From: Candidatus Bathyarchaeia archaeon
GTDB taxonomy: Archaea; Thermoproteota; Bathyarchaeia; Bathyarchaeales; Bathycorpusculaceae
Assembly: GCA_041447175.1 (NCBI GenBank)
Contig: CP166960.1
Span: 231,118 to 295,117 of the forward strand
Direction of reading: 5' to 3'
Length of the DNA stretch: 64,000 nt
In this document: piece by piece, positions 1-64,000 of the stretch
Position numbering within the stretch: position 1 is the first letter of the stretch
Layout of the letters: each line of letters begins with the position of its first letter
Translations under genes and position numbers: made by a program
Notes under the pieces: model-generated
Databases searched by the model: none
Seen by the model: the letters and a program-made list of their open reading frames with translations, nothing else
What the model was told of the DNA's origin: nothing

Positions 1-699
1 AGGATAGAACCTGATTAGGTTGGCATAGTCTTTGACTGCTTGGATGGCCTTCGGAGACGGCCCCATGAAGTTGATGGGTCCGCTGAAATCCAACACCTTC
101 TCCAGAGGGATGTTGAATTTTCGGCTAAAGCCCCAGACGTCGCCGCCGTGGCTTACAAACCGTTTTTTGTTACATGGACTTTCCAGTTTTGTCTCCTCCA
201 TCAAACGCGCAATTTCTGGCTCCACTTTCCACTGTGCCTCGTAGTGAGCGTTGTAGAGGTTGGTGAGTTTGTAGAGCCAGTAGATGCCGCCTATGCCCAA
301 GGTAACAATGGTGATGAGGACATATTTTTTTATCGGTATGGTTTGCGGCATAAACATCCGCTCGGGAAAAGCCTCAGCCAAGAAAGCGTCTTGATGCTTC
401 TCATGAACCACCATGTCTCTTGAGAGCAGGTACAGCAGCACAAAGGCGGGCACGATAAGGATGATTGACGCTGCCCAAGCCGCCGCGTTTCTTTGCTTCC
501 ACGCACCCGTGGCTGCAGGGGGCTCTTTGCCTTGTTTTCGCATAAACTCTGAGATTTGTGCTTCCAGTTCGGCTTCCCGCTCGAAATGCTTGTTTCGGCT
601 GTCCACTAAACGGTAAAACAAAGGGAAAAACGCGATGCCGAAGCTGGCTATAGCCGCCAAAAACCACATGGAGAACCATGTGACCTTTTCTTTTGCCAT
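1..699 (-). CDS. Membrane domain fused to CobD-like threonine-phosphate decarboxylase, 3' part outside window
   Basis: The minus-strand frame is open from ATG 699 to the window edge (233 residues seen); an in-frame ATG lies at 723. It begins with three likely membrane segments (about residues 8-30, 72-93 and 122-142). The third, with GIGGIYWLYKL, resembles DUF4234-type proteins. After a linker, residues from about 184 read HGGDVWGFSRKFNIPLEKVL, then LDFSGPINFMGPSP, the typical amino end of CobD, a PLP enzyme of the HisC fold that makes aminopropanol phosphate for the cobalamin nucleotide loop. The lysine-bearing catalytic core lies outside the window, so activity cannot be judged. Other cobalamin genes are nearby. 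Neither start has a clear ribosome site; a TATA-like TTTATTAGG lies near 773-785. Confidence 0.7.
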   Translation of the reverse strand, partial: MAKEKVTWFSMWFLAAIASFGIAFFPLFYRLVDSRNKHFEREAELEAQISEFMRKQGKEPPAATGAWKQRNAAAWAASIILIVPAFVLLYLLSRDMVVHEKHQDAFLAEAFPERMFMPQTIPIKKYVLITIVTLGIGGIYWLYKLTNLYNAHYEAQWKVEPEIARLMEETKLESPCNKKRFVSHGGDVWGFSRKFNIPLEKVLDFSGPINFMGPSPKAIQAVKDYANLIRFYP

Positions 700-792
700 G
701 GGGTTATAGGTGGCTCGCTGCATTGTTGGCTTCAACTTTCACGTCGCGGATGAAGGATAGACAGCCCGACAGACCTAATAAACCGTTGCATG

Positions 793-1110
793 CTATACTT
801 TTGTCAGTCTTGCTCTGCCTTCAAAGAATTCGGCTTCTTTTCGCGTATGCACATGAATTTCGAAGGGCTCCTTTATTTTTGCCTTCCACAGCTGGGCATG
901 AACCGTAGCGGGCTTTAAGTTTGTGATTACGAGAACGTCGATGTCGCTGGAGTAGCTATGCTTCTCCTCAGCAACTGAACCGAACAGGTAAATTTCTGCT
1001 TGGGCATCAAGCCTCTGGACGGTTGTTTTGATGGTTCGTAGATGTTCAGGGAGATTCCTAAAAGCTTCCTGCCTCTGCAAAGCATCTTCCACTAAAAGGT
1101 CACGGGACAA
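793..1110 (-). CDS. MNT-type minimal nucleotidyltransferase (antitoxin of HEPN/MNT pair)
   Basis: This 105-residue protein carries the nucleotidyltransferase signature GSX10DXD: Gly44-Ser45, then Asp56 and Asp58. The size is that of the minimal (MNT) family, which lacks other domains. Its start overlaps the end of the HEPN gene by 11 bases, so the two are translationally coupled. In characterised pairs the MNT protein neutralises the HEPN partner, in some cases by AMPylating it; whether this applies here is inference. The chromosomal setting beside metabolic genes does not mark a mobile island. Confidence 0.85.
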   Translation of the reverse strand: MSRDLLVEDALQRQEAFRNLPEHLRTIKTTVQRLDAQAEIYLFGSVAEEKHSYSSDIDVLVITNLKPATVHAQLWKAKIKEPFEIHVHTRKEAEFFEGRARLTKV

Positions 1111-1489
1111 TTCTCATTATCTCCGTAGCCGCTGAAGTTAATCTTTCTACTTCTTTTTTCGTGAATTCCCTCATAACATACCGTGACGTTATGTAGGCAT
1201 CTTCAAGCATGCCCAACTCCAACAAGTACTTCTCCAAAACGCCCTCCACAACCTCTTTTTTATCTTCAGAAACCAACTTCACCAACGTTTCTAAAAGCTT
1301 TCGAAGACTATGCGTTCTTGGGTAATCGACGCCGTTTGCCAACATTTTTGCTTTCAAGAAAAGCTCCAAGGACTGCTCAAGACTGAACGTGGCAAGGTCA
1401 AAGAAGCCTTGGGTTGTTTGATACTTTGCGGTTTCAAAAAAATCTCCTGACCTTTTGAGCAGGCGTTGTTCCTCTTCTTTTCTGGTCAA
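1100..1489 (-). CDS. HEPN domain protein (toxin-type partner)
   Basis: This 129-residue, mostly helical protein resembles HEPN proteins. It has the FSLEQSLELFLKA helix near residues 35-47 and a THSLRKLL segment from Thr59, which matches the conserved end of many HEPN domains. A canonical RX4-6H ribonuclease motif is not obvious; Arg58 and His60 are close together. RNase activity is therefore uncertain. The start is TTG 1489. A TATA-like TTAAATATAC lies upstream on the minus strand near 1528-1538. The MNT gene follows with overlap, giving the standard HEPN-then-MNT order. Confidence 0.8.
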   Translation of the reverse strand: MTRKEEEQRLLKRSGDFFETAKYQTTQGFFDLATFSLEQSLELFLKAKMLANGVDYPRTHSLRKLLETLVKLVSEDKKEVVEGVLEKYLLELGMLEDAYITSRYVMREFTKKEVERLTSAATEIMRIVP

Positions 1490-1623
1490 GGTTCTGTTCT
1501 TCCTTGTTTACAGGTAACGGTTTTTTGTATATTTAAGCATAAAACGGTCTTTGATGCTTGCACAGCCAAAAAACGTCGTCCCTGTTTTTGGTGGTGGTTA
1601 CGTTTTTGTCTTATCAGCCAAAC

Positions 1624-1630
1624 TTTATAT
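1624..1630 (+). promoter_or_regulatory. TATA box of glycosyltransferase cluster
   Basis: TTTATAT lies 28 bases before ATG 1658. That distance puts the transcription start almost at the start codon, so the first glycosyltransferase may be leaderless. It also argues against the longer upstream reading frame as its true start. Confidence 0.5.
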
Positions 1631-1657
1631 CCTGTTTTCGGGTGCTTGTATCCTAAG

Positions 1658-2359
1658 ATGCAAACTGGTGGCACGCTGCTCTCCGTCGTAGTGCCCATGC
1701 GAAATGAGGCACCCACAGTAGGGGACATAATTTGCCGTCTTAAAGCCGTCCTTAAAGCAACCGGTTTGCAGCACGAAATAATTGTGGTTGACGATTACTC
1801 TAGCGACATGTCCGTGGAGATTGTGCTTCGACAAGGCGGCGTCCGAGTCATCAAATTAGCCCAGCACATGGGCAAAGGTTACGCCCTCAGGGCAGGCTTC
1901 GTTAAAGCCCGCGGAGACATTATTGCAACCATAGACTCCGACGGCTCCCACCTGCCCGAAGAGTTGCCCCGCCTGCTGCAGCCCATCCGCCAAGGCGCCG
2001 CAGACCTAGTCATCGGCTGCAGGTTCAACGGCAAAGCAACCTCAGCCACGCGGCGCATAAATCAGGCGGGCAATCGGCTGTTTAATCAGCTCATTAGGTT
2101 CCTCATCCATAACCCGATTTGTGATTCTCAGTCAGGCTACCGTGTCATGACCCGCCAAGTTCTGCAAAGCATGACGCTTATTTCAACTGAATACCAAATT
2201 GAATCCGAGATGCTGGTGAAAACCGCGCGCAGGCACTTCCGAATACGCGAAGTCCCCATAACCTTTGAGCAACGCACCTATGGCAGGTCAGGAGTTGACC
2301 CTTTGGTGGATGGCATAAAAATCTTGCTCTCCATTTTAGCAGCGTACTTAAGGAGCTGA
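1658..2359 (+). CDS. Family 2 glycosyltransferase (dolichyl-phosphate hexose synthase-like)
   Basis: This protein of 233 residues has a GT-A fold. It opens with LSVVVPMRNEAPTVGD, has VVDDYSSD near residues 43-50 and the metal and nucleotide-sugar binding DSD at 93-95. A CDSQSGYR segment follows, typical of dolichyl-phosphate mannose/glucose synthases. Such enzymes charge a membrane polyprenyl phosphate with a sugar for glycan or lipid assembly. There is no carboxy-terminal membrane anchor. The open frame continues upstream to 1466, but that part is low-quality coding sequence, so ATG 1658 behind the TATA box is preferred. Two more glycosyltransferase genes follow with 4 bases or less between them, so this is an operon. 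Confidence 0.85.
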   Translation: MQTGGTLLSVVVPMRNEAPTVGDIICRLKAVLKATGLQHEIIVVDDYSSDMSVEIVLRQGGVRVIKLAQHMGKGYALRAGFVKARGDIIATIDSDGSHLPEELPRLLQPIRQGAADLVIGCRFNGKATSATRRINQAGNRLFNQLIRFLIHNPICDSQSGYRVMTRQVLQSMTLISTEYQIESEMLVKTARRHFRIREVPITFEQRTYGRSGVDPLVDGIKILLSILAAYLRS

Positions 2360-2363
2360 CCAA

Positions 2364-3347
2364 ATGAACGCCCTGCCCAGTGTCTCGATAGTTGTGACCT
2401 GCCGCAACAACGCCCAAACAATCGGCGAATGCCTCCAAGCGCTGGTCAACCAAGACTACCCCGAAGACGCCCTTGAAATCCTCGTAGTCGACGCGTGCTC
2501 AACTGATGGCACCGCCGACATCGCGCGGCAATACACGCCCCACGTTTTCTGTGAGCCGTTGAATGCGGCGGCAGCCTACAACTACGCCCTCAGCCTCGCT
2601 CACCACGGCATTCTTGGCTTTGTGGACTCCGACGCCAAAGTCGAACCAAGCTGGCTAAAAACGCTGGTGCCCCACCTTGACGAGGCGCAAGTGGCGGGGG
2701 TCAGTGGCTCCATCGAAACCTGGAACCCCCAGAACCCTTGGGCGCGTAGCATTGGCTACGAAATCAAGAACCGCTACAGCCGCATTGGCAAATACACGGG
2801 ACGCATAGCCACCATGAACCTGCTGCTTAAACGCAGTGTCATTGAGGAGGTGGGGGGCTGGGACGAAAACTTCCCCAGCCAATACGACACCGACTTTGGC
2901 TACCGCATGAGCCGTTTAGGCTACAAAATCGCCTACGAACCCAACGCTAAATGCTACCACTACAACCGCCCCACTGTGCATGCGTTCTGGCGCCAGCAGT
3001 TGCAGTACGGCAAAAACACCACCCGTTTGTACTTTAAGCATGGGCGTCTGGCGAGGGGCGACGAAATTACCGACGTAGGTATGAACCTGCAGCCTGCGTT
3101 GTATCTGGCGGTTTTTGCCTGTGCCCTTTTGGGTGTGGTTCCGCTGCTTAGACCGTTGTGGTATGTTTCGGGTGGGCTTTTGGCGGCAATCTTTGTTTAC
3201 TACGTTTATTCGGCGTCAAAGCTCTCCATGAAATTCCACGATGCCACTGCCATGCGGATGGTGGTGCTTTATTATGTGCGGGTTTTCGCGTGGCTAACTG
3301 GCGCCGCAAAATTCTTATTCACTGACAGGAGGAAAAAGCGGACATGA
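2364..3347 (+). CDS. Family 2 glycosyltransferase with C-terminal membrane segments
   Basis: The 327-residue protein has the GT-A start VSIVVTCRNNAQTIGE, VVDACSTDGT at about 41-50, and DSD at 88-90. A WDENFPSQYDTDFGYR segment supplies the usual acceptor-side acidic residues. Residues from about 247 to 300 form two hydrophobic stretches, so the enzyme is membrane-bound with its catalytic part in the cytoplasm. It probably adds a sugar to a lipid-linked glycan. It starts 4 bases after the first enzyme and overlaps the third by 4 bases. Confidence 0.85.
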   Translation: MNALPSVSIVVTCRNNAQTIGECLQALVNQDYPEDALEILVVDACSTDGTADIARQYTPHVFCEPLNAAAAYNYALSLAHHGILGFVDSDAKVEPSWLKTLVPHLDEAQVAGVSGSIETWNPQNPWARSIGYEIKNRYSRIGKYTGRIATMNLLLKRSVIEEVGGWDENFPSQYDTDFGYRMSRLGYKIAYEPNAKCYHYNRPTVHAFWRQQLQYGKNTTRLYFKHGRLARGDEITDVGMNLQPALYLAVFACALLGVVPLLRPLWYVSGGLLAAIFVYYVYSASKLSMKFHDATAMRMVVLYYVRVFAWLTGAAKFLFTDRRKKRT

Positions 3348-4543
3348 CCAAGGTGTGCTTCATCAGCCCCGAATACTGGCCCCTCACAGGTGGCACAGGC
3401 AGCTACGTCTACTACCTCTCCAACGAGCTACTCAAAAACGGCTACAAGATTTATGTAGTTACGGGCGCCAATCAAGCCCAAGACGTCCACGTTAACCCCC
3501 AGCTTGACGTGTCTTTCCTCAAGATTCCCAAAATGCCCATAGTTAAGTCATTTATGTTGGCAGGTAACAGCTACCGCAAACTGGGCAGCGTCAAAGACAC
3601 CGCCAACGTGGATGTTACGCACCCGCAGTTGCCGCTAACACCAAACTTTGCCGTGCCCCCCCGATTCGGAAAATCCCTTGTCTGCACTGTGCATTCCACT
3701 TGGAAGGGCGAAGCCGAAGCGATTCGTCGTGAACCCTACAGCCGACTGAACGCGAATGAGAAGTTTTTGGTGAGTTTTAACTGGTTTTTGCGGTTCTTTG
3801 AAAACGGCATGCTTAAACGCGCCCAAAAAATCATAGCCGTTAGCCACTTCACCAAATGGGAACTCACACATTACTACAAAATCCCCGCAAACAAAATTCG
3901 CGTCATCCACAATGGGGTGGACACCAAAAAGTTCCATCCAGCAGCCGACAAACGCAAAATCAAGAAGGCCCTTGGCTTTAACCCTGACGCCCCTGCTATT
4001 GTCTCGGTTGGGCGCCTGTATGCACGCAAAGGTTTGTTCACGTTGATTGAAAGCATTCCCGCTGTGGTCAAGCGGTTCCCCAAAGCCAAATTCATCATAA
4101 GCGGCAAGGGGCAAAGTGACGAAATGAAAAAACTCCTCACACACGCCGAAAAGTTGGGCGTAAAAAACAACATGATATTCACAGGCTACACTCCTGACAA
4201 GGACTTGCCTAAGCTTTACCAAGCCGCCGACGTGTTCGCCTTCTCGACGTTTTATGAGCATCATCCGTTTGCGGTTTTGGAGGCGCTCGCGTCGGGGCTG
4301 CCGGTGGTGACTACCAATGTGGGTGGAATCCACGAAACTATCGTGGATGGCAAAAACGGCTTCATGTGTCAACCCTTTAATGCGGAACAATTCAGTAACC
4401 GCATTCTTTACCTGCTGGAGCACCCTGCGGCGGCGGGGGAAATGGGGGCTCAGGCGCGCAAAACAATCGAAGAACAACTGGACTGGCGCATAGTCGTCAA
4501 GGAGGCCATGAAGGTCTACGAGGAAGTTCTACAGGGAACCTAG
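3344..4543 (+). CDS. Family 4 glycosyltransferase (GT-B fold)
   Basis: This 399-residue enzyme has the two-domain GT-B layout. The amino domain opens with CFISPEYWPLTGGTGSYVYY. The carboxy domain has VSVGRLYARKGLFTLIES, ISGKGQSDE and the nucleotide-sugar motif around EHHPFAVLEALASGLPVVTT, where the first Glu of the EX7E pair binds the donor. The ATG overlaps the preceding stop as ATGA, so translation is coupled. Substrate cannot be told. With its two neighbours it likely assembles a surface glycan or glycolipid. Confidence 0.88.
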   Translation: MTKVCFISPEYWPLTGGTGSYVYYLSNELLKNGYKIYVVTGANQAQDVHVNPQLDVSFLKIPKMPIVKSFMLAGNSYRKLGSVKDTANVDVTHPQLPLTPNFAVPPRFGKSLVCTVHSTWKGEAEAIRREPYSRLNANEKFLVSFNWFLRFFENGMLKRAQKIIAVSHFTKWELTHYYKIPANKIRVIHNGVDTKKFHPAADKRKIKKALGFNPDAPAIVSVGRLYARKGLFTLIESIPAVVKRFPKAKFIISGKGQSDEMKKLLTHAEKLGVKNNMIFTGYTPDKDLPKLYQAADVFAFSTFYEHHPFAVLEALASGLPVVTTNVGGIHETIVDGKNGFMCQPFNAEQFSNRILYLLEHPAAAGEMGAQARKTIEEQLDWRIVVKEAMKVYEEVLQGT

Positions 4544-4563
4544 CAATCGCGCTGGCAACCTTG

Positions 4564-5055
4564 CTATTGGGTTAGTTTGTTTGCGTCTTCAAAGTATTGA
4601 ATGAATGGTGTGTAGTGTTCTTGCATGTTGTTGGATGGCGCAGATCGGTGGTATAACAGTCTCAATGCGTGGTCACCTGTTAAGTCCGAGGGAAAATAGA
4701 TTTCGATTTTGGAGGGTGGGGGAAGCAAGGACCAGGAAGCTGTTCTGATAAGGCCTTGGCAGATTTCTTCGCCATTTATCTTAATAACATACACAGAACT
4801 ATACAAATTGTCGCCCATCTGCGTCAACCGCTGGGACGCTTGGTCGGTGAGGATTATTTCTTGGCTTGTGGCGTTATACGATAAAACGTCTGCGTCAGAA
4901 ACCACTACGCTGTTGTCTTCCAAAGAAGCCAGCCTAAATCCGCCTTCCGAAGAGGGCAGCCATGCGCCTCTAAAAACCCACAAACCCGCAAGCCCCACTA
5001 ATACAACCAGCGCGATGCTAACCCAAAGCAGTTTCCTCATAATTGGTTCGCTCAC
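4564..5055 (-). CDS. Unknown membrane-anchored protein
   Basis: I do not recognise this family. The 163-residue product has one hydrophobic segment (about residues 10-28) followed by a soluble part of mixed strand and turn character, ending near FIQYFEDANKLTQ. That is the look of an amino-anchored extracellular protein. An alternative start at ATG 5040 (MRKLLW) would shorten the cytoplasmic part by five residues and is equally reasonable. It is convergent with the glycosyltransferase cluster and close to a second anchored protein on the same strand. Confidence 0.55.
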   Translation of the reverse strand: MSEPIMRKLLWVSIALVVLVGLAGLWVFRGAWLPSSEGGFRLASLEDNSVVVSDADVLSYNATSQEIILTDQASQRLTQMGDNLYSSVYVIKINGEEICQGLIRTASWSLLPPPSKIEIYFPSDLTGDHALRLLYHRSAPSNNMQEHYTPFIQYFEDANKLTQ

Positions 5056-5144
5056 GAAGCCCTATGGCTTGGTTCGTATTTAAGACTAAGCATTGGAACA
5101 GCAGCGTTTTTCAGAAAATCAGCTGATGGTTTTACTTTGCGCCG

Positions 5145-5693
5145 TCATGACTTTTGTTTTCTGTGCCAAATAGCAATCGCCGTGCCTAATATGACGCATG
5201 AGGCAGCAAGCGTTATGGCAAAGGTTAGGCTGTCTATTCCAAAGATGGTTGTGTTTTCTTTGGGTAAACTTATGGTGACTTGGTGTGTGCTGTGAGTGTA
5301 GTTGAAGAAAAGTTCCCAAGAGCCTTCATCGAAGGTGTGCATGTAATTGATTTGGTTGCCGTCCAGCAGCACCTTCACGTTTTTTTCTACGTCTTCATGC
5401 GGAATCAAATTTTCCGCGATTTTGCACCACACGTAACCTGATGTGCCTGCGGGACCCGTGACGGTGAAGGTTACTTCTGAGGTTGTGCGGTTTAGTATGG
5501 GTTCTGTGACGGTGCTGTTTGATTTTAATATGGTGAAGTCTTGATTTGACGCTGGGCTGTCTGCTGCAGTTTCCAATGGCGTGTCCGAATTTATTTCATC
5601 CATAAATGATGAACCGACCGCAGATGGGATGCATGAGAGGAGTAGTCCGCAAGTGATTAGGGCTACTGTGAAGGCATTTGACTTGTGTTTCAT
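5145..5693 (-). CDS. Secreted protein with C-terminal membrane anchor, function unknown
   Basis: The 182-residue product has a signal peptide (about 1-27, ending near SAVGSS). A central beta-rich part contains VTFTVTGPAGTSGYVWCKI. A carboxy-terminal membrane helix (FAITLAASCVILGTAIAIW) is followed by the basic tail HRKQKS. The middle resembles short archaeal surface domains that present an immunoglobulin-like fold. It is separated by about 90 bases from the next anchored protein on the same strand. I cannot name a function. Confidence 0.6.
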   Translation of the reverse strand: MKHKSNAFTVALITCGLLLSCIPSAVGSSFMDEINSDTPLETAADSPASNQDFTILKSNSTVTEPILNRTTSEVTFTVTGPAGTSGYVWCKIAENLIPHEDVEKNVKVLLDGNQINYMHTFDEGSWELFFNYTHSTHQVTISLPKENTTIFGIDSLTFAITLAASCVILGTAIAIWHRKQKS

Positions 5694-5780
5694 TTAAGCA
5701 CACGTCCAACAAGACGTGCAACCAGAAGCACTTAACCTTTTTCCACCCTTAAGCACGTTTCGGTTGAAACGATGCGCCAA

Positions 5781-6740
5781 TTAGGCAACTTGAACCGCTT
5801 CGCCTCGATATGCCTTGGTGACTTTTTGAAAGACCTTCACAATATCAAGTGAGCAGAAAAAAAATTTGGTGAGGTATTCATTCTGGTAAATAATCATCTG
5901 TGCCTTCACGGGCAAATCAATCCGCGGCGGCATGAACCTGCGTGCAACCTCCGAAACAGGCACGCCCTCCACGGTGATGTCGGTTTCTTTGAGTCCTGTC
6001 TGTTTGGCGGCGTAGTTGAGGTAGGTGTCTTTCCAGTTGAGCTTCATGACCTGCGTGGAGACAATGTCGGTGGCTAACGCGTCCTTGCCTGTTAACATGA
6101 GCCCCATCGGCACCGGCACGCCCTTGGTGGGTCCGTTGCCTTCTATGCCGACCCTTGCGTCCATGATGGTAAGGGCGGGTTTGAAGATGCAGTAAAGCCT
6201 GCAAAGCACCTCAGGCAAATACGGGTGCAGGTAGATGCGGCGGTTACTGGGCACACACCCAAACAGGTTCTTAAGGGCGCCGCTGTACCTCATGAACTCA
6301 TGCGTCTTCATCAGGGGCAAGTCCACGACGGCGTCGGCGTCTAAAGCGGTTTTGGGAAGAAACAGATGCTTCAGTGGGCTGGTGCTGTCAGGGAACTTGA
6401 CCTCAACCACCTTGTCCTCAGACAGGTTTATGACTGTTCCACCTGCCCGTTTAACGGCGTCCTCCATGCCCGTCTGCTGAAACGCCAAGCGGCAACTGTA
6501 GTTAAAGCCCTCTGATTCGCCCACGATGACTTCGGAGGCGCGGTCGCGTAACAGCCCGATGAGTTCGTAGGTTAATTCTGGGCTGGTGACAACGCCCGTG
6601 AGGTACTCGTAGTGGCTGAGGTTGGGTTTTATGAAAATCAGCTGTTTACCCCTCAAATCCGCGTCTGCTACGGCGTCCTTAAGAATTTGGCTGATGTTGT
6701 CGTTTTGGACTCGGTGGATTTTGACGGTTTTCTGTGGCAT
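5781..6740 (-). CDS. DUF362 family protein
   Basis: From ATG 6740 the protein has 319 residues. It shows the DUF362 hallmarks: VVGESEGFNYSCRLAFQQTG, DLPLMKTHEFMRYSGALKNL, FGCVPSNRR and TIMDARVGIEGNGPTKG. Family members often carry Fe-S domains; none is attached here. The reaction of the family is not established to my knowledge. A longer frame exists upstream but lies inside the radical SAM gene. The ATG sits one base after that gene's TGA, which strongly suggests coupled translation and a shared role. Confidence 0.85.
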   Translation of the reverse strand: MPQKTVKIHRVQNDNISQILKDAVADADLRGKQLIFIKPNLSHYEYLTGVVTSPELTYELIGLLRDRASEVIVGESEGFNYSCRLAFQQTGMEDAVKRAGGTVINLSEDKVVEVKFPDSTSPLKHLFLPKTALDADAVVDLPLMKTHEFMRYSGALKNLFGCVPSNRRIYLHPYLPEVLCRLYCIFKPALTIMDARVGIEGNGPTKGVPVPMGLMLTGKDALATDIVSTQVMKLNWKDTYLNYAAKQTGLKETDITVEGVPVSEVARRFMPPRIDLPVKAQMIIYQNEYLTKFFFCSLDIVKVFQKVTKAYRGEAVQVA

Positions 6741-6741
6741 T

Positions 6742-8169
6742 TCAGGTGCTCCCTGTCTCGGCAGCTTTTGCCAAAACGCAGCCGGGGTCTGAAGCCAAGC
6801 AGTCGTCGTGGTAAGCGTTGGCTCGGGCTCGACAACCCCCACATATGTACTTGTATTTGCAGGATGCACAAGCGCCTTTTAGGTTGGAGCGGTCTCTAAA
6901 CGCATTAAAAAGTGGGCTGTTAAGCCAAACATCAATGAATTTTTCTTTTTTAAGGTTGCCCACATTTGCGGGGAAGAACACGCAGGGATGCACATCGCCC
7001 TGTGGGGAGAGGGAACAGTAGAGCCTGCCTGCGCCGCATCCGCCGATGAAGTCCGCCAGCGGAACCGCCTTCTTAGTAACCTTCACCGTCTGCATGTGCG
7101 CCATCGACATCATCACCTCGCCCGTGCCTGAATCTCCCTGGCACTGGATACCTACACGAGCCAGCTGAGGCGTGGTGGTGAGGATGGTGGTTTTGCAGCC
7201 CTTAGACATCCTTGCAAGCAGGTACCGCATAAGCGTCTCACGTTCCTCAGCGGAGAGGTCTTGGTCAAAGTGCTCTTTTCCCCTGCCCGTTGGGACGAAG
7301 TTGAAGTTTGTGAAGCGCTCTGCCCCGATTTCCTCTGCCAAATCAATGATGGCAGGCATCTCGTCAAGGTTCTTCTTGGTTGCCGTGGTGGCTATACACA
7401 CGCAAAGGTCCGCTTCTATGCAGTTTAACAACCCTGCCATGGCTTTGTCAAAGGCTCCTGGGACGCCGCGGAATTCGTCGTGAGTTTTGGCGGTGGCGCC
7501 GTCGATGCTGATGTCGACGTAGTTGACTTTGGCTTGTTTGAGTTTCTGCACGTTTTCCTTGTTGAGCAGCGTGCCGTTGCTGGCAAGCGACACGTAAAGC
7601 CCACGGTCAGCAGCGTGGCGAGCCACCTCAAAGAAGTCTTTCCGCGTTAATGGTTCGCCGCCTGAGAAAGCCAGCGCCGTGACGCCTGCATCGGCAAGCT
7701 GGTCTACCACATCCAAGGCTTCTTGGGTGGTGAGCTCTTCCTCTTGGACAGAGCCGCTTTTGCTGTAGCAGTGCTGGCAGCGCAGGTTGCATTTGTGAGT
7801 GAAGTCCCACACCACCAGAAATGGCGCGTAAATGCTCAGGGGCTTTTTGATGCCAAAATAGTTAAACGACTGCACTATGTCCAGTACGGCGCGGCGGGCG
7901 TAGGCGTCGGCGAGAAGCTTCTCCACTTTCTCCCGTTTGATGTTGAGGCTTTTTCGAAGGAACTCTATCCAGAACCCAATTATCCGCGAGTACGTTCCAC
8001 TGCATTTTTTGCATTTTGCGTAGGATTTGCCCACGTAGTCATCTAAGGCGGCTTCCAAGACGGTTTTGCCGCAGGCGGGGCACTTTTTGAGCGACAACTG
8101 GAGCATCTTCTTGGTTGTAGGAAAACTGATGATGGCGTTCCAGAAGTGGTCGTGGCTAAGCAAACTCAT
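6742..8169 (-). CDS. Radical SAM/SPASM protein with N-terminal zinc ribbon
   Basis: The 475-residue protein has three parts. Cys30, Cys33, Cys53 and Cys56 form a zinc ribbon. The radical SAM core has CX3CX2C at Cys127, Cys131 and Cys134 (CNLRCQHC) and FSGGEPL as the AdoMet motif. A SPASM domain near the end has CX2CX5CX3C (CASCKYKYICGGC) for auxiliary Fe-S clusters. SPASM enzymes usually modify peptides or proteins, but this variant also resembles AhbC/AhbD and PqqE-like groups, so the substrate is open. No Cys-rich precursor is visible beside it. The coupled DUF362 gene is its only obvious partner. Confidence 0.82.
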   Translation of the reverse strand: MSLLSHDHFWNAIISFPTTKKMLQLSLKKCPACGKTVLEAALDDYVGKSYAKCKKCSGTYSRIIGFWIEFLRKSLNIKREKVEKLLADAYARRAVLDIVQSFNYFGIKKPLSIYAPFLVVWDFTHKCNLRCQHCYSKSGSVQEEELTTQEALDVVDQLADAGVTALAFSGGEPLTRKDFFEVARHAADRGLYVSLASNGTLLNKENVQKLKQAKVNYVDISIDGATAKTHDEFRGVPGAFDKAMAGLLNCIEADLCVCIATTATKKNLDEMPAIIDLAEEIGAERFTNFNFVPTGRGKEHFDQDLSAEERETLMRYLLARMSKGCKTTILTTTPQLARVGIQCQGDSGTGEVMMSMAHMQTVKVTKKAVPLADFIGGCGAGRLYCSLSPQGDVHPCVFFPANVGNLKKEKFIDVWLNSPLFNAFRDRSNLKGACASCKYKYICGGCRARANAYHDDCLASDPGCVLAKAAETGST

Positions 8170-8277
8170 GGCATGTCACCTAAGCGGGAGATACATCATA
8201 TTAAATGGAGTACATGGGCATGTTAAAGATTTCTCTCAACATTAACCAACTGGTTGCAAAGACAAAAGCAGCGGGCT

Positions 8278-9288
8278 CTAAATTAGATCGGTTAACACGT
8301 TGTTGTTTGGCCATGGGTTAGGTATTTCATGCAAATAAAACTCTGCTGTTTTAATGTTCCTTATTTTTTGAACCTGTTTCTCACAGCTGAAGGCATCTCC
8401 AAAATCACGCAAGATAGTTGCCACTCTTAAGTCGTATGCGCCGCCAACAAATTTTGCACAGAAAATTGCGTTTGGTACTTGGAGCAGTTGTTTTTCAACT
8501 TCGGTCAGGGTGCCTCTGTTTTCTACCTTGATGTAGGTGTCCATTATGGCGTTGTAGCCTAACTTGAGAAGGTTCACTGAGATTGTGGAAAGGTTGATAA
8601 CGTTTTTTTCTCTTAGACTCTGGTATCTTTGGATAACGTTGTTTATGGAGGTGTTGGTTTTTTCGGCGATTTCTTTGAAAGTTGTCCGCGAATTCTTCAT
8701 AAGCATCCTTATGATCTGCTTGTCTGTTTCATCAAGGGGTGTGGTTGTGAATGCGGCAGGTGGTTTTTCGGGTTTTTGCATCTTTTTTTCGCGTTGGGAT
8801 GGGTTGACGAGTAGGTTTTCGGGGTGCCACCTGCTTTTCCAAGGCTCATCAGAAATTAACACGTCCACTTCTTTAACGTAAGGTTTGAAGTCTATGTGTT
8901 GGATTGCTTCAGATAATTCGTTTAGTTTGTGTACAAACAGTAAGCCGTAAATGCTGTATTTGCCTAAGGCATCCCAGATTTTGACTGTGGGTTTGGCTCT
9001 TAACGTGTCTAAGACTTTGGCTTTGTCAGCTAAATCTGTAATTAGGCCTACTTCGGCTACGCATTCGTAACCTACACTGAGGGGGTTAAGATGCATCTGT
9101 TCCTGACAGATAATGCCCGCTTTCTTTAACCGTTCATACCTTCTAATAACTGCTGTCACTGAGACCCCGCATAGTTTAGCTAAATCGGTGAAGCTTGTGC
9201 GGGACTCAACTAAGAGGGCTTCTAGAATTTTGAAGTCAATCGCGTCATTTTTTTTCGTCTGCTGCCCCTCTTTATAGTTCTTGCTCAA
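8278..9288 (-). CDS. Tandem Lrp/AsnC-type double-HTH regulator, copy 1
   Basis: The 336-residue protein contains two Lrp-type winged helices, DFKILEALLVESRTSFTDLA near residue 18 and DKQIIRMLMKNSRTTFKEIA near 188. Each is followed by a ligand-sensing type domain, so it is a head-to-tail duplicated Lrp protein. The proposed start is TTG 9288; the amino end is uncertain because TATA-like sequence overlaps it. It is divergent from the large propeller gene and 239 bases from that gene's start, so it probably controls it. A paralogue at 12,399-13,409 has the same length and the same arrangement. Confidence 0.85.
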   Translation of the reverse strand: MSKNYKEGQQTKKNDAIDFKILEALLVESRTSFTDLAKLCGVSVTAVIRRYERLKKAGIICQEQMHLNPLSVGYECVAEVGLITDLADKAKVLDTLRAKPTVKIWDALGKYSIYGLLFVHKLNELSEAIQHIDFKPYVKEVDVLISDEPWKSRWHPENLLVNPSQREKKMQKPEKPPAAFTTTPLDETDKQIIRMLMKNSRTTFKEIAEKTNTSINNVIQRYQSLREKNVINLSTISVNLLKLGYNAIMDTYIKVENRGTLTEVEKQLLQVPNAIFCAKFVGGAYDLRVATILRDFGDAFSCEKQVQKIRNIKTAEFYLHEIPNPWPNNNVLTDLI

Positions 9289-9475
9289 CTTTATACATTT
9301 TCAATCTCTTAATATCGCTTATGGGTTACTGTTTAATTTTTTCACCATCTTTCCGTTGCGCTCCTGAGAGTTGTTTTGATTTTGTTTTTATCAAATATTA
9401 TGTGCATTAAATTTTAAACACTTATGGGTGTTAAGTTTGTGTTTTTTTCCTTAAACAGTGGGTTTTCAAATAATG

Positions 9476-9519
9476 TTTAAATGTATGTTGGTTGCTAGTA
9501 GTGCAGAACATATGGAGAG
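9476..9519 (+). promoter_or_regulatory. TATA box and ribosome site of propeller gene 1
   Basis: TTTAAATG at 9476-9483 is followed by GGAGAG at 9514-9519, eight bases before TTG 9528. The predicted transcript start (about 9505) lies after the GTG at 9501 and before TTG 9528. TTG 9528 is therefore the best start. The paralogue has GAGAGAGGG with the same eight-base spacing to its ATG. Confidence 0.55.
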
Positions 9520-9527
9520 ACGGAAAA

Positions 9528-12200
9528 TTGAGTATAAATTTTAGACAATTTCCTAAAAAACATACCAGCGGTAAGATCGCTGGCATATCTGGACTTGCTT
9601 TTGCTTTGCTTATACTCTTCTCGCTGATTGCTGCGACGCCATCTGCTACTGCTCACACACCCACATGGGACATACCAACCTACGCCTACATTTCGGTTTC
9701 TCCCAATCCAGTGGGAGTTAACCAGCAAATGTTCGTTGTAATGTGGCTTGACAAAGTACTGCCCGGCGCAATGATAGACAACGACATTCGATTCTACGAC
9801 TACAAGCTCACCATCACAAAACCTGATGGAACCACGGAAACACGACAGTTTCCAGTAGTTTCAGACACAACCTCATCGCAATTTGCACTTTTCACACCTA
9901 CTGAAGTTGGAACATACACTTTCAAATTTGAATACCCCGGACAAACATTCACATGGACTGGTGACTACCAAAACGACAACTATTTACCAAGCAGTGCAGA
10001 AACAACCCTAACAGTACAACCAGACGAAGTTCAATCGGCACCAAACTATCCGCTTCCAACCACTTACTGGACCCGCCCAATTGAGGGTCAAAACACTGGT
10101 TGGGAATACATAGCCTCAAACTATCTTAAACCAAACGGAGCTGAATTCGGGAGCTTTGCAAATCGTTTACAACCCGATGGTTTAGCGCCAGACAGTGCTC
10201 ACATTATGTGGACGCAACCCCTTCAAGATGGTGGAGTGGTTGGCGGCACCAATGTTGGCGTTAGCGGAGCAACATACTATACGGGGCTTTCTTATGAAGG
10301 ACGATTCACATCCCCCATCATAATGCAAGGTCGACTATACTATGCTGAACCACTAAGCAACAGCGTTCTAGGCGGATTCAATGACTTAGTAGGCGGCAAA
10401 TATTTCTGCGTAGACTTGCAAACAGGAGAGCAAATTTGGAGCAAGAATTTCGCTGTTAATCCCACCTTCGGTCAACTTTACGACTACGAATCACCTAACC
10501 AACACGGCGTTATTCCATACCTATGGGCAGTTAGCGGCACAACCTGGATTGCTTATGAACCATCAACAGGCGAGTGGCTATTCAATTTGACAAATGTTCC
10601 TTCAGGCACTAATGTCTACGGTCCAAACGGAGAAATAATGCGATACGTGTTCGACAACACTAATCATTGGCTGGCATGTTGGAACAACACTGCAGCATTC
10701 TATAACGGCACCTCCACAACCGTTCCTGGCCAAGTTGCCGAGGTCTCTGGAGCAGGCATCTACTACTGGCGACCCGTTGGAAAAGTAATCGACGCAAGCA
10801 CAGCCTACTCTTTTAACGTAACAATACCTGCCTTGCCTGCAGGCTCATCCATCGCTGCTGTCGTAGACGATTTAGTGCTTGGCAATACTCCCACGACCGT
10901 CTCGGGACAAAGATGGGGCTCATTGGATTACACCTTCTGGGCTTTAAGTTTGAAACCTGAGACAAGAGGTCAACTATTGTGGCAGAAGGACTACAGCGCA
11001 CCCGCAGGAAACCTCACTAGACAAATATATGCAGTAGACCCAACAACCCGCACTTTCCTGCTCAACGACAAAGAGACTATGCAATGGCTCGCCTACAGCA
11101 TAGACGATGGACATTTGCTTTGGGGCCCAATTGGTGATACCCGCGACTTCAACTACTACGGCACTGTGGGCATGGGTAGCGCTGGTCAAGCAGGTTTTGC
11201 AGCCTACGGCAATCTTTACACAGCTGGATACGGTGGCGAACTCTTCTGCTACGACATCTCAACTGGTAGCTTGCTGTGGAAATATAACGAAACCTACAGC
11301 GGAACCGAAAACGCCTGGGGCATGTACCCGCTTTTCATAGGTGCAATTGCGGACGGCAAAGTCTACTGCTACACCGGTGAACACTCCCCCAACGCCCCCG
11401 AAAGCAAAGGATCCCTAGTACGCTGCATCAACGCAACCACAGGCGAAGAAATCTGGACCCTGATGAGCTGGGCTGCCATCGGCTCTTTCGGAGCAGAAGG
11501 CTTTCCAATCGCCGACGGCTACATGGTGTACCTTAACACCTACGACATGCAAGTCTACTGCATCGGCAAAGGACCCAGCGCAACCACTGTCACGGCTCCC
11601 CAACCAATAATTTCAGAAGGAACCAACATTCTGCTGACAGGCACCGTCATAGATCAGAGTGCAGGCGCCAAAGAACTTGTGGAAAGCGGCGAATTCAATG
11701 TAGCTGCAGCTATGTCTGACGAGAGCATGAGTGAATGGATGCAGTACCTATACATGCAAAAACCTGCCCCAACTGACCCAACCGGCGTTACTGTGAAATT
11801 AACCGCCACAGACCCCAACGGCAACTCCCAAGACATCGGCAACGCAGTCACCGACATAAACGGCAAATACGGCATAACTTGGACTCCACCAGTGGCAGGA
11901 ACCTACCACGTGACCGCAACTTTCGAAAGCACGAACTCTTACTGGGGCTCACAGGACACAACATACTTTGTTGTCAGTCCCAGTGCCTCTCCACAGCCTA
12001 CCTCAATAAACCCAACCGCCGCACCAACACAGACACCCCAATCCTCCCCAACCGTATCATCACCCGTTTCGCCTTCCCCCAGTGAAGCTCCACAACCCAC
12101 CAGCGCAGGCACCCCAACAATGACCTACATTGCAATCGCCGCTGCATTCGTAATCATAGCCGTAGTTGCCGCCGCAGTGATTCTCCGCCGACGGAAATAG
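9528..12200 (+). CDS. Large secreted PQQ-like beta-propeller surface protein 1
   Basis: From TTG 9528 the product is 890 residues. A signal peptide ends near TPSATA. An immunoglobulin-like domain (SVSPNPVGVNQQMFVVMWLD) follows, then a long propeller with PQQ-like blades such as YCYDISTGSLLWKYNE and VRCINATTGEEIWTL, and a second beta-sandwich. The end has a Pro/Ser/Thr-rich spacer, a membrane helix and the tail LRRRK. This is the build of an archaeal cell-surface or S-layer-associated protein; no enzyme motif is seen. It is a close paralogue of the gene at 13,571, likely a tandem duplication with its regulator. Confidence 0.85.
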   Translation: MSINFRQFPKKHTSGKIAGISGLAFALLILFSLIAATPSATAHTPTWDIPTYAYISVSPNPVGVNQQMFVVMWLDKVLPGAMIDNDIRFYDYKLTITKPDGTTETRQFPVVSDTTSSQFALFTPTEVGTYTFKFEYPGQTFTWTGDYQNDNYLPSSAETTLTVQPDEVQSAPNYPLPTTYWTRPIEGQNTGWEYIASNYLKPNGAEFGSFANRLQPDGLAPDSAHIMWTQPLQDGGVVGGTNVGVSGATYYTGLSYEGRFTSPIIMQGRLYYAEPLSNSVLGGFNDLVGGKYFCVDLQTGEQIWSKNFAVNPTFGQLYDYESPNQHGVIPYLWAVSGTTWIAYEPSTGEWLFNLTNVPSGTNVYGPNGEIMRYVFDNTNHWLACWNNTAAFYNGTSTTVPGQVAEVSGAGIYYWRPVGKVIDASTAYSFNVTIPALPAGSSIAAVVDDLVLGNTPTTVSGQRWGSLDYTFWALSLKPETRGQLLWQKDYSAPAGNLTRQIYAVDPTTRTFLLNDKETMQWLAYSIDDGHLLWGPIGDTRDFNYYGTVGMGSAGQAGFAAYGNLYTAGYGGELFCYDISTGSLLWKYNETYSGTENAWGMYPLFIGAIADGKVYCYTGEHSPNAPESKGSLVRCINATTGEEIWTLMSWAAIGSFGAEGFPIADGYMVYLNTYDMQVYCIGKGPSATTVTAPQPIISEGTNILLTGTVIDQSAGAKELVESGEFNVAAAMSDESMSEWMQYLYMQKPAPTDPTGVTVKLTATDPNGNSQDIGNAVTDINGKYGITWTPPVAGTYHVTATFESTNSYWGSQDTTYFVVSPSASPQPTSINPTAAPTQTPQSSPTVSSPVSPSPSEAPQPTSAGTPTMTYIAIAAAFVIIAVVAAAVILRRRK

Positions 12201-12231
12201 GCTTGTAAAAGCCTCCTTTCCTTTTTTCTTT
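12199..12231 (+). terminator. Hairpin plus T-tract terminator after propeller gene 1
   Basis: AGGCTT-GTAA-AAGCCT forms a six-base-pair stem with a four-base loop at 12199-12214, overlapping the stop codon. It is followed by a T-rich run to 12231. This looks like an intrinsic terminator and separates the gene from the structured element that follows. Confidence 0.55.
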
Positions 12232-12258
12232 AAAAAAGTAAGGCATTAATGAAAAATG

Positions 12259-12352
12259 CAGGGGCTGAGTGGGTTCTGGAATGATTTCCAACTTTGCTCG
12301 TTGGGTTCATTTTTTCTCTCCTAAGTTCCATCCAGCGCCCCAGCAAACCCTG
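12259..12352. ncRNA. Conserved structured element, copy A
   Basis: This element shares a fold and conserved words with 16,242-16,334. P1 pairs CAGGG (12259-12263) with CCCTG (12348-12352). GCTG (12264-12267) pairs with CAGC (12341-12344), with AAA bulged on the 3' side and AGT on the 5' side. GGG pairs with CCC (12271-12273, 12338-12340), then CTGG with CCAG. An inner hairpin CCAAC/GTTGG closes a seven-base loop. Conserved unpaired CTCCTAAGTT lies at 12318-12327. Stems differ in sequence between the copies but stay paired. The transcribed strand is unknown. No Rfam class is recognised. Confidence 0.6.
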
Positions 12353-12398
12353 TCTTTCTGCTAAATTCCACAATGTACTGCTTGATTATCCTTATGCA

Positions 12399-13409
12399 TT
12401 AACCCCTGTTATGTGTGATGTGCTGTGAATTTAGAATTGGTGCAAAGACATTCGCGGGCCATTTTGGAAAAGCCTGCCACAGAAAGGTTTCTTCTTTTTC
12501 TACCTCGTTTATGGCGCGGATTTTATCTTTTATGCTAAAGAACTCGTTGAAATCTCTGATTGCGCTCAAGGTTAAGAAGTCGTAGGTTCCAAGGTACTTT
12601 ATTGCAACAATCAAATTGGGTATTTCCAGCAGTTTTGCATGAACCTCACCAATCTTGCTCTTATTTGCTACTTTTATGAGGGTATGCATCATGGCGTTGT
12701 AGCCCAGTTTGTTTAAGTCAACTGTGATTGTGGAGAGCGTTAGCAAGTTTTTTCGGAGTTTTTTGTATCGCTGGATTACGCTTGCTGTGGAGAGGTCAAG
12801 CTTTTCCCCAATTTCGCTAAATGGCGTCCGCGAGTTCACGGAAAGGATTCTTGCGATGCTTAGGTCTTTCTCGTCAATGGGTGTGTTTTCGTGTGCCTTT
12901 TCGATAAGGCTGAAGTGTTCTTCTTGTGTAGCATGGGCTGTTAGGGGGCCAATGGATAAGTTTTCAGGGTGGTCCATATGCACTGGTTCTGTCCATATCA
13001 GTGTGTCCACTGTTTTTGTTCGGTAGTCTGCCTCTATGTCGTGAAGGATTCTTGGAAGCTGGTCTATTCTTCTTAAGGCAACAAGGAGTTTTATGTTAAA
13101 TTTTCCCCAAGGTCCAATGACAGCGCCTATGCTGTAGGTGGTGTTGAGTTTTTGTATGATTTCTTTTTCGTTCTTGATTGATGCGGTGATTCCAATGTCG
13201 CAGACGCATTTGTAATCAAACGCATAGGGGTTTACTTGCATGATTTCGCCATTGATTATTCCTGCGTCCTTGAGGAGGTTGTACCGTTTTCTTACGGCGG
13301 AAACTGAAATTCCGCAGTGATTGGCGATTTCGGTGAAGCTTGTGCGTGATTCTACCAGCAAGGTTTTCAGAATTTTTGCGTCGATTTCGCTAATCTTCCC
13401 CGCTGTCAT
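12399..13409 (-). CDS. Tandem Lrp/AsnC-type double-HTH regulator, copy 2
   Basis: From ATG 13409 the product has 336 residues, the same as copy 1. Winged helices start near residue 8 (DAKILKTLLVESRTSFTEIA) and near 180 (DLSIARILSVNSRTPFSEIG). The upstream extension of the frame to 13592 is rejected, because TTTAAATACATA near 13440-13452 is a TATA-like box about 30 bases before ATG 13409. The gene is divergent from propeller gene 2. The likely role is a ligand- or redox-responsive switch of the adjacent surface protein; this is inference from position. Confidence 0.85.
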   Translation of the reverse strand: MTAGKISEIDAKILKTLLVESRTSFTEIANHCGISVSAVRKRYNLLKDAGIINGEIMQVNPYAFDYKCVCDIGITASIKNEKEIIQKLNTTYSIGAVIGPWGKFNIKLLVALRRIDQLPRILHDIEADYRTKTVDTLIWTEPVHMDHPENLSIGPLTAHATQEEHFSLIEKAHENTPIDEKDLSIARILSVNSRTPFSEIGEKLDLSTASVIQRYKKLRKNLLTLSTITVDLNKLGYNAMMHTLIKVANKSKIGEVHAKLLEIPNLIVAIKYLGTYDFLTLSAIRDFNEFFSIKDKIRAINEVEKEETFLWQAFPKWPANVFAPILNSQHITHNRG

Positions 13410-13515
13410 TTTTCTACCCTTATTCAGTTTAGTGTCGGATATGTATTTAAAAATTCTGAACCTTTCTTGTTGGTTCAGTGCATTTTTTTCATTTTTTCGT
13501 TCTATGTGTAGAAAA

Positions 13516-13563
13516 TTATTTAACTGCAAAAGACAATCCATGGGCAGTTCGTAAGAGAGAGGG
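13516..13563 (+). promoter_or_regulatory. TATA box and ribosome site of propeller gene 2
   Basis: TTATTTAAC at 13516-13524 is followed by GAGAGAGGG at 13555-13563, seven to eight bases before ATG 13571. An ATG at 13567 is in another frame and hits an early stop, so it is not the start. Confidence 0.5.
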
Positions 13564-13570
13564 AAAATGA

Positions 13571-16180
13571 ATGTATATACAAAAAAATCCAAAAACTAGG
13601 TATCTTTCCAAAAAATCAAAACTGATGGCTTTTACTTTTGCCCTGCTTATGATTCTCGCTGCCCTTGTTCCCGTTGCTTTCTGTCATGACCCGCCTTTAA
13701 CCTTGACAACCTATGCGTACGTGGCTGCTTCACCTAACCCCGTTGGAGTCAATCAACAAGTATTCATCGTTATGTGGATTGACAAAGTTCCCCCTACCGC
13801 AGGAGGAATCGGTGGAGACCGCTGGACAGACTACACAGTTGAAATAACTAAACCCGATGGTACAACAGAAACCTTGGGTCCGTTTTACTCGGATTCAACC
13901 TCGTCAGCATACACCCTATACACACCTGACCAAATTGGCACATACAATTTGTTCTTCAACTATCCTGGACAAACCCTATCCCTGTACAACCCAACCAACG
14001 GCATTCCAGGCTTGCCTAGCGATTCTGTCGGCGACATCTACCTTGGCAGCAGCGCAACCGCGACCCTAACAGTGCAACAAGAACAAATTCAACCCGTCGA
14101 AGACTATCCCCTTCCAACAGGCTACTGGACACGTCCCATTGATGGAGCAAATTCCCAGTGGGCATGCATAGCCTCAAACTACCTTGGTTCTCCACAAATC
14201 TACAACGGTGCCGTCCAACCTGACGGTTCAGCGCCCAACAGCGCTCACGTAATGTGGGCTAAACCACTGCAGGATGGCGGTGTCGTTGGAGGAAGCAACA
14301 CTGGCGTTTTTGGCGCAACCTACTATACGGGGCTTTCATATGAAGGAAAATTCACCAACCCCATAATCATGTACGGAAGACTCTACTACCCGCTCCCCCG
14401 CAGCAATGACCCCACTGGAAATGGCTATGCATGCGTTGATTTACGCACTGGCGAAGAGATTTTCATAAAGAATGCAACTAAACCGTGGTATGGACAACTC
14501 TACTGGTACGATTCAATGAACCAGCACGGCGTAATCTCGAACGGGTACCTGTGGACCAGTGAAGGCACAACATGGTCCGCGTATGACCCATCTAACGGCA
14601 ACTGGCTTTTCAACGAAACTAATGTTCCTGCAAACGTAGCAACGTCCCCACTTGTAGGCACCTTAGGCGGGAAAATCGTGTACGGTCCAGATGGCAGCAT
14701 CGACATTTATCAGCTGAACGTGGCTGGAAAATGGATGGCAATGTGGAACAACACCGCGGCGTTAGAGTTGGCTGGCGAATTAGGCACAGGCACAGGTGCA
14801 TATCAGTGGAGACCCGTAGGCAAAGTCGTTGATGCAAGCAACGCGTACTCCTGGAACGTCACCATACCTGAATTGCCTCCTGGCTCAAATATCTGGTACG
14901 TTATCCCCGACGACTTAGTGCTGGGCAGCACCCAAACCTTCGGCGGTATGATGGGTACCACTGGCGCAATTTGGGCTCTAAGCCTAAAGCCTGAAACAAA
15001 AGGTCAATTGTTGTGGATGACCGATTACGTGCAGCCTGCAGGTGACCTCACGCGGTCAATGGGTCCAGTAGATACAGTCAACCGCGTATTCACCATGATG
15101 GACAAAGAAACAATGCAGTGGATAGGCTTCAATCTGGACACTGGCGCACGTCTATGGGGTCCAGTTGGAGACCCCGCAGCTTGGAACTATTATGGCTCTC
15201 CAGGCTTTAGCCCCTCTGGGCAATTAGGCTACACCGCTTATGGTCGCCTTTACACAGCGGGCTACGGCGGAGTTCTCTACTGCTACGACACCAACAACGG
15301 CAACCTTCTGTGGACGTACGGTAACGGCGGCGAAGGCAACAGCACAAACAGCGGGCTCGACACCCCATACGGCAACTACCCCTTGTTTATGGGTGCAATT
15401 GCGGACGGCAAAGTCTACTGCTACACTGGTGAGCACTCGCCTAACTCGCCTTTGTACAAAGGTGTGAAGGTACGTTGCATCGATGCATACACGGGCACAG
15501 AAAAGTGGGTCATACAAAGCTGGGGCGGTGTTGGCGCCTTTGGACAAATGAACTGGCCAGTCGCAGACGGCTACCTCATATACCTCAACAACTATGACGG
15601 GCGCATCTACTGTATCGGTAAAGGTCCAAGTGCAACAACTGTTGAAGCGCCAATGAGCGGTGCTGCAGCGGGCTCGGTGATAACCATAAGAGGCACAGTT
15701 ACCGACCAGTCTTCAGGCGCAACAGGAACACCCTGCATTTCAGACGCTGACATGGGCGTATGGATGGAGTACTTGTATATGCAAAAACCAATGCCAAACA
15801 CTGTTACTGGAGTCCCAGTGACTTTGACCGCGGTTGGCTCTGACGGCGCAAGATACCCAATTGGCACTGCAGTAAGCGATATGGGTGGAAGCTTTGGAAT
15901 CAGTTGGACTCCACCATCGGCGGGAACGTATGAAATCATTGCGAACTTTACCGGAACTGAATCCTATGGCGGCTCATATGCGACAACTTTCGTAGCAGTT
16001 GGTTCAGCAGGTGCATTGCCCGCGGTTAGTGCACCTACTTTGGCGCCTACAATGGCGTCGCCTTCGGTTGCACCAAACCCGCAAAGTGGCGTTGGCACAG
16101 AAATCTACATTGTCATCTCCGCTGTAGTTGTCATCATCGCAGTAGCTGTTGCAGCAGTCCTCCTTAGACGACGAAAATAA
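13571..16180 (+). CDS. Large secreted PQQ-like beta-propeller surface protein 2
   Basis: The 869-residue product has a signal peptide ending near VPVAFC, then the same domain order as copy 1: SPNPVGVNQQVFIVMWID domain, propeller with blades such as YCYDTNNGNLLWTYG and VRCIDAYTGTEKWVI, a second beta-sandwich (TDQSSGATG region), a Pro/Ala-rich spacer, a membrane helix and LRRRK. Long identical stretches with copy 1 (for example around MGAIADGKVYCYTGEHSPN) show a relatively close duplication. It probably forms part of the cell surface layer. The stop is followed by a T-run at about 16,206-16,215 and then by the second structured element. Confidence 0.85.
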   Translation: MYIQKNPKTRYLSKKSKLMAFTFALLMILAALVPVAFCHDPPLTLTTYAYVAASPNPVGVNQQVFIVMWIDKVPPTAGGIGGDRWTDYTVEITKPDGTTETLGPFYSDSTSSAYTLYTPDQIGTYNLFFNYPGQTLSLYNPTNGIPGLPSDSVGDIYLGSSATATLTVQQEQIQPVEDYPLPTGYWTRPIDGANSQWACIASNYLGSPQIYNGAVQPDGSAPNSAHVMWAKPLQDGGVVGGSNTGVFGATYYTGLSYEGKFTNPIIMYGRLYYPLPRSNDPTGNGYACVDLRTGEEIFIKNATKPWYGQLYWYDSMNQHGVISNGYLWTSEGTTWSAYDPSNGNWLFNETNVPANVATSPLVGTLGGKIVYGPDGSIDIYQLNVAGKWMAMWNNTAALELAGELGTGTGAYQWRPVGKVVDASNAYSWNVTIPELPPGSNIWYVIPDDLVLGSTQTFGGMMGTTGAIWALSLKPETKGQLLWMTDYVQPAGDLTRSMGPVDTVNRVFTMMDKETMQWIGFNLDTGARLWGPVGDPAAWNYYGSPGFSPSGQLGYTAYGRLYTAGYGGVLYCYDTNNGNLLWTYGNGGEGNSTNSGLDTPYGNYPLFMGAIADGKVYCYTGEHSPNSPLYKGVKVRCIDAYTGTEKWVIQSWGGVGAFGQMNWPVADGYLIYLNNYDGRIYCIGKGPSATTVEAPMSGAAAGSVITIRGTVTDQSSGATGTPCISDADMGVWMEYLYMQKPMPNTVTGVPVTLTAVGSDGARYPIGTAVSDMGGSFGISWTPPSAGTYEIIANFTGTESYGGSYATTFVAVGSAGALPAVSAPTLAPTMASPSVAPNPQSGVGTEIYIVISAVVVIIAVAVAAVLLRRRK

Positions 16181-16241
16181 ACAATAAACCCCAACAATCT
16201 CTCTTCCCTTTTTTTAGCGAAGAAGAAACAACAGGCACTGT

Positions 16242-16334
16242 CAATAGAGGGCTGAGTGGGCTTGAATGCTGATGTCATCTTCATCAGTTTTCATTCTCCT
16301 CCTAAGTTTAAAAAGCCCCAGCAAACCTCTATTG
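16242..16334. ncRNA. Conserved structured element, copy B
   Basis: This is the second copy of the element at 12,259. P1 is a perfect nine-pair stem, CAATAGAGG (16242-16250) with CCTCTATTG (16326-16334). GCTG/CAGC, the AGT and AAA bulges, and GGGCTT/AAGCCC follow. The inner hairpin is CTGATG-TCATCTT-CATCAG (16269-16287), again with a seven-base loop. CTCCTAAGTT is at 16299-16308. Against copy A the P1 and inner-hairpin sequences have changed on both sides, which is covariation. It lies between propeller gene 2 and the kelch gene. Strand and function are unknown. Confidence 0.62.
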
Positions 16335-16418
16335 TCCCCTGTTCTAAACCAATTGGCTTAACAGGCTGTGGCATCAGTTTATAAGGTCAGCTGGTTTGAA
16401 GCTAACAAGGTACTGCGC

Positions 16419-17582
16419 ATGCAAACCCCCAAAGCAACACTGCACCTGATAATTGTCCTATTTGCCTTAACCTGTGCCTTCTCTACGGTTCAGGGCAGTC
16501 TACCCCTTGACTTGCCTTTGCCGTCGCAGACAAACCCGCCTCCAGATTCATGGAGCACCGCCGCCCCTATGCCTACTAACCGCTGGCAATTCGGAGTAAC
16601 CGTTGTCAACCAAAAAATCTACGCTGTGGGCGGCATGGCAGACTCCCCGAGTGGGCCAGTCAGGCTTAACACCACGGAAGAATTTGACCCCGCCACCAAC
16701 ACTTGGACAACCAAGCAGCCGATGCCCTTTCCAACTGTGCCGCTCTCAAGATTTTCCTTTGGTGTAACAAGCGTTGGCGGCAAGGTTTACGCTTTTGGCG
16801 TGGATAACTACTCGGAGCCCGTGGCGGTGGAGGTTTTGGTGTATGACCCGGTGGTGGACCAGTGGGAAAACAAAGTAGCCCTGCCCCTAGATGCTTCCGC
16901 GGAAACAATTGTTATTGCAAATGCTGTAGGCGACAAAATCTATGTTATGGGCAACAGCGACAGCGGTTTATTTAACCAAGAATATGACCCCGCCACGCAA
17001 ACTTGGGCAACCAAGGCGACTCCTCAGATTAGCCCCGTCGGCTGCTCCTCATGTGTTTCTGACGGCAAAATCTACCTTTTAGGCGAAGCGCTTAACCCTG
17101 AAGCAGACACCACTTCTCTGCAAGTCTACAACCCGCAAACGGACACTTGGTCCAGTCTGGCGCCTCTTTCCTCTCTGATGTCTCTGTCCTCTGGTTCCGC
17201 TGCGGCAACCTCAGGAGTTAACGCGCTACGGCGACTTTACTTCTTTGGCACATTTAACGGCTCAACAGGTGCAGGCTTCATGTATGATCCCGCAACAGAC
17301 AGTTGGTCCGCCATCTCTTCTTTGTCTGAACGCCTCGAATTCTTTAGAGTTGCAAACGTGAATGACCAACTCTTCGCTATCGGCGGCTTCCTTTCGCCTG
17401 TCATTTCAGGCTACCCCGATCACACATTTGTCTACACACCATTTGGCTACGGCAACTCCCAGACGTCGACGCCTGAACCCTTTTTTGAAATCCCATCACT
17501 GCTGCCTGTTGTAGCCATAGCCGTCGCCGTAGTTTTTGTGGTCGGTTTTGTCTTAGTGGTGGTTATGAAAAGAAAACGGTAG
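16419..17582 (+). CDS. Secreted kelch-repeat beta-propeller protein with membrane tail
   Basis: From ATG 16419 the product has 387 residues. A signal peptide (LHLIIVLFALTCAFSTVQG) is followed by kelch repeats with the typical pattern, for example KIYAVGGM ... EEFDPATNTWTTKQPMP and MYDPATDSWSAI. The end has a short spacer with EIPSLLPVVAIAV, a membrane helix and the tail MKRKR. An in-frame GTG at 16368 lies before a TATA-like TTTATAAGG (about 16377-16385), so ATG 16419 is preferred. It is another surface beta-propeller, unrelated in blade type to the two before it. Confidence 0.82.
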   Translation: MQTPKATLHLIIVLFALTCAFSTVQGSLPLDLPLPSQTNPPPDSWSTAAPMPTNRWQFGVTVVNQKIYAVGGMADSPSGPVRLNTTEEFDPATNTWTTKQPMPFPTVPLSRFSFGVTSVGGKVYAFGVDNYSEPVAVEVLVYDPVVDQWENKVALPLDASAETIVIANAVGDKIYVMGNSDSGLFNQEYDPATQTWATKATPQISPVGCSSCVSDGKIYLLGEALNPEADTTSLQVYNPQTDTWSSLAPLSSLMSLSSGSAAATSGVNALRRLYFFGTFNGSTGAGFMYDPATDSWSAISSLSERLEFFRVANVNDQLFAIGGFLSPVISGYPDHTFVYTPFGYGNSQTSTPEPFFEIPSLLPVVAIAVAVVFVVGFVLVVVMKRKR

Positions 17583-17623
17583 TGTTGGCAAATCCAGTAC
17601 ACAATGTTCTCTGCAAATTGTTG

Positions 17624-18253
17624 CTATTTCTTCTTCTTTTTCTGCTGCAACATTAGGTTTTGGGCAATCTCCAAGTCCCTGACGGTGTTGATGTTAAGCA
17701 GGACTTCGGTGTCTTGGCTTATGATGGCGCTGGTTTCGATTTTGCCTTCTTCCTGCACCCGTATCCCATTGACTATGTTCACGCCTGAAACCGCATACCA
17801 AACGCCTTTGTATTCGTCGGTGGAGGAAATCGACAGCCCCAACTCCTCCCGTTTCTCAATGGGCACAAACACCGCCAAATAATCCTTGCCACACTTCTCG
17901 TAAGCCGTGACAATTTTATCCAAAGCTTCGCCCGTCAACGCAGGTACATCTGCGGGGACAGTCAACATAGGACAGCGTAGTCCCTCTTTTGCCACAGCCT
18001 GCTTAAGGTCCTCATGGTAGCCTTTGGCGTTAGTCATGATTATCGGCCAACCTTTCCTTTGGCAGTACGCCTGCGTTTTTGTCGTGTTTGGGCTTGTGAC
18101 CACGTAAAACCGCGAAACCTTTTTCGCCGAAGTTGCCGCGTTGACAACCCAATCTAGCAGCGGCTTGCCCAAAAACGGCACCAATGGCTTCTCCACCGCT
18201 AATCCCATGCGGGTGCCTTTGCCGCCAGCCATAATTAAAGCGGGAATCTTCAC
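17624..18253 (-). CDS. cobY: CobY, NTP:adenosylcobinamide-phosphate nucleotidyltransferase, copy 1
   Basis: The 209-residue protein starts ALIMAGGKGTRMGLAVEKPL, the nucleotide-binding signature of archaeal CobY, which replaces bacterial CobU and transfers GMP to adenosylcobinamide phosphate. TVPADVPALTG supplies the second metal-binding region. The GTG start overlaps the cobS stop as GTGA, so the two are translated together. A second cobY lies at 35,527. The product ends with a run of lysines. Confidence 0.85.
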   Translation of the reverse strand: MKIPALIMAGGKGTRMGLAVEKPLVPFLGKPLLDWVVNAATSAKKVSRFYVVTSPNTTKTQAYCQRKGWPIIMTNAKGYHEDLKQAVAKEGLRCPMLTVPADVPALTGEALDKIVTAYEKCGKDYLAVFVPIEKREELGLSISSTDEYKGVWYAVSGVNIVNGIRVQEEGKIETSAIISQDTEVLLNINTVRDLEIAQNLMLQQKKKKK

Positions 18254-19086
18254 AGCATCAAACCTCCCCAGAACAGTCCCGAAACAAACATAAAAATCAA
18301 AGCCACCACAACCAAAACCACCGCTCTGGCTGCCTCGTTGGTTGCGCCAATCATGTCGCCGCTGACTCCGCCAAACATGCCGTTAGCCACCTTCTCCATA
18401 AATAACCCAAACAAAGCCGCCACGGCAACAACCAAAACCCCCGCTACCCCCAACAGGGCAAAGCCAATCACGAATGCAACCGCAAAACCCGCGATGTTGA
18501 GGCTGCGTTTTGCGTTGCGGATAAATCGTGCACCTAAGCCTTCGTGGGATGCTTTGCCATGCCAAACGATGGTTAACATTGCAAGTTTAGCGCCGATTTC
18601 CGCAACAATTAGAGCTCGGACTGCAAAGTTCACGTTTAGCATGAACAGCCCCAGAAACGCTGCAAACTCCACCGCAAACGCCAGCAACGCGCCTTTGTAG
18701 GTGACTATCCAGCGGTGAGCTATTTCTCTGCGTTCCTGCAGTGTCTTAACTCCGAGTGCGTTGCCTAAATCCACTAGCCCGTCAAAATGCTGAAAACCTG
18801 TCAAAATCAGCAGAACCGCTAAAGTCATTGCTGCGGGCAAAACCCCTGCCAACCAACCTACCTGTATGTGTACCAAAAAGTTCACTGCGTCAACCAGAAA
18901 AGCCACAATTATGTTGCATCCTACAAAGTATCCTGCGGCGAGCAGCCCCAAAAACCCGCCGATTAACGGGAAAAGCCACATATTTCGTGCACTTGTCGAG
19001 ATGAAATCCTCAGTTTTGCCTAAGGGGATAATTGTGAGGAACGCTAGCAAATCCCTAAAAGTATTTATAGCATTCATCTTCGACAT
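18250..19086 (-). CDS. cobS: CobS, adenosylcobinamide-GDP ribazoletransferase, copy 1
   Basis: The 278-residue integral membrane protein shows CobS features: FLTIIPLGKTED near the start, TGFQHFDGLVDLGNAL with the acidic FDGLVD motif, and GGVSGDMIGATNE near the end. It joins alpha-ribazole phosphate to adenosylcobinamide-GDP in the membrane. Several hydrophobic segments fit the family. The start could be ATG 19086 or ATG 19077. It precedes cobY with a 4-base overlap. Only 50 bases separate it from the divergent epimerase gene. Confidence 0.9.
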   Translation of the reverse strand: MSKMNAINTFRDLLAFLTIIPLGKTEDFISTSARNMWLFPLIGGFLGLLAAGYFVGCNIIVAFLVDAVNFLVHIQVGWLAGVLPAAMTLAVLLILTGFQHFDGLVDLGNALGVKTLQERREIAHRWIVTYKGALLAFAVEFAAFLGLFMLNVNFAVRALIVAEIGAKLAMLTIVWHGKASHEGLGARFIRNAKRSLNIAGFAVAFVIGFALLGVAGVLVVAVAALFGLFMEKVANGMFGGVSGDMIGATNEAARAVVLVVVALIFMFVSGLFWGGLML

Positions 19087-19136
19087 ATACCCTATTCACT
19101 GCTATACAATAGGATATAGCTTTATCGTGAGGCTGC

Positions 19137-20066
19137 ATGACACAACTCAAAGGCAAAAGAATCCTGGTGACAGGTGGCGCAGGATTCATCGGGTTCCACC
19201 TGACCAAGAAACTGCTTGAATTAGGTGCAGACGTAACCATTTACGACAACCTCAGCAGCGGCAAAATCAAAAATCTTGAGGATAACCCTCAAGCAAATTT
19301 TGTCAAAGGCGACATCCTTGACTTACAACAGCTTTTGAGCTTACCCCGATTTGACTTAATTTACCATTTGGCAGCCCAAGTTGTGGTTCCTTACAGCATG
19401 GAAAACCCCACTTCGGACTTTGAGACAAACGCCCACGGAACTGTCAACGTGCTAGAGAAAGCCCGTAAGGATAATGCACAAATGGTTTTTGCTTCCAGCG
19501 CCGCAGTTTATGGTAATCCAACCTTATTCCCGACACCTGAATCCTATGGTTTTCATCCCTTCAGCTGCTACGGTTTAAGCAAAGTTGTCGGCGAGGAATA
19601 TTGTCAAATTTACACAATGCAATACGGCTTAAAAATCACGGTCGCTCGTTTTGCCAATGTCTATGGCTCACGCTGTCATGGTGTCATCAATGACTTCTTA
19701 GATAAACTTCAGAAAAACCCTGAAAAGTTGGAAATCATTGGCACTGGTCAGCAAAGTCGCGATTTTGTGCATGTTTTTGACATCGCTAACGCTTTAGTGC
19801 TCTGCGCAGATGAAGCTGCCTTTGGGAAAACCTTTAACTTGGGTTTTGGCAAAACCACCAAGATTGTTGAGCTTGCTCAGATGATGCTAAACATCCTTGG
19901 GTTAACCGACAAAACAGTGGTCACTACAACAGGGCAATCATGGCAAGGAGACGTAACCGCCATTTGGTTTGATATTTCTAAAGCCCAAACAGAGCTCGGT
20001 TGGACCCCAAAGGTCCTCCTTGTGGATCACCTGCAAAACCTTATCGCTGAGAGGAAAATGATTTGA
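19137..20066 (+). CDS. NAD-dependent sugar epimerase/dehydratase (extended SDR)
   Basis: The 309-residue protein has the Rossmann motif TGGAGFIGF at 12-20, the active-site SSAAVYG serine and a YGLSK tyrosine-lysine pair. It matches UDP-glucose 4-epimerase-like extended SDRs, which interconvert nucleotide sugars. It overlaps the UbiA gene by 4 bases (TTGA). This suggests that the sugar product is used for a polar lipid headgroup or glycan; substrate cannot be told from sequence. Confidence 0.85.
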   Translation: MTQLKGKRILVTGGAGFIGFHLTKKLLELGADVTIYDNLSSGKIKNLEDNPQANFVKGDILDLQQLLSLPRFDLIYHLAAQVVVPYSMENPTSDFETNAHGTVNVLEKARKDNAQMVFASSAAVYGNPTLFPTPESYGFHPFSCYGLSKVVGEEYCQIYTMQYGLKITVARFANVYGSRCHGVINDFLDKLQKNPEKLEIIGTGQQSRDFVHVFDIANALVLCADEAAFGKTFNLGFGKTTKIVELAQMMLNILGLTDKTVVTTTGQSWQGDVTAIWFDISKAQTELGWTPKVLLVDHLQNLIAERKMI

Positions 20067-20941
20067 GCAAAACATCCGCCAAAGGGCTCCTCGCACTTCT
20101 GCGGTTACCCTACTGGCTCATGACCGGCGGGCTTGCGCTGCTGACAGCGTTCGCCATAACCAAAGGCGCTTTTCCCAGCCTACAGTTGATTCCGCTGATT
20201 TTCTTCTCGATGGCATTCATAGCTTCAGCGGGGTTTGCCATAAACGACTTTTTTGACAAAGAAAGCGACGCAGTCATCAAACCCAAACGCCCCCTTCCCT
20301 CAGGTTCCTTGTCGCTTAAACAGGTGCTTGCAGTTTCCGGGGTGCTGTTCGCGGCTGGTTTGCTTTTGGCGGCTCTAATCAACTGGCTAAGCTTCGCCAT
20401 TTTGTTGGCTGATTCTGCTTTGCTGATGCTTTACTCTTGGCTGGTGAAGCGCAAATCGGGTTTTGCAGCTAATCTTTTGATGGGGCTCTTAACGGGTACC
20501 GCTTTCTTGTATGGCGAAGCCACAATATCTGGCACAGTGACTTTGATTTCACTTAGTTTGTATCCGATTGCGTTTGGCACCATCGGCGGCAACGTGCTCC
20601 GCGACATCCTCAGCCTTGAAGGCGACTCAAAAGTGGGGTACCCCACATTGCCCCAGAAAATCGGCAATCCTAAATCCGCCACAGTTGCAGCAGTGTTTTT
20701 TGTGGCTTGTGGGTTGCTTGCGCCTTTGCCTTACTGTATCGGCGAGTTCTCGGTGTATTATTTGCCGCTTATCCTGATTTGGAGTGCTCTGCTGCTTTAC
20801 TCGTCAGTGCGTTTGGTAACCTCGCCTGCGACGGTTGCGAATGTGCGTAAATACGAGCGGTTAATTACCATGTCCATGATTCTTCTCCCGTTATCTCTCA
20901 TACTTGAAGCTCTTTCCACGACAATTGGAGGCCTACTGTAA
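20063..20941 (+). CDS. UbiA-family prenyltransferase (DGGGP synthase-like)
   Basis: The 292-residue membrane protein has the two Asp-rich motifs of the UbiA family: NDFFDKESD at 61-69 and DILSLEGD at 181-188, the latter followed by GYPTLP. Archaeal members with this build include digeranylgeranylglyceryl phosphate synthase, which adds the second isoprenoid chain to the membrane lipid. Quinone or heme prenyltransferases are alternatives. TTG 20063 is the start, with GAGAGGA upstream and coupling to the epimerase. The next gene, a Tes-like radical SAM enzyme, follows after one base and supports a lipid role. Confidence 0.78.
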   Translation: MSKTSAKGLLALLRLPYWLMTGGLALLTAFAITKGAFPSLQLIPLIFFSMAFIASAGFAINDFFDKESDAVIKPKRPLPSGSLSLKQVLAVSGVLFAAGLLLAALINWLSFAILLADSALLMLYSWLVKRKSGFAANLLMGLLTGTAFLYGEATISGTVTLISLSLYPIAFGTIGGNVLRDILSLEGDSKVGYPTLPQKIGNPKSATVAAVFFVACGLLAPLPYCIGEFSVYYLPLILIWSALLLYSSVRLVTSPATVANVRKYERLITMSMILLPLSLILEALSTTIGGLL

Positions 20942-20942
20942 C

Positions 20943-22403
20943 ATGTCTAAGACCAAAAGTATCTGTCCTGAATGCCAAAAACAAATCGAAGCTGAACTAA
21001 CCGTTAAAGACGGCAGAATACACATAACCAAAACCTGCCCCCAGCACGGAACCTTCACGGCTACGCACTGGCAAAGTCCAAAAGTTTACAACTTCACCGA
21101 AGAATACGACTACTTTAAGAACTTTGAAGAATCTCATGTTGCTAAAAAAGCTGTTGGCTGCCCTTATACCTGCGCTACCTGCGAGAACCATGTTTCTGAC
21201 ACCGTAATCGGCGTCATTGACGTGACCAAAGAGTGCGACCTTCGATGCGCTATCTGCTTCTCCACCTTCTCTGATCACATTGTTGATTACGAGCCAACAA
21301 AACAGGAACTCTTTGACATCTTGACCTTTCTGAGTAAACGTAATCCAAAGCCGCCCGCAATTCTGTTTTCAGGCGGTGAACCCCTTGAACGCAGAGACAT
21401 GCACGAAATCATCGCCAAAGCCCACGAGCTTAAGTTCATGACGATTCTGGCTACCAACGGGATTCACATCGCTGAAGAGCCTGAACGTGCTGAGCAGCTG
21501 AAAAAAAGCGGTCTGAACATTGTTTACTTGCAGTTTGACAGCTTCAGTAACGAATTTTACCAGAAAGTGCGTGGACGAGAACTGCTGGAGCTTAAGTACA
21601 AAGCCATTGAGGTTTGCCGCAAACTGGACATGGAGGTCATTTTGGTTTGCACGTTGATGACTGGCTTTAACGACAATGATGTTGGCAACATCATAAAGTT
21701 CGCTGCCAAAAACAGCGACATTGTTCGCGGCGTCATTTTCCAGCCTATCGCCTTCACTGGGCGCGCAACAGACAACCCGTTTCAAGATGCATGGCGCGAC
21801 TGGCGTTTCGCTGAGCAGGTCGAGTCACAAACGGACGGCGAAATCAAAACCGCCGATCTGTTTCCGATGGGCGTGATGAGTTCCCCCATAAAAATCATGC
21901 GCAAATTCATGAAGAAGCCTTGGCCGCTTTTCTCCTGCAGTCCACACTGCGGCATCGTGAACTGGATTTACGTTTCCAAAAAGGGTAAAATGATACCCAT
22001 CAACCACTTCGTGAACTTTGACAAGTTCTTTGGGCAAATTTTGAAAACTGCCCAGCACGTGGAGAACAAAAGTAAGACGGCTTTGCTTTCGTCGCTGTTT
22101 ATGGCTGCGATGCTGTCGTTGGACATGTTTTTGGTGACCAAGGAAGTGGGGCTTTTTACGCTGATGAAGGCGATTTTGAAGATGCATATTTCGCCCAGTT
22201 ACCAGTCGCTTGGGCCAATTCGGCGGCGGATTTTCCTGTTAGGTTGCATGGCGTTTATGGATCCTTACACGTTTGACGTAAACCGTGTGCAACGCTGTGT
22301 GGTGCATTATGTCACCCCAAGTTTGAAGGTTATTCCGTTTTGCGCCTACAACAACATCCACCGAATTGACACTGAGGAAACCTACTCACAAAAGCAACAA
22401 TAG
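20943..22403 (+). CDS. Tes-like radical SAM protein (tetraether lipid synthase family)
   Basis: The 486-residue protein has an amino-terminal Cys set (Cys8, Cys11, Cys32), a second set CPYTCATC (Cys73, Cys77, Cys80), and the radical SAM CX3CX2C at Cys98, Cys102 and Cys105 (CDLRCAIC). FSGGEPL follows. This order is that of the MJ0619/Tes group, in which Tes joins archaeol chains into caldarchaeol. The family also holds untested members, so the lipid role is a strong inference only. A Cys pair near the end (SCSPHCGIVN) may bind another cluster. The ATG lies two bases after the UbiA stop codon begins its last base, so they form one operon. Confidence 0.65.
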   Translation: MSKTKSICPECQKQIEAELTVKDGRIHITKTCPQHGTFTATHWQSPKVYNFTEEYDYFKNFEESHVAKKAVGCPYTCATCENHVSDTVIGVIDVTKECDLRCAICFSTFSDHIVDYEPTKQELFDILTFLSKRNPKPPAILFSGGEPLERRDMHEIIAKAHELKFMTILATNGIHIAEEPERAEQLKKSGLNIVYLQFDSFSNEFYQKVRGRELLELKYKAIEVCRKLDMEVILVCTLMTGFNDNDVGNIIKFAAKNSDIVRGVIFQPIAFTGRATDNPFQDAWRDWRFAEQVESQTDGEIKTADLFPMGVMSSPIKIMRKFMKKPWPLFSCSPHCGIVNWIYVSKKGKMIPINHFVNFDKFFGQILKTAQHVENKSKTALLSSLFMAAMLSLDMFLVTKEVGLFTLMKAILKMHISPSYQSLGPIRRRIFLLGCMAFMDPYTFDVNRVQRCVVHYVTPSLKVIPFCAYNNIHRIDTEETYSQKQQ

Positions 22404-22626
22404 CTGATGTGCATTTTTTTCTTCTTTTGTTTCCTTCAAATGTGTTGTCGGTGTTTGTTGGGTTTGAGCGCAGGATTTTGTGCATTATTTCATGTGTTGA
22501 TTTGTCTATCTTATTTGTGTCCAAAGAATTGTTTGTTTCATGCAAAGTTGATGGTTGAACTGCAGGAAACACTTATATCTTCTGCCTATACCTTGCCTCC
22601 ACTTGTTCCTTGGGGAGAAAGGATAC

Positions 22627-23844
22627 ATGAAAAACACACCTGAAGCCAAACCAAAAACCACCGTCAGACAGCGGCATCTGGGAGACCGTGGACTGATTGT
22701 TCTACTTGCGGTGCTCTCTGCCTTTGTTCCGCTCTCCACTGACCTTTACCTCCCCGCTCTTCCAAACATGGGTGACTTCTTTAATGTCTCAGGTGACCTC
22801 ACCAACCTTACTCTCATTTTGTTTTTTCTTTTCTTTGCTTTAGGCATCCTTTTCTGGGGTCCTCTGAGCGACAAATACGGGCGTCGTCCCATCCTCCTTT
22901 TGGGCTTATCAATTTATATCGTGGCCAGTGTTTCTTGTGCCCTCTCCGCCAACATCACCCAGCTTATCATTTCCCGTATTTTGCAAGCATCAGGCGGCAG
23001 CGCGGCAACTGCAGTTGCAACCGCCATGGTTAAGGATGTTTATTCAGGGCGAAAACGGGAAGCCGTTCTCTCCCTTGTTCAGTCTATGGTCGTCATATCC
23101 CCCGCGGTTGCCCCCGTTTTAGGCGCGTTCATGCTTCCCTACACTTCGTGGCAGGGGTTATTCTGGGCACTAGCCCTCATCGGCGTCGCCTCCTTAGCTG
23201 GCTGTCTCATGATGGAAGAAACAATTTTGCAGCGACACACTGGAACGGTTCTGGGGTCAATGCGTCGGCTTGGAACCGTGCTGAAAAACCCCAGCTTTCT
23301 TGTGCTTCTGATTATTTTCTCGCTTGTAAGCACTGCTACGCTTGCCTTTATTTCCAGCTCTTCCTACATTTACCAGCGTGGCTTTGGGCTTTCAGCACAG
23401 TGGTACAGCTTCTACTTTGCTATAAACGCCGTGGGCTTAATCATGGGGCCGATGCTTTACCTTTGGCTCTCAAAATCCTTCAGCCGTAAACGAATCGTTA
23501 TGCTTTGTTTTGTTTCTATGATTGCTGGTGGCGCATTAGTTTGCCTCGTGGGCAACTTTGGACCACTTGTTTTCACATTTGCACTTTTACCTGCGTCTAT
23601 GATGGCAAGCTGTGCCCGGCCACCCGGTGTATGTTACATGCTTGAGCAGCAAAAAGAATACACAGGAGCCGCATCAGCCCTCATTAACAGCTTTAGTCTC
23701 TTATTTGCCAGCGGCGGCATGATTCTGGCTTCAATGGATGAAACTAATTTATCTCTCATCGGGGCGATTAACATGGGGGTTGGGTTTGTTTGCTTTTTAA
23801 GTTGGGTCTGGGTGAGTAGACGTAACTTGATTAAGCCCGAATAA
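22627..23844 (+). CDS. MFS transporter, Bcr/CflA drug-efflux type
   Basis: From ATG 22627 the product has 405 residues and about twelve membrane segments. FVPLSTDLYLPALPNM near the start and GPLSDKYGRRPILLLGL are classic for Bcr/CflA drug exporters. The frame continues upstream to 22555, but the ATG has an AAGGAT ribosome site and a TATA-like CTTATATC near 22,570. It stands alone. This subfamily is mostly bacterial, so gene transfer is possible. Substrate is unknown. Confidence 0.85.
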   Translation: MKNTPEAKPKTTVRQRHLGDRGLIVLLAVLSAFVPLSTDLYLPALPNMGDFFNVSGDLTNLTLILFFLFFALGILFWGPLSDKYGRRPILLLGLSIYIVASVSCALSANITQLIISRILQASGGSAATAVATAMVKDVYSGRKREAVLSLVQSMVVISPAVAPVLGAFMLPYTSWQGLFWALALIGVASLAGCLMMEETILQRHTGTVLGSMRRLGTVLKNPSFLVLLIIFSLVSTATLAFISSSSYIYQRGFGLSAQWYSFYFAINAVGLIMGPMLYLWLSKSFSRKRIVMLCFVSMIAGGALVCLVGNFGPLVFTFALLPASMMASCARPPGVCYMLEQQKEYTGAASALINSFSLLFASGGMILASMDETNLSLIGAINMGVGFVCFLSWVWVSRRNLIKPE

Positions 23845-24046
23845 TTGTTTGTGGCTTATAACTGTGGCGCATCAGCCAGTATGCCGCTCGTATTCTTGTA
23901 TTTAAAAAGTTTTTTTAGTTCCTCTGTTCATATGTATGCTGTCTCAATTGAGAAGGCGAAACACCGTGAGTTGGGACTACGGTTTCTTCCTCCCCACAAG
24001 CAAAATCTTTCGAAGCCAATCTGTAAGTGCTGAGCGTGAATTGCCA

Positions 24047-24241
24047 ATGGAGACCGCCAAAGAGGCCCCTATTGTTTCTTGTTTTGCTTGCGGCGAACCA
24101 CTTGGCGTCGTTTCCCGCTCGGTTTACGTGGTCGACGAGAAATCTTACTGCGTCAAATGTTATCAACAAATCCTACTCAGTGTGAGAACCGCGAGAGTTG
24201 GAATCAAAAGCTCTAATGCGCAAAATCTTCTGGTTGTTTAA
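24047..24241 (+). CDS. Small zinc-binding protein
   Basis: From ATG 24047 the product is 64 residues with two CXXC pairs (CFACG and CVKC) about 25 residues apart, as in a treble-clef or LIM-like zinc finger. The frame is open upstream to 23936, but that part is not convincing. It sits between two MFS genes. Function is unknown; the paired cysteines are the main support that it is real. Confidence 0.5.
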   Translation: METAKEAPIVSCFACGEPLGVVSRSVYVVDEKSYCVKCYQQILLSVRTARVGIKSSNAQNLLVV

Positions 24242-24262
24242 GAGCCTCGCAGGTTTTGTTTC

Positions 24263-25636
24263 TTAGGTTGGTATGTTGGTTTCTGTGCTGACCAGTCCGT
24301 TGTCCATAAATGAGAGTAACCAAGCTGAAACTCCAAGGCAAACGGCAGAAACCAAAAACGTGATGTAAAATCCTCCGTAGAATGAAACAAACCCCGAAAT
24401 AACTGAGCCTGCCATTGTTGCCACTCCTGCAAGGGCGCTGTACACGCCAAGAGCCGAGCCGTTGCGTCGGGGGCTGAGCGTGTTAAACACCATGGTGTTT
24501 GATGCAGTGTAGTAAACTGAGTAAGCTATGCCTGAAGCCAGCGGGTAGAAAATCAGCACGGGCAGCAGAAACCACAACCCCGTAAGGAAATAGGCAAACA
24601 CACCCATCACCCCATAACTAACAGCCCTCAGCACCAACCCTCCGATGGCGCTTTTAACTGGCGATTTACGTTCAATGTAGGGTCCAGCATAACGAAATGA
24701 AGCTATCTGAACCACCATACCCAGCAAGATAACGGCGAAAATCATCAAGCTGGAAATTCCCGCGGCGTCCAAGGCTGGAATTAGCGACGTGTTAAAGATT
24801 CCTGCTGACAAAAAGAACCCAAAAATGGCAAAGTAAAGCAAGGGTGTGTGCCGCGTCAGTTCACTGTGCAAGCTTTTGAATACGCGTTTGAAATCGTTTC
24901 GGCTGGGGACCTTTAGGAATAGATACGGGGAGCGGCGCAGCCTGTAAAAGAAGCTCTGCTTATTCATGACGATGGCTTGCCGCTCAAAAACCACTTCTGG
25001 CTCCCGAATCAAGTAGGCAGCCATGCCCGCCGATATCAGGGAGAAGACAGCTAAGGGAATCATCAAGTACCTCAGCGGAAAAAAAGAAGACCCAACCATG
25101 CCCAAAACCAAACCCAACGTTTGCCCCACACTGGAAAACATCGAAAACCGCGCGAACGCCGATGCCCATTTTGTTTTCTTCTCCGTTTCCATGACCAGCA
25201 AGTTCAGCGGGGTTGTTGCCGCAGTGGTTACAAACGAAAACAAAGCGTAAAGTAGCGAAACGCCGTAGCTTGTTTGCACAAACATGAACAGCGTCAGAAT
25301 CAGTGCTGCACTAAGAAAACTTGCAATGATTATCATTCGCCGTTTTTGGAAACGGTCAGTTATCCGTCCCCAGAACAGGGATGCGGGGATGCTGACTGCG
25401 TTAAACATGGTGAGTGCTAATCCTACTTCAAGCACGGTTCCGTTGAGGTTCAAAATCAGCAGCGGAACCAAAGTGGCTACGGGACCTAAAGCAATGTTGT
25501 AAGGAAGAACTGCGCTTACCCAACCTGACCCGCCTGTTGGCCCAAAAAACCGATGCCTGTTCTTGGTGACTGCAGCTGTTTTCTGGGCGGTGCCTGCTGA
25601 CTCCCTGCTGGCCGCTGCATTTTGGTTTTTAACCAT
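24263..25636 (-). CDS. MFS transporter
   Basis: The 457-residue protein has about twelve hydrophobic segments and the MFS loop FWGRITDRFQKRR between segments 2 and 3. A second related loop, YIERKSPVKSAIGG, lies in the second half. A basic amino-terminal extension of about 30 residues precedes the first helix. It is not closely like the Bcr-type transporter upstream. Substrate cannot be predicted. About 170 bases separate its start from the DUF1616 gene. Confidence 0.8.
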   Translation of the reverse strand: MVKNQNAAASRESAGTAQKTAAVTKNRHRFFGPTGGSGWVSAVLPYNIALGPVATLVPLLILNLNGTVLEVGLALTMFNAVSIPASLFWGRITDRFQKRRMIIIASFLSAALILTLFMFVQTSYGVSLLYALFSFVTTAATTPLNLLVMETEKKTKWASAFARFSMFSSVGQTLGLVLGMVGSSFFPLRYLMIPLAVFSLISAGMAAYLIREPEVVFERQAIVMNKQSFFYRLRRSPYLFLKVPSRNDFKRVFKSLHSELTRHTPLLYFAIFGFFLSAGIFNTSLIPALDAAGISSLMIFAVILLGMVVQIASFRYAGPYIERKSPVKSAIGGLVLRAVSYGVMGVFAYFLTGLWFLLPVLIFYPLASGIAYSVYYTASNTMVFNTLSPRRNGSALGVYSALAGVATMAGSVISGFVSFYGGFYITFLVSAVCLGVSAWLLSFMDNGLVSTETNIPT

Positions 25637-25811
25637 GGGTAGGTGTGTCCTCCGCTGGGCAAGGCGCCAAGACAGGCATCAAGCTGGCCTCAAGATTAGC
25701 TGAGACAAACCTGACCCCCATATAAGATTTATCGCCCAAAGAGGACACAAAAATGTGGCTTCCCCGCCTTCTCGGAATGGCGTTTCTGTGAAAATCAAGT
25801 TTTGAAATCGG

Positions 25812-26339
25812 TTAGGCTGCGGAGTTTTCGGCGGTAACCTGCACGTTTAATACACAAACTTTTTCCGAAAACTCAAACACACCCGTTTCCTTATTAGGAA
25901 TCCACAACTCAAACGCAACCAAATAGTCTCCTGGCTGGTTTAGGCTCACAGTTGCGATTTCGCTGGTTGCCTCGCCATTTTGCAGGGCTTTGGTGGTTAA
26001 CGTTTGGGTCACGTTGGCGTCCATGGGAAAGGTGGGGTTTGCGTTTTGGGCAACCTTCACCAAGACCTGCGTCTCGTTTAGGGGTTCGCCCAGATGGTTT
26101 TCTACGTTAACGTAAACGCTAAAGGTGCTGCTCACGTTGGCAACCAAAACCTCAGGGTAATCAACAGCTTTTTTGTTGCTGTCCAGCAGGTTCAACGTTA
26201 TGTACTCGTCAGGTTCAGGTTGAAGCAAAACAACATACGTGACAAGTAAAACCGAAGCTAAAAGAAGGGCAATTGCCACTGCCACAGTGAAAGCGTTTTT
26301 GTTGTCTTGGATGTTAAAGTTGCGGCTTAGTTTTTGCAT
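25812..26339 (-). CDS. DUF1616-type membrane-anchored protein
   Basis: The 175-residue protein has one membrane helix (about 17-39) and then an extracellular beta-rich domain: YITLNLLDSNKKAVDYPEVL, SVYVNVENHLGEPL and GDYLVAFELWI. This pattern matches DUF1616, often seen in archaeal surface or glycan gene clusters. It lies 13 bases downstream of the GT2 gene on the same strand, so a role in surface polymer handling is plausible but unproven. Confidence 0.7.
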   Translation of the reverse strand: MQKLSRNFNIQDNKNAFTVAVAIALLLASVLLVTYVVLLQPEPDEYITLNLLDSNKKAVDYPEVLVANVSSTFSVYVNVENHLGEPLNETQVLVKVAQNANPTFPMDANVTQTLTTKALQNGEATSEIATVSLNQPGDYLVAFELWIPNKETGVFEFSEKVCVLNVQVTAENSAA

Positions 26340-26352
26340 TGTGCTCGGGGCT

Positions 26353-27033
26353 CTATTCTCTTAGACCCTTAAGGATGGTGGTTAAAATTTCTATTCCCGA
26401 ATTGAACGGCTTAAGCTTTGTTTTGCCGTAGCGGCGGTGCTTGTAGTTTGAGGGAACTTCCACCACTTTGAAGCCTTTACGCGAGAACTTGATGAGCATC
26501 TCCGTGGCAAAAGGCATGTCCGTCTCTTTGAACTCAACTTTTTCCAGCGCCGAATGCGAAATGGCTCGGAAGCCTGATTGGGTGTCGCTGAAGTTTTGTT
26601 TGTAGAGCATGTTGAAGCAGAACGTGATGAGTTTGTTGCCGACAAAGTTGAAGAGTCCCATGGCTTTATTGGGGTCATACATACGCGTCGCCAAACACAT
26701 TTCTGCGTCGGTGTCCAGCATTCTTTGCACGAGGCGGTTGACGTGTTTGAATTCGTAGGTGCCGTCGCCGTCAACCATTACGATTACGTCGCCTTTGGCG
26801 GCTTTCATGCCGACCCGCAGCGCCAATCCGTAGCCTCGACGGGGCTCAATGATGAGCCGCGCGTTTGAATCTTTAACAATTTCTATGGTTCCGTCGGTGG
26901 AGTTGCCGTCAACAACAATAATCTCTTTGGGGAATGCCAATTCTTTGTCAAGAATATCCAACGCCTCACGGATGTTTCCAGCCTCGTTAAGAGTCGGAAT
27001 GACAACTGAAACCATATCAACTTTCGATGTCAT
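26353..27033 (-). CDS. Family 2 glycosyltransferase (dolichyl-phosphate mannose synthase-like)
   Basis: The 226-residue enzyme reads VSVVIPTLNEAGNIREAL, VVDGNSTDGT, MVDGDGTYE as the DXD segment, and DTQSGFRAIS. It is similar in type to the enzyme at 1,658 and, like it, lacks a membrane anchor. Such enzymes load polyprenyl phosphate with a hexose. It lies 50 bases downstream of the GT4 gene and upstream of the DUF1616 gene on the same strand. Confidence 0.87.
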   Translation of the reverse strand: MTSKVDMVSVVIPTLNEAGNIREALDILDKELAFPKEIIVVDGNSTDGTIEIVKDSNARLIIEPRRGYGLALRVGMKAAKGDVIVMVDGDGTYEFKHVNRLVQRMLDTDAEMCLATRMYDPNKAMGLFNFVGNKLITFCFNMLYKQNFSDTQSGFRAISHSALEKVEFKETDMPFATEMLIKFSRKGFKVVEVPSNYKHRRYGKTKLKPFNSGIEILTTILKGLRE

Positions 27034-27083
27034 GGGAAACGCAATTCCTCACACGTGGGAGTTTTATATAATTTCCACAGGGT

Positions 27084-28241
27084 TTAAATAATTTCCTCAT
27101 AAACCTTCATCAGCTTCTCCACATTAACATCCCAACTGTACTTTTCCGTCATGATTTGACGCAATTTGCCCTGAAGTGCTGCCTGATTCTTGTCGGCAAA
27201 CTCCAAAAGCGCCTGCGCCACCGCTTTTGGCTGGTTGGGCGGCACAACCCTGCAAAAACCTTGAATCACGATTTCTTTGATTCCGCCCACGTCCGTTGCC
27301 ACCAACGGCAACCCGCATGCCATGGCTTCAAGCGCAACCAAAGGCAACCCCTCCCCTGACTTGCTGGGCAACACAAAAAAGTCCGCCGCATTGTAGTACC
27401 GCGGCAAATCCTCGTCGGAAACAAAGCCTGCCAACACAAAGTTCTTCTCAATACCCATCTGCTCCACCTTAGCTTTCACATCCAGAAAGTCAGGACCTTT
27501 GCCTATGACTAAGTAAACCAGTTGAGGATTCTCCTTGACCGTGATTTTGGCGCTGTCCAGCAGGGTGTCAATGCCGTTTTTGTAAACCAGTCGACGGACG
27601 GTTGCGGCGACTATGGCTTCTTTGGGGATGCCCAGTTTGTGGCGCACCGCTTCCCCCTCGTGGGCGGCGGGTTTGAAGCGTTCCAAGTCAACGCCGTTAT
27701 AAATCACCTGCACCTTCTCAGGGTCCACACCAAGCCGCAAGACATAGTTTTTGGTGGCGTTACTGATGACAATGACTTTCTTTGCCTCCTTAAGCGTCTG
27801 TTTCCCCACGGCTAAATCGTTGATTTTCTCCACATAATCCCATATTCCGTTGTATTCGATGAATGTGTTGTGCTGGGTGAGCAGGAAGGGTTTGTTGTAG
27901 CGTTTTGCAAGTTTCGCCGCCGCAAGCGAAGATAGGTAGGGGTGGCCGTGGGCGTGGATGAGGCTGCTGGTTTTGGCTGCTTCCAAAAAGGGTTTGTAGC
28001 TGTTTATGTTGGGGATGGGGTAGGGGATGCCAAGCCTAAACCCGATGTTGAGGGCGTCGTAGCATTGGACTTGGATGCCGTCGTAGCAGTATTGGTTGGG
28101 GGTGAAGTTTTTGTGGGTAAGCACCTTCAGGTTAATTTGCTTCTTGAGGAGGCGCTTGCTTTGCTCGTAGACCACCCTTTCGATGCCGCCGACATGCGGC
28201 AGGAACGTGTGGGTGACGATGCACAGGTTCATGGGTTCCAT
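27084..28241 (-). CDS. Family 4 glycosyltransferase
   Basis: The 385-residue GT-B enzyme opens with CIVTHTFLPHVGGIERVVYE. The carboxy domain has VIYNGVDLERFKP, YLVIGKGPDF and EGLPLVALEAMACGLPLVAT, containing the donor-binding EX7E element. ATG 28241 and ATG 28232 are possible starts. It heads a small run with a GT2 enzyme and DUF1616. A 27-base dispersed repeat lies about 95 bases upstream of its start. Confidence 0.88.
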   Translation of the reverse strand: MEPMNLCIVTHTFLPHVGGIERVVYEQSKRLLKKQINLKVLTHKNFTPNQYCYDGIQVQCYDALNIGFRLGIPYPIPNINSYKPFLEAAKTSSLIHAHGHPYLSSLAAAKLAKRYNKPFLLTQHNTFIEYNGIWDYVEKINDLAVGKQTLKEAKKVIVISNATKNYVLRLGVDPEKVQVIYNGVDLERFKPAAHEGEAVRHKLGIPKEAIVAATVRRLVYKNGIDTLLDSAKITVKENPQLVYLVIGKGPDFLDVKAKVEQMGIEKNFVLAGFVSDEDLPRYYNAADFFVLPSKSGEGLPLVALEAMACGLPLVATDVGGIKEIVIQGFCRVVPPNQPKAVAQALLEFADKNQAALQGKLRQIMTEKYSWDVNVEKLMKVYEEII

Positions 28242-28335
28242 GATGTCCGCAGATAGCCCTCAACAAATGAACTATTAGAACCTTATGGTACACCCCAAAA
28301 CCGCAAAAACTGCCACTAAACTTGTTCGAGGTAGA

Positions 28336-28381
28336 CCCCTCTATAGGTTCTGCATACAATTGCTAATAGCATCCAAATAGG
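28336..28381. repeat. Dispersed repeat, copy 1
   Basis: The 27 bases at 28336-28362, from CCCCTCTATAGGTTC to ATACAATTG, match 59377-59403 with one difference. Both copies then run on to the word CAAATAGG. Each copy lies in the gap between two minus-strand genes, upstream of a start. It is not part of any gene. Confidence 0.6.
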
Positions 28382-28388
28382 TTTGAGA

Positions 28389-28808
28389 TTAAACAGAGCT
28401 TGACCCGTTGTTAAACAGGTTCTTTATTCTTGAACTCTCTTCATGCATTTCTTTTGAATCAAGTCCATATTCTACAAGCACGCTATAACGGGCCCCTGAG
28501 GCTCCAGTTGCATAATGTGCAGCCCACATTGGCATTTCCGCTTGTTTGGAAAAGAATGCTTCCATTTGGTCATCTTCGAGGCGGGCAATCTTTTCGATTT
28601 CAAAGGGGTCGCCCATTGATTCTATAAACGTGATTAAATCCCCGTCTAATTCCAATTCCGCATCTGCCCTCTGAACGAAATCCTTAGGCAAACCGAAAGT
28701 GTCAAAGCACAATTTGGTTTTGCTTAACCAAATGGGTGGTTCAACAAAAAACGTTACTTTATGTATTCGAGTATTGGTTTCGTTTTTTTTGTTTGTAGTA
28801 TCGTTCAC
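28389..28808 (-). CDS. Hypothetical protein
   Basis: I do not recognise this 139-residue soluble acidic protein. It has no signal peptide, no membrane segment and no cysteine cluster. A segment reading SKTKLCFDTFGLPKDFVQRA and an acidic middle (IARLEDDQMEAFFSKQAEMP) suggest a compact alpha/beta fold. The sequence here is more AT-rich than the flanks. It stands alone with the dispersed repeat just downstream. Confidence 0.45.
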   Translation of the reverse strand: MNDTTNKKNETNTRIHKVTFFVEPPIWLSKTKLCFDTFGLPKDFVQRADAELELDGDLITFIESMGDPFEIEKIARLEDDQMEAFFSKQAEMPMWAAHYATGASGARYSVLVEYGLDSKEMHEESSRIKNLFNNGSSSV

Positions 28809-28940
28809 AACACAATACTCCTATCAATCTATAAATGCTATATTGCAAAGTGGGGTCCTTTTACATTTAAATTTTTATCGTTTTGAATTTTAGAGTGCTG
28901 CTTAGACCCAACGATGCTTGAGTAGTCCGACCGTGCTGTT

Positions 28941-29657
28941 TTGCGGGAAACCTTAATACCGTTCGAGTTGGATGAGCTATCCACGCTGAAGTTTCAGCAG
29001 GAACATGCAACGTTGGACATTATTGTTGGAGGCGGAAAATATGGTTGCCACGCCGTGGAATTGCTCAAGACCCAAAACAAAAGCTTCATTGTAGTGGATC
29101 CTGACCCAAACTGTCAAGCCGTCAAACGCTTCAACCTAAAAACCCCCACTGACCCAAGCGCCAAGGGGAAGCACTTTGTTGTGGGTGACCTTCCCAAAGC
29201 AATCGAACTCATCGACGCCCTCAAACCCGACTACGTCTTCCCCACTGCCCCCGTGCATATCGCGGCGGATATGGCGAAAATCAAGTTTTCCCTTGCCCCC
29301 TGGGTGGACGCCATAAATACCATTTTGCCCCGGCTGCCCGCCTCCGTTGTGTTGCTGGCTGGCAAAGGCAAACTCATCGTCAGCTTTAACCGCGACCACG
29401 AATGCCAAGAACTCTGCTCCATGCCCGAAACCTGCCCCACCTCCAAAATAACCAAACCCTGCACCATGACGCGGCTGATGCGTTACGCCAGCCCCGAAGC
29501 CTTCATCCTGATAAGCCACTCCATGGCTCCAGGTATGGGCGCGCTTAAGGGCACGGAGCTTTTGAAGTTTTTCCGCTGGGCAGAAACCAAACCCCAATTC
29601 ATCGTGGGTACGGCTTGCGATTGCCACGGCGTCTTTTCGGCATTCAAAAAAGTCTAA
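28941..29657 (+). CDS. Rossmann-like conserved protein, function unknown
   Basis: The 238-residue frame has a nucleotide-binding type motif, LDIIVGGGKYGCHAVELL, followed by FIVVDPDPNCQA, as in TrkA-N-like or SDR-like folds. A set of four cysteines (CX3CX5CX9C, near residues 152-172) could hold a metal or Fe-S cluster; another CDC lies near the end. No ATG fits the start: TTG 28941, TTG 28968 and TTG 29011 are options. It runs towards cobZ convergently. I cannot assign a reaction. Confidence 0.6.
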   Translation: MRETLIPFELDELSTLKFQQEHATLDIIVGGGKYGCHAVELLKTQNKSFIVVDPDPNCQAVKRFNLKTPTDPSAKGKHFVVGDLPKAIELIDALKPDYVFPTAPVHIAADMAKIKFSLAPWVDAINTILPRLPASVVLLAGKGKLIVSFNRDHECQELCSMPETCPTSKITKPCTMTRLMRYASPEAFILISHSMAPGMGALKGTELLKFFRWAETKPQFIVGTACDCHGVFSAFKKV

Positions 29658-29681
29658 AGAGTTTGGGAAAGAGGAGCGCCG

Positions 29682-30158
29682 CTATTTGAGGGAGCGGACG
29701 GCTTGGGTGTACATGTTTGAGGAGACGCCTGCAATGAGTCCGCCGATGGCGTCATTGCTTATTGGACCCAGTTTTTTCAGAATTCCCGGTTTTGCTTGGT
29801 CAAACCGCGTGAACTCAAACAGCCCCCGTGCACCTGCGATGTAGCCTGCAACTGCCATGCCGATGAGTTCGTCGGCTACTAGCCCTGGGCGCCCCAGAAA
29901 CACTTCTTGTGTTAAACCTGGGATTTTCCCTGCCTCTGCAGCTTCCTGCGCCAAGTAGGCTGCTGTTATCAGTGTGGCTATGTTGGGGTCTGTTAATGCG
30001 TCAAGAAACTCTCTGGTTAATGTTTGGGTGGCTTTCTCTTTGGTTTCCACCCCTGGATGAGGAACATAAAACTCCAGTGCAGTATCGAGGAGGTCTTGAA
30101 GGGTTACGCCTTTTTCTTCCAGATACGTCAACATCGGCAGCTTGATTTCCGATTTCAT
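29682..30158 (-). CDS. cobZ: CobZ-type alpha-ribazole phosphatase
   Basis: From ATG 30158 the product has 158 residues. GGGGTGAT just upstream is a strong ribosome site and fixes this start over GTG 30179. Residues read [55 protein letters not shown] and [13 protein letters not shown], the pattern of archaeal CobZ, a PgpA-related enzyme that removes phosphate from alpha-ribazole phosphate. It is divergent from the cobalamin transport genes and fits the salvage pathway. A PgpA-like lipid phosphatase is the alternative. Confidence 0.8.
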
Positions 30159-30324
30159 TCTAATCACCCCAACAGACACAGAGCTTTTTCTTAAGCATTG
30201 CGTGCTGGCTGGAAGATTTCACCTTTTTGCAAGGGCAAAGTTGTTTGTTTTGTGTTTTTGGGAAAGTTTATATTCGCTATGGCGGTTGGATAATCCATCT
30301 TACGTTAAAAGAGTGTTTGAAAAA

Positions 30325-31551
30325 ATGGTGAATACACGTTTAGCCGCAATCGTTGCAATTGTTATAATCGCGGTTGCTTCAATCGGCGTCTTCATGTACT
30401 ATCAAGGATCCACAGGCAACGAGCCTACGCCCAGCAGTTCGCCTTCTCCCACATTTACTCCATCCCCCACCCCAACGGTTACAAGTACTCCAACAAGCAC
30501 CCCTACCCCGACAGCGAATAGTCCGTCTCCCACCTCCTCACCGACAACCTCACCTTCCAACAGTCCCACCTCAACTGTAACTCCTTCTCCAACAGCCACC
30601 GCAACGGCTTCGCCCTCTCCTTCTGCTTCTCCTTCCCCCACAGCTACCCCTACGCCTTCACCGACTCCATCCCCTACACCTGTGTTTCCAGTGTCTGTAA
30701 CTGACGACGAAGGTAACACCATTACCTTAAACCAGTACCCTCAACGGATTGTTTCGTTGGCTCCCGCTAACACGCAAATGATTTTCGCTGTTGGCGCAGG
30801 CAACGCTGTCGTGGGTGTCACAGACTACTGCAACTATCCCTACAACTTCTCCGCTTGGATAGCGGCAGGGAACATGTCCAGCATAGGCAACTATTACCAA
30901 CCCGCAATCGAGCCCATCGTGGAATTGAACCCTGACTTGATTGTGGCAAGTTTAGGAAGTATTGACGCTGCTGACCAACTTCGAAGTTTAGGCTACAACG
31001 TTTTAACCCTAAACCCTGCAGACCTTGACGAAATTATGCAGGATATGCTCAAGTTAGGTCAAGCGACAGGACACGACACTGACGCCCAAAACGAAGTTGC
31101 AACCATGCAGCAAAGAATAGATGTTGTCGTTAACGGAGTGAAAACTGCAACTACCCGACCTCTGGTGTACCATGAAATCTGGAGCGACCCCTACATGAGC
31201 GTTGGCAGCACATCCTTTGTCACCGACATGATAAACATGGCTGGCGGACAAAACATCTTTGAAAACGCAACCGAAGCATACCCCGTTGTCAGCTCCGAAG
31301 CCATAATCGAAGAGAACCCCGACATCATGGTTTTCCCCACACAGATGGGTGTGGAAAGTTTCTGGGGCAACTACTCAACTGTAGCTGCTAGAGCTGGCTG
31401 GGGCTCAATAACTGCTGTTGTCAACAACAAAATGTACACTGTAAGCGGCGACATCATCGACGAGCCTGGACCCCGACAAGTCGAATCGCTGGAGCTTCTC
31501 GCAAAGATAATTCACCCCGAGATATTCGGCGAATACCACGATACATCATAA
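30325..31551 (+). CDS. btuF: BtuF-like corrinoid-binding lipoprotein/membrane-anchored protein
   Basis: From ATG 30325 the product has 408 residues. A membrane helix (about 6-24) anchors it. A Ser/Thr/Pro-rich spacer of about 100 residues lifts the binding domain from the membrane. The domain starts at [20 protein letters not shown] and [19 protein letters not shown], as in BtuF/FecB class binding proteins. A TATA-like TTTATATTC near 30,268 precedes it. Heme or siderophore binding is possible from the family, but cobZ, cobS and cobY around it favour corrinoid. The longer frame from 30142 is rejected, because it overlaps the cobZ promoter. Confidence 0.82.
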
Positions 31552-31594
31552 ATACCACCTCTTTTTTTATTTGTAAGGCTGGAGCAACCATCCC

Positions 31595-32677
31595 TTGGAC
31601 ACTAACAAAAAACAAAATGCACCTATTCGCAAGTCACGCTGGAAAGCATATTTCCTCTTGCTTATACTAGTTTTTCTGGGAACCATCTTCTTGTCCCTAA
31701 ACATGGGTTTCTCCCAGATTCCCCCTCTGGACACTCTTCAGATTCTTTTAAAAAACATCCCGTTCATCGGCGACTCCATAACTCTCACGCCCTTCCAAGC
31801 TGCCAAAGAACCCATAATAATGCTGGTACGCTTACCACGCATCGTCTGCGGAGCTCTGGTCGGCGCCGCACTGGCAACTTCAGGCATGATATTTCAAGGG
31901 CTGTTCCGAAACCCCATGGCTGACCCCTACACCACCAGCGCATCCTCTGGTGCTTCTCTGGGCGCAGCCTTAGCCATAGTGTTTAGCATCTCCATCTTCG
32001 GGCTTGGAACCATACCCATCTTTGCCTTTATAGGCTGCATGGTGTCCGTGCTTGTGGTTTACTCCATTTCTCGAGTCGGCTCCCGAGTCCCAATAACCAC
32101 CCTGCTGCTGTCAGGTATCGCAGTAAGCATCTTTGAGTTAGCTATTGTGACGTACCTGCAAACCATCGCAGGCGACAAACTGGGGCCTTTGACTTTCTGG
32201 TTAATCGGCAGCTTAAGCTCCACCCGAACCACTTGGACAGGCGTTTCAACCATCTTGCCCTTTGTCCTGTTTGGTGTTATTGTCACTTTCCTCTATTCAC
32301 GGGACCTCAACCTGCTCACTTTGGGCGAAGACCAAGCCCAACACTTAGGAATGAACATTGAACGAACCAAACTGATACTCATGTTGATTGGTGCCCTGCT
32401 GGCGGGTGCAGCGGTTTCCATAAGCGGCTTAATCGGCTTCATAGGCTTAATGGTGCCCCACCTTGCAAGGTTACTGGTTGGACCCGACCACAAAGTCCTG
32501 CTTCCCGCCTCCATATTCACAGGTGCCATATTCCTCGTCCTCTGCGACGGCTTAACGCGGTTCCTGACCTCCCCCACCTCCCCCAGCGAAGTGCCCGTGG
32601 GCGTCATCACCGCAGTGACAGGCGTGGTTTTCTTCCTGTTCCTCCTACGAAGAAAGAAAAGGATCGATGCACTTTGA
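31595..32677 (+). CDS. btuC: BtuC-like permease of corrinoid ABC transporter
   Basis: The 360-residue protein is a FecCD/BtuC family permease with about ten membrane segments. Characteristic stretches are RLPRIVCGALVGAALATSG, FQGLFRNPMADPY, GLIGFIGLMVPHLARLLVG, and the PSEVPVGVITAVTG near the end that contacts the ATPase. TTG 31595 is the only credible start; GGAG lies about 13 bases upstream. It follows btuF after a T-run and precedes btuD by 10 bases. Confidence 0.88.
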   Translation: MDTNKKQNAPIRKSRWKAYFLLLILVFLGTIFLSLNMGFSQIPPLDTLQILLKNIPFIGDSITLTPFQAAKEPIIMLVRLPRIVCGALVGAALATSGMIFQGLFRNPMADPYTTSASSGASLGAALAIVFSISIFGLGTIPIFAFIGCMVSVLVVYSISRVGSRVPITTLLLSGIAVSIFELAIVTYLQTIAGDKLGPLTFWLIGSLSSTRTTWTGVSTILPFVLFGVIVTFLYSRDLNLLTLGEDQAQHLGMNIERTKLILMLIGALLAGAAVSISGLIGFIGLMVPHLARLLVGPDHKVLLPASIFTGAIFLVLCDGLTRFLTSPTSPSEVPVGVITAVTGVVFFLFLLRRKKRIDAL

Positions 32678-32687
32678 GGCGTAAATC

Positions 32688-34043
32688 ATGGTAAACTTGA
32701 AGATTGAAGGTGTCGACTGCTTCTACGAGTCAGTGAAGATTCTGGAAAACGTACATTTCACGGTTAAAACCGGCACGTTTCTGGGCATCTTAGGACCCAA
32801 CGGCTCAGGCAAAACCACCCTACTCAAAAGCATAAGCCGCGTGCTTAAACCACGCAAAGGCGCCATCCTAATTGATAACTCTGATGTGTACAAGATGAAG
32901 ATTGGTGAAGTTGCCCGAAGCATGGCGGTGGTTCCTCAGGACAGTTCTGTTGCCTTCAGCTTCACTGCCCTGCAAGTTGTCCTCATGGGGCGTGCACCTC
33001 ACCTTTCTAGGCTTCAAAGCGAAAGCGAAAAAGACCTCAACATTGCCAAGCAAGCCATGGAATACACCTACACTTGGAATTTAGCTGACCGTCTGGTGAC
33101 TGAATTGAGCGGAGGCGAACGGCAACGGGTAATAATCGCACGCGCCCTCACGCAGGAACCCAAGATTCTGCTGCTCGACGAGCCCACAAGCCACCTAGAC
33201 ATATGCAACCAACTGGAAATCATGGACCTTCTCAAACAGCTTTGCAACGAGAAAAAGCTGCTGATTGTGGGCGTCTTTCACGACTTCAACCTAGCCGCTC
33301 GATACTGCGACTCCCTTATCCTGCTGAAAGATGGCAAAATCGTTGCCGCGGGTGCAGCATCGGAAACCTTGACCAATGAAAACATTAAAGACGTTTTCGG
33401 AATCGACGTTATCGTAAACAAGCATCCCGTCACAGATTTACCCTTTGTCATTCCCGTTTCAAAACCCAAAGGTCAAAAACAAAAAGAACTGTCCGTACAC
33501 GTCATTTGCGGCGCGGGCACAGGCAGCACGCTGATGCGCATCTTGACGGAATCAGGCTACAACGTCACCACAGGAGTGCTAAACCTGTTGGATACGGATT
33601 TCCAGACGGCACAATACCTTAAGGTTCCCGTAGCCTCTGAGGCGCCGTTTTCCCCTGTTACTGAGAAAGCGCAAAAAGCAAATTTTGACATGATTGCTCA
33701 GGCAAACATTGTAGTTTTGACTTCGGTGCCGTTTGGACTGGGCAACTTGGTGAATTTAGAGGCGGCAAAAGCTGCCCTCAAGAGAGGCACACCCACGTAT
33801 GTTCTTGAAGAAGTCCCCATTGAAGTGCGAGACTTCACAGATGGCAAAGCAAAAGCAATGTATGAGGAGTTGAAACAGCTGGGTGCAATTATAGTGAAGT
33901 CGCAGGATGAGCTTTTGCATTTGCTTCACATTTCTGAGGAAAAAACTAAACCGGACCTGTTGGAACCTGCCTTGGTGGCGGACCACTTGAAGTCCAATTT
34001 GGCTTCCAAGGAAACTGATATAACAAACAAAACAAAAGCATAA
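32688..34043 (+). CDS. btuD: BtuD-like ATPase with extra C-terminal domain
   Basis: The 451-residue protein has an ABC ATPase in its first 260 residues: Walker A GPNGSGKTT at 36-44, signature LSGGERQRV, Walker B ILLLDEPTSHLD. From about residue 265 an extra domain of about 150 residues begins (LSVHVICGAGTGSTLMRILT) with an alpha/beta look and the segment VVLTSVPFGLGNLVNLEAAK. Similar tails exist in some archaeal and anaerobe BtuD proteins; their role is not known to me. It powers corrinoid uptake with the two genes before it. Confidence 0.85.
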   Translation: MVNLKIEGVDCFYESVKILENVHFTVKTGTFLGILGPNGSGKTTLLKSISRVLKPRKGAILIDNSDVYKMKIGEVARSMAVVPQDSSVAFSFTALQVVLMGRAPHLSRLQSESEKDLNIAKQAMEYTYTWNLADRLVTELSGGERQRVIIARALTQEPKILLLDEPTSHLDICNQLEIMDLLKQLCNEKKLLIVGVFHDFNLAARYCDSLILLKDGKIVAAGAASETLTNENIKDVFGIDVIVNKHPVTDLPFVIPVSKPKGQKQKELSVHVICGAGTGSTLMRILTESGYNVTTGVLNLLDTDFQTAQYLKVPVASEAPFSPVTEKAQKANFDMIAQANIVVLTSVPFGLGNLVNLEAAKAALKRGTPTYVLEEVPIEVRDFTDGKAKAMYEELKQLGAIIVKSQDELLHLLHISEEKTKPDLLEPALVADHLKSNLASKETDITNKTKA

Positions 34044-34064
34044 TTGAATGAGGAGGAAACGATT

Positions 34065-34736
34065 GTGAAAGTTGTTGCCGCGTGGAGTGGAGGAAAAGAC
34101 AGCTGTTTTGCATACTATAAAGCGTTAAAGGAAGGTTTAGATGTTACGAGCCTTGTCACTTTTATGCGTGACGAGAATATGTCGAATTTTCACGGCATAC
34201 GCTCTGACCTTCTGAATGCGCAGGTTAAGGCTTTGAATAAGCCGCTGGTTAAACGCATCACAACCCCAAGCACCTACGAGCAACTGTTCAAAGAAACCCT
34301 GCTTCAACTCAAAGACCACGGCGTCGAAGGCTTAGTCACCGGCGACATCTACGAGGTCGCAGGACACGAAGAACGCTGGCTAGAACGCGTCCTCAGCGAA
34401 GTCGGTTTAAAACCAATCAGGCCGCTGTGGCAGGGAAACACCACCGAAATCTTCAAAGAATTCATCGCCGCAGGCTTTAAAGCCACCGTGGTGCGAACCA
34501 AACTGCCCGTGTTAGGCGAAGAATGGCTAGGCAGGCAACTGAACGCAGAATTCCTCTCCGACATCCAAAAACATCCTAACGTGGATCCCTGCGGCGAAGG
34601 CGGCGAATACCACACCGTAGTCACTGACGGACCCATCTTTAACAGCAGCATCGAACTTACAAAAACCAGCAAGCTCTCAGTCGGCGGCTTTGGACGCTTA
34701 GAAATTCTGGACTTCAAAGTCAACCCAAAAAGTTAG
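34065..34736 (+). CDS. Dph6/MJ0570-type ATP-pyrophosphatase
   Basis: From GTG 34065 the product has 223 residues. AGGAGGA seven to eight bases upstream decides this start against TTG 34044. The PP-loop WSGGKDS lies at about 7-13, and EGLVTGDIYEVAGHEERWLE and DPCGEGGEYHTVV match the Dph6 family, whose eukaryotic member makes diphthamide from diphthine and ammonia. In this cobalamin operon it may instead amidate or activate a corrinoid or base; that is inference. It sits between btuD and cobS on the same strand. Confidence 0.78.
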   Translation: MKVVAAWSGGKDSCFAYYKALKEGLDVTSLVTFMRDENMSNFHGIRSDLLNAQVKALNKPLVKRITTPSTYEQLFKETLLQLKDHGVEGLVTGDIYEVAGHEERWLERVLSEVGLKPIRPLWQGNTTEIFKEFIAAGFKATVVRTKLPVLGEEWLGRQLNAEFLSDIQKHPNVDPCGEGGEYHTVVTDGPIFNSSIELTKTSKLSVGGFGRLEILDFKVNPKS

Positions 34737-34756
34737 AGGTAGCCGAGAAATCTCCG

Positions 34757-35530
34757 ATGTGGAAAGAAGTCAAAAACCTCTTTGCGTTTCTTACGGTTAT
34801 CCCTGTCCGTATGGATATGGATTGCCTGACGGATTCAGCTAAGCTCATGTGGTTTTTTCCGTTAGTGGGCGCCTTTTTGGGGCTGCTGGCGGGCTTGTTC
34901 GGCTGGGCAGTCAGCTTTGTTCTCCCAACGTTGGTCACTGGCGTGTTGGCTGTTGGCGTTTTGCTTTTGCTTACGGGGCTGCATCACGCCGATGGACTGC
35001 TGGATTTTGGCGACGCCGTCATGTATCAGGGCACGGCGGAACGAAAAATCGAAATCATGCACGACCAACTCACAGGCGCAGGCGCAATCGGCTTAGGCTT
35101 AATGACCTATCTTGTCACCGCCTTAGCAGTTGGCGCACTTGGGCAAACCGTTACCTACGGCGGCTTCGCGGTTCCTGTAATTCTGCCCGCCCTTATCGTG
35201 GTGGAAATGTCCGCCAAGCTATCCATGGTTGTATGCACTTGGGCAGGCAAAGCCGTCCACACAGGCATGAACTCCCCCTTCATGGAAGCCATGCACGGCA
35301 AACACGGCAGCTTACGATTGGCAGCGGCGTTGGCGGTGTCTTTGGCGGTTGCGGTGCCGCTTCTGTGGATTGCAGGGGCTGTTACGGTCATAACTGCGGT
35401 GGTTGCTGGGCTTGTGATGGTGGCGATTGCGCATCGGCATTTTGGGGGCGTAACAGGCGACGTTTTAGGCGCAACAAACGAACTTACCCGCATGGTCTGC
35501 GTGGTTGTCCTGCTGGCGGTGTTGCCATGA
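34757..35530 (+). CDS. cobS: CobS, adenosylcobinamide-GDP ribazoletransferase, copy 2
   Basis: This 257-residue integral membrane protein has FLTVIPVRMDMDC, LTGLHHADGLLDFGDAV with the acidic motif, and FGGVTGDVLGATNELTRM. It is clearly related to the copy at 18,250 but not nearly identical, so the duplication is old or one copy was acquired. It overlaps cobY by 4 bases (ATGA), the same linkage as in the first pair. It performs the joining step of the nucleotide loop in salvaged corrinoids. Confidence 0.9.
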   Translation: MWKEVKNLFAFLTVIPVRMDMDCLTDSAKLMWFFPLVGAFLGLLAGLFGWAVSFVLPTLVTGVLAVGVLLLLTGLHHADGLLDFGDAVMYQGTAERKIEIMHDQLTGAGAIGLGLMTYLVTALAVGALGQTVTYGGFAVPVILPALIVVEMSAKLSMVVCTWAGKAVHTGMNSPFMEAMHGKHGSLRLAAALAVSLAVAVPLLWIAGAVTVITAVVAGLVMVAIAHRHFGGVTGDVLGATNELTRMVCVVVLLAVLP

Positions 35531-36144
35531 AAACCACCGCGCTGGTTATGGCGGGCGGTAAAGGCACCCGCATGGCGTTGACGCAGGAAAAGCCGCTGCT
35601 TGAGGTGGGCGGAAAACCCGTGGTCTCACTCGTTCTTGACGCGTTGGCAAACGCGGAGAAGCTGAATTCAGTGGTGGTGGCGGTAAGCGATTACACCCCA
35701 AAAACCGCCGCGTACCTCGCCGGCTTTTCCGTGAAAGTGGTCAAAACGCCAGGCAAAGAATACGTTTCCGACATGGGCTACGCAGTCAAAGTGCTAGGGC
35801 TGGAAACGGTGCTGGCAATTGCAGCTGACATGCCCCTGATTACAGGCGAAATCATCGACGATGTTCTAGAAAAGTACGTCTCATGTGGAAAGTCTGCGTT
35901 GGTGGTGGCTGTCCCCTTAGAAACTAAGCGTAAACTGGGCATGAGTTTGGGTTACGCTTTTGACCATGAGGGGCAACAAGTGGTTCCCGCAGGCATAAAC
36001 ATCAACGACGGTAGACGAATCGACGATGAAGAACTCGAACAGGATGTCTACGTGTTGGACAGGGTGGAGGTCGCCGTAAACATCAACACAGTGGACGAGT
36101 TGAAACGAGCACAGGAACTTTTTGCCCAGACGCATAAAACTTAG
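35527..36144 (+). CDS. cobY: CobY, NTP:adenosylcobinamide-phosphate nucleotidyltransferase, copy 2
   Basis: From ATG 35527 the product has 205 residues, with LVMAGGKGTRMALTQEKPL at the start and AIAADMPLITGEI in the middle. It is the guanylyltransferase of the archaeal nucleotide-loop pathway. The open frame reaches upstream to 34849 but that part is only the cobS gene read in another frame. It ends the cobalamin operon; a secreted beta-helix gene follows. Confidence 0.87.
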   Translation: MKTTALVMAGGKGTRMALTQEKPLLEVGGKPVVSLVLDALANAEKLNSVVVAVSDYTPKTAAYLAGFSVKVVKTPGKEYVSDMGYAVKVLGLETVLAIAADMPLITGEIIDDVLEKYVSCGKSALVVAVPLETKRKLGMSLGYAFDHEGQQVVPAGININDGRRIDDEELEQDVYVLDRVEVAVNINTVDELKRAQELFAQTHKT

Positions 36145-36250
36145 CAAAGCTCTAAAGTTGTGCGGTTCTGGTAGGTTTTTCTTTTGTCAATGCTTCTTTA
36201 CAAACAACCTTTTAGGCTATACCTCATCAACAGGTATTGGCGACATAGGC

Positions 36251-37687
36251 ATGTTTAAGCCGTTTATGGGGCTAATGATGTTCCTCATCCTTTTCGGCGG
36301 ATTAACCTTCGCATTCCTCCCCCTTGCCTTCGGGCAGAACGGAACCCGCGTCGGTGGCGTAGTTTCCACAGACACCGCATGGACAGCGGCAAACAGCCCA
36401 TACATGCTTACCCAAAACGTTACCGTCAGTTCAGATGCAACGTTAACAATTGAGCTTGGAACCACCATATTCTCATTAATGGATACGTCTGACTGGGTTC
36501 CCTACTCTATTATTGTGCAAGGCACCCTAGTCGCCAAAGGAACCCCCGCTAACCCCACCAACATCACCCTAACAAGTGGACAAATAATCTTTGAAAACAC
36601 AAGCCAAAGCTACAACCCACAAACTGGAGCAGGCAGCACCTTAGACGGCGTGATTCTTCAAAAAACCGCCCTCTCCATCTCCAGCTCGCCCCGCATTCAT
36701 AACGTAACCATGTCGGGTGCAGGAAAAGAAAACGTAATCACAATCTACACAGGTGCCCCAGAAATCTCCAACAGCTCCATAACCGCAGGCGTAGACAACA
36801 TAAACCTCATAAACGTAAAATCTGGTTCACCCCAAATCCTAAACAACAATTTGACAGCCTTTGTGGACAATGGGCTGCTGGATTTGTTTGGCGTGGCTTC
36901 TTCGAATTTGAACAGGCACGGCACCGTCGATGCCGTGTTCGTGGGCGGCGGAAACCCATACATTTACGGCAACGTCATGTCCCGATGCAAAGACGCCGCT
37001 ATCTATGTCAGGGCAGGCAACCCGACCATTGAAGCCAACCTCATAACAAACAATGCTGTTACGATAACCGCCAACTTCTTTGCAACACCACTCATCAAAG
37101 AAAACCAGTACATCGACAACGGTTCCCCAAGCCGACCCGAAGAAACCCCTAACTCAACACCCTTGCCCGCCGCGCTGAGCATTGATGTTTCGCCTTCAAC
37201 CGTGCAGTTCGGTTCAACTGTAACCGTAAGCGGCGACTTCATGGTAAACGGCACCAGAGTTGACGTGGTGGCTGTTGACCAGTTTGGCAACAGGTTCGTG
37301 GGTGCAGTTGCGGTGCAGACTGGCGGAAACTTCCGTTTTACGTGGGTGCCTTCAGTGGCTGGAACCTACAACGTAATGGCGACTCTTCGAGCAATCGATT
37401 ACAAGGGCGACTACTACAGAGTGGAGCCCACAGCCCTGACAACCCTGACCGTTTCCTCACCGCCACCGCCTGTGTCACCCAGCACAATGGACACCCCAAC
37501 TATGACCATGCAACCAACTATCTATCCGACAGCCTCGCTGACTGCAGCATCGACCCAAAACCCAACAAACAACAATGGCATTCCCGCGTGGGTGCAGGGT
37601 ATGCTCATAGTCACAGTGGCAGTCCTGATTGCTGTGGCTTTAATAGTGGCGTTCAGAGTTGTGCTTAGGCGAAAAAGCAAAAGTTAG
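36251..37687 (+). CDS. Secreted parallel beta-helix protein with membrane tail
   Basis: From ATG 36251 the product has 478 residues. A signal peptide ends near LPLAFG. The middle has right-handed beta-helix (PbH1-like) turns, such as GAPEISNSSITAGVDNINLI and GNPYIYGNVMSRCKDAAIYV. A later beta-sandwich (IDVSPSTVQFGSTVTVSGDF) is followed by a Pro/Thr-rich spacer, a membrane helix and the tail LRRKSKS. It is a surface protein; carbohydrate binding is a guess from the fold. It ends 4 bases inside the convergent nitrilase gene. Confidence 0.8.
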   Translation: MFKPFMGLMMFLILFGGLTFAFLPLAFGQNGTRVGGVVSTDTAWTAANSPYMLTQNVTVSSDATLTIELGTTIFSLMDTSDWVPYSIIVQGTLVAKGTPANPTNITLTSGQIIFENTSQSYNPQTGAGSTLDGVILQKTALSISSSPRIHNVTMSGAGKENVITIYTGAPEISNSSITAGVDNINLINVKSGSPQILNNNLTAFVDNGLLDLFGVASSNLNRHGTVDAVFVGGGNPYIYGNVMSRCKDAAIYVRAGNPTIEANLITNNAVTITANFFATPLIKENQYIDNGSPSRPEETPNSTPLPAALSIDVSPSTVQFGSTVTVSGDFMVNGTRVDVVAVDQFGNRFVGAVAVQTGGNFRFTWVPSVAGTYNVMATLRAIDYKGDYYRVEPTALTTLTVSSPPPPVSPSTMDTPTMTMQPTIYPTASLTAASTQNPTNNNGIPAWVQGMLIVTVAVLIAVALIVAFRVVLRRKSKS

Positions 37688-38448
37688 CGTTTTAGCGAAC
37701 TCCTATACTCCCGCAGCTTTTCCAAATCAAAATCCTTGGTCAGCACCGAATCCTCCAACGCGTCAGATACTTCTTGTTCTATGCCCCATGGGGTGATGAA
37801 TGCGCTTCGTCCGCCCCGAGCGTTGCTGCTGACGTTGCCAATTTTGATGAGGTAAATGCCGTTTTCCATCGCCAACTTGAACGTTAACGGGTGCCCCTTC
37901 ACTGGCGGGTGCGTGCCCATGGCGGCGACAGGCAGAAAAACCAGTTCCGCGCCCAAGTCCGCGACAGCTTTAATGGTTGGGGGGTCAAACATGTCCGCAC
38001 AAACCAGCATCCCCACCTTGCAATGCTCTGTGTCAACGACGACGGGTTTGTCGCCTCGACTCACGCCCGCGTCAAGTTCAGCTTTAATGGGGTTCCGCTT
38101 GTGATACTTAACAACCAGGCTGCCACCATGCCAGAGGCTGCTGGTGTTGTAGAATTTGCCGTCTTCCTCCTCCAAAACCGTGCCACCCATCAAGTAAACG
38201 TCTGGGAATTCGCGGCTCATCCGCGCCAAAAACTCCCATGTGGCACGGTAGGTTTGGCGGCTTATGGCGGCTGCGTCGGTGAAGTGCTCCATGTTGTTAG
38301 GCACCGAAAAATACTCTGGCAACGCAATAAACGCGGGGTTCTGCTTGGCGGCTTGACGTATGCCTGCTTGCGCCGCGTCGAGGTTTTCTTGAAGGTCACT
38401 GCGGACTTTCATGTGAATTAGGCTTACTTTCAAGGCTTCAACCTTCAC
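37684..38448 (-). CDS. Carbon-nitrogen hydrolase (nitrilase superfamily)
   Basis: The 254-residue protein has the Glu-Lys-Cys triad of the family: FIALPEYFSVP for Glu, KYHKRNPIKAE for Lys and GMLVCADMFDPP for Cys. Members hydrolyse amides or nitriles. The Cys motif VCADMFDPP differs from typical CYDxxFPE motifs, so the substrate is not clear. The GTG start overlaps the preceding stop codon (GTGA), so it is coupled to the HemW-like gene. Confidence 0.82.
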   Translation of the reverse strand: MKVEALKVSLIHMKVRSDLQENLDAAQAGIRQAAKQNPAFIALPEYFSVPNNMEHFTDAAAISRQTYRATWEFLARMSREFPDVYLMGGTVLEEEDGKFYNTSSLWHGGSLVVKYHKRNPIKAELDAGVSRGDKPVVVDTEHCKVGMLVCADMFDPPTIKAVADLGAELVFLPVAAMGTHPPVKGHPLTFKLAMENGIYLIKIGNVSSNARGGRSAFITPWGIEQEVSDALEDSVLTKDFDLEKLREYRSSLKR

Positions 38449-39755
38449 TGCTGCATCTCGTTAAAGAACTCCCATGCTACATTTACCCGCCAAGGGTCCC
38501 CTTTCTCGGTCAGGTAAATTTTTCCGTCCTGAGTCTGTACCAGCCCTTTCTGGTGAAGCATCTGCAGGGTAGCGGGGAATGCTTCTTCAGGTAACTTGCC
38601 AAACTGCGTCTTAAATTTCTCGCGGTCAACAGGCTCCCGAATGTACAAAAGCATCATGGCTCTAAGCATCTCCTGCTGAGGCGACGTGGTGGTTAAGCGG
38701 GCTATTGGAAGTTTACCTTCTTCAACAGCTGCGATGTAGCTTTTGATGTCTTCTAAGTCAGAGAAGATAAAGCCGCCCATGTTGCCCATGAAAAAGCCTG
38801 CGCCAGTGCCGACCACTTCTGAGGCTGCTTCTTTGAAGTCCTCTTTGATGCGGGAAAAACGGTTGTGGCAAGTTGGCAGATACCCGTGTGCCTTGAACAG
38901 TTGGTATGCTTCCATATACATCTCTAGTTCTTTTTCGTCGCCGCTTGGCTGCGGCACCTCTCCGGAGGCGATTTTTTTGGCAAGAACCGTTTCAGAATAC
39001 AACTCCAAAGGGTAGCAGTCTACGCTTTCCACATCCAACTCTAAAGCCTGCTTAACGTCTTCGAGCCACTGGTTTGTGGTCTGCGAGGGCAAATTATACA
39101 GTAAATCAATGCTGACCCGTAATCCGTGTTTTTTGCAGCGCCGCAGCTTCTCTTTGGCGTCGTGGCTGCTGTCACGGAGCAGAAGCATCTGGCGCAGAGA
39201 ATCATCAAACGTTTGGATACCTATGTCGAGTTGGTCGACTTTGTTGGCTGCTAAACTGCTGATTTTTGCTTCCGAAAGGTTGTTTGTGCAGGCGGTGAAT
39301 TTGGTGGTACAATCGCTGGTTAAGTGAAAGTTTTTTCGGCAAAACTGTAGCATGTCCCCGATTTGGTCTTGGTTTAAGACGCTGGGGCTGCCTCCGCCAA
39401 CGTAAATCTCGCCAAAAACGCTGCTCTGGACGTATCTGGTTTGGGCGTAGGTTGAAAGGGCTTTTTTCATTGCTTCCATGTATAGGGCGATGGTTTGTTT
39501 TTCGCAGTTTATGGGGAAATAGCAGAAGGCGCATCTGCCGTCGCAGAAGGGAATCCAGGGTTGTAGTTCTTTGTTTCCGCCTGTTTTGTTTTCTTGGCTG
39601 AGTAGCTGCGTGAAGTTGGCTAACTGTTCGGGGTTGGGGGTGGTGCAGTTTCTGTAGGTCATGGGGGGCCAGTGTTCGATTTTTGGGTAAGGCCATTTGG
39701 TTTGGTTGGGCAGCAAGTTTTTGGCATCCTTTGTTAAGAGCAACCCTTTAGGCAT
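38445..39755 (-). CDS. HemN/HemW-like radical SAM protein
   Basis: The 436-residue protein carries CX3CX2C as CDGRCAFCYF, GEIYVGGGSPSVL, and LDIGIQTFDDSLRQMLL, which are HemN/HemW family blocks. HemN oxidises coproporphyrinogen; HemW inserts heme; other relatives transfer methyl groups. Archaea usually make heme by the Ahb route, so a HemW-like or unknown role is more likely. About 60 residues precede the core and the end has a winged-helix-like segment. The nitrilase gene is coupled to it. Confidence 0.78.
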   Translation of the reverse strand: MPKGLLLTKDAKNLLPNQTKWPYPKIEHWPPMTYRNCTTPNPEQLANFTQLLSQENKTGGNKELQPWIPFCDGRCAFCYFPINCEKQTIALYMEAMKKALSTYAQTRYVQSSVFGEIYVGGGSPSVLNQDQIGDMLQFCRKNFHLTSDCTTKFTACTNNLSEAKISSLAANKVDQLDIGIQTFDDSLRQMLLLRDSSHDAKEKLRRCKKHGLRVSIDLLYNLPSQTTNQWLEDVKQALELDVESVDCYPLELYSETVLAKKIASGEVPQPSGDEKELEMYMEAYQLFKAHGYLPTCHNRFSRIKEDFKEAASEVVGTGAGFFMGNMGGFIFSDLEDIKSYIAAVEEGKLPIARLTTTSPQQEMLRAMMLLYIREPVDREKFKTQFGKLPEEAFPATLQMLHQKGLVQTQDGKIYLTEKGDPWRVNVAWEFFNEMQQ

Positions 39756-39950
39756 TTAAAGTTAACTAAACAAGGAATGTTTTGTCTTGGGTGAGGACAA
39801 GCGTTGGGGCTGCATGGCGGTTTATGGGGTGTTGTTCATTATTACTGCAACTTTTGATACATCTGTTTACTTTAAGCGCCGTTTTTGTATGCATATGGAT
39901 AACCTTAAATAGTGCAAAAGTGTCAAAACAGGTAATTACGGGGAATAAAA

Positions 39951-40931
39951 ATGGCACTTGACCAAAATGAATACGCGAAGTTTTTGCCCGAAGTTAAACC
40001 CTTGATAAACAAAGTCGTACAAAACAACATGGGCGACTCAATGCTCTTCTCCGCAGGAACCGACACCTCCATCATAGCTTATGAAGCCGTCAAGTACAAA
40101 CCAGACCTCCCATGCCTAACCCTCGCCTTCAAACACGGAAACCCCAAAGACACCCAATACGTCGCAAAAATGGTTGACTTCCTCAAACTCAAACAAGAAA
40201 CCCATGTCTTTGACCGCGAAGAAGTCCTCCAATTCTACCCCAAAGTTGTGGAAGCCCTCAAAAAATTTGACCCCATGGAAATCCGCAACAGCCTCCCAGT
40301 CTACATCGGCTTAACCCTGCTCAAACCAAAAGGCTACAAAGCCGTGTTCACCGGCGACGCATTGGATGAACTCTTCGGCTACCCTTGGCAATTTCACCTA
40401 ACCCAAGAAGAATTCGCCAAAAAACAAGAAGAAATGTGGGCAGAAATGGGTTTCTCTAGCATACCCATGGCGGAGTCGCTGGGCATGAGCATCAAAGCAC
40501 CATACCTTGACCCTGCATTCATGGAGTGGGCAAAGAAGCTACCCATTAAAGTGAAGATAAACTTGGGTGAAAACGGCGAACGCTACAGCAAATGGATACT
40601 GCGCAAAGCCTACGAAGATGTGCTGCCTAAAGAGGTTGTTTGGCGACCTAAAGCTCCCTTGGAGCAGGGCACCGGCACCGAAATTCTGCGGACCCACTTC
40701 AACGACATGATAACCGACGCAGAGTTTGCTGAGAAGAAGAAGCAAATTCTTGAAGCCGACGAAGTTGAAATCCAAGACAAAGAGCAGCTGCTTTACTATG
40801 AGCACTTCCGCAAGGTATTCGGCAAGCCCAAGGACATCTTCACTAAAGGTTCAGTAGAATGCCCCAAATGCCACAGCCGCATGGACACAAAAATCCAGTT
40901 CTGCAAAATCTGCGGAGCCTACCCAATCTAA
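39951..40931 (+). CDS. Asparagine-synthase-like ATP-pyrophosphatase with C-terminal zinc ribbon
   Basis: The 326-residue protein has a PP-loop variant SAGTDTS near residue 34 and FTGDALDELFGY near 130, both typical of the AsnB synthetase domain. It lacks the glutaminase domain, so it would use free ammonia or a partner. The last 25 residues hold two CXXC pairs (CPKCHSRMDTKIQFCKIC), an added zinc ribbon. A TATA-like CTTAAATAG near 39,905 and GGGGAA before the ATG support the start. The substrate is unknown. Confidence 0.78.
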   Translation: MALDQNEYAKFLPEVKPLINKVVQNNMGDSMLFSAGTDTSIIAYEAVKYKPDLPCLTLAFKHGNPKDTQYVAKMVDFLKLKQETHVFDREEVLQFYPKVVEALKKFDPMEIRNSLPVYIGLTLLKPKGYKAVFTGDALDELFGYPWQFHLTQEEFAKKQEEMWAEMGFSSIPMAESLGMSIKAPYLDPAFMEWAKKLPIKVKINLGENGERYSKWILRKAYEDVLPKEVVWRPKAPLEQGTGTEILRTHFNDMITDAEFAEKKKQILEADEVEIQDKEQLLYYEHFRKVFGKPKDIFTKGSVECPKCHSRMDTKIQFCKICGAYPI

Positions 40932-41179
40932 ACCTTCTCTTTTCTTTTTGTAGTTATGGCGGTTTGTTGCTTAGCAAAGCTCTTTTGGGCTTGACTTTAA
41001 GTTTTTACTGTTTTGAAATTTATTGTGTAGTGGGCTATTTTGGTGTTTTCAATGCATATCTTAAAAGGTAGATTTTTGAAATCCTTTTTTAAAAGTGAAA
41101 TTGTTTAAAACTTCTAAATGTTTCTTGCTTGGCATGAACATCTTCGTTTGTACTTTGTGCCTTCAGGAGGTGAGTGTCT

Positions 41180-41323
41180 ATGGCGGTAACTGAACTGGTC
41201 TGCCCCGCTTGCGGAACCTGTGTCGTCCAAAGTCGGTGCCAAGGCTGTCGCAAAAAGATTCACAGCTACAAATGTCAAAAATGCGGCACAAACATCCCCA
41301 ACCCCGAATATGTGGAACCATGA
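41180..41323 (+). CDS. Small four-CXXC-type zinc-ribbon protein (47 residues)
   Basis: ATG 41180 to TGA 41323 encodes 47 residues with seven cysteines in the order CPACGTC, CQGC and CQKCG. AGGAGGTGA at 41165-41173 is a near-perfect ribosome site seven bases before the ATG, and GTTTAAAAC near 41,093 could be the TATA box. The product resembles stand-alone archaeal zinc ribbons. Function is unknown. Nothing else is seen between 40,932 and 41,179. Confidence 0.75.
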   Translation: MAVTELVCPACGTCVVQSRCQGCRKKIHSYKCQKCGTNIPNPEYVEP

Positions 41324-41532
41324 GCACGTTTTGAAGCTTCACAATGGAGTGCCTTACGTTGATCCCTGCTTCTTTTTTCTTTTGCAACGTCAAATGAAAA
41401 ACACACGTGTGTTCCATGTTTATTGTGATTATTTTGAGAATTCGATTTTTGGCAAGTTTTCTTATGTCAAGAAACTTTTACAAATAGGCTTTTAACGGAA
41501 ACTATGGTCTGTTTTCATTGTTGATAGCTACA

Positions 41533-42810
41533 ATGACGATGGCTAGACAAATCGCCCTCCTTATGGGTACAGTACTCCTTCTAACTTTATTCTGCTTATT
41601 GTCTTTGGGAAACAGTACTCACGTAGATCCTTCGGGGGACGATTGGCCTATGTTTCGCCATGACCCTGCGTACACAGGCTTCTCATCAAGTTCAGTAAAT
41701 GCAACTCCAACTGTACTGTGGAATTCATCAAGTAGCGGTGCCCCCGTTATCGCTGACGGTTATTTAGCCACAGGCGGCGGAACTGTTACTTGTAGGAATG
41801 CTTCAAACGGAGAACAGTTGTGGCGGCAACGCGTGCACAATCCAGCTGGGAACGTAGCTATCTATAATGGCTATGTATACACATCATCTGGTGCCTTCAA
41901 CGTTTCAACAGGGGAAATGAAGTTAAACTACACAAATAATTTTGGCTTTGCAACACCTAACATTGTTGAAGATGTCATATACTTTGGGTCCTACCTTCGA
42001 GGTGGCGTTTTTGCTTTAAACGCTACAACTGGCGCGTACCTATGGAATTTCACTTCAGGTCTAGTGTATTCTTCTCCTGCAGTTTCCCAAGGACTCGTCT
42101 ATTTTAATTCTGTTGAGGGTATTCTTTATGCTTTAAATGCTTCGACGGGAGAACAACTATGGACCTACAGGGGGTTGAGTGGTTATGAATCTTCCTCACC
42201 ATCCATCTCAGATGGGTATGTCTATATAGGCACGACTTATGGTTCCAATGGGAAAGTTATATGTTTGGATGCTATGAGTGGAACTGAAATCTGGACAGCC
42301 TCCATTCCTGCTGGAATGTCCTCCCCCGCAGTTGCCTATGGTTGCGTCTATATAGTATCAAATAGTACTGTTTATGCCCTTAACGCCTCCACCGGAGACC
42401 TACTGTGGAATGCAACCGGCGGCGGGGGGCAATCCCCAGCAGTCGCAGGCGGCACAGTTTACGTTAGCTGTTCCTACAACGTTTATGCTCTTAATGCTTC
42501 AACAGGCGCTAAAATATGGAACTATACTTTCCCCAAACAAGCCAACTCCATTTCTACGTATCCCGCTATCGCAAACGGCACAATCTACGTTGATACAGGG
42601 TACTCACTTTATGCCTTCGGCTCTCCCCCTTCATCTCCCACCTCAACGCCTTCGCCGTCACCGACTATTCCCGAGCTTTCACAATTTTCAGGAATTGTTC
42701 TTGCTGCGGTAGTGTTCATGACTATGTTATTTTCAGTCTGGAAAAAACAACTAAGAACGGTTAATAACTCAAATTGTAATGAAGAGTCGAGTATTCAAAA
42801 ATGCTGTTAA
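41533..42810 (+). CDS. Secreted PQQ-like propeller with PTIPE sorting-like tail
   Basis: From ATG 41533 (or 41539) the product has about 425 residues. A signal peptide is followed by DDWPMFRHDPAYTGFSSSS, the usual opening of PQQ-like propellers, and blades such as YALNASTGEQLWTYRG and VYALNASTGAKIWNYT. The end reads SPTIPELSQFSG, a membrane helix, and a basic stretch (WKKQLR). This is like PEF-CTERM signals that archaeosortase cuts. The tail continues for about 18 residues after the basic patch. Two more proteins with the same tail lie downstream. Confidence 0.8.
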   Translation: MTMARQIALLMGTVLLLTLFCLLSLGNSTHVDPSGDDWPMFRHDPAYTGFSSSSVNATPTVLWNSSSSGAPVIADGYLATGGGTVTCRNASNGEQLWRQRVHNPAGNVAIYNGYVYTSSGAFNVSTGEMKLNYTNNFGFATPNIVEDVIYFGSYLRGGVFALNATTGAYLWNFTSGLVYSSPAVSQGLVYFNSVEGILYALNASTGEQLWTYRGLSGYESSSPSISDGYVYIGTTYGSNGKVICLDAMSGTEIWTASIPAGMSSPAVAYGCVYIVSNSTVYALNASTGDLLWNATGGGGQSPAVAGGTVYVSCSYNVYALNASTGAKIWNYTFPKQANSISTYPAIANGTIYVDTGYSLYAFGSPPSSPTSTPSPSPTIPELSQFSGIVLAAVVFMTMLFSVWKKQLRTVNNSNCNEESSIQKCC

Positions 42811-42999
42811 AAACAAAAAACATCTTTCCTTTTTTAAAAGGAAGGCTGTTTCTGTTTCTTATTGATTGTTTGTTGTGCTGTTATAGAAAGTATATCTAGA
42901 ATTACCTTTGTGAAGCTAAACATTCCTTAAATTTGTTGAGGTAATTTTTGTTTTTCATGAAGTTTCAAGCACAGTGTTGTTTATGCGGGGCGTGTATAG

Positions 43000-43296
43000 T
43001 TGGAGCTTAAGAAGGTGTTGGCTTCTTCTTTGCGGCAGAATATATTGAAAGAGCTTTCGTTAACGCGGGAGCTTCGCGTTATGGAGCTTGTGCGCCGAAC
43101 TGGCAGTACTTATAATGAATTGAATCGGAATCTTGAAATTTTGGAGAAGGAAAACTTGATAATAACTGAGTATCGCGTGAAGGTTAGGCATGGAAAAGTC
43201 AGGGTTATATCGTTAAATCGGGATGACCGTCGAACAAAAATTCTGCTTGATGTACTAAAAGTGTTAGATCAAGAAAATGCATATTCCCCCTGCTAA
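43000..43296 (+). CDS. Winged-helix DNA-binding regulator (ArsR-like)
   Basis: The 98-residue protein has a winged helix: SLRQNILKELSLTRELRVME, LVRRTGSTYNELNRNLEILE and KVRHGKVRVISL as the wing. It starts at TTG 43000, with GTG 43015 as an option. It lies between two propeller genes of one family and on the same strand. It may control the second one, 88 bases downstream. There is no ligand-binding domain. Confidence 0.7.
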   Translation: MELKKVLASSLRQNILKELSLTRELRVMELVRRTGSTYNELNRNLEILEKENLIITEYRVKVRHGKVRVISLNRDDRRTKILLDVLKVLDQENAYSPC

Positions 43297-43384
43297 AATG
43301 CTGAACTTTTTCTTAGGTTTATAGAGGGTTTGTTTCATTTTTCGGCAGTTTAAAATATGTTGTTTACACAATATGTTGTAGGTG

Positions 43385-44659
43385 ATGAAGGTGACCAAGC
43401 ATGTCCTTTCAGCATTGATTCTTGTTTTTCTATTCACATGGGCTGGACTTGTATCAACGCCGGTGAATGTTTGTTTTGCTTCAGAAGAGGATTGGTCCAT
43501 GTTTCGTTGTAATGCTGCTCATGTGGGTGCGGTTGTTGGTGTTGGTCCGACAACGGTTCCTGTGGAAAGGTGGCGTTTTGATGCGGGTGGTTCGGTTCGT
43601 TCTTCTCCTGTGGTTGTTGACGGAGTTGTTTATGTGGGTTCAGAAAATGGTGTTTATGCGCTTAATGCTTCTACCGGAGAAGTTATAATGAAATACATTA
43701 ACGGTTCCGCGATTTCTTCTCCTGCAGTCGCAAACGGAATAGTCCACTTCAGCTCTATGGAAGGGTGGGTTTACACCTTTAACGCGTCAACAGGCACAAT
43801 AATAGGACGCTTCAGAATTGGCGGTGTCAGTACTGCTTCTTCTCCCACCGTAGTGGATGGGCTATTCTATGTAGGGGTTGGCTGGATGCTTGTCGTTGTT
43901 ACTGCTTCTACTGGGTGGGATACGCCTGTGACTTTTGGCACTGATGGGTATATTGATGGTTCTCCCGCAGTTGTTGGTGGTGTTGTTTATTTTGGTTCTC
44001 AAGACAAAAATGTTTATGCTGTTAATGTTACTACTGGAGAAAAACTTTGGAATTATACAACAGAAAGCGAAGTTGCTTCTTCTCCTGCTGTGTCTGATGG
44101 TTACGTTTATGTAGGGTCAGGTGGTTCTGTAGGTGCGGGTAATTTTTATGCTTTTAATGCTTCGACGGGTGCAAGAATTTGGAATTTTTCAACTGGGGGT
44201 GGTGTGGTTTCTTCGCCTGCGGTGTTTGATGGTGAAGTTTATGTTGGGTCGTATGACGGCTACGTTTATGGCTTTGATGGTTTGAGTGGCAAGTTAGTTT
44301 GGAGTTATAGGACGGGTGGTGGTGTGTATTCTTCGCCTGCGGTTGCGGGTGGGGTTGTTTATGTTGGTTCGTATGATGGGAATGTTTATGCGTTTGATGC
44401 TTTTTCGGGGTCGTTGATGTGGAGTTATAAAACTGGTGCGGCTGTGTGGTCGTCACCCGCTATTGTCAACGGCACCCTCTATGTAGGCTCAGACGACGGA
44501 TACGTTTACGCTTTGGGACAATCTCCTAATAGCAGTACTCCTTCACCTACAATACCCGAGTTTCCTATTCAGTTGGAAAGCATTCTTTTTTCCCTATCCT
44601 TAATGGCGGTGCTTTCAATAGTAGTTAGAAAACGGGAAAAAGAAAAAAATATGCCTTAA
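43385..44659 (+). CDS. Secreted PQQ-like propeller with near-identical blades and IPEFP tail
   Basis: From ATG 43385 the product has 424 residues. After a signal peptide comes EEDWSMFRCNAAHVGAVV, then blades that are very alike, for example VYVGSYDGYVYGFDGLSG and VYVGSYDGNVYAFDAFSG. The strong likeness of neighbouring blades at protein and DNA level suggests recent amplification. The end is PSPTIPEFPIQLES, a hydrophobic helix and VRKREKEKNMP, a good match to a PEF-CTERM signal. Its partner gene upstream encodes a winged-helix protein. Confidence 0.8.
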   Translation: MKVTKHVLSALILVFLFTWAGLVSTPVNVCFASEEDWSMFRCNAAHVGAVVGVGPTTVPVERWRFDAGGSVRSSPVVVDGVVYVGSENGVYALNASTGEVIMKYINGSAISSPAVANGIVHFSSMEGWVYTFNASTGTIIGRFRIGGVSTASSPTVVDGLFYVGVGWMLVVVTASTGWDTPVTFGTDGYIDGSPAVVGGVVYFGSQDKNVYAVNVTTGEKLWNYTTESEVASSPAVSDGYVYVGSGGSVGAGNFYAFNASTGARIWNFSTGGGVVSSPAVFDGEVYVGSYDGYVYGFDGLSGKLVWSYRTGGGVYSSPAVAGGVVYVGSYDGNVYAFDAFSGSLMWSYKTGAAVWSSPAIVNGTLYVGSDDGYVYALGQSPNSSTPSPTIPEFPIQLESILFSLSLMAVLSIVVRKREKEKNMP

Positions 44660-44987
44660 CAAAGCTGCATTTAATTCTTAGGGGAGCGCTTTTCACTTTC
44701 TCTGAACAAAAACAATATTGTTTACATAATATTCTATTGCAGTAATGCCTGTGTGTTCTTAACATTTACTTTTGATTTTTTTGCGGAAACAACTGTTTTA
44801 TGGTTTGTAGAACAGTTTTAAAATAAAGCAGCGAAAGAAAATCAATTAACTTGCAAACTCAACCGTGTGCAACCAAATAGGTTATGAAGCCCGAATCTTC
44901 CAACAGCCTAAAATAATCTGTCGCACAATGCAATATTCAGGGGGGCTAAATATAGCTAAACATAGAGGAGTGGCAGTTATCCTCAAG

Positions 44988-46388
44988 ATGGTTCTCGTAA
45001 GTGCGTTTCACTTCCCTTCGGAAAACTTTTTTCACCCAATTGCCCGACTTAGTGATATACTCGGTCAGTCCAAACATAATAAAGTCTGCATAAAAGAAGG
45101 GAAAGATAAAATAAAAGACAAGTTAATCGTTTTTCTTGTTCTAATCAACATTATGGTTTTTCTTTGCGTAGCCCAAGCTTATACGGAGTCAACTTGGAAC
45201 ATACAAACCGTGGACCCACAGGGGTCGGGTGGTTCAATCGCTGTAGATTCCAACGGTAATCCACATATAAGCTATTTTATGAGCGCTACCTCCAATCAAA
45301 CTCGGGCAGGCATAAACTATGCCGTCTGGAACGGAACAAACTGGACTACACAAAAAATAAGCCCTACTGGAAGCACCAACAACAAAATCGCGATAGACCC
45401 AAACAACAAACCACATATAGTCTACCAAGCATACGACGGCTTAAAACACATTTTTTGGAACGGAACAAACTGGATAACCCAGACTGTATACGTGCCGCCA
45501 GGGATGGGATGGGTTTATTTTTCGGTGGCTATAGATTCCAGCGGCAACCCGCACATAGTGTATGCCACTATTAACTTGCCAATTGACGAATTACGGTATA
45601 CTGTGTGGACGGGCTCAAACTGGAACACAACAACCATAGATTCAGGGAGTTTTCCTTACTGGGCACCCTCAATCACTCTGGATTCTCATGACATCCCTCA
45701 CATAACGTATTTTGACCAAACAAACATGGATCTAACGGAAAAAGGCACCCTAAAGTATGCTACACCGAAAGGTTCAAACTGGAGTATACAAACGGTGGAC
45801 ACGCCTTTTTATTCGCAATCCTCCCTTGCTCTGGATTCAAAAGGTTACCCACACATAAGCTACACTAACGCTAGCAATGATGGTCTGGAGTACACCAGTT
45901 GGGATGGCACGGCATGGATTAAGCAAACTGTAGACGCAGACTGGGACTTCCATGGAGACTGTTACCTCGGGTTGGATTCAGATGACAAACCGCAAATTGC
46001 ATATTTTGTAGCGGTCGGAGAAGAGTGTGACTTGAAGTACGCTGTTTGGACGGGTGAAAACTGGAGCATTCAATTGGTGGACTCAAACACCGCAAGTGGC
46101 GCCATGGTTTTGGACTCATCAGGCAACCCGCACATAGCTTATAACAGACCCGTGATATGGGCATCGGGTAATGCATCACGCACATATGATTTAACGTATG
46201 CTACCCTTTCAGGGGGTCGTCCCAATTCATCGCATTCCTCTAACCCTTCTGCATCACCAACTATTCCAGAGCTTTCAGAACAAGTTTTGGGGACAACCCT
46301 ATTTGTATTTGGGCTAACAGCCACCTTTGTTGTAGTTTCAAAAAAGAAAATGGCTAACAAGAGTCCTGTAAAAAAATCGCGATCGTAA
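44988..46388 (+). CDS. Secreted repeat protein (PHISY-type propeller) with PTIPE tail, start uncertain
   Basis: The body has repeats of about 50-60 residues, each with a core like SGNPHIVYA, KGYPHISYT or SGNPHIAYN, as in secreted seven-blade or BNR-like propellers. The end is SPTIPELSEQVLG, a membrane helix and SKKKMANKS. A signal peptide, KLIVFLVLINIMVFLCVAQA, begins only near 45,120, yet no ATG, GTG or TTG lies just before it in frame. The frame is open to 44865; ATG 44988 and ATG 44928 are possible. A non-standard start or an assembly error would explain this. The span 44,660-44,987 holds only a TATA-like TTTTAAAATA near 44,817. Confidence 0.65.
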   Translation: MVLVSAFHFPSENFFHPIARLSDILGQSKHNKVCIKEGKDKIKDKLIVFLVLINIMVFLCVAQAYTESTWNIQTVDPQGSGGSIAVDSNGNPHISYFMSATSNQTRAGINYAVWNGTNWTTQKISPTGSTNNKIAIDPNNKPHIVYQAYDGLKHIFWNGTNWITQTVYVPPGMGWVYFSVAIDSSGNPHIVYATINLPIDELRYTVWTGSNWNTTTIDSGSFPYWAPSITLDSHDIPHITYFDQTNMDLTEKGTLKYATPKGSNWSIQTVDTPFYSQSSLALDSKGYPHISYTNASNDGLEYTSWDGTAWIKQTVDADWDFHGDCYLGLDSDDKPQIAYFVAVGEECDLKYAVWTGENWSIQLVDSNTASGAMVLDSSGNPHIAYNRPVIWASGNASRTYDLTYATLSGGRPNSSHSSNPSASPTIPELSEQVLGTTLFVFGLTATFVVVSKKKMANKSPVKKSRS

Positions 46389-46410
46389 CGTGATTTGGAA
46401 ATGAAATCTA

Positions 46411-46626
46411 AGGGAGGTTTCTACGTTTTTTTAGTAAAGCAAGTTTTGGATCTTAGCCTGGCAAAGTAACCTCTCTTTTGAAAAGCATTTAAAGCAAATT
46501 TAAAAACAACGCTTCAGTCCAACCAGAAATTTCAACTGAGTCAAAAGTTGGTGCTTCTAAACATAAGAGAACTCCGTTTTTGAGAAAGAGAAAGTACGCG
46601 TAGATTCAAATAAAAGGGAGGTTTCT
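46411..46626. repeat. 12-base direct repeat in the long leader region
   Basis: AGGGAGGTTTCT occurs at 46411-46422 and again at 46615-46626. Its near complement AACCTCTCTT lies at 46468-46477, so the first copy could form a hairpin. These lie in the roughly 500-base gap before the Cys-rich gene. No gene is otherwise clear in 46,389-46,682; TATA-like T/A runs occur near 46,490-46,505. Confidence 0.35.
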
Positions 46627-46682
46627 GAAACATCCCGTTTTCCTAAAGTAAACCCACGCGAGTAGTTCTACAAGGGAAAAAT

Positions 46683-46898
46683 ATGTTTGAACAAAACCTA
46701 ATCGGCAAAAAGACCTGCTGTGGTCTAAATAGTTCAATTTTTTACTTGGGCGGGAATCCCAAAGAAAAAATGCCTTCTCCCAGCACAATGTTGTGGCAGT
46801 CAAACAAGATTTTATTGTGTTTGAAAGCTACTTCCACAATTGAATCAGCCAAAAACGTCATGTTTTGTAGACAGAAGGCGAAATACTATGGTATGTAG
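46683..46898 (+). CDS. Possible small protein upstream of Cys-rich gene
   Basis: An ATG at 46683 after AAGGGAAAAAT opens a 71-residue frame that ends by overlapping the Cys-rich gene by 11 bases. It contains five cysteines including a CC pair near residue 12 and no recognisable domain. Overlap with the next start resembles coupling, but the ribosome site is weak and the composition is not clearly coding. It could also be untranslated leader. I list it with low confidence. Confidence 0.25.
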   Translation: MFEQNLIGKKTCCGLNSSIFYLGGNPKEKMPSPSTMLWQSNKILLCLKATSTIESAKNVMFCRQKAKYYGM

Positions 46899-48645
46899 TA
46901 TGAACGGTGGTTGTGATAATAATTGTAACCCTACGGAAGGATTTAAAGGTGGGAAAGGAACCACAATTTGGGGTCCAATACGCTTCACTTTGGGTCCAAA
47001 GGGAAGTCAAACTGACACCAAAACGCTCCATTTCACAGCCACGCAACCTCAATGTTATCAAAATTCCTCTCCCCAAAAATGCAGCGCTTGCAACTTAAGT
47101 TACACAATCAGAACTACCCAAGATTCCGATAACCCTGTCGTATCGTTGTATCTATATCTGAATGGACACACATCAGCAAATGCAGACCCGGGAAAGCGAT
47201 ATCATAGTAGATTAGCTAATCATGACCTCTCGGAAGTTATTGACTTATCTCAATCAATAGATGGATTTGACGGAAGCGGTAACCCTGTTTACAGTTTAAA
47301 CGATCCTGACCTCAACACACTTGAGTTTGTCAACGATGACGAATACGTCAGCGTTACGATCGAAGATTTAACAGTTGTTCGAATATACCCAATGTGCTAT
47401 CTGCCATGTGACGGCAAAAATGCCTGCACTGATGGCATGTGCGATGGTTCTGGTCCATGCGGATCGGAACAGCCATATTCAAAGATCGAAAACGATCCCC
47501 TAGATTCCACACGACAAGATTACCCTTGCAACTACAAAGATTGCGGCAATATTAGTTATACCAAATTTGGTCCCGACAACCACGTTAAAGAAATCTCGCC
47601 CAGTCCCTATGTAAATGCAGTTTGGACTTGGACTAATCCTCCTGATCCATGCTATAATTACGTTAATAAGAAACATTGTTTTTTCAATTTAAACAATGTT
47701 GCTACTAGTGGTGTATCCGAAAATGATGACGTGACTTTTTGGCTCAGACTTAACTACGACCCCACTAACCATCCCGACAGCCCATGGGTGCAATTCTACC
47801 ATCCTACAGGCAATTACCATATAGCTCATGGCGTTGATCTAGCAAACCACCCAACATTATCAGGGTTTTACGATGACAGCCCTAATGGCACAAACACTTT
47901 AGAGTTATACTACGATCCTAATGCCGACGTAGATCTTGTATTATGCGACGGATGTAGCGGTTCATGTCCACCGTATTGTCAGGAAGGAGGAAGCATCGAT
48001 ATCTACCGCACTTACCAGACAGAACCCGTTTATCTGACCATAGAAGCTTCAGTTGCAACAGGAGGAGGATCTATCTCACCGTCTGGCATAGTTCAAGTAG
48101 ATTATGGAGGAAACAAAACCTTCAACATTACGCCGAATACAGGCTACCTCATATACCACGTTGATGTCATGAACGACGGCGAAAACTGGGTTTCACAAGG
48201 AGCAATTAGCAGTTACACATTTATCAACGTCACCAATCTCAAGCATAAAATCAGGGCATACTTCACAAGTTGTGGTACATGCCAAACAGTTTGCCAGACG
48301 GCATGCGTAGTGAGCTGTCAAGAAACATGTCAAATAAGCTGCCAGCCTTGTGAAACTTGCCAGCCATGTGTAACCTGCCAAGATACTTGTCAACTTACAT
48401 GTCAAACGGGGTGCGAAGTAGCATGCCAGTTGCCGTGTGAGTTTTGTCAAATGACCTGTCAATGGACATGCATGGCTGCGTGTCAGCTTTCATGCCAAAC
48501 CTGCAATACCTGCCAAACCACATGCGAACTAAGCTGTCAAACTGGATGTGAAGTGAGTTGTCAATCTGGTTGTGAGGTGTCTTGTCAGTCGCCTTGCATG
48601 GTCTGTCAGCTTCCTTGCCTGTGGAGTTGCCTAATGATACAGTAA
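46888..48645 (+). CDS. Giant Cys-rich protein with CXXX-repeat tail; candidate radical SAM substrate
   Basis: From ATG 46888 (GAAGG before it) the product has 585 residues and no signal peptide or membrane segment. Residues up to about 370 appear to hold two beta-sandwich units, each closing on a Cys cluster (CYLPCDGKNAC and CDGCSGSCPPYC). A unit from about 392 (SVATGGGSISPSGIVQVDYG) resembles the InlB-type bacterial repeat domain, normally extracellular. Residues 462-581 hold 33 cysteines, always two or three residues apart, mostly CQXXC. Codons for Cys and Gln vary freely, so it is not a fresh DNA repeat. A small protein and a radical SAM/SPASM enzyme follow, which points to thioether modification. 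Metal binding or plain disulfides are the alternatives. Confidence 0.75.
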   Translation: MVCSMNGGCDNNCNPTEGFKGGKGTTIWGPIRFTLGPKGSQTDTKTLHFTATQPQCYQNSSPQKCSACNLSYTIRTTQDSDNPVVSLYLYLNGHTSANADPGKRYHSRLANHDLSEVIDLSQSIDGFDGSGNPVYSLNDPDLNTLEFVNDDEYVSVTIEDLTVVRIYPMCYLPCDGKNACTDGMCDGSGPCGSEQPYSKIENDPLDSTRQDYPCNYKDCGNISYTKFGPDNHVKEISPSPYVNAVWTWTNPPDPCYNYVNKKHCFFNLNNVATSGVSENDDVTFWLRLNYDPTNHPDSPWVQFYHPTGNYHIAHGVDLANHPTLSGFYDDSPNGTNTLELYYDPNADVDLVLCDGCSGSCPPYCQEGGSIDIYRTYQTEPVYLTIEASVATGGGSISPSGIVQVDYGGNKTFNITPNTGYLIYHVDVMNDGENWVSQGAISSYTFINVTNLKHKIRAYFTSCGTCQTVCQTACVVSCQETCQISCQPCETCQPCVTCQDTCQLTCQTGCEVACQLPCEFCQMTCQWTCMAACQLSCQTCNTCQTTCELSCQTGCEVSCQSGCEVSCQSPCMVCQLPCLWSCLMIQ

Positions 48646-48677
48646 TGACTTAGCAGAAACATCAGGAGCCAGATAAT

Positions 48678-48863
48678 ATGAGTAAAAAATGCGTAAACAA
48701 TCAATCAACTCCGGTCCGTAATCAACAGAACTCTTCGGTACGGACGTCACCTCCGTTTGGGCAGTCTCTGACTGAGCAGCGGGTCAAGGAAATTGTCATT
48801 GAGTCTTTGATTGCATTAGGCTTGGTTCCCCAACCGCAAAAGAGGAAGACTATCCATGCTTAA
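48678..48863 (+). CDS. 61-residue protein between substrate and maturase
   Basis: AGGAG lies nine bases before ATG 48678, and the end overlaps the radical SAM start by 8 bases, so this is a real, coupled gene. The first half is Asn/Gln/Ser-rich and looks disordered. The second half, SLTEQRVKEIVIESLIALGL, should be an amphipathic helix, followed by a short basic tail. There is one cysteine, so it is unlikely to be the cross-linked product. It might be a carrier, a leader supplied in trans or an adaptor between enzyme and substrate. No family is recognised. Confidence 0.65.
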   Translation: MSKKCVNNQSTPVRNQQNSSVRTSPPFGQSLTEQRVKEIVIESLIALGLVPQPQKRKTIHA

Positions 48864-50040
48864 TCTGCCTGCTAAAATCAAAGAAATGACCGTTTGGGTC
48901 ACCGGCGAATGCAACCTCAGCTGCAAATACTGCTTCGTCTATAAACTCAACCAAAACCCGCCACACGGAAAAATGACCATGCAAACTGCAGATCAACTCA
49001 TACGTTTCTGCACCCAAAACCTAGACCCAAACGGCGCCCTTTGGTTCTTCGGCGCAGAACCATTCTGCAACTTCGACACCCTCAAGTACATAGTTGAAAA
49101 AAGCCACACAGACGGACACAAATGGAACTTTGGAGTAACCACCAACTGCACCTTAGTAACCGAAGACATAGCCTTGTGGATGAAGAAATACAACTTCGGC
49201 GCAACCGTCTCCATTGATGGATCAAAAAACAGCCACGACACCAACCGAGTCTACCCCAACGGGAAAGGCAGCTGGGAAGACGCGTGGCGCGGCTTCTTGC
49301 TACTAAAGAAACATTTCACAAACACGCCGCAACTGCGGTGGACCGTAACCCCGTCCACCGTGAAGGGACTAGCAGACGCCATCAAGTCTTTCGTTGAAGA
49401 ATTTAACCTCACAAGCCTTGCCGTGGACATGGTCTACGAAGCGGAGTGGGCACCTCAAGACTTGGCAAACCTCAGACAGGAACTAGAAATCTTTCGCGGA
49501 TACTACAAAAATTGGATGGAACGGGGGGTTCCAGTGTTTAGCATGTGGGTTCGAGACGCAAACGCCGCAATCACCCAAACAAGAAGGGTCTGGGATTCAC
49601 GGTGCGGATTAGGACAAGGCGGAATATCAGTTGACTACGACGGCTCAATTTACCCCTGCCATAGATTCGTCGACTCACATGAAATAAAGATAGGCGACAT
49701 ATACAGCGGCTTTGCACAAAGTCGCTTAGACTGGATTAAACATTGGCAAAATATAGCACCCTACTGTGAGGTCCCCACGAAATGCTTAAGTTGTAACTAC
49801 AAAAACAACTGTATAGGCGGATGTATAGCCCAAAACTACGACGTCTTCGGTTTGCCACATGTTAACCCCGAAACTTTCTGCACAATTAAACAACTGATAA
49901 CAGACGTTTTCAGTGAACTATGCAAATCTATGCAAACCAACAAAACCTTCCAGAAACTATACGCAAAACCTCCTTTCGAGCAAAAACCAAAACTGCCTCA
50001 AACATCCACAAACTCAACACAGCTTGCGCAAAAGAATTGA
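48856..50040 (+). CDS. Radical SAM/SPASM peptide maturase
   Basis: The 394-residue enzyme has CX3CX2C at Cys19, Cys23 and Cys26 (CNLSCKYC) and FFGAEPFCN in place of the usual GGEP motif. Its SPASM domain starts at Cys250 (CGLGQGGISVDYDGSIYPC) and contains CX2CX5CX3C (CLSCNYKNNCIGGC) with further cysteines up to CTIK. This is the layout of enzymes that form thioether or other links in RiPPs, and of anaerobic sulfatase-maturase relatives. No sulfatase gene is adjacent; the Cys-rich gene is. AGAGGAAG eight bases upstream supports ATG 48856. No separate recognition (RRE) domain is obvious at its amino end. Confidence 0.85.
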   Translation: MLNLPAKIKEMTVWVTGECNLSCKYCFVYKLNQNPPHGKMTMQTADQLIRFCTQNLDPNGALWFFGAEPFCNFDTLKYIVEKSHTDGHKWNFGVTTNCTLVTEDIALWMKKYNFGATVSIDGSKNSHDTNRVYPNGKGSWEDAWRGFLLLKKHFTNTPQLRWTVTPSTVKGLADAIKSFVEEFNLTSLAVDMVYEAEWAPQDLANLRQELEIFRGYYKNWMERGVPVFSMWVRDANAAITQTRRVWDSRCGLGQGGISVDYDGSIYPCHRFVDSHEIKIGDIYSGFAQSRLDWIKHWQNIAPYCEVPTKCLSCNYKNNCIGGCIAQNYDVFGLPHVNPETFCTIKQLITDVFSELCKSMQTNKTFQKLYAKPPFEQKPKLPQTSTNSTQLAQKN

Positions 50041-50174
50041 CCAAAACTGCCCTTCTTTTTTCTTTGTTTTATTTGTTGCCAAATGTGATTATGCTATATT
50101 GAACCTGATGGGTTTTGGGAAAAGCTTAATTCTGTAGTTGTTTCTGTCACTTTACCTATACAGAGTGATTAGCG

Positions 50175-51242
50175 ATGGCTAAGTTGTCCGACCTTAAATT
50201 CGCGATGGGCGCCAGCATACTTGCAGCCACCTTCATATTTGGCGCCTTCCTCATCGGCGTCATATTCCTCATCCAATACTACTACACAGGTTTTGATGTT
50301 GTGACTGGGCTGCTTTTCGCCGTCGGCGGCACCGCCATTTTTGTCCTCTTCGAATACGCGATTGGCCCCACCATCGTTAGCGCCACTACCCATCTGCATT
50401 TTCTTAAGCCCGGCGAGAACCCCTGGCTGGAAAACATGGTCAAAGACTTGGTAGCCAAAAGCGGCATACCCATGCCCAAACTCGCCACCGTCCCCAACAA
50501 CACACCCAACGCCTTCACGTACGGACGAAGCCAAAGCAGCGCCGTTTTAGCGGTGCATGAAGGGCTCCTGCGGCAGCTGAACGAGGACGAAATCCGTGGC
50601 GTTATCGCTCATGAATTGGGGCACATCAAACACAAAGACTACATCGTCATGACCGTGCTTTCCGCCTTGCCCATGCTGGCTTACTGGATATCCCAAGTCA
50701 CACTCACTGCAAGCTGGTTTGGCGGCGGCTCCAGACGAGGAAACAAAGACCAAAACAACACCGGCGCCATCCTTGTAGCCATCGGCATTATTTCGTTTGT
50801 GGTTTACATTGTGTCGTTTTTGGCGGTTATGCGGCTAAGCAGGCTACGCGAGCACTACGCAGACTCCTACAGCGCTTACTTAACCAAAAAGCCCCACAGT
50901 CTGCAAAGTGCCTTATCCAAAATCAGCTACGGCTTATCCATCGCGCCTAAAGTTCCCACGGATGCACGCAGCTTCTACATTGAGGATCCCACACAGGCAA
51001 AACGGGAGGTTGCACAGATAATGTCTAACAAAAGCCAGTACGACTTGGACAACGACGGCGTCTTGGACGAACATGAACTGGAGCATGCCATGGAGCGGGA
51101 AGCTAAATCGACGTGGGCGCAGATGAATAGCTTGTTTGCGACGCATCCCCCCACGTTCAAGCGGATTTTGCTGCTGCGGGAAATCGAGAACGAAATGAAC
51201 ACGGGCAAGTACAGCGACGACCGCATGTACGCCCACGTCTAA
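50175..51242 (+). CDS. HtpX-like M48 zinc metalloprotease
   Basis: The 355-residue membrane protein has two amino-terminal helices, HELGH at 146-150 as the zinc site, two more helices, and REHYADSYSAYLTKKP supplying the third zinc ligand. HtpX-type proteases remove damaged membrane proteins. A DNDGVLDEHELEHAM segment late in the protein looks like a single EF-hand loop (DLDNDGVLDEHE), which is unusual for HtpX. It is 134 bases after the radical SAM gene with its own TATA-like sequence possible; a role in maturing the Cys-rich protein is only a thought. Confidence 0.87.
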   Translation: MAKLSDLKFAMGASILAATFIFGAFLIGVIFLIQYYYTGFDVVTGLLFAVGGTAIFVLFEYAIGPTIVSATTHLHFLKPGENPWLENMVKDLVAKSGIPMPKLATVPNNTPNAFTYGRSQSSAVLAVHEGLLRQLNEDEIRGVIAHELGHIKHKDYIVMTVLSALPMLAYWISQVTLTASWFGGGSRRGNKDQNNTGAILVAIGIISFVVYIVSFLAVMRLSRLREHYADSYSAYLTKKPHSLQSALSKISYGLSIAPKVPTDARSFYIEDPTQAKREVAQIMSNKSQYDLDNDGVLDEHELEHAMEREAKSTWAQMNSLFATHPPTFKRILLLREIENEMNTGKYSDDRMYAHV

Positions 51243-51304
51243 ACCTGTTCCGCCAGACATGGGAACCCTCTTAAGCTTCAACGGCTGTTGGATAACTGAA
51301 AACC

Positions 51305-52576
51305 ATGGGCGCCCCCACAAAACCGTCGCTTGCAGAAGATTTTATTTATCCACGCTACGAGCGGGGCTGCATTTCAAACCTGCCAAACGCAATCCTTAAC
51401 CTGTTTGGCGTCAAAACTCCTAAGCCACAATTGCCCCTCCGAGAGCATGTCGAAAAACTTGGTGCCGACAAAGCAAGCAAAGTGGTGCTCCTGCTTCTGG
51501 ACGGATTTGGGTTTGACCAGTTTCAGCGAAACCAAAACAACTTCAGTTTCCTCTCAAATTTATCCCGCAACGGCTCTGTTTTCCCTTTGACAAGTGTTTT
51601 TCCTTCGCAAACAACCAACGCTTTGGCAACTTTGAATACGGGTTTGATGCCTCAAGAGCACGGGCTGTTTGAATACTTCATTTACCTTAAAGAGGCTGGG
51701 CAAGTTGTCAATACCTTATCGTTTGAACCCGTAGGTTCCGCCTATGGTTCTGGTGCCCAAACAGAGTTTGACCCGCACCTTGCGTTCAACGGCAAAACCA
51801 TCCACACCACACTCAAAGCGGAGGGCATAGAAACATTCGTCCACGCCTACAAGTACTACGCCTTCAGCCCTTGCTCTCAACTGCTCTTTGACGGCAGTAC
51901 GGTGGTTCCCTCTTGGAAAACCTCCGACATGGTGGTCAATCTGCGACGCAACCTCCAAGACACTCAGGGACCCGCATACTTTTTTGTACATTTTGATACG
52001 CTTGACACCATCGCACACGAGTATGGACCTAACAGCGAGCAGTACGCCGCTGAATTATCCGCCATTAGCTACCTGCTCAGCAAAGAATTAGTCGAAAAAG
52101 TTGATGCACAAACCGCAAAAGAAACCCTGATTTTGGTTACTGCAGACCACGGCGAAGCAGCCATCAACCCCCAAGACACCCTCTACCTTAACAACTTTCC
52201 CCAAGTAATCAGTAACCTGAAAACAGAAAAAAAGCTGCCGATTTTGCCCGCGGGCGGTCCCCGAGACGTATTTCTGCACATCCAAGAAGAAAAACTCGCA
52301 CAAACCAAGGAGTTTCTTACAAAGGAACTCGGCAAAAAAGCCGCAATCATCGAAACCCAAGAAGCAATTGAGCAAGGCTTATTTGGCATCGGCGAGGCGG
52401 CTGAGGTGTTTTGTGAGCGGGCAGGAAACTTGATGGTTTTGCCTTTTGCGAATCAGACGGTGTGGTTTGAGTTTTCGCAGGGGCGTAAACTGGAGCTTTG
52501 GGGTCACCATGGCGGGCTAAGCCGCGAAGAAATGGTGGTTCCTTTCGGGTTAGCTAAGCTTAGCAGCTTAAAGTAG
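51305..52576 (+). CDS. Alkaline-phosphatase-superfamily phosphodiesterase
   Basis: The 423-residue protein has the metal and nucleophile residues of type I phosphodiesterase/nucleotide pyrophosphatases: LLLLDGFGFD, SVFPSQTTNALATLNTG with the catalytic Thr, DTLDTIAHEYGPNS and VTADHGEAAI. No signal peptide is seen, so it acts in the cytoplasm. Related enzymes cleave nucleotide sugars or act as phosphoglycerate mutase-like proteins. The substrate here is not clear. It stands alone on the plus strand. Confidence 0.82.
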   Translation: MGAPTKPSLAEDFIYPRYERGCISNLPNAILNLFGVKTPKPQLPLREHVEKLGADKASKVVLLLLDGFGFDQFQRNQNNFSFLSNLSRNGSVFPLTSVFPSQTTNALATLNTGLMPQEHGLFEYFIYLKEAGQVVNTLSFEPVGSAYGSGAQTEFDPHLAFNGKTIHTTLKAEGIETFVHAYKYYAFSPCSQLLFDGSTVVPSWKTSDMVVNLRRNLQDTQGPAYFFVHFDTLDTIAHEYGPNSEQYAAELSAISYLLSKELVEKVDAQTAKETLILVTADHGEAAINPQDTLYLNNFPQVISNLKTEKKLPILPAGGPRDVFLHIQEEKLAQTKEFLTKELGKKAAIIETQEAIEQGLFGIGEAAEVFCERAGNLMVLPFANQTVWFEFSQGRKLELWGHHGGLSREEMVVPFGLAKLSSLK

Positions 52577-52665
52577 CCGTTTGCTCCTTTGGGGAACGGG
52601 TTTTTTGGGCGAAGACTAATATCTGCGTAGCACCGTTTAATGTAAAAATAAGGGGACATAGAAAA

Positions 52666-52872
52666 ATGCCTTATTGCCCTGAATGCGGCGGCGAAATGGT
52701 CTACAACATCTCAAACAAGCACTTCACGTGCAAAAGCTGCGGTTTAACGGTTACTCAGCAGGAACTGATGGATCTTCGAGAACGCAATCGTCCACCTGAA
52801 GAAACCGAAGATGAGATTCGTCAGAACCGCAGAAAAGAGTACTTGAAGTGGTACCTGAGCAGCAAGAAGTAG
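52666..52872 (+). CDS. Small zinc-ribbon protein
   Basis: The 68-residue product has CPECGG and CKSCGL, a two-knuckle zinc ribbon, followed by a charged helix (RQNRRKEYLKWYLSSKK). Such proteins are common in archaeal genomes and are thought to bind nucleic acid or partner proteins. The gene lies alone between a phosphodiesterase and a CinA-like gene. Confidence 0.75.
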   Translation: MPYCPECGGEMVYNISNKHFTCKSCGLTVTQQELMDLRERNRPPEETEDEIRQNRRKEYLKWYLSSKK

Positions 52873-52969
52873 TGGTCTTGCCGCCAGACGGTTTGAGCGA
52901 TTTGTTAGCAAACAGTATAAAAGTCAAACCTCTTTCTTATCAAGCTACATTGTGAATGGGCGATGCTTG

Positions 52970-53800
52970 ATGACGGTTGAAATGGAGCTTGTTTGTGTCG
53001 GCAACGAACTGCTTATCGGAAAAGTCGTAAACACCAACGCCAGCTGGATGGGTAAACGCGCCACTTCCTTGGGCGTGGCGGTGAAACGAATAACCGTGGT
53101 TGCGGACGTCATTGACGAAATGTCGGCGGCGTTTCAAGAGGTTTTGGCACGCAAACCTAACTTCTTGGTAGTCACGGGCGGTTTGGGGCCAACATTTGAC
53201 GACAAAACCTTAGAAGGCTTAGCCAAAGCGTTAAACCGAAAACTCACCTTGAACACGGAAGCTCTTGCTATGGTTCAGGCAAAGTACCTTGAATACACCA
53301 AAACCCGCAACATACCCCAAGGCAACCTGACTCCTGCTCAAGCTAAAATGGCAACCCTGCCCCAAGGCTCCACACCTGTTGTGAATCCAGTTGGAACAGC
53401 ACCTGGCGTCCGCATCGATGTTGATGGCTCCGTTTTGTTTTCGCTGCCTGGTGTGCCGCGGGAGATGGAGGCAATTTTTGAGGCTTCAATTGCGCCTTTG
53501 CTGCGGCAAGCTGCGGGGGATGTGGGCTTCTTTGAACTTAGCATATACGCTGATGGCATTATGGAGTCTGTGTTGGCTCCTTTGATTGATGAAGTGATGC
53601 ATGACAACCCGCTGGTTTACATAAAGTCGCATCCTAAAGCACGGGAAAGCAAACCTCACATGGAACTTCACTTATCAACGTCTGGGAAACCTTCGGATAA
53701 CCCCTCGCAGTGGCTGGCTAAAGCTGCTGTTGAGCTTTCCGCTTTGATTGCCAAGGTAGGCGGCACCGTGACACGGTTAGAATCTCAAGGCATCGTTTAG
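52970..53800 (+). CDS. CinA/MoaB-like molybdopterin-binding domain protein (COG1058)
   Basis: From ATG 52970 the product has 276 residues. ELVCVGNELLIGKVVNTNAS, VVTGGLGPTFDDKTLEGLA and FSLPGVPREMEAIFE match the CinA amino-terminal domain, which in some organisms is an ADP-ribose pyrophosphatase. The carboxy NMN deamidase domain of full CinA is absent, as is usual in archaea. An in-frame GTG at 52952 is an option. Role: possibly nucleotide repair. Confidence 0.82.
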   Translation: MTVEMELVCVGNELLIGKVVNTNASWMGKRATSLGVAVKRITVVADVIDEMSAAFQEVLARKPNFLVVTGGLGPTFDDKTLEGLAKALNRKLTLNTEALAMVQAKYLEYTKTRNIPQGNLTPAQAKMATLPQGSTPVVNPVGTAPGVRIDVDGSVLFSLPGVPREMEAIFEASIAPLLRQAAGDVGFFELSIYADGIMESVLAPLIDEVMHDNPLVYIKSHPKARESKPHMELHLSTSGKPSDNPSQWLAKAAVELSALIAKVGGTVTRLESQGIV

Positions 53801-53869
53801 TTTTCGGAAGCGGATTCGTAATTCGCAACGTCAATAAAGGATTCTGCGCTAAAGAAAAGGGGAGTTACC

Positions 53870-55024
53870 TTGAAAGCCCAACGTTTATCCTTGTTTACTA
53901 CTGTTGCCTCTGTTTTGCTTTTGTTGGCTCTGTTTTCTTCGCTACCCGCTGTTCAAGCTCAAGATGTTAACTTGTCCTACAAACTGGTAAACATAGAGGA
54001 TGGCACTTTTAGCTACAACCTCAACGTGGTGGTGCCCCAATCCCTCACCGAGCACTACAGTCAGAAAAATCACCTCGCCGTCTTTGATTCCTCTTTTCCC
54101 AAGTTCGTTACGCCTTCCGCGGTGGAGCCTCTTGCAGATTGCCTGCGGCAGATTTACCCTGACGATGAAGACTTCGTTAACGGTGTCCTTACGTTGGTCC
54201 ATCAAATTCCCTACAAGGAAGTTAAAGAAGAATACTATCCTGTTGAAACTTTGGTCAGAGGCAGCGGCGACTGTGACTTGTTTTCGTTTCTTGCGGCGTC
54301 AATTCTGAAGGCGGGAGGTTTAGACGTTAGGCTGCTGCACTACACGGTCCAAGAGCACATGAATCTGGGGGTTCATTTGGAGCAGCCGCCAAATGATGCC
54401 CGAGGCGACTTATACTCGTTTGACAACGAAGGCAAAACCTACTATGTTGCTGAATGCACAAGTTCTAGTTGGCAAGACGGCTGGCGGGTGGGTGAATGCC
54501 CTGAGGAGCTCCAAAATGTATCTATGATTGTTATTTCCTTGGAAAATAGCGAGCCGACCTCGCCGGGGCATGTTTCAGCCAGTTTCACAAAGTTACAGTC
54601 AACCACGCTTCGTATGGGTGGGTTGCCGATTTTTGCCTCCAAAGGCACAACCGTTAAAGTCAACGGGCAAATTGTGCCCGCGTTGCCTAACCAAAACATC
54701 ACTTTGTATTTGCGAACTGGCTTTTCTTGGAGAGTGCTGACCACAACCACTACCTCAGCAAATGGGCAGTTCACCTATGTTTGGGACTCTAACCTCACGG
54801 GGCTTTTTGGTTTACGGGCAAGTTGGAGTGGCGATGACCAATACGCGGGCGCTATAAGCCAAACCCAAAACACGCTAATTCTGCCCTTCTACTTCTTGGT
54901 TCTTGCCAGTGCCGCAACAGTTGCCGTGGGTGTTTGTGTTGTTGTTTTTGTGATAACCCGCAAAAGCCGACAAAAAACGAAAGTGCAACCTCCGCCGAAG
55001 GCTCCTGATTTCCACGAAGCCTAA
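53870..55024 (+). CDS. Secreted transglutaminase-like protein with membrane tail
   Basis: The 384-residue protein has a signal peptide ending near PAVQAQ, a transglutaminase-like core with GSGDCDLFSFLAASILKAGG (likely nucleophile Cys) and HMNLGVHL (likely His), an immunoglobulin-like domain, a membrane helix and RKSRQKTKVQ. The fold is papain-like; such proteins may be proteases or cross-linkers at the surface. TTG 53870 is preceded by AAGGGGAG, which supports it. No gene partner is evident. Confidence 0.78.
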   Translation: MKAQRLSLFTTVASVLLLLALFSSLPAVQAQDVNLSYKLVNIEDGTFSYNLNVVVPQSLTEHYSQKNHLAVFDSSFPKFVTPSAVEPLADCLRQIYPDDEDFVNGVLTLVHQIPYKEVKEEYYPVETLVRGSGDCDLFSFLAASILKAGGLDVRLLHYTVQEHMNLGVHLEQPPNDARGDLYSFDNEGKTYYVAECTSSSWQDGWRVGECPEELQNVSMIVISLENSEPTSPGHVSASFTKLQSTTLRMGGLPIFASKGTTVKVNGQIVPALPNQNITLYLRTGFSWRVLTTTTTSANGQFTYVWDSNLTGLFGLRASWSGDDQYAGAISQTQNTLILPFYFLVLASAATVAVGVCVVVFVITRKSRQKTKVQPPPKAPDFHEA

Positions 55025-55134
55025 CCGACACAACAAACGTTACATCCACAAACGCACAGACTTCATGTGAGTATTGCAGAAAAGTGGCTAATCAACTGTT
55101 AGACTGAAAAGAAAATAAGATAGGCTGCTTGAGC

Positions 55135-56301
55135 CTAATTTGAAAGTGCCTTTTTCAGTTCTTCAGCTTTGTCGGTTTTCTCCCATGGGAACTCAATGTC
55201 GTCTCTGCCGAAGTGCCCAAACACAGCGGTTTTGCGGTAAATTGGCCTAAGCAACTGCAGGTGGTCAATGATTGCTTTGGGACGCATGTCAAAAGTTTTA
55301 TGGACTGTTTCCAGAATTTTTTCGTCACTGGCTTTACCTGTGCCAAACGTGTTCACCAAGACGCTGATAGGCTGGGCAACTCCGATGGCGTAGCTGATTT
55401 GGATTTCACACTGATCCGCAAGACCTGCGGCGACAATGTTTTTGGCTATGTATCTTGCCATGTAGCATCCGCTGCGGTCAACTTTGGAGGGGTCTTTTCC
55501 GCTAAAGCATCCCCCGCCATGACTGCCAACGCCGCCATAAGTGTCAACGATGATTTTTCTGCCCGTAAGTCCCGAGTCGGCGAGGGTTCCGCCTATGACA
55601 AAGCGGCCCGTGCCGTTGATGATGATTTTCGTGTCGTCGCGGAGCAACTCTTTGGGAATAACGTATTTGATGACTTGTTCTGTTATGTCTTTTTTGAGTT
55701 CGGCGTCGCATTCTGAGCCGTTATTCTGCGCTGCGATGACCACTGCGGTTACGCATTGAGGTTTGCCGTCAAGGTAGTCAACGGTGACTTGGCTTTTGCA
55801 GTCAGGGCGCAGGCAGGGAATGATTTTTTCGTGTCTGCATTCTGCTAGTCTTTTCACCAGTTTATGAGCTAGTATGATGGGCAGGGGCATGAGTTCTTTG
55901 GTTTCGTTGGTGGCGTAGCCGAAGACCATGCCTTGGTCTCCTGCGCCTTGTTCGTGGCCTTCGGTTTCGGTGACGCCCACGGATATGTCTGGGGACTGCT
56001 CGGTGAGGGAGACCAGTACACCGCAGGTTTCCCAGTCTAAGCCGTCTTTAGCGTTGTCTAACCCGATTTCTTTGATGGTTTTGCGCACGATTTTCGGGAT
56101 GTTAACGTAGCCTTTGGTGGTGATTTGGCCTGTGACGACGACGGTTCCCTGCATGACAAGGGTTTCGGCGTCAACGCGGGCTTTGGGGTCTTGAGCTAAA
56201 ATTGCGTCCAAGATGCTGTCAGAGATTTGGTCAGAAACTTTGTCTGGGTGGCCTTCTCCGACTGATTCAGACGTAAAGAGATATCTACCGTCTTTTTTCA
56301 T
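55135..56301 (-). CDS. metK: Bacterial-type S-adenosylmethionine synthetase
   Basis: The 388-residue protein carries [30 protein letters not shown] and [20 protein letters not shown], the methionine- and ATP-binding motifs of bacterial MetK. It condenses methionine and ATP to AdoMet. Most archaea use a divergent AdoMet synthetase, so this is a bacterial-class enzyme, probably acquired. [14 protein letters not shown] has Cys in place of the common Ala in GGAFSGKD. It supplies the cofactor used by the several radical SAM enzymes here. No AdoMet riboswitch is seen in the 200 bases upstream (56,302-56,505). Confidence 0.92.
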
Positions 56302-56505
56302 AGCAACATCCTTCAGGCTTTCGTATGATGAGAGTTTCTAATACGAAGTATTTTTCTTAAAAGCCTTTCTACCAAAACTGAACCCCAGCAAACGGGTTTT
56401 TTCTGGCTGAAAAGAAAACGCGACTTAATGCACCGTTTTTGATGATTCAGTGAGTTGAAAAACATTTGGGCTTAGAATAGCATACTGAATGCTTATCATT
56501 AGGCA

Positions 56506-57804
56506 ATGACAATGTTTCAGATGGAGTTTACTTATATGGATGCCTCAACTGCTGCTCAAAACGCTCTTCAATGCGTGCTTCAAGCCAAACAGGGTGACCG
56601 CATAGTCATATTTTGCGACGACACCCGTGCTCCCATCGGGGAAGCCTTCGAAGCAGGCGCCCTCAACCTAAAGCTAGACACAACGCTCGTCCTGCTTGAA
56701 ACCCGCCCCGACGTTTTCCGCACCGAAATTCCTCCGCAACTCCAAAAGTACCTCACCACGGAACGCGCCGACATCTACATCAACCTGTTCCGCGGCACCC
56801 ACCAAGAAACCCCCTTCCGCATAAAGCTTATCCATGCCGAAACCGGCGACCACCACACCCGTTTAGGACACTGCCCCGGCGTCACGTTAGACATGCTGAC
56901 CCAAGGTGCCCTCGCGTTGACAGCAGAGGAACACCAGAACATGCAGGGGTTCGCAAAGGAACTTATGGAGAAACTCACGGGCGCGGTCAAAATTGAAATC
57001 GCCACGCCCGCAGGAACCAAACTCAGCCTCAATGTCAAAGACCGCCCTTTCTACACTGACACGGCATTGGATTGGGCGCTTATGAAGTGGATGAATCTGC
57101 CCACGGGTGAAGTTATAGTGGCGCCAGTGGAGGACTCGCTGGAGGGTAAGCTGGTGTGTGATTTGGCAGTGGGCGGCATCGGACCCGTTGAGTCACCCGT
57201 AACCATTAAAGTGCACGCGGGAAAGGTGGAGGCGGTCACCTGCAAAAACCCCGATGTCCTACGCCAAGTGCAAAACGCGCTGCACATTGACGATATGGCA
57301 AAGGTGGTGGGTGAATTTGCGTTTGCCATTAACCCCAAAGCCCGTTTCGTCCAGGAGTTTCTTGAGGCGGAAAAGATGCTTGGCACGGTTCACATCGCGT
57401 TTGGCGCCAACTTGGACATGCCTGGCGGCAAAAACAACTCCGCCAACCACATGGATTTCATGATGGCTAAACCCACCGTGAAAGTCACCCTGCAAGATGG
57501 CTCTGTGGTTCCTGTGCTTGTGGATGGCGTGTTTCAATCCGCCGCGCCAGTACCGGAGGAGCCGTTGCCCATCAGTTCCTTCTACAAAGTCCTCGACTAC
57601 GTCACTATATACAAGACGGATGTGTGGTGGGAAGCGGTTGTCGTGTTTGAGGCATACGGCAGACGCCAAGTCGGCATGTACCTGTGGCAAAAACGTGGCG
57701 ACACTTGGAAACGTAAAAACAAGTTTGGCATCCGCAACCTTGACGAATGGGGCAAAATCAAAAACGCCGTCGAGCAACTCTTCCAAAAAATATCCGTCAC
57801 ATAA
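56506..57804 (+). CDS. M29/NicX-like metal-dependent aminopeptidase
   Basis: The 432-residue protein has the order of M29 aminopeptidase/NicX proteins: GEVIVAPVEDSLEGKLVCDL, EFAFAINPKARF and LGTVHIAFGANLDMPGGKNN followed by HMDFMM, where Glu and His residues bind metal. The first 120 residues show a Rossmann-type domain (RIVIFCDDTRAPIGEAFEAG). An additional tail of about 70 residues with VVFEAYGRRQVGMYLW is unusual. Starts at 56506, 56512 and 56521 are all ATG. Whether it is a peptidase or a ring-cleaving relative is not decidable here. Confidence 0.72.
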   Translation: MTMFQMEFTYMDASTAAQNALQCVLQAKQGDRIVIFCDDTRAPIGEAFEAGALNLKLDTTLVLLETRPDVFRTEIPPQLQKYLTTERADIYINLFRGTHQETPFRIKLIHAETGDHHTRLGHCPGVTLDMLTQGALALTAEEHQNMQGFAKELMEKLTGAVKIEIATPAGTKLSLNVKDRPFYTDTALDWALMKWMNLPTGEVIVAPVEDSLEGKLVCDLAVGGIGPVESPVTIKVHAGKVEAVTCKNPDVLRQVQNALHIDDMAKVVGEFAFAINPKARFVQEFLEAEKMLGTVHIAFGANLDMPGGKNNSANHMDFMMAKPTVKVTLQDGSVVPVLVDGVFQSAAPVPEEPLPISSFYKVLDYVTIYKTDVWWEAVVVFEAYGRRQVGMYLWQKRGDTWKRKNKFGIRNLDEWGKIKNAVEQLFQKISVT

Positions 57805-57900
57805 TCCCTTTATTCAGGTTTCGTTCCTGTTATTTATGGAGTTGTGGGTGGTAAATTATAATAGTTAATTGGTTGAATAGAGAGTAAGGCGGATTAAGAT

Positions 57901-58554
57901 ATGGCGATGGTAACCTTAGAGTTTAAGAAATATGTCGAAAGTTTAGCCAGCGAGAAAGCTCCTGGACCCTCAACCACGTTTAGCATGTTCCACATCTACT
58001 ACGCCCTTGAGCTTATGTCACAAAAACCCATCGGACGCAACCGCCTCGCCCAAAAACTCAGCGTCGGCGAAGGCGCCATACGAACCATCGTAAACCGCCT
58101 CAAAGACGAACAACTCATAGTCACCGCCAAAGAAGGCTGTCGCCTTACCCCAAAAGGCGTCGAAGTGTGGCAGAAATTTGAAGAACTCTTTCCACAACGC
58201 ACCGAAGTCGAACAGACAGAGCTTACACGTTCACCGTTTAACTACGCGATTTTGGTGAAAAACAGCGGGCACAAAATTGGGTCAGGCATCGAGCAGCGTG
58301 ACGCCGCCATCATGGGCGGAGCCAAACGCGCCTTAGCCATCGTCTCCAAAGAGGGGCACCTGATTATTGACTCGGTTAGCGGCAGCGTCGAAAAAGAGTT
58401 TCCCGAAGCCTCCGCCAAAATTCTGCACAACCTAACACCCGAAGAAAACGACGTCATTATAATTGCTGGCGCTGAAAACTTGGTGAAGGCTAAACGGGGC
58501 GCGTTTGCGGCTGCTTGGGTCCTCATCGGCGAAGGCAGCGAAAAACCCCGTTAG
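57901..58554 (+). CDS. DUF4443 winged-helix regulator
   Basis: The 217-residue protein has an amino-terminal winged helix (FHIYYALELMSQKPIGRNRL, LSVGEGAIRTIVNRLKDEQL) and a carboxy domain with GHKIGSGIEQRDAAIMGGAK, typical of archaeal DUF4443. The second domain resembles a small-molecule sensor. It overlaps the convergent GPN GTPase gene by 4 bases. Targets are unknown. Confidence 0.8.
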   Translation: MAMVTLEFKKYVESLASEKAPGPSTTFSMFHIYYALELMSQKPIGRNRLAQKLSVGEGAIRTIVNRLKDEQLIVTAKEGCRLTPKGVEVWQKFEELFPQRTEVEQTELTRSPFNYAILVKNSGHKIGSGIEQRDAAIMGGAKRALAIVSKEGHLIIDSVSGSVEKEFPEASAKILHNLTPEENDVIIIAGAENLVKAKRGAFAAAWVLIGEGSEKPR

Positions 58555-59312
58555 GTTGTGTATTTTTCTCCCTGCATCAAGATGCGTTCCAGCACCGTGT
58601 TTACGGCGATTAAGCCCTCGTTAGTTTTTGAGGAGATAGGCGTCAAATGGAACTGCAAACCCAACTGCAAGATGGCGCGCATCATGTTTTGGCTAAAAAC
58701 CCGTTTGCTTTCCTCCACTTTACCCAGTATGGCGTCTTCTAAGGCGTGAGGGTTGCCTGACCACTCCACAATGTTTGAGGCGTCCTTTTTCGGAAGCAAA
58801 TCTGTCTTGCTAAGCAGGTGCAGTTGTGGCTGGAAGAAACGGTTGTAAACGGCAGCGGAGAGGAACATGTTGCTGACGTAGTTGAAGGGGTTGGCGCTGA
58901 AAACCGCGTCAAACAGGTAAATTAGGGCTTTTGGCTCCGTGGTTAACTCTTGCACAATGTAGGGGCCGCTGGCGCGAAACGCAAACAACTCCATCTGCCC
59001 CGGCGTGTCGACAATAACCATGTCGGCGTGGGCTTCGTCTATGTCGCGGGTGAGGTTCTCAATTTCGTCTGCGATGAGGTCAGCAGCCATGATGGCGGCG
59101 CCGTTGGGTCCCAACCCATATTTTTCCATGATGTCGGTGGCGTCCACGTAATTGCGGACATCCACATCGGGTGAGTAGGGCAGTTTCAGGGCGCCGGGGT
59201 CTAAGTTGACTGTGGCGGTGTCCTGTTTGTTCATTTTAAGCCAGTCGCTTAGGGCGGCGGTGAAGAGGCTTTTGCCGCTGCCGGCGGTTCCGATGACAAA
59301 TACAACAGGCAC
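58551..59312 (-). CDS. GPN-loop GTPase
   Basis: The 253-residue protein has the P-loop GTAGSGKS at 8-15, the GPN insertion at 68-70 (GLGPNGA), DTPGQMELFAF as switch II and LSKTDLLP as the guanine motif. Archaeal GPN proteins form homodimers; eukaryotic relatives assist RNA polymerase assembly. GTG 59312 is the start. It lies downstream of aIF1A and a zinc ribbon on the same strand, with a 147-base gap that holds the dispersed repeat. Confidence 0.9.
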   Translation of the reverse strand: MPVVFVIGTAGSGKSLFTAALSDWLKMNKQDTATVNLDPGALKLPYSPDVDVRNYVDATDIMEKYGLGPNGAAIMAADLIADEIENLTRDIDEAHADMVIVDTPGQMELFAFRASGPYIVQELTTEPKALIYLFDAVFSANPFNYVSNMFLSAAVYNRFFQPQLHLLSKTDLLPKKDASNIVEWSGNPHALEDAILGKVEESKRVFSQNMMRAILQLGLQFHLTPISSKTNEGLIAVNTVLERILMQGEKYTT

Positions 59313-59376
59313 TTAAGGCATCTCCAATTGCACGCATTACCGCTTAGCAAGGTAAGAACGTTTCTGTGATGACCCT

Positions 59377-59433
59377 CCCCTCTATAGGTTCTGCATAGAA
59401 TTGTTATTTGGATACTAATAGGCGGCAAATAGG
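59377..59433. repeat. Dispersed repeat, copy 2
   Basis: The first 27 bases (59377-59403) match 28336-28362 with a single difference. Beyond them the copies share ATTTGGAT/ATCCAAAT words in opposite orientation and CTAATAG, then end in CAAATAGG. It lies in the 147-base gap upstream of the GPN GTPase gene. Confidence 0.6.
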
Positions 59434-59459
59434 TCTGTAGTTTTCTCGTTTTGCCCTCG

Positions 59460-59633
59460 TTAAAGTTCGCCTGCGTCTTCGTTTTGGTAAATAAATTCTT
59501 GAAGCTCGGCTCTTCCGTTTTTAACAATAACTTTGTAGTCTGCTTCACACACTGGGCAGGTCACTACCTCATCGTATGTTCGGCGGTCTTCAATTTTGAA
59601 TGTGTTCCCGCACTCTAAGCATTTAACTATCAT
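59460..59633 (-). CDS. Small LysW-like zinc ribbon
   Basis: From ATG 59633 the product is 57 residues; GGGTGG lies five bases before it, preferred over GTG 59642. It has CLECG and CPVCE and then an acidic end, NEDAGEL. The build resembles LysW, the carrier for lysine and arginine intermediates, but the LysW end is EDWGE and this one lacks the terminal Glu. It follows aIF1A after 16 bases. A role as a general zinc ribbon is more likely. Confidence 0.6.
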   Translation of the reverse strand: MIVKCLECGNTFKIEDRRTYDEVVTCPVCEADYKVIVKNGRAELQEFIYQNEDAGEL

Positions 59634-59649
59634 GGTAGCCACCCTTTAA

Positions 59650-59955
59650 TTACATTGTAAGGTAATTGCGGTCTCGTAGCCACGTGACCTGATTTTGTCT
59701 GTATCGCCAGAAAATGTCGCCTCGAGTGTCCGACTGAAAATCCCACGGCGAAACTAAAACAACGTCGCCGTCACGTATCCATACACGACGCTTTAGTTTA
59801 CCACGAATTCGACATAGCCTTTCGTTTCCGTCTTGGCATTTCACCATGATTCGGTCCGCGCCAAGCATCTTCACCGCTATACCTAGAACATCATTTTCAG
59901 TTGGCAACACCATCTGGTTAAATTTGCTTTCATGCGTAATTTTTCGTTTTCCCAT
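59650..59955 (-). CDS. Translation initiation factor aIF1A
   Basis: From ATG 59955 the product has 101 residues. The OB-fold core reads DVLGIAVKMLGADRIMVKCQ, RLCRIRGKLKRRVWIRDGDV and VVLVSPWDF, as in aIF1A/eIF1A, which binds the ribosomal A site during initiation. A 12-residue upstream extension of the frame is not needed; ATTTATTGG about 35 bases upstream is a possible TATA box. It heads the run to the zinc ribbon and GPN GTPase. Confidence 0.92.
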   Translation of the reverse strand: MGKRKITHESKFNQMVLPTENDVLGIAVKMLGADRIMVKCQDGNERLCRIRGKLKRRVWIRDGDVVLVSPWDFQSDTRGDIFWRYRQNQVTWLRDRNYLTM

Positions 59956-60085
59956 ATTTAACACTCGCGGGGTTGCATTTGCAGTGCCCAATAAATCAGA
60001 ATAGTGGAGAAAAAGTGAAGCACCCTGTGCTTGAGCCTGTTGTCTCTTCCTCTAAAGATTCTAATCCTGCTAACAATGTCTGCGC

Positions 60086-60195
60086 TGCTATATAGGTGTA
60101 CTGTGAAAAATTTGCAGTTGGAATGGTTTTCCAAAACTTTTGCCGTATTGTTTTTTTTTATAATTCTTGTGAGGATTTTATGAGAATTATTTTTT
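60086..60195 (+). ncRNA. Possible small RNA: TATA box to hairpin and T-run
   Basis: The gap between aIF1A and the next plus-strand genes has TGCTATATAGG at 60086-60096 and, about 65 bases on, ATAATTCT (60160-60167) pairing with AGAATTAT (60183-60190), followed by TTTTT. This could be a transcript of about 75 bases ending in a terminator-like hairpin. No open frame explains it. Only weak support. Confidence 0.25.
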
Positions 60196-60253
60196 AAATT
60201 TAAAAACTGGTTTTTTAGTAAATGCGTTTATACTTGCAGTGCCCCATGTGCGT

Positions 60254-60439
60254 ATGAAGAGTTTCTCTTGTCTGGAGTTTGGCTTCAGATTGCTGATTCT
60301 TTTCAAATACGCAAAGGAAGAAAACAAATTGTGTACGATAGGAACTAAGTTGAAAACTGAAGCTGCAGGTCTTAGATTAAATCTACTTGTACTGGAAAAA
60401 CCTCACAAAGAAAAGGGCACGCTTGGACTACCTTTTTGA
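60254..60439 (+). CDS. Possible small basic protein before the C2H2 gene
   Basis: ATG 60254 opens a 61-residue frame, about 25 bases after GTTTATAC (60,225-60,232), so it could be a leaderless message. Its stop lies beside the ribosome site of the C2H2 gene. The product is hydrophobic at the start and basic at the end, with no known domain. It might be only a leader. An in-frame GTG at 60239 lies before the expected transcript start. Confidence 0.3.
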   Translation: MKSFSCLEFGFRLLILFKYAKEENKLCTIGTKLKTEAAGLRLNLLVLEKPHKEKGTLGLPF

Positions 60440-60450
60440 GGTGAATAAGA

Positions 60451-60576
60451 ATGTTTAACCGACCTTTAGTTGGCTTCAAATGCAGAATCTGTAACGCTAC
60501 TTTCGCCACCCCTGAAGAATTAAGAAAGCACAGGATGGAAAAGCATAAAGGATACATGTTGATAATCAAGCGCTAA
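60451..60576 (+). CDS. 41-residue single C2H2 zinc-finger protein
   Basis: ATG 60451 to TAA 60576 encodes 41 residues with one C2H2 finger: Cys11, Cys14, His27 and His32 (CX2CX12HX4H), with EELRKHRMEKHK. GAGGTGA ends about seven bases before the ATG. The finger occupies nearly the entire protein. Archaeal mini C2H2 proteins of this size are known; they probably bind DNA or protein. It may be cotranscribed with the frame before it. Confidence 0.75.
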   Translation: MFNRPLVGFKCRICNATFATPEELRKHRMEKHKGYMLIIKR

Positions 60577-60604
60577 TTCTGTTAACGCCTTCCCATTCTT
60601 TGCC

Positions 60605-61285
60605 TTAAACGCAAACAGCTTTCTTCGTAGTTTCCCTGTTGTCTTCATTATGCTGCATAACTCTGGCAACTGGTAACTGTAGCACGCTAACTGTTCCAGT
60701 TTTTCCTATAAACACTTGCCTTTCCCCTCTGAAAGTTGAAACGGACGCATTCTTAATCTGTATGACCTCACCAACAGAAACCAATTTTGCCTGCTCATTC
60801 CACAAACAAAGCTTAACTTTTCCTGTTTCATCCGCTATACATGTGCTGCTTACCATTGCGCTGTTCCCATACCGAGTATGCACAAGTGCGGGTTTCGAAA
60901 TCTCAAGAACGCGTGCTTCCAAGTTCACATTTTTCATTCCATGCCGCAGGTCTTGGATAAGAGTGGCGCATCCTGACCTTCTGGTTTGTCTTGCTATCTG
61001 TCTGCGGACGCGTTCAGTGTTCAACCAACTTTCGAAGTGGAGGTTTTTCCTACGCAGAAACTCTTCAGATGCGCGGAACTGCATTACCACAGTGTCCTCT
61101 TTGGTGATTAGTAATATTGCCTCTTTTTTTACTACGCCTCGAAACTCGATTTTCAGTTTTTCGCAGGTGGCTTCGCCATTTTCTCTCGCTAACACCATGG
61201 CATCAAAAAGTTCCGCTAAGTACACGTTATATTTCACCGAAATAAACGCGAGATTCTCAGTTAATACTGGTTTTTTCTGGTTCAA
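60605..61285 (-). CDS. OB-fold nucleic-acid-binding protein (RPA/SOSS-B-like)
   Basis: The 226-residue protein has an OB fold at about 115-205: GMKNVNLEARVLEISKPALV, CIADETGKVKLCLWNEQAKL and VGEVIQIKNASVSTFRGERQ, the pattern of archaeal RPA-like and SOSS-B-like single-strand DNA binding proteins. The first 110 residues are charged and helical, with no known domain. TTG 61285 has GAGGGA six to seven bases upstream. Role: DNA repair or regulation, inferred. The gap 61,286-61,485 shows nothing else. Confidence 0.72.
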   Translation of the reverse strand: MNQKKPVLTENLAFISVKYNVYLAELFDAMVLARENGEATCEKLKIEFRGVVKKEAILLITKEDTVVMQFRASEEFLRRKNLHFESWLNTERVRRQIARQTRRSGCATLIQDLRHGMKNVNLEARVLEISKPALVHTRYGNSAMVSSTCIADETGKVKLCLWNEQAKLVSVGEVIQIKNASVSTFRGERQVFIGKTGTVSVLQLPVARVMQHNEDNRETTKKAVCV

Positions 61286-61485
61286 TATCGTCCCTCATCT
61301 TTGTCAGAAATGTCCTGAAAGCGTTTTTTCGGGGGCTTTTTCTGAAGAATTCCGACAACGATAATACAATGTGTCTTTGCCTATTTAGGTTAGCTGCCGC
61401 GAACCCTCTTCCTCTCTATTCTGGTGTCTTTGAAGAAATTATCCGGTTCAACATCATCTATGCGCTACGTGGAAAATCTGTATCT

Positions 61486-62043
61486 TCACGTTTTTCGGTT
61501 TTGAGTTATCCAATCTGACAAAGTCACCTTTTTTGTGTTGTAATATTTTTCCACATTCACGATGCCTCTAGCCGCAAGCCTAACCAGCACTCGATGAGTC
61601 TTCACGCGGGTTAATCCAGCTTTCCAACGGATGTCCCGCTGAAGCATGGTTCCGTCTGGAGCGGCAGCTAAAACTTCAATTATCTTGCGTTCATCTTCGT
61701 TGAGAATGCGAAGCACAGCATCAAGCCTCTGGCTGCTGTCTTGCGCGGTGGGCTCTGAAGGCTGGGCAGGCGCAACAGGTAACGATGTTTGCTCTATGGT
61801 CTTAGGTGTTTTCTGGGTTTTTATCGGCGGAAACAACACGCCATAAACGGCAACAACCGCTGCAACAGCTAACGGAACAGCGAAGACCAAAAGCCACAAT
61901 GAACGGGAAACTCCCGCGTCTGTTGTCATTTGTGCTCCGTGTCCTCTCCCGCTGCCAAAGTCCTCTGTGACAAAGTAGAGCGTTAACCCAACAAAACTAA
62001 CAGCTAACAGCGTAACAACCACGACCACGATAGCTCTTTGCAT
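61486..62043 (-). CDS. Membrane-anchored winged-helix regulator
   Basis: From ATG 62043 the product has 185 residues, two membrane segments (about 3-25 and 46-68), a Pro-rich linker and a carboxy winged helix: DERKIIEVLAAAPDGTMLQR, WKAGLTRVKTHRVLVRLAAR and VEKYYNTKKVTLSDW. The DNA-binding end is cytoplasmic. TTATAA at 62078-62083 lies 35 bases upstream and supports this start against 62121. It is divergent from the Gln-rich secreted protein, which it may control in response to an envelope signal. Confidence 0.75.
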   Translation of the reverse strand: MQRAIVVVVVTLLAVSFVGLTLYFVTEDFGSGRGHGAQMTTDAGVSRSLWLLVFAVPLAVAAVVAVYGVLFPPIKTQKTPKTIEQTSLPVAPAQPSEPTAQDSSQRLDAVLRILNEDERKIIEVLAAAPDGTMLQRDIRWKAGLTRVKTHRVLVRLAARGIVNVEKYYNTKKVTLSDWITQNRKT

Positions 62044-62077
62044 GGAGGAATCCCTTGAAACAATACGTAAGGTGGGC

Positions 62078-62083
62078 TTATAA
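62078..62083 (-). promoter_or_regulatory. TATA box of membrane regulator gene
   Basis: TTATAA lies in the palindrome GCTTATAAGC, 35 bases before ATG 62043 on the minus strand. It sets the preferred start of the regulator gene. Confidence 0.45.
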
Positions 62084-62174
62084 GCTGTTTCAGTTTCTGA
62101 AACGCCTGTTACAGCCAACAACTAAACCCCTGTTCAGCCCATTGGTTTCTCGTAGAAAATGGAGGTGAAAAAGA

Positions 62175-62606
62175 ATGAAACTGAAAATGCTTCTGTTGGC
62201 TGGCGTCATAATTGGGCTCCTCGCAGTACCCCTTGCAGCTGCGGCTCCTTCGTTTGGGCAGGGAAAGACTCAGAACGGCGACACACTTCAGCTTCAAGAC
62301 AAGCAGCAGCTTCAAACGCAGGATTGCCTAAACGCTGCGGACGACTCTGTGGAGCCTCTGCAGAGCCAAGACCAAAACCAAACACAGACCCAAGACCAAC
62401 AACAACTCAGAACCCGAGACTGCAACTGTACGGACGCGTGTGGCGGCGACTGTAACCAAACTCAAACCCAGCAGCAAACTCGGACCTGTCTGCAACAGCA
62501 AGCTGGAGTCCAATCATCAACGGGCTACGGTAGCGGTGAACAAACCTGTAACTGCTATGCCTACATTCATGCACACCAGAATCGACAAGGCAACAAAACC
62601 CCATAA
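62175..62606 (+). CDS. Secreted Gln-rich, Cys-containing small protein
   Basis: GGAGGTGA at 62162-62169 lies five to six bases before ATG 62175. The 143-residue product has a signal peptide (MKLKMLLLAGVIIGLLAVPL) and a mature part made largely of Gln, Thr and Asp (QSQDQNQTQTQDQQQLRTRD). Cys occurs as DCNCTDACGGDC and as TCNCYA near the end. No domain is known. It resembles low-complexity secreted proteins. The divergent membrane regulator suggests controlled expression. Confidence 0.72.
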   Translation: MKLKMLLLAGVIIGLLAVPLAAAAPSFGQGKTQNGDTLQLQDKQQLQTQDCLNAADDSVEPLQSQDQNQTQTQDQQQLRTRDCNCTDACGGDCNQTQTQQQTRTCLQQQAGVQSSTGYGSGEQTCNCYAYIHAHQNRQGNKTP

Positions 62607-62712
62607 ACCATCAGCAGCCCCACTTTTTTCTTATTTTTTTGCCCCTTGAGTCAGGAGTTAACCTGACGTTTAGGTTTTGTGGATCAAATGTTCTAAACCT
62701 GTAAATCGCTCA

Positions 62713-64000
62713 GTGTCTTTTACTGCTTTGATTTCTTTGCCTAAACCGAACACAGACCCCGACTCTTCACATGCTACGCAGACTGTAGCAGAGACGCTTA
62801 CTGAAGCACAGATGGAAATGGGGTTAACTTCCGCGCAGGCACAACAGACGCTATTGGAATACGGGTTTAACGAGGTTCCCGAAAAGCGACCTAACCCTGT
62901 TTTGCAGTTTGCCAAAAAATTCTGGGGATTAACCGCTTGGATGCTGGAACTCATTATCGTGCTGTCGTGGTTTTTGCAAAAATACGCCGACGTCTACATT
63001 GTGCTGGGGCTGCTCATATTCAACGCCATCTTGGGCTTTGAGGAAGAATACCGCGCGTCAGGCGCCGTGGACGCCCTCAAAGACAAACTCCGCGTAAACG
63101 CCCGCGTTCTGCGTGATGGCATCTGGCGTCTTCTTCCCGCACGGGAACTGGTGCCCGGTGATGTGGTGCGCATCAGGGCAGGCGACTTTGTACCCGCCGA
63201 CGTGCAGTTAACAGCGGGTGCTCTCGAAGTGGATCAGTCCGCGCTCACAGGGGAATCATTGACGGTGCAGAAACAGGCTGGCGAAGTGGTTTACTCGGGT
63301 TCTATTGTTAAGCGTGGCGAATCCAGCGGTGTCGTTTCGGCGACGGGCGTCAAAACCTACTTTGGGCGCACGGCACAGCTGGTTCAACTTGCAAAACCCA
63401 AACTGCACATTGAAAAGGTCATTTCCAGCGTCATACGGTGGCTGCTGGTTATTGACTCCTCTCTTATTGGGGTGGCGTTAGTTTTCTCTTTCCTGTGGGG
63501 CTTTGGCATCTTGGAAGTACTCCCTATCGTTCTGGTGCTCCTGATGTCGGCTATCCCCGTGGCTTTGCCCGCTATGTTCACCGTAAGCATGTCTATCGGC
63601 GCGAAGGAACTTAGCAAAAAAGGGGTGCTGGTCACAAGGCTTAACGCTGTTGAAGCCGCCGCCACCATGAACGTATTGTGCGCAGACAAAACTGGAACCA
63701 TAACCATGAACCGGCTATCAATCGCCAAAGTTTTCCCCGCCGACGGCTTTACGGAAAGTGATGTGGTGTTTTATGGCGCTTTGGCGTCGCAGCAAGCAAA
63801 CCAAGACCCCATCGACTTGGCTTTCCTGAACATGGCTAAAGAGCAAAAGTTGCCGCTTGATTCGTTTGTGCAACGAGCATTTGTTCCGTTTGACGCCAAA
63901 ACCCGCAGAACCCAAGCCACCCTACAGCGGGGCAACGAAGAGTGCACGGTGACTAAAGGCGCAGTTAACACCATAGCCGAAGCCATCGGGCTCAAGGAGC
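62713..64000 (+). CDS. P3A-type plasma-membrane P-type ATPase, 3' part outside window
   Basis: The frame runs off the window with 429 residues seen. It shows GLTSAQAQQTLLEYGFNEVP at the start, TGES in the actuator domain near residue 180, ALPAMF in helix 4 and the phosphorylated Asp325 in CADKTGT. This matches plasma-membrane proton ATPases (P3A), which pump H+ out; some archaeal relatives are uncharacterised. GTG 62713 and TTG 62677 are possible starts. The gap 62,607-62,712 contains only a T-run. Confidence 0.88.
   Translation, partial: MSFTALISLPKPNTDPDSSHATQTVAETLTEAQMEMGLTSAQAQQTLLEYGFNEVPEKRPNPVLQFAKKFWGLTAWMLELIIVLSWFLQKYADVYIVLGLLIFNAILGFEEEYRASGAVDALKDKLRVNARVLRDGIWRLLPARELVPGDVVRIRAGDFVPADVQLTAGALEVDQSALTGESLTVQKQAGEVVYSGSIVKRGESSGVVSATGVKTYFGRTAQLVQLAKPKLHIEKVISSVIRWLLVIDSSLIGVALVFSFLWGFGILEVLPIVLVLLMSAIPVALPAMFTVSMSIGAKELSKKGVLVTRLNAVEAAATMNVLCADKTGTITMNRLSIAKVFPADGFTESDVVFYGALASQQANQDPIDLAFLNMAKEQKLPLDSFVQRAFVPFDAKTRRTQATLQRGNEECTVTKGAVNTIAEAIGLKE

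Follow-up and report, generated by a model that had tools for sequence, protein, structure and literature searches.

Radical SAM/SPASM enzymes are known to crosslink short peptides and, in a few cases, subunits of enzymes. In ranthipeptides, the thioether runs from cysteine to a non-alpha carbon, and PapA contains repeated Cys-X3-Asp/Glu motifs. Among the closest described systems, the ranthipeptide maturase PapB forms thioethers between cysteine and aspartate or glutamate and tolerates Cys-Xn-Asp with n = 0–6 (PMC9413430). Its auxiliary cluster 1 is held by three cysteines and has been proposed to bind the substrate thiol (PMC10470005; PMC9413430), and its cluster cysteine positions give spacings of X17, X37, X2, X5, X3, and X18 (PMC10470005). 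Structure 5WGG is that of CteB (PMC10470005), a SCIFF maturase; SCIFF precursors are approximately 45 residues long. QhpD is a SPASM enzyme that crosslinks cysteine to acidic residues in a protein subunit. The locus described here encodes a PapB-like enzyme whose likely target is a tail, long and repetitive, on a presumed structural protein; tail and enzyme are moved between carriers as a cassette.

The cysteine-tailed protein and its putative maturase

The locus was identified in the uncultured Candidatus Bathyarchaeia archaeon (GenBank assembly GCA_041447175.1), the genome of which is 2.73 Mb in one contig (CP166960.1). The window, that is, the whole stretch of DNA that was analyzed, is 64,000 nucleotides long, and all positions below refer to it. 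Three genes lie on its forward strand. P0001 (46,888–48,645) encodes a 585-aa Cys-tailed protein presumed to be the maturase substrate. After 32 intergenic bases follows P0002 (48,678–48,863; 61 aa), which overlaps by 8 bases with P0003 (48,856–50,040), encoding a 394-aa radical SAM/SPASM maturase. Shine-Dalgarno-like sequences on the same strand precede P0001 (AGAAGG, 46,873–46,878), P0002 (AGGAG, 48,664–48,668) and, within P0002, the maturase gene (GAGGAAG, 48,842–48,848). Three beta-propeller-like ORFs are located directly upstream of the cassette, and its neighbors in the window appear cellular (HtpX-like protease, CinA-like, and SAM synthetase-like ORFs). The initial annotation had reported the interval 46,888–50,040, the 585-aa protein with 33 cysteines, the 61-residue ORF, the 8-base overlap and the ribosome sites, together with a complete set of Fe–S motifs in the enzyme, and all of these held.

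The N-terminal region of P0001 (46,888–48,030, forward strand) was modeled as two beta-sandwich domains (AlphaFold2 model m023efe95f3aa). It is followed by an InlB-like beta-repeat (residues 387–460; 48,046–48,267, forward strand), recognized from strands in the model and from two other places in the same genome that match at 46–51% identity; the paralogue L182, which matches Flg_new_2, also bears on this repeat. The mean pLDDT of the model was 61.5, with higher values in the strands. The Cys tail was drawn as helical with pLDDT mostly below 50. Neither P0001 nor P0002 matched any Pfam or NCBIfam family, and no signal peptide was visible by eye in P0001. Fold search matches of P0001 were mostly beta-sandwich proteins with TM scores of at most 0.27 on the query, which were too weak and were not used.

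The tail of P0001 (48,271–48,630, forward strand) follows the pattern [STGA]-C-[QE]. Its 33 cysteines lie in residues 462–581 (last 120), and the 32 spacings between them consist of 23 of four residues and nine of three, with no other value. The tail is thus a mixture of CX2C and CX3C rather than a pure CXXX repeat; Q or E follows most of the cysteines, and almost no other reactive side chains are present.

P0003 matched Pfam Radical_SAM (4e-13), and its SPASM match was weak. The radical SAM motif CNLSCKYC (CX3CX2C; C19, C23, and C26) is encoded at 48,910–48,933, and the full set of SPASM cysteines (C250, C268, C310, C313, C319, C323, and C342) at 49,603–49,881, both on the forward strand, with SPASM spacings of X17, X41, X2, X5, X3, and X18. 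All ten cluster cysteines (RS, AC1, and AC2) were invariant in 13 maturases with PapB-like spacing. The closest NCBIfam model was NF047865 PapB (219.7 bits against a cut-off of 340), followed by the QhpD, nif11, and SCIFF maturases, and all NCBIfam scores of P0003 were below the equivalog cut-offs. PapB was also the closest model for five viral or virus-like enzymes (187–231 bits). The closest solved structure was 5WGG (E value, 1.8e-28), with the alignment starting at chain residue 95. Because the radical SAM motif starts at residue 19, P0003 has no room for an N-terminal RRE. Judged from sequence alone, P0003 meets the ten-cysteine criterion, with only three ligands for AC1, namely C250, C268, and C323, of PapB-like radical SAM/SPASM thioether maturases.

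Joint movement of tail, small ORF and enzyme

A search for the enzyme in 151 genomes, at a threshold of E 1e-30 or better, returned matches in eight genomes. The match in one of them (G077) had only 30% identity and was excluded as another enzyme. The remaining seven genomes, including that of the window, contained eight close enzyme loci, and a large Cys-tailed protein adjoined the enzyme in 8/8. Homologues that always sit beside another substrate, such as a sulfatase, had been named beforehand as grounds for rejecting the system; this was not the case in the eight loci, and no recognizable sulfatase was found in any of the orthologous loci. Among named organisms, the closest relative that has the system is Candidatus Bathyarchaeota archaeon DYS_1. 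In the relatives, proteins with the N-terminal domain (N-domain) of P0001 were often encoded in the vicinity of glycosyltransferases of Pfam group 1 and of beta-propeller proteins whose C-terminus contains a membrane segment.

Comparison with the same-genus locus L022 demonstrated that the cassette is under purifying selection. The tails were 74% identical with dN/dS of about 0.06 (dS saturated), and the enzymes were 83–84% identical with dN/dS of 0.07. For P0002, 72% identity and dN/dS of 0.44 were obtained, compared with 0.63–0.69 for its other frames. This conservation with low dN/dS indicates that the three-gene arrangement is not due to chance.

P0002 is composed of a linker and a conserved helix-like segment (VKEIVIESLIALGLVPQPQKRKTI). 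The segment, VKEIV.E.LIAL.LV...QK.K, sits between the Cys-tailed protein and the enzyme in the orthologous loci. In L027 and L028, both from genome G067, the segment is instead fused to the Cys-tailed protein as its C-terminal end and no separate ORF is present, which suggests that the small ORF and the Cys-tailed protein act together. On the basis of this fusion in two paralogues, P0002 is read as a probable docking segment, although the docking role is inferred. The initial annotation, which had recorded the 61-residue ORF between the two larger genes, is corrected here in that the ORF belongs to the system and is not a bystander.

The beta-sandwich N-domain of P0001 was also found in proteins without a tail. 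Among 16 proteins with this front domain, the maturase adjoined 8/8 of the tailed and 0/8 of the tail-less ones. Four changes of tail state were placed on the N-domain tree, three of them independent and on well-supported branches, and the maturase tracked the tail in 3/3. The window and L022, with enzymes 83–84% and tails 74% identical, carry N-domains that fall on different branches of the tree, and the nearest N-domain relative of P0001 is the tail-less L182. Since the maturase followed the tail and not the N-domain across the switches, the tail, the small ORF, and the enzyme move as a cassette. This joint movement is the strongest evidence obtained here that the tail is the substrate, with the modification itself remaining an inference. 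With only three independent switches, however, a sign test could not become significant. In addition, a maturase is encoded on the same contig as L182 and on that of a tail-less L027 fragment, in neither case adjoining it. The initial annotation had proposed a modification system acting on a large protein; tail–enzyme co-occurrence and the cassette test support this claim, and the chemistry is untested.

Viral and virus-like relatives

Beyond Bathyarchaeia, the closest relatives of P0003 are encoded on three archaeal contigs of virus-like character and on contigs of tailed viruses. The presumed substrate there is either a set of small Cys-rich proteins encoded next to tail-fibre genes or the C-terminal part of a tail protein. 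The system reaches into tailed viruses, a range that the initial annotation of the archaeal locus had not covered. The viral cases came from whole-genome searches and Cys-repeat pattern scans. Two virus-like loci, L039 and L041, were found by profile searches of the class and phylum. The L039 enzyme is 41% identical to P0003 and is preceded by three short Cys-rich ORFs, which directly follow a tail-fibre-like ORF and a DUF2341 protein; a holin-like ORF is located downstream. The L041 enzyme (35% identity) has the same gene order on a contig with tail-fibre families. In both loci, the third ORF consists of a short Cys segment and a helix-like end with weak similarity to P0002. The third virus-like contig, from G431 (L211 and L228), encodes two short Cys-rich ORFs, fibre-like ORFs, and a maturase. 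The L211 enzyme has a Cys segment fused to its front, and the enzymes of L058, L187, and L189 bear CxxC repeats.

The tailed-virus contigs (L042, L058, L187, L188, L189, L230, L233, and L234, with L233 on the same contig as L042) were obtained by an IMG/VR scan for Cys codons at spacing 3 and its follow-ups. Their gene order is a tape measure, a 367-aa protein, and a large protein whose CXXC-rich C-terminus spans at most approximately 300 aa. The large protein is called the hub here because it follows the tape measure; its PHROG match has no assigned function. Where the contig continues, a second Cys-rich ORF and then a PapB-like enzyme come next, and the enzyme was present in every tailed-virus contig that reached far enough. 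In L187 and L188, the enzyme is followed downstream by a fibre-like gene. A Cys-rich ORF adjoined the maturase in the viral and virus-like loci L039, L041, L058, L187/L188, L189, and L211. Every viral hub found carried a Cys tail, leaving no Cys-free hub as a control. The P0001 N-domain showed no relation to the viral DUF2341 proteins, and back-translated patterns found no close viral relatives of the Bathyarchaeial enzyme. Many pattern matches, such as L080, L086, and L116, were regarded as different: their repeats were of the CTNC or CSDC type, and no maturase match accompanied them in the locus. Related radical SAM genes also occurred in GenBank phage records, which were mostly human fecal contigs and were set aside; two of these records are probably bacterial, as the gene adjoins a short peptide resembling SCIFF.

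Residues around the cysteines were counted in the eight cellular tails and in 11 viral Cys-rich ORFs. Cysteine was mostly preceded by a small residue (S, G, T, or A) in the cellular tails, and a small residue likewise preceded it in the viral ORFs; it was followed by Q or E in the former and by Q, D, E, or N in the latter. At position +1, the cassette tails had D/E at 24% and N/Q at 48%. At position +4, the cellular tails had D/E at 19% and N/Q at 49%, with glutamine dominating, and the viral tails had D/E at 31%, approximately twice the D/E background of 13–15%, and N/Q at 41%. The D/E content of the viral tails at +4 is compatible with a CX3D/E motif, which remains a possibility only, and the acceptor residue cannot be read from the tail sequences.

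In the enzyme phylogeny, all Cys-repeat maturases grouped together, but the support was not firm (88/91 with all rows and 87/89 without long branches). The Bathyarchaeial enzymes formed a clade with 99–100% support, which was joined by L039 and L041 (97/98 and 100/99). The viral rows branch around the cellular clade; this suggests, but does not prove, a possible viral origin. Sheath and PhageMin_Tail tape-measure families were absent from the whole host genome. Given this absence and the cellular-looking genes around the cassette, the window is not considered a provirus.

Proposed mechanism, rival readings and known systems

We propose that the locus is a mobile protein-stapling cassette, in which a structural tail is stapled by ranthipeptide-like thioethers; this reading is likely, with a probability of roughly 0.66. 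The sequences themselves show the cassette and its conservation, its transfer along with the tail, the set of ten cluster cysteines, and the existence of viral relatives. The modification, the thioether chemistry, the docking, and the structural function are inferred, and no product has been observed. In this view, P0003 would be a PapB/CteB-like maturase whose auxiliary cluster 1 has an open site at which a thiol of the tail is bound. The 5′-deoxyadenosyl radical would take a hydrogen from a nearby residue and the thioether would close, with a loss of 2 Da each, and P0003 would act repeatedly along the Cys-repeat tail of P0001. The docking segment P0002 would bring tail and enzyme together, standing in for the missing RRE. 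The result would be a large protein whose stapled tail is stiff and redox-proof, and tailed viruses would use the same device on proteins of the tail tip and on those associated with fibres. A structural role of P0001 at the surface or on a particle, its stapled tail serving as a stiff rod, would fit, and is offered only as a possibility. Several points count against the proposal: PapB links Cys to Asp/Glu (PMC9413430), yet Q follows most cysteines of the P0001 tail; the model scores are below their cut-offs; and the deepest maturase join has a support of only 87/89.

Alternatively, the tail could be a metal or Fe–S array, metallothionein-like or electron-conducting, with the enzyme modifying it lightly or acting elsewhere. 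Pairs of the CXXC type commonly act as metal ligands, and the tail is rich in cysteine and almost free of other reactive side chains. However, tail and enzyme were gained and lost together, the set of clusters by which PapB holds a substrate thiol is retained in P0003, and a dedicated radical SAM maturase is not needed for metal arrays, making this reading improbable. We also doubt that the tail is a disulfide-crosslinked extracellular rod on which the enzyme performs another reaction, such as C–C linkage or epimerization. Several chemistries do occur among closely related SPASM folds, and neighboring genes of the host lineage encode surface beta-propellers. Against this, the nearest-scoring models are thioether or Cys-linked maturases (PapB, QhpD, and SCIFF), and without a visible signal peptide P0001 is not obviously located in an oxidizing compartment.

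It can be all but ruled out that P0003 is an anaerobic sulfatase maturase or some other SPASM protein that activates an enzyme and merely happens to neighbor a Cys-rich gene. Similarity to the sulfatase maturase model TIGR03942 was detectable, but the score of 93.8 bits is far under the cut-off of 349, no sulfatase was recognized in the orthologous loci, and the Cys-tailed neighbor is always present. It is also very improbable that the cassette is a functionless remnant of an integrated tailed virus. Related enzymes do occur in virus-like contigs, but the genome lacks sheath and PhageMin_Tail families, the surroundings appear cellular, purifying selection is strong, and the N-domain is unlike the viral DUF2341 proteins.

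The stapling reading can be extended into a bolder one, on which we lean slightly to the negative side: tailed viruses of archaea and bacteria would harden tail-tip or fibre-associated proteins with thioether staples made by radical SAM enzymes, and Bathyarchaeia would have taken over a viral cassette for their own proteins, transferring the enzyme together with its tail and docking helix from one carrier domain to another. No description of such a cassette, or of virion tail-tip modification, was found in the literature searched, which was open-access only. If the stapling reading is true, protein fibres would be stapled irreversibly by a new route, virion tail tips would be chemically modified, and archaea and viruses would have a protein-hardening device in common. 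The putative docking helix and the RRE-free enzyme could serve as a tool to staple added tails.

Compared with known systems, P0003 resembles PapB most closely. Both have the ten cluster cysteines, with identical SPASM spacing except for X41 in P0003 in place of X37 in PapB, and both have a Cys-rich, repeated substrate. P0003 differs in that it lacks an N-terminal extension ahead of the radical SAM motif, its presumed substrate is the tail of a 585-aa protein rather than a short peptide, and glutamine is more common than Asp/Glu after the cysteines of that tail. The SCIFF motif CQTSCQSACKTSC resembles CQTGCEVSC in the P0001 tail, but P0003 reached only 130.3 bits with the SCIFF maturase model TIGR03974 (cut-off 425), and CteB has approximately 90 more N-terminal residues. 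The label of CXXX-repeat system given in the initial annotation failed. In part of the tail, every fourth residue is indeed a cysteine, but the spacing is a mixture of three and four, no family model recognizes the substrate, and P0003 is not a member of TIGR04115 (117.2 bits against 350); PapB-type ranthipeptide maturases are nearer. With the QhpD model TIGR03906, P0003 scored 152 bits against 453, and no dehydrogenase subunits were recognized nearby. In contrast to leader-dependent RiPPs with an RRE, P0003 has no RRE domain. The system thus adds to those described a large-protein substrate, a separate segment with an inferred docking role, an enzyme without an RRE, mobility as a cassette, and use in virus tails, with the chemistry likewise inferred.

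Tail-less N-domain proteins and their neighbours

Two proteins that carry the beta-sandwich N-domain, which forms the front region of the Cys-tailed protein, lack a Cys tail (L182:5425-8697 and L183:3530-6775). Both are approximately 1,090 aa long and carry InlB-like repeats, accompanied by PKD repeats in the L182 protein, and no signal peptide was visible in either of them. A glycosyltransferase beginning LRILWHSVAPWIASGYGKTT was found repeatedly near N-domain proteins (L180, L182, L022, L023, L026, and L027), together with beta-propeller proteins possessing a C-terminal membrane segment. These neighbours may belong to a glycosylated surface assembly.

Other radical SAM enzymes and Cys repeats

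The genome holding the window encodes a second radical SAM enzyme (G000:C1:435750-436730, L227), which is distantly PapB-like (160 bits); no Cys-repeat protein was found around it within the fetched stretch. Phage Phass-1 (L190), placed in the "code 15 clade", has a radical SAM gene around 7441 (+ strand), and the short ORF that comes after it contains CNTCNVGCDIQCRTCITCNSC. Viral contigs L080, L086, L111, and L116 contain long CxxC repeats of a different type (CTNC, CSDC, and CSGC), and no related maturase was found in their fetched stretches.

Virus-like and tailed-virus maturases

In the virus-like archaeal contig L211, the maturase (1360-2613) is fused to a Cys-repeat segment, and its SPASM region lacks the auxiliary cluster 2 cysteines CX2CX5C. 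In four tailed-virus contigs (L187:6150-11372, L188:3738-8960, L189:6681-11494, and L058:5293-10676), the tape measure is followed by a large protein with a C-terminal Cys repeat; these contigs also carry another Cys-rich ORF, as well as a radical SAM gene of the PapB-like kind. The radical SAM motif CX3CX2C is replaced by CX3CX3C in the maturases of L058 (9120-10676; CNLSCKYPC) and L189 (9983-11494; CNFRCAYPC), while the related L187 enzyme keeps the normal form. All three carry several N-terminal repeats of the CxxCYxCE...D.T.DD type (L187:9756-10250 and the corresponding part of L058 and L189), which might be enzyme-borne copies of their own substrate motif. The four cassettes may represent a phage-tail chemistry, inferred rather than shown, that apparently has not yet been described.
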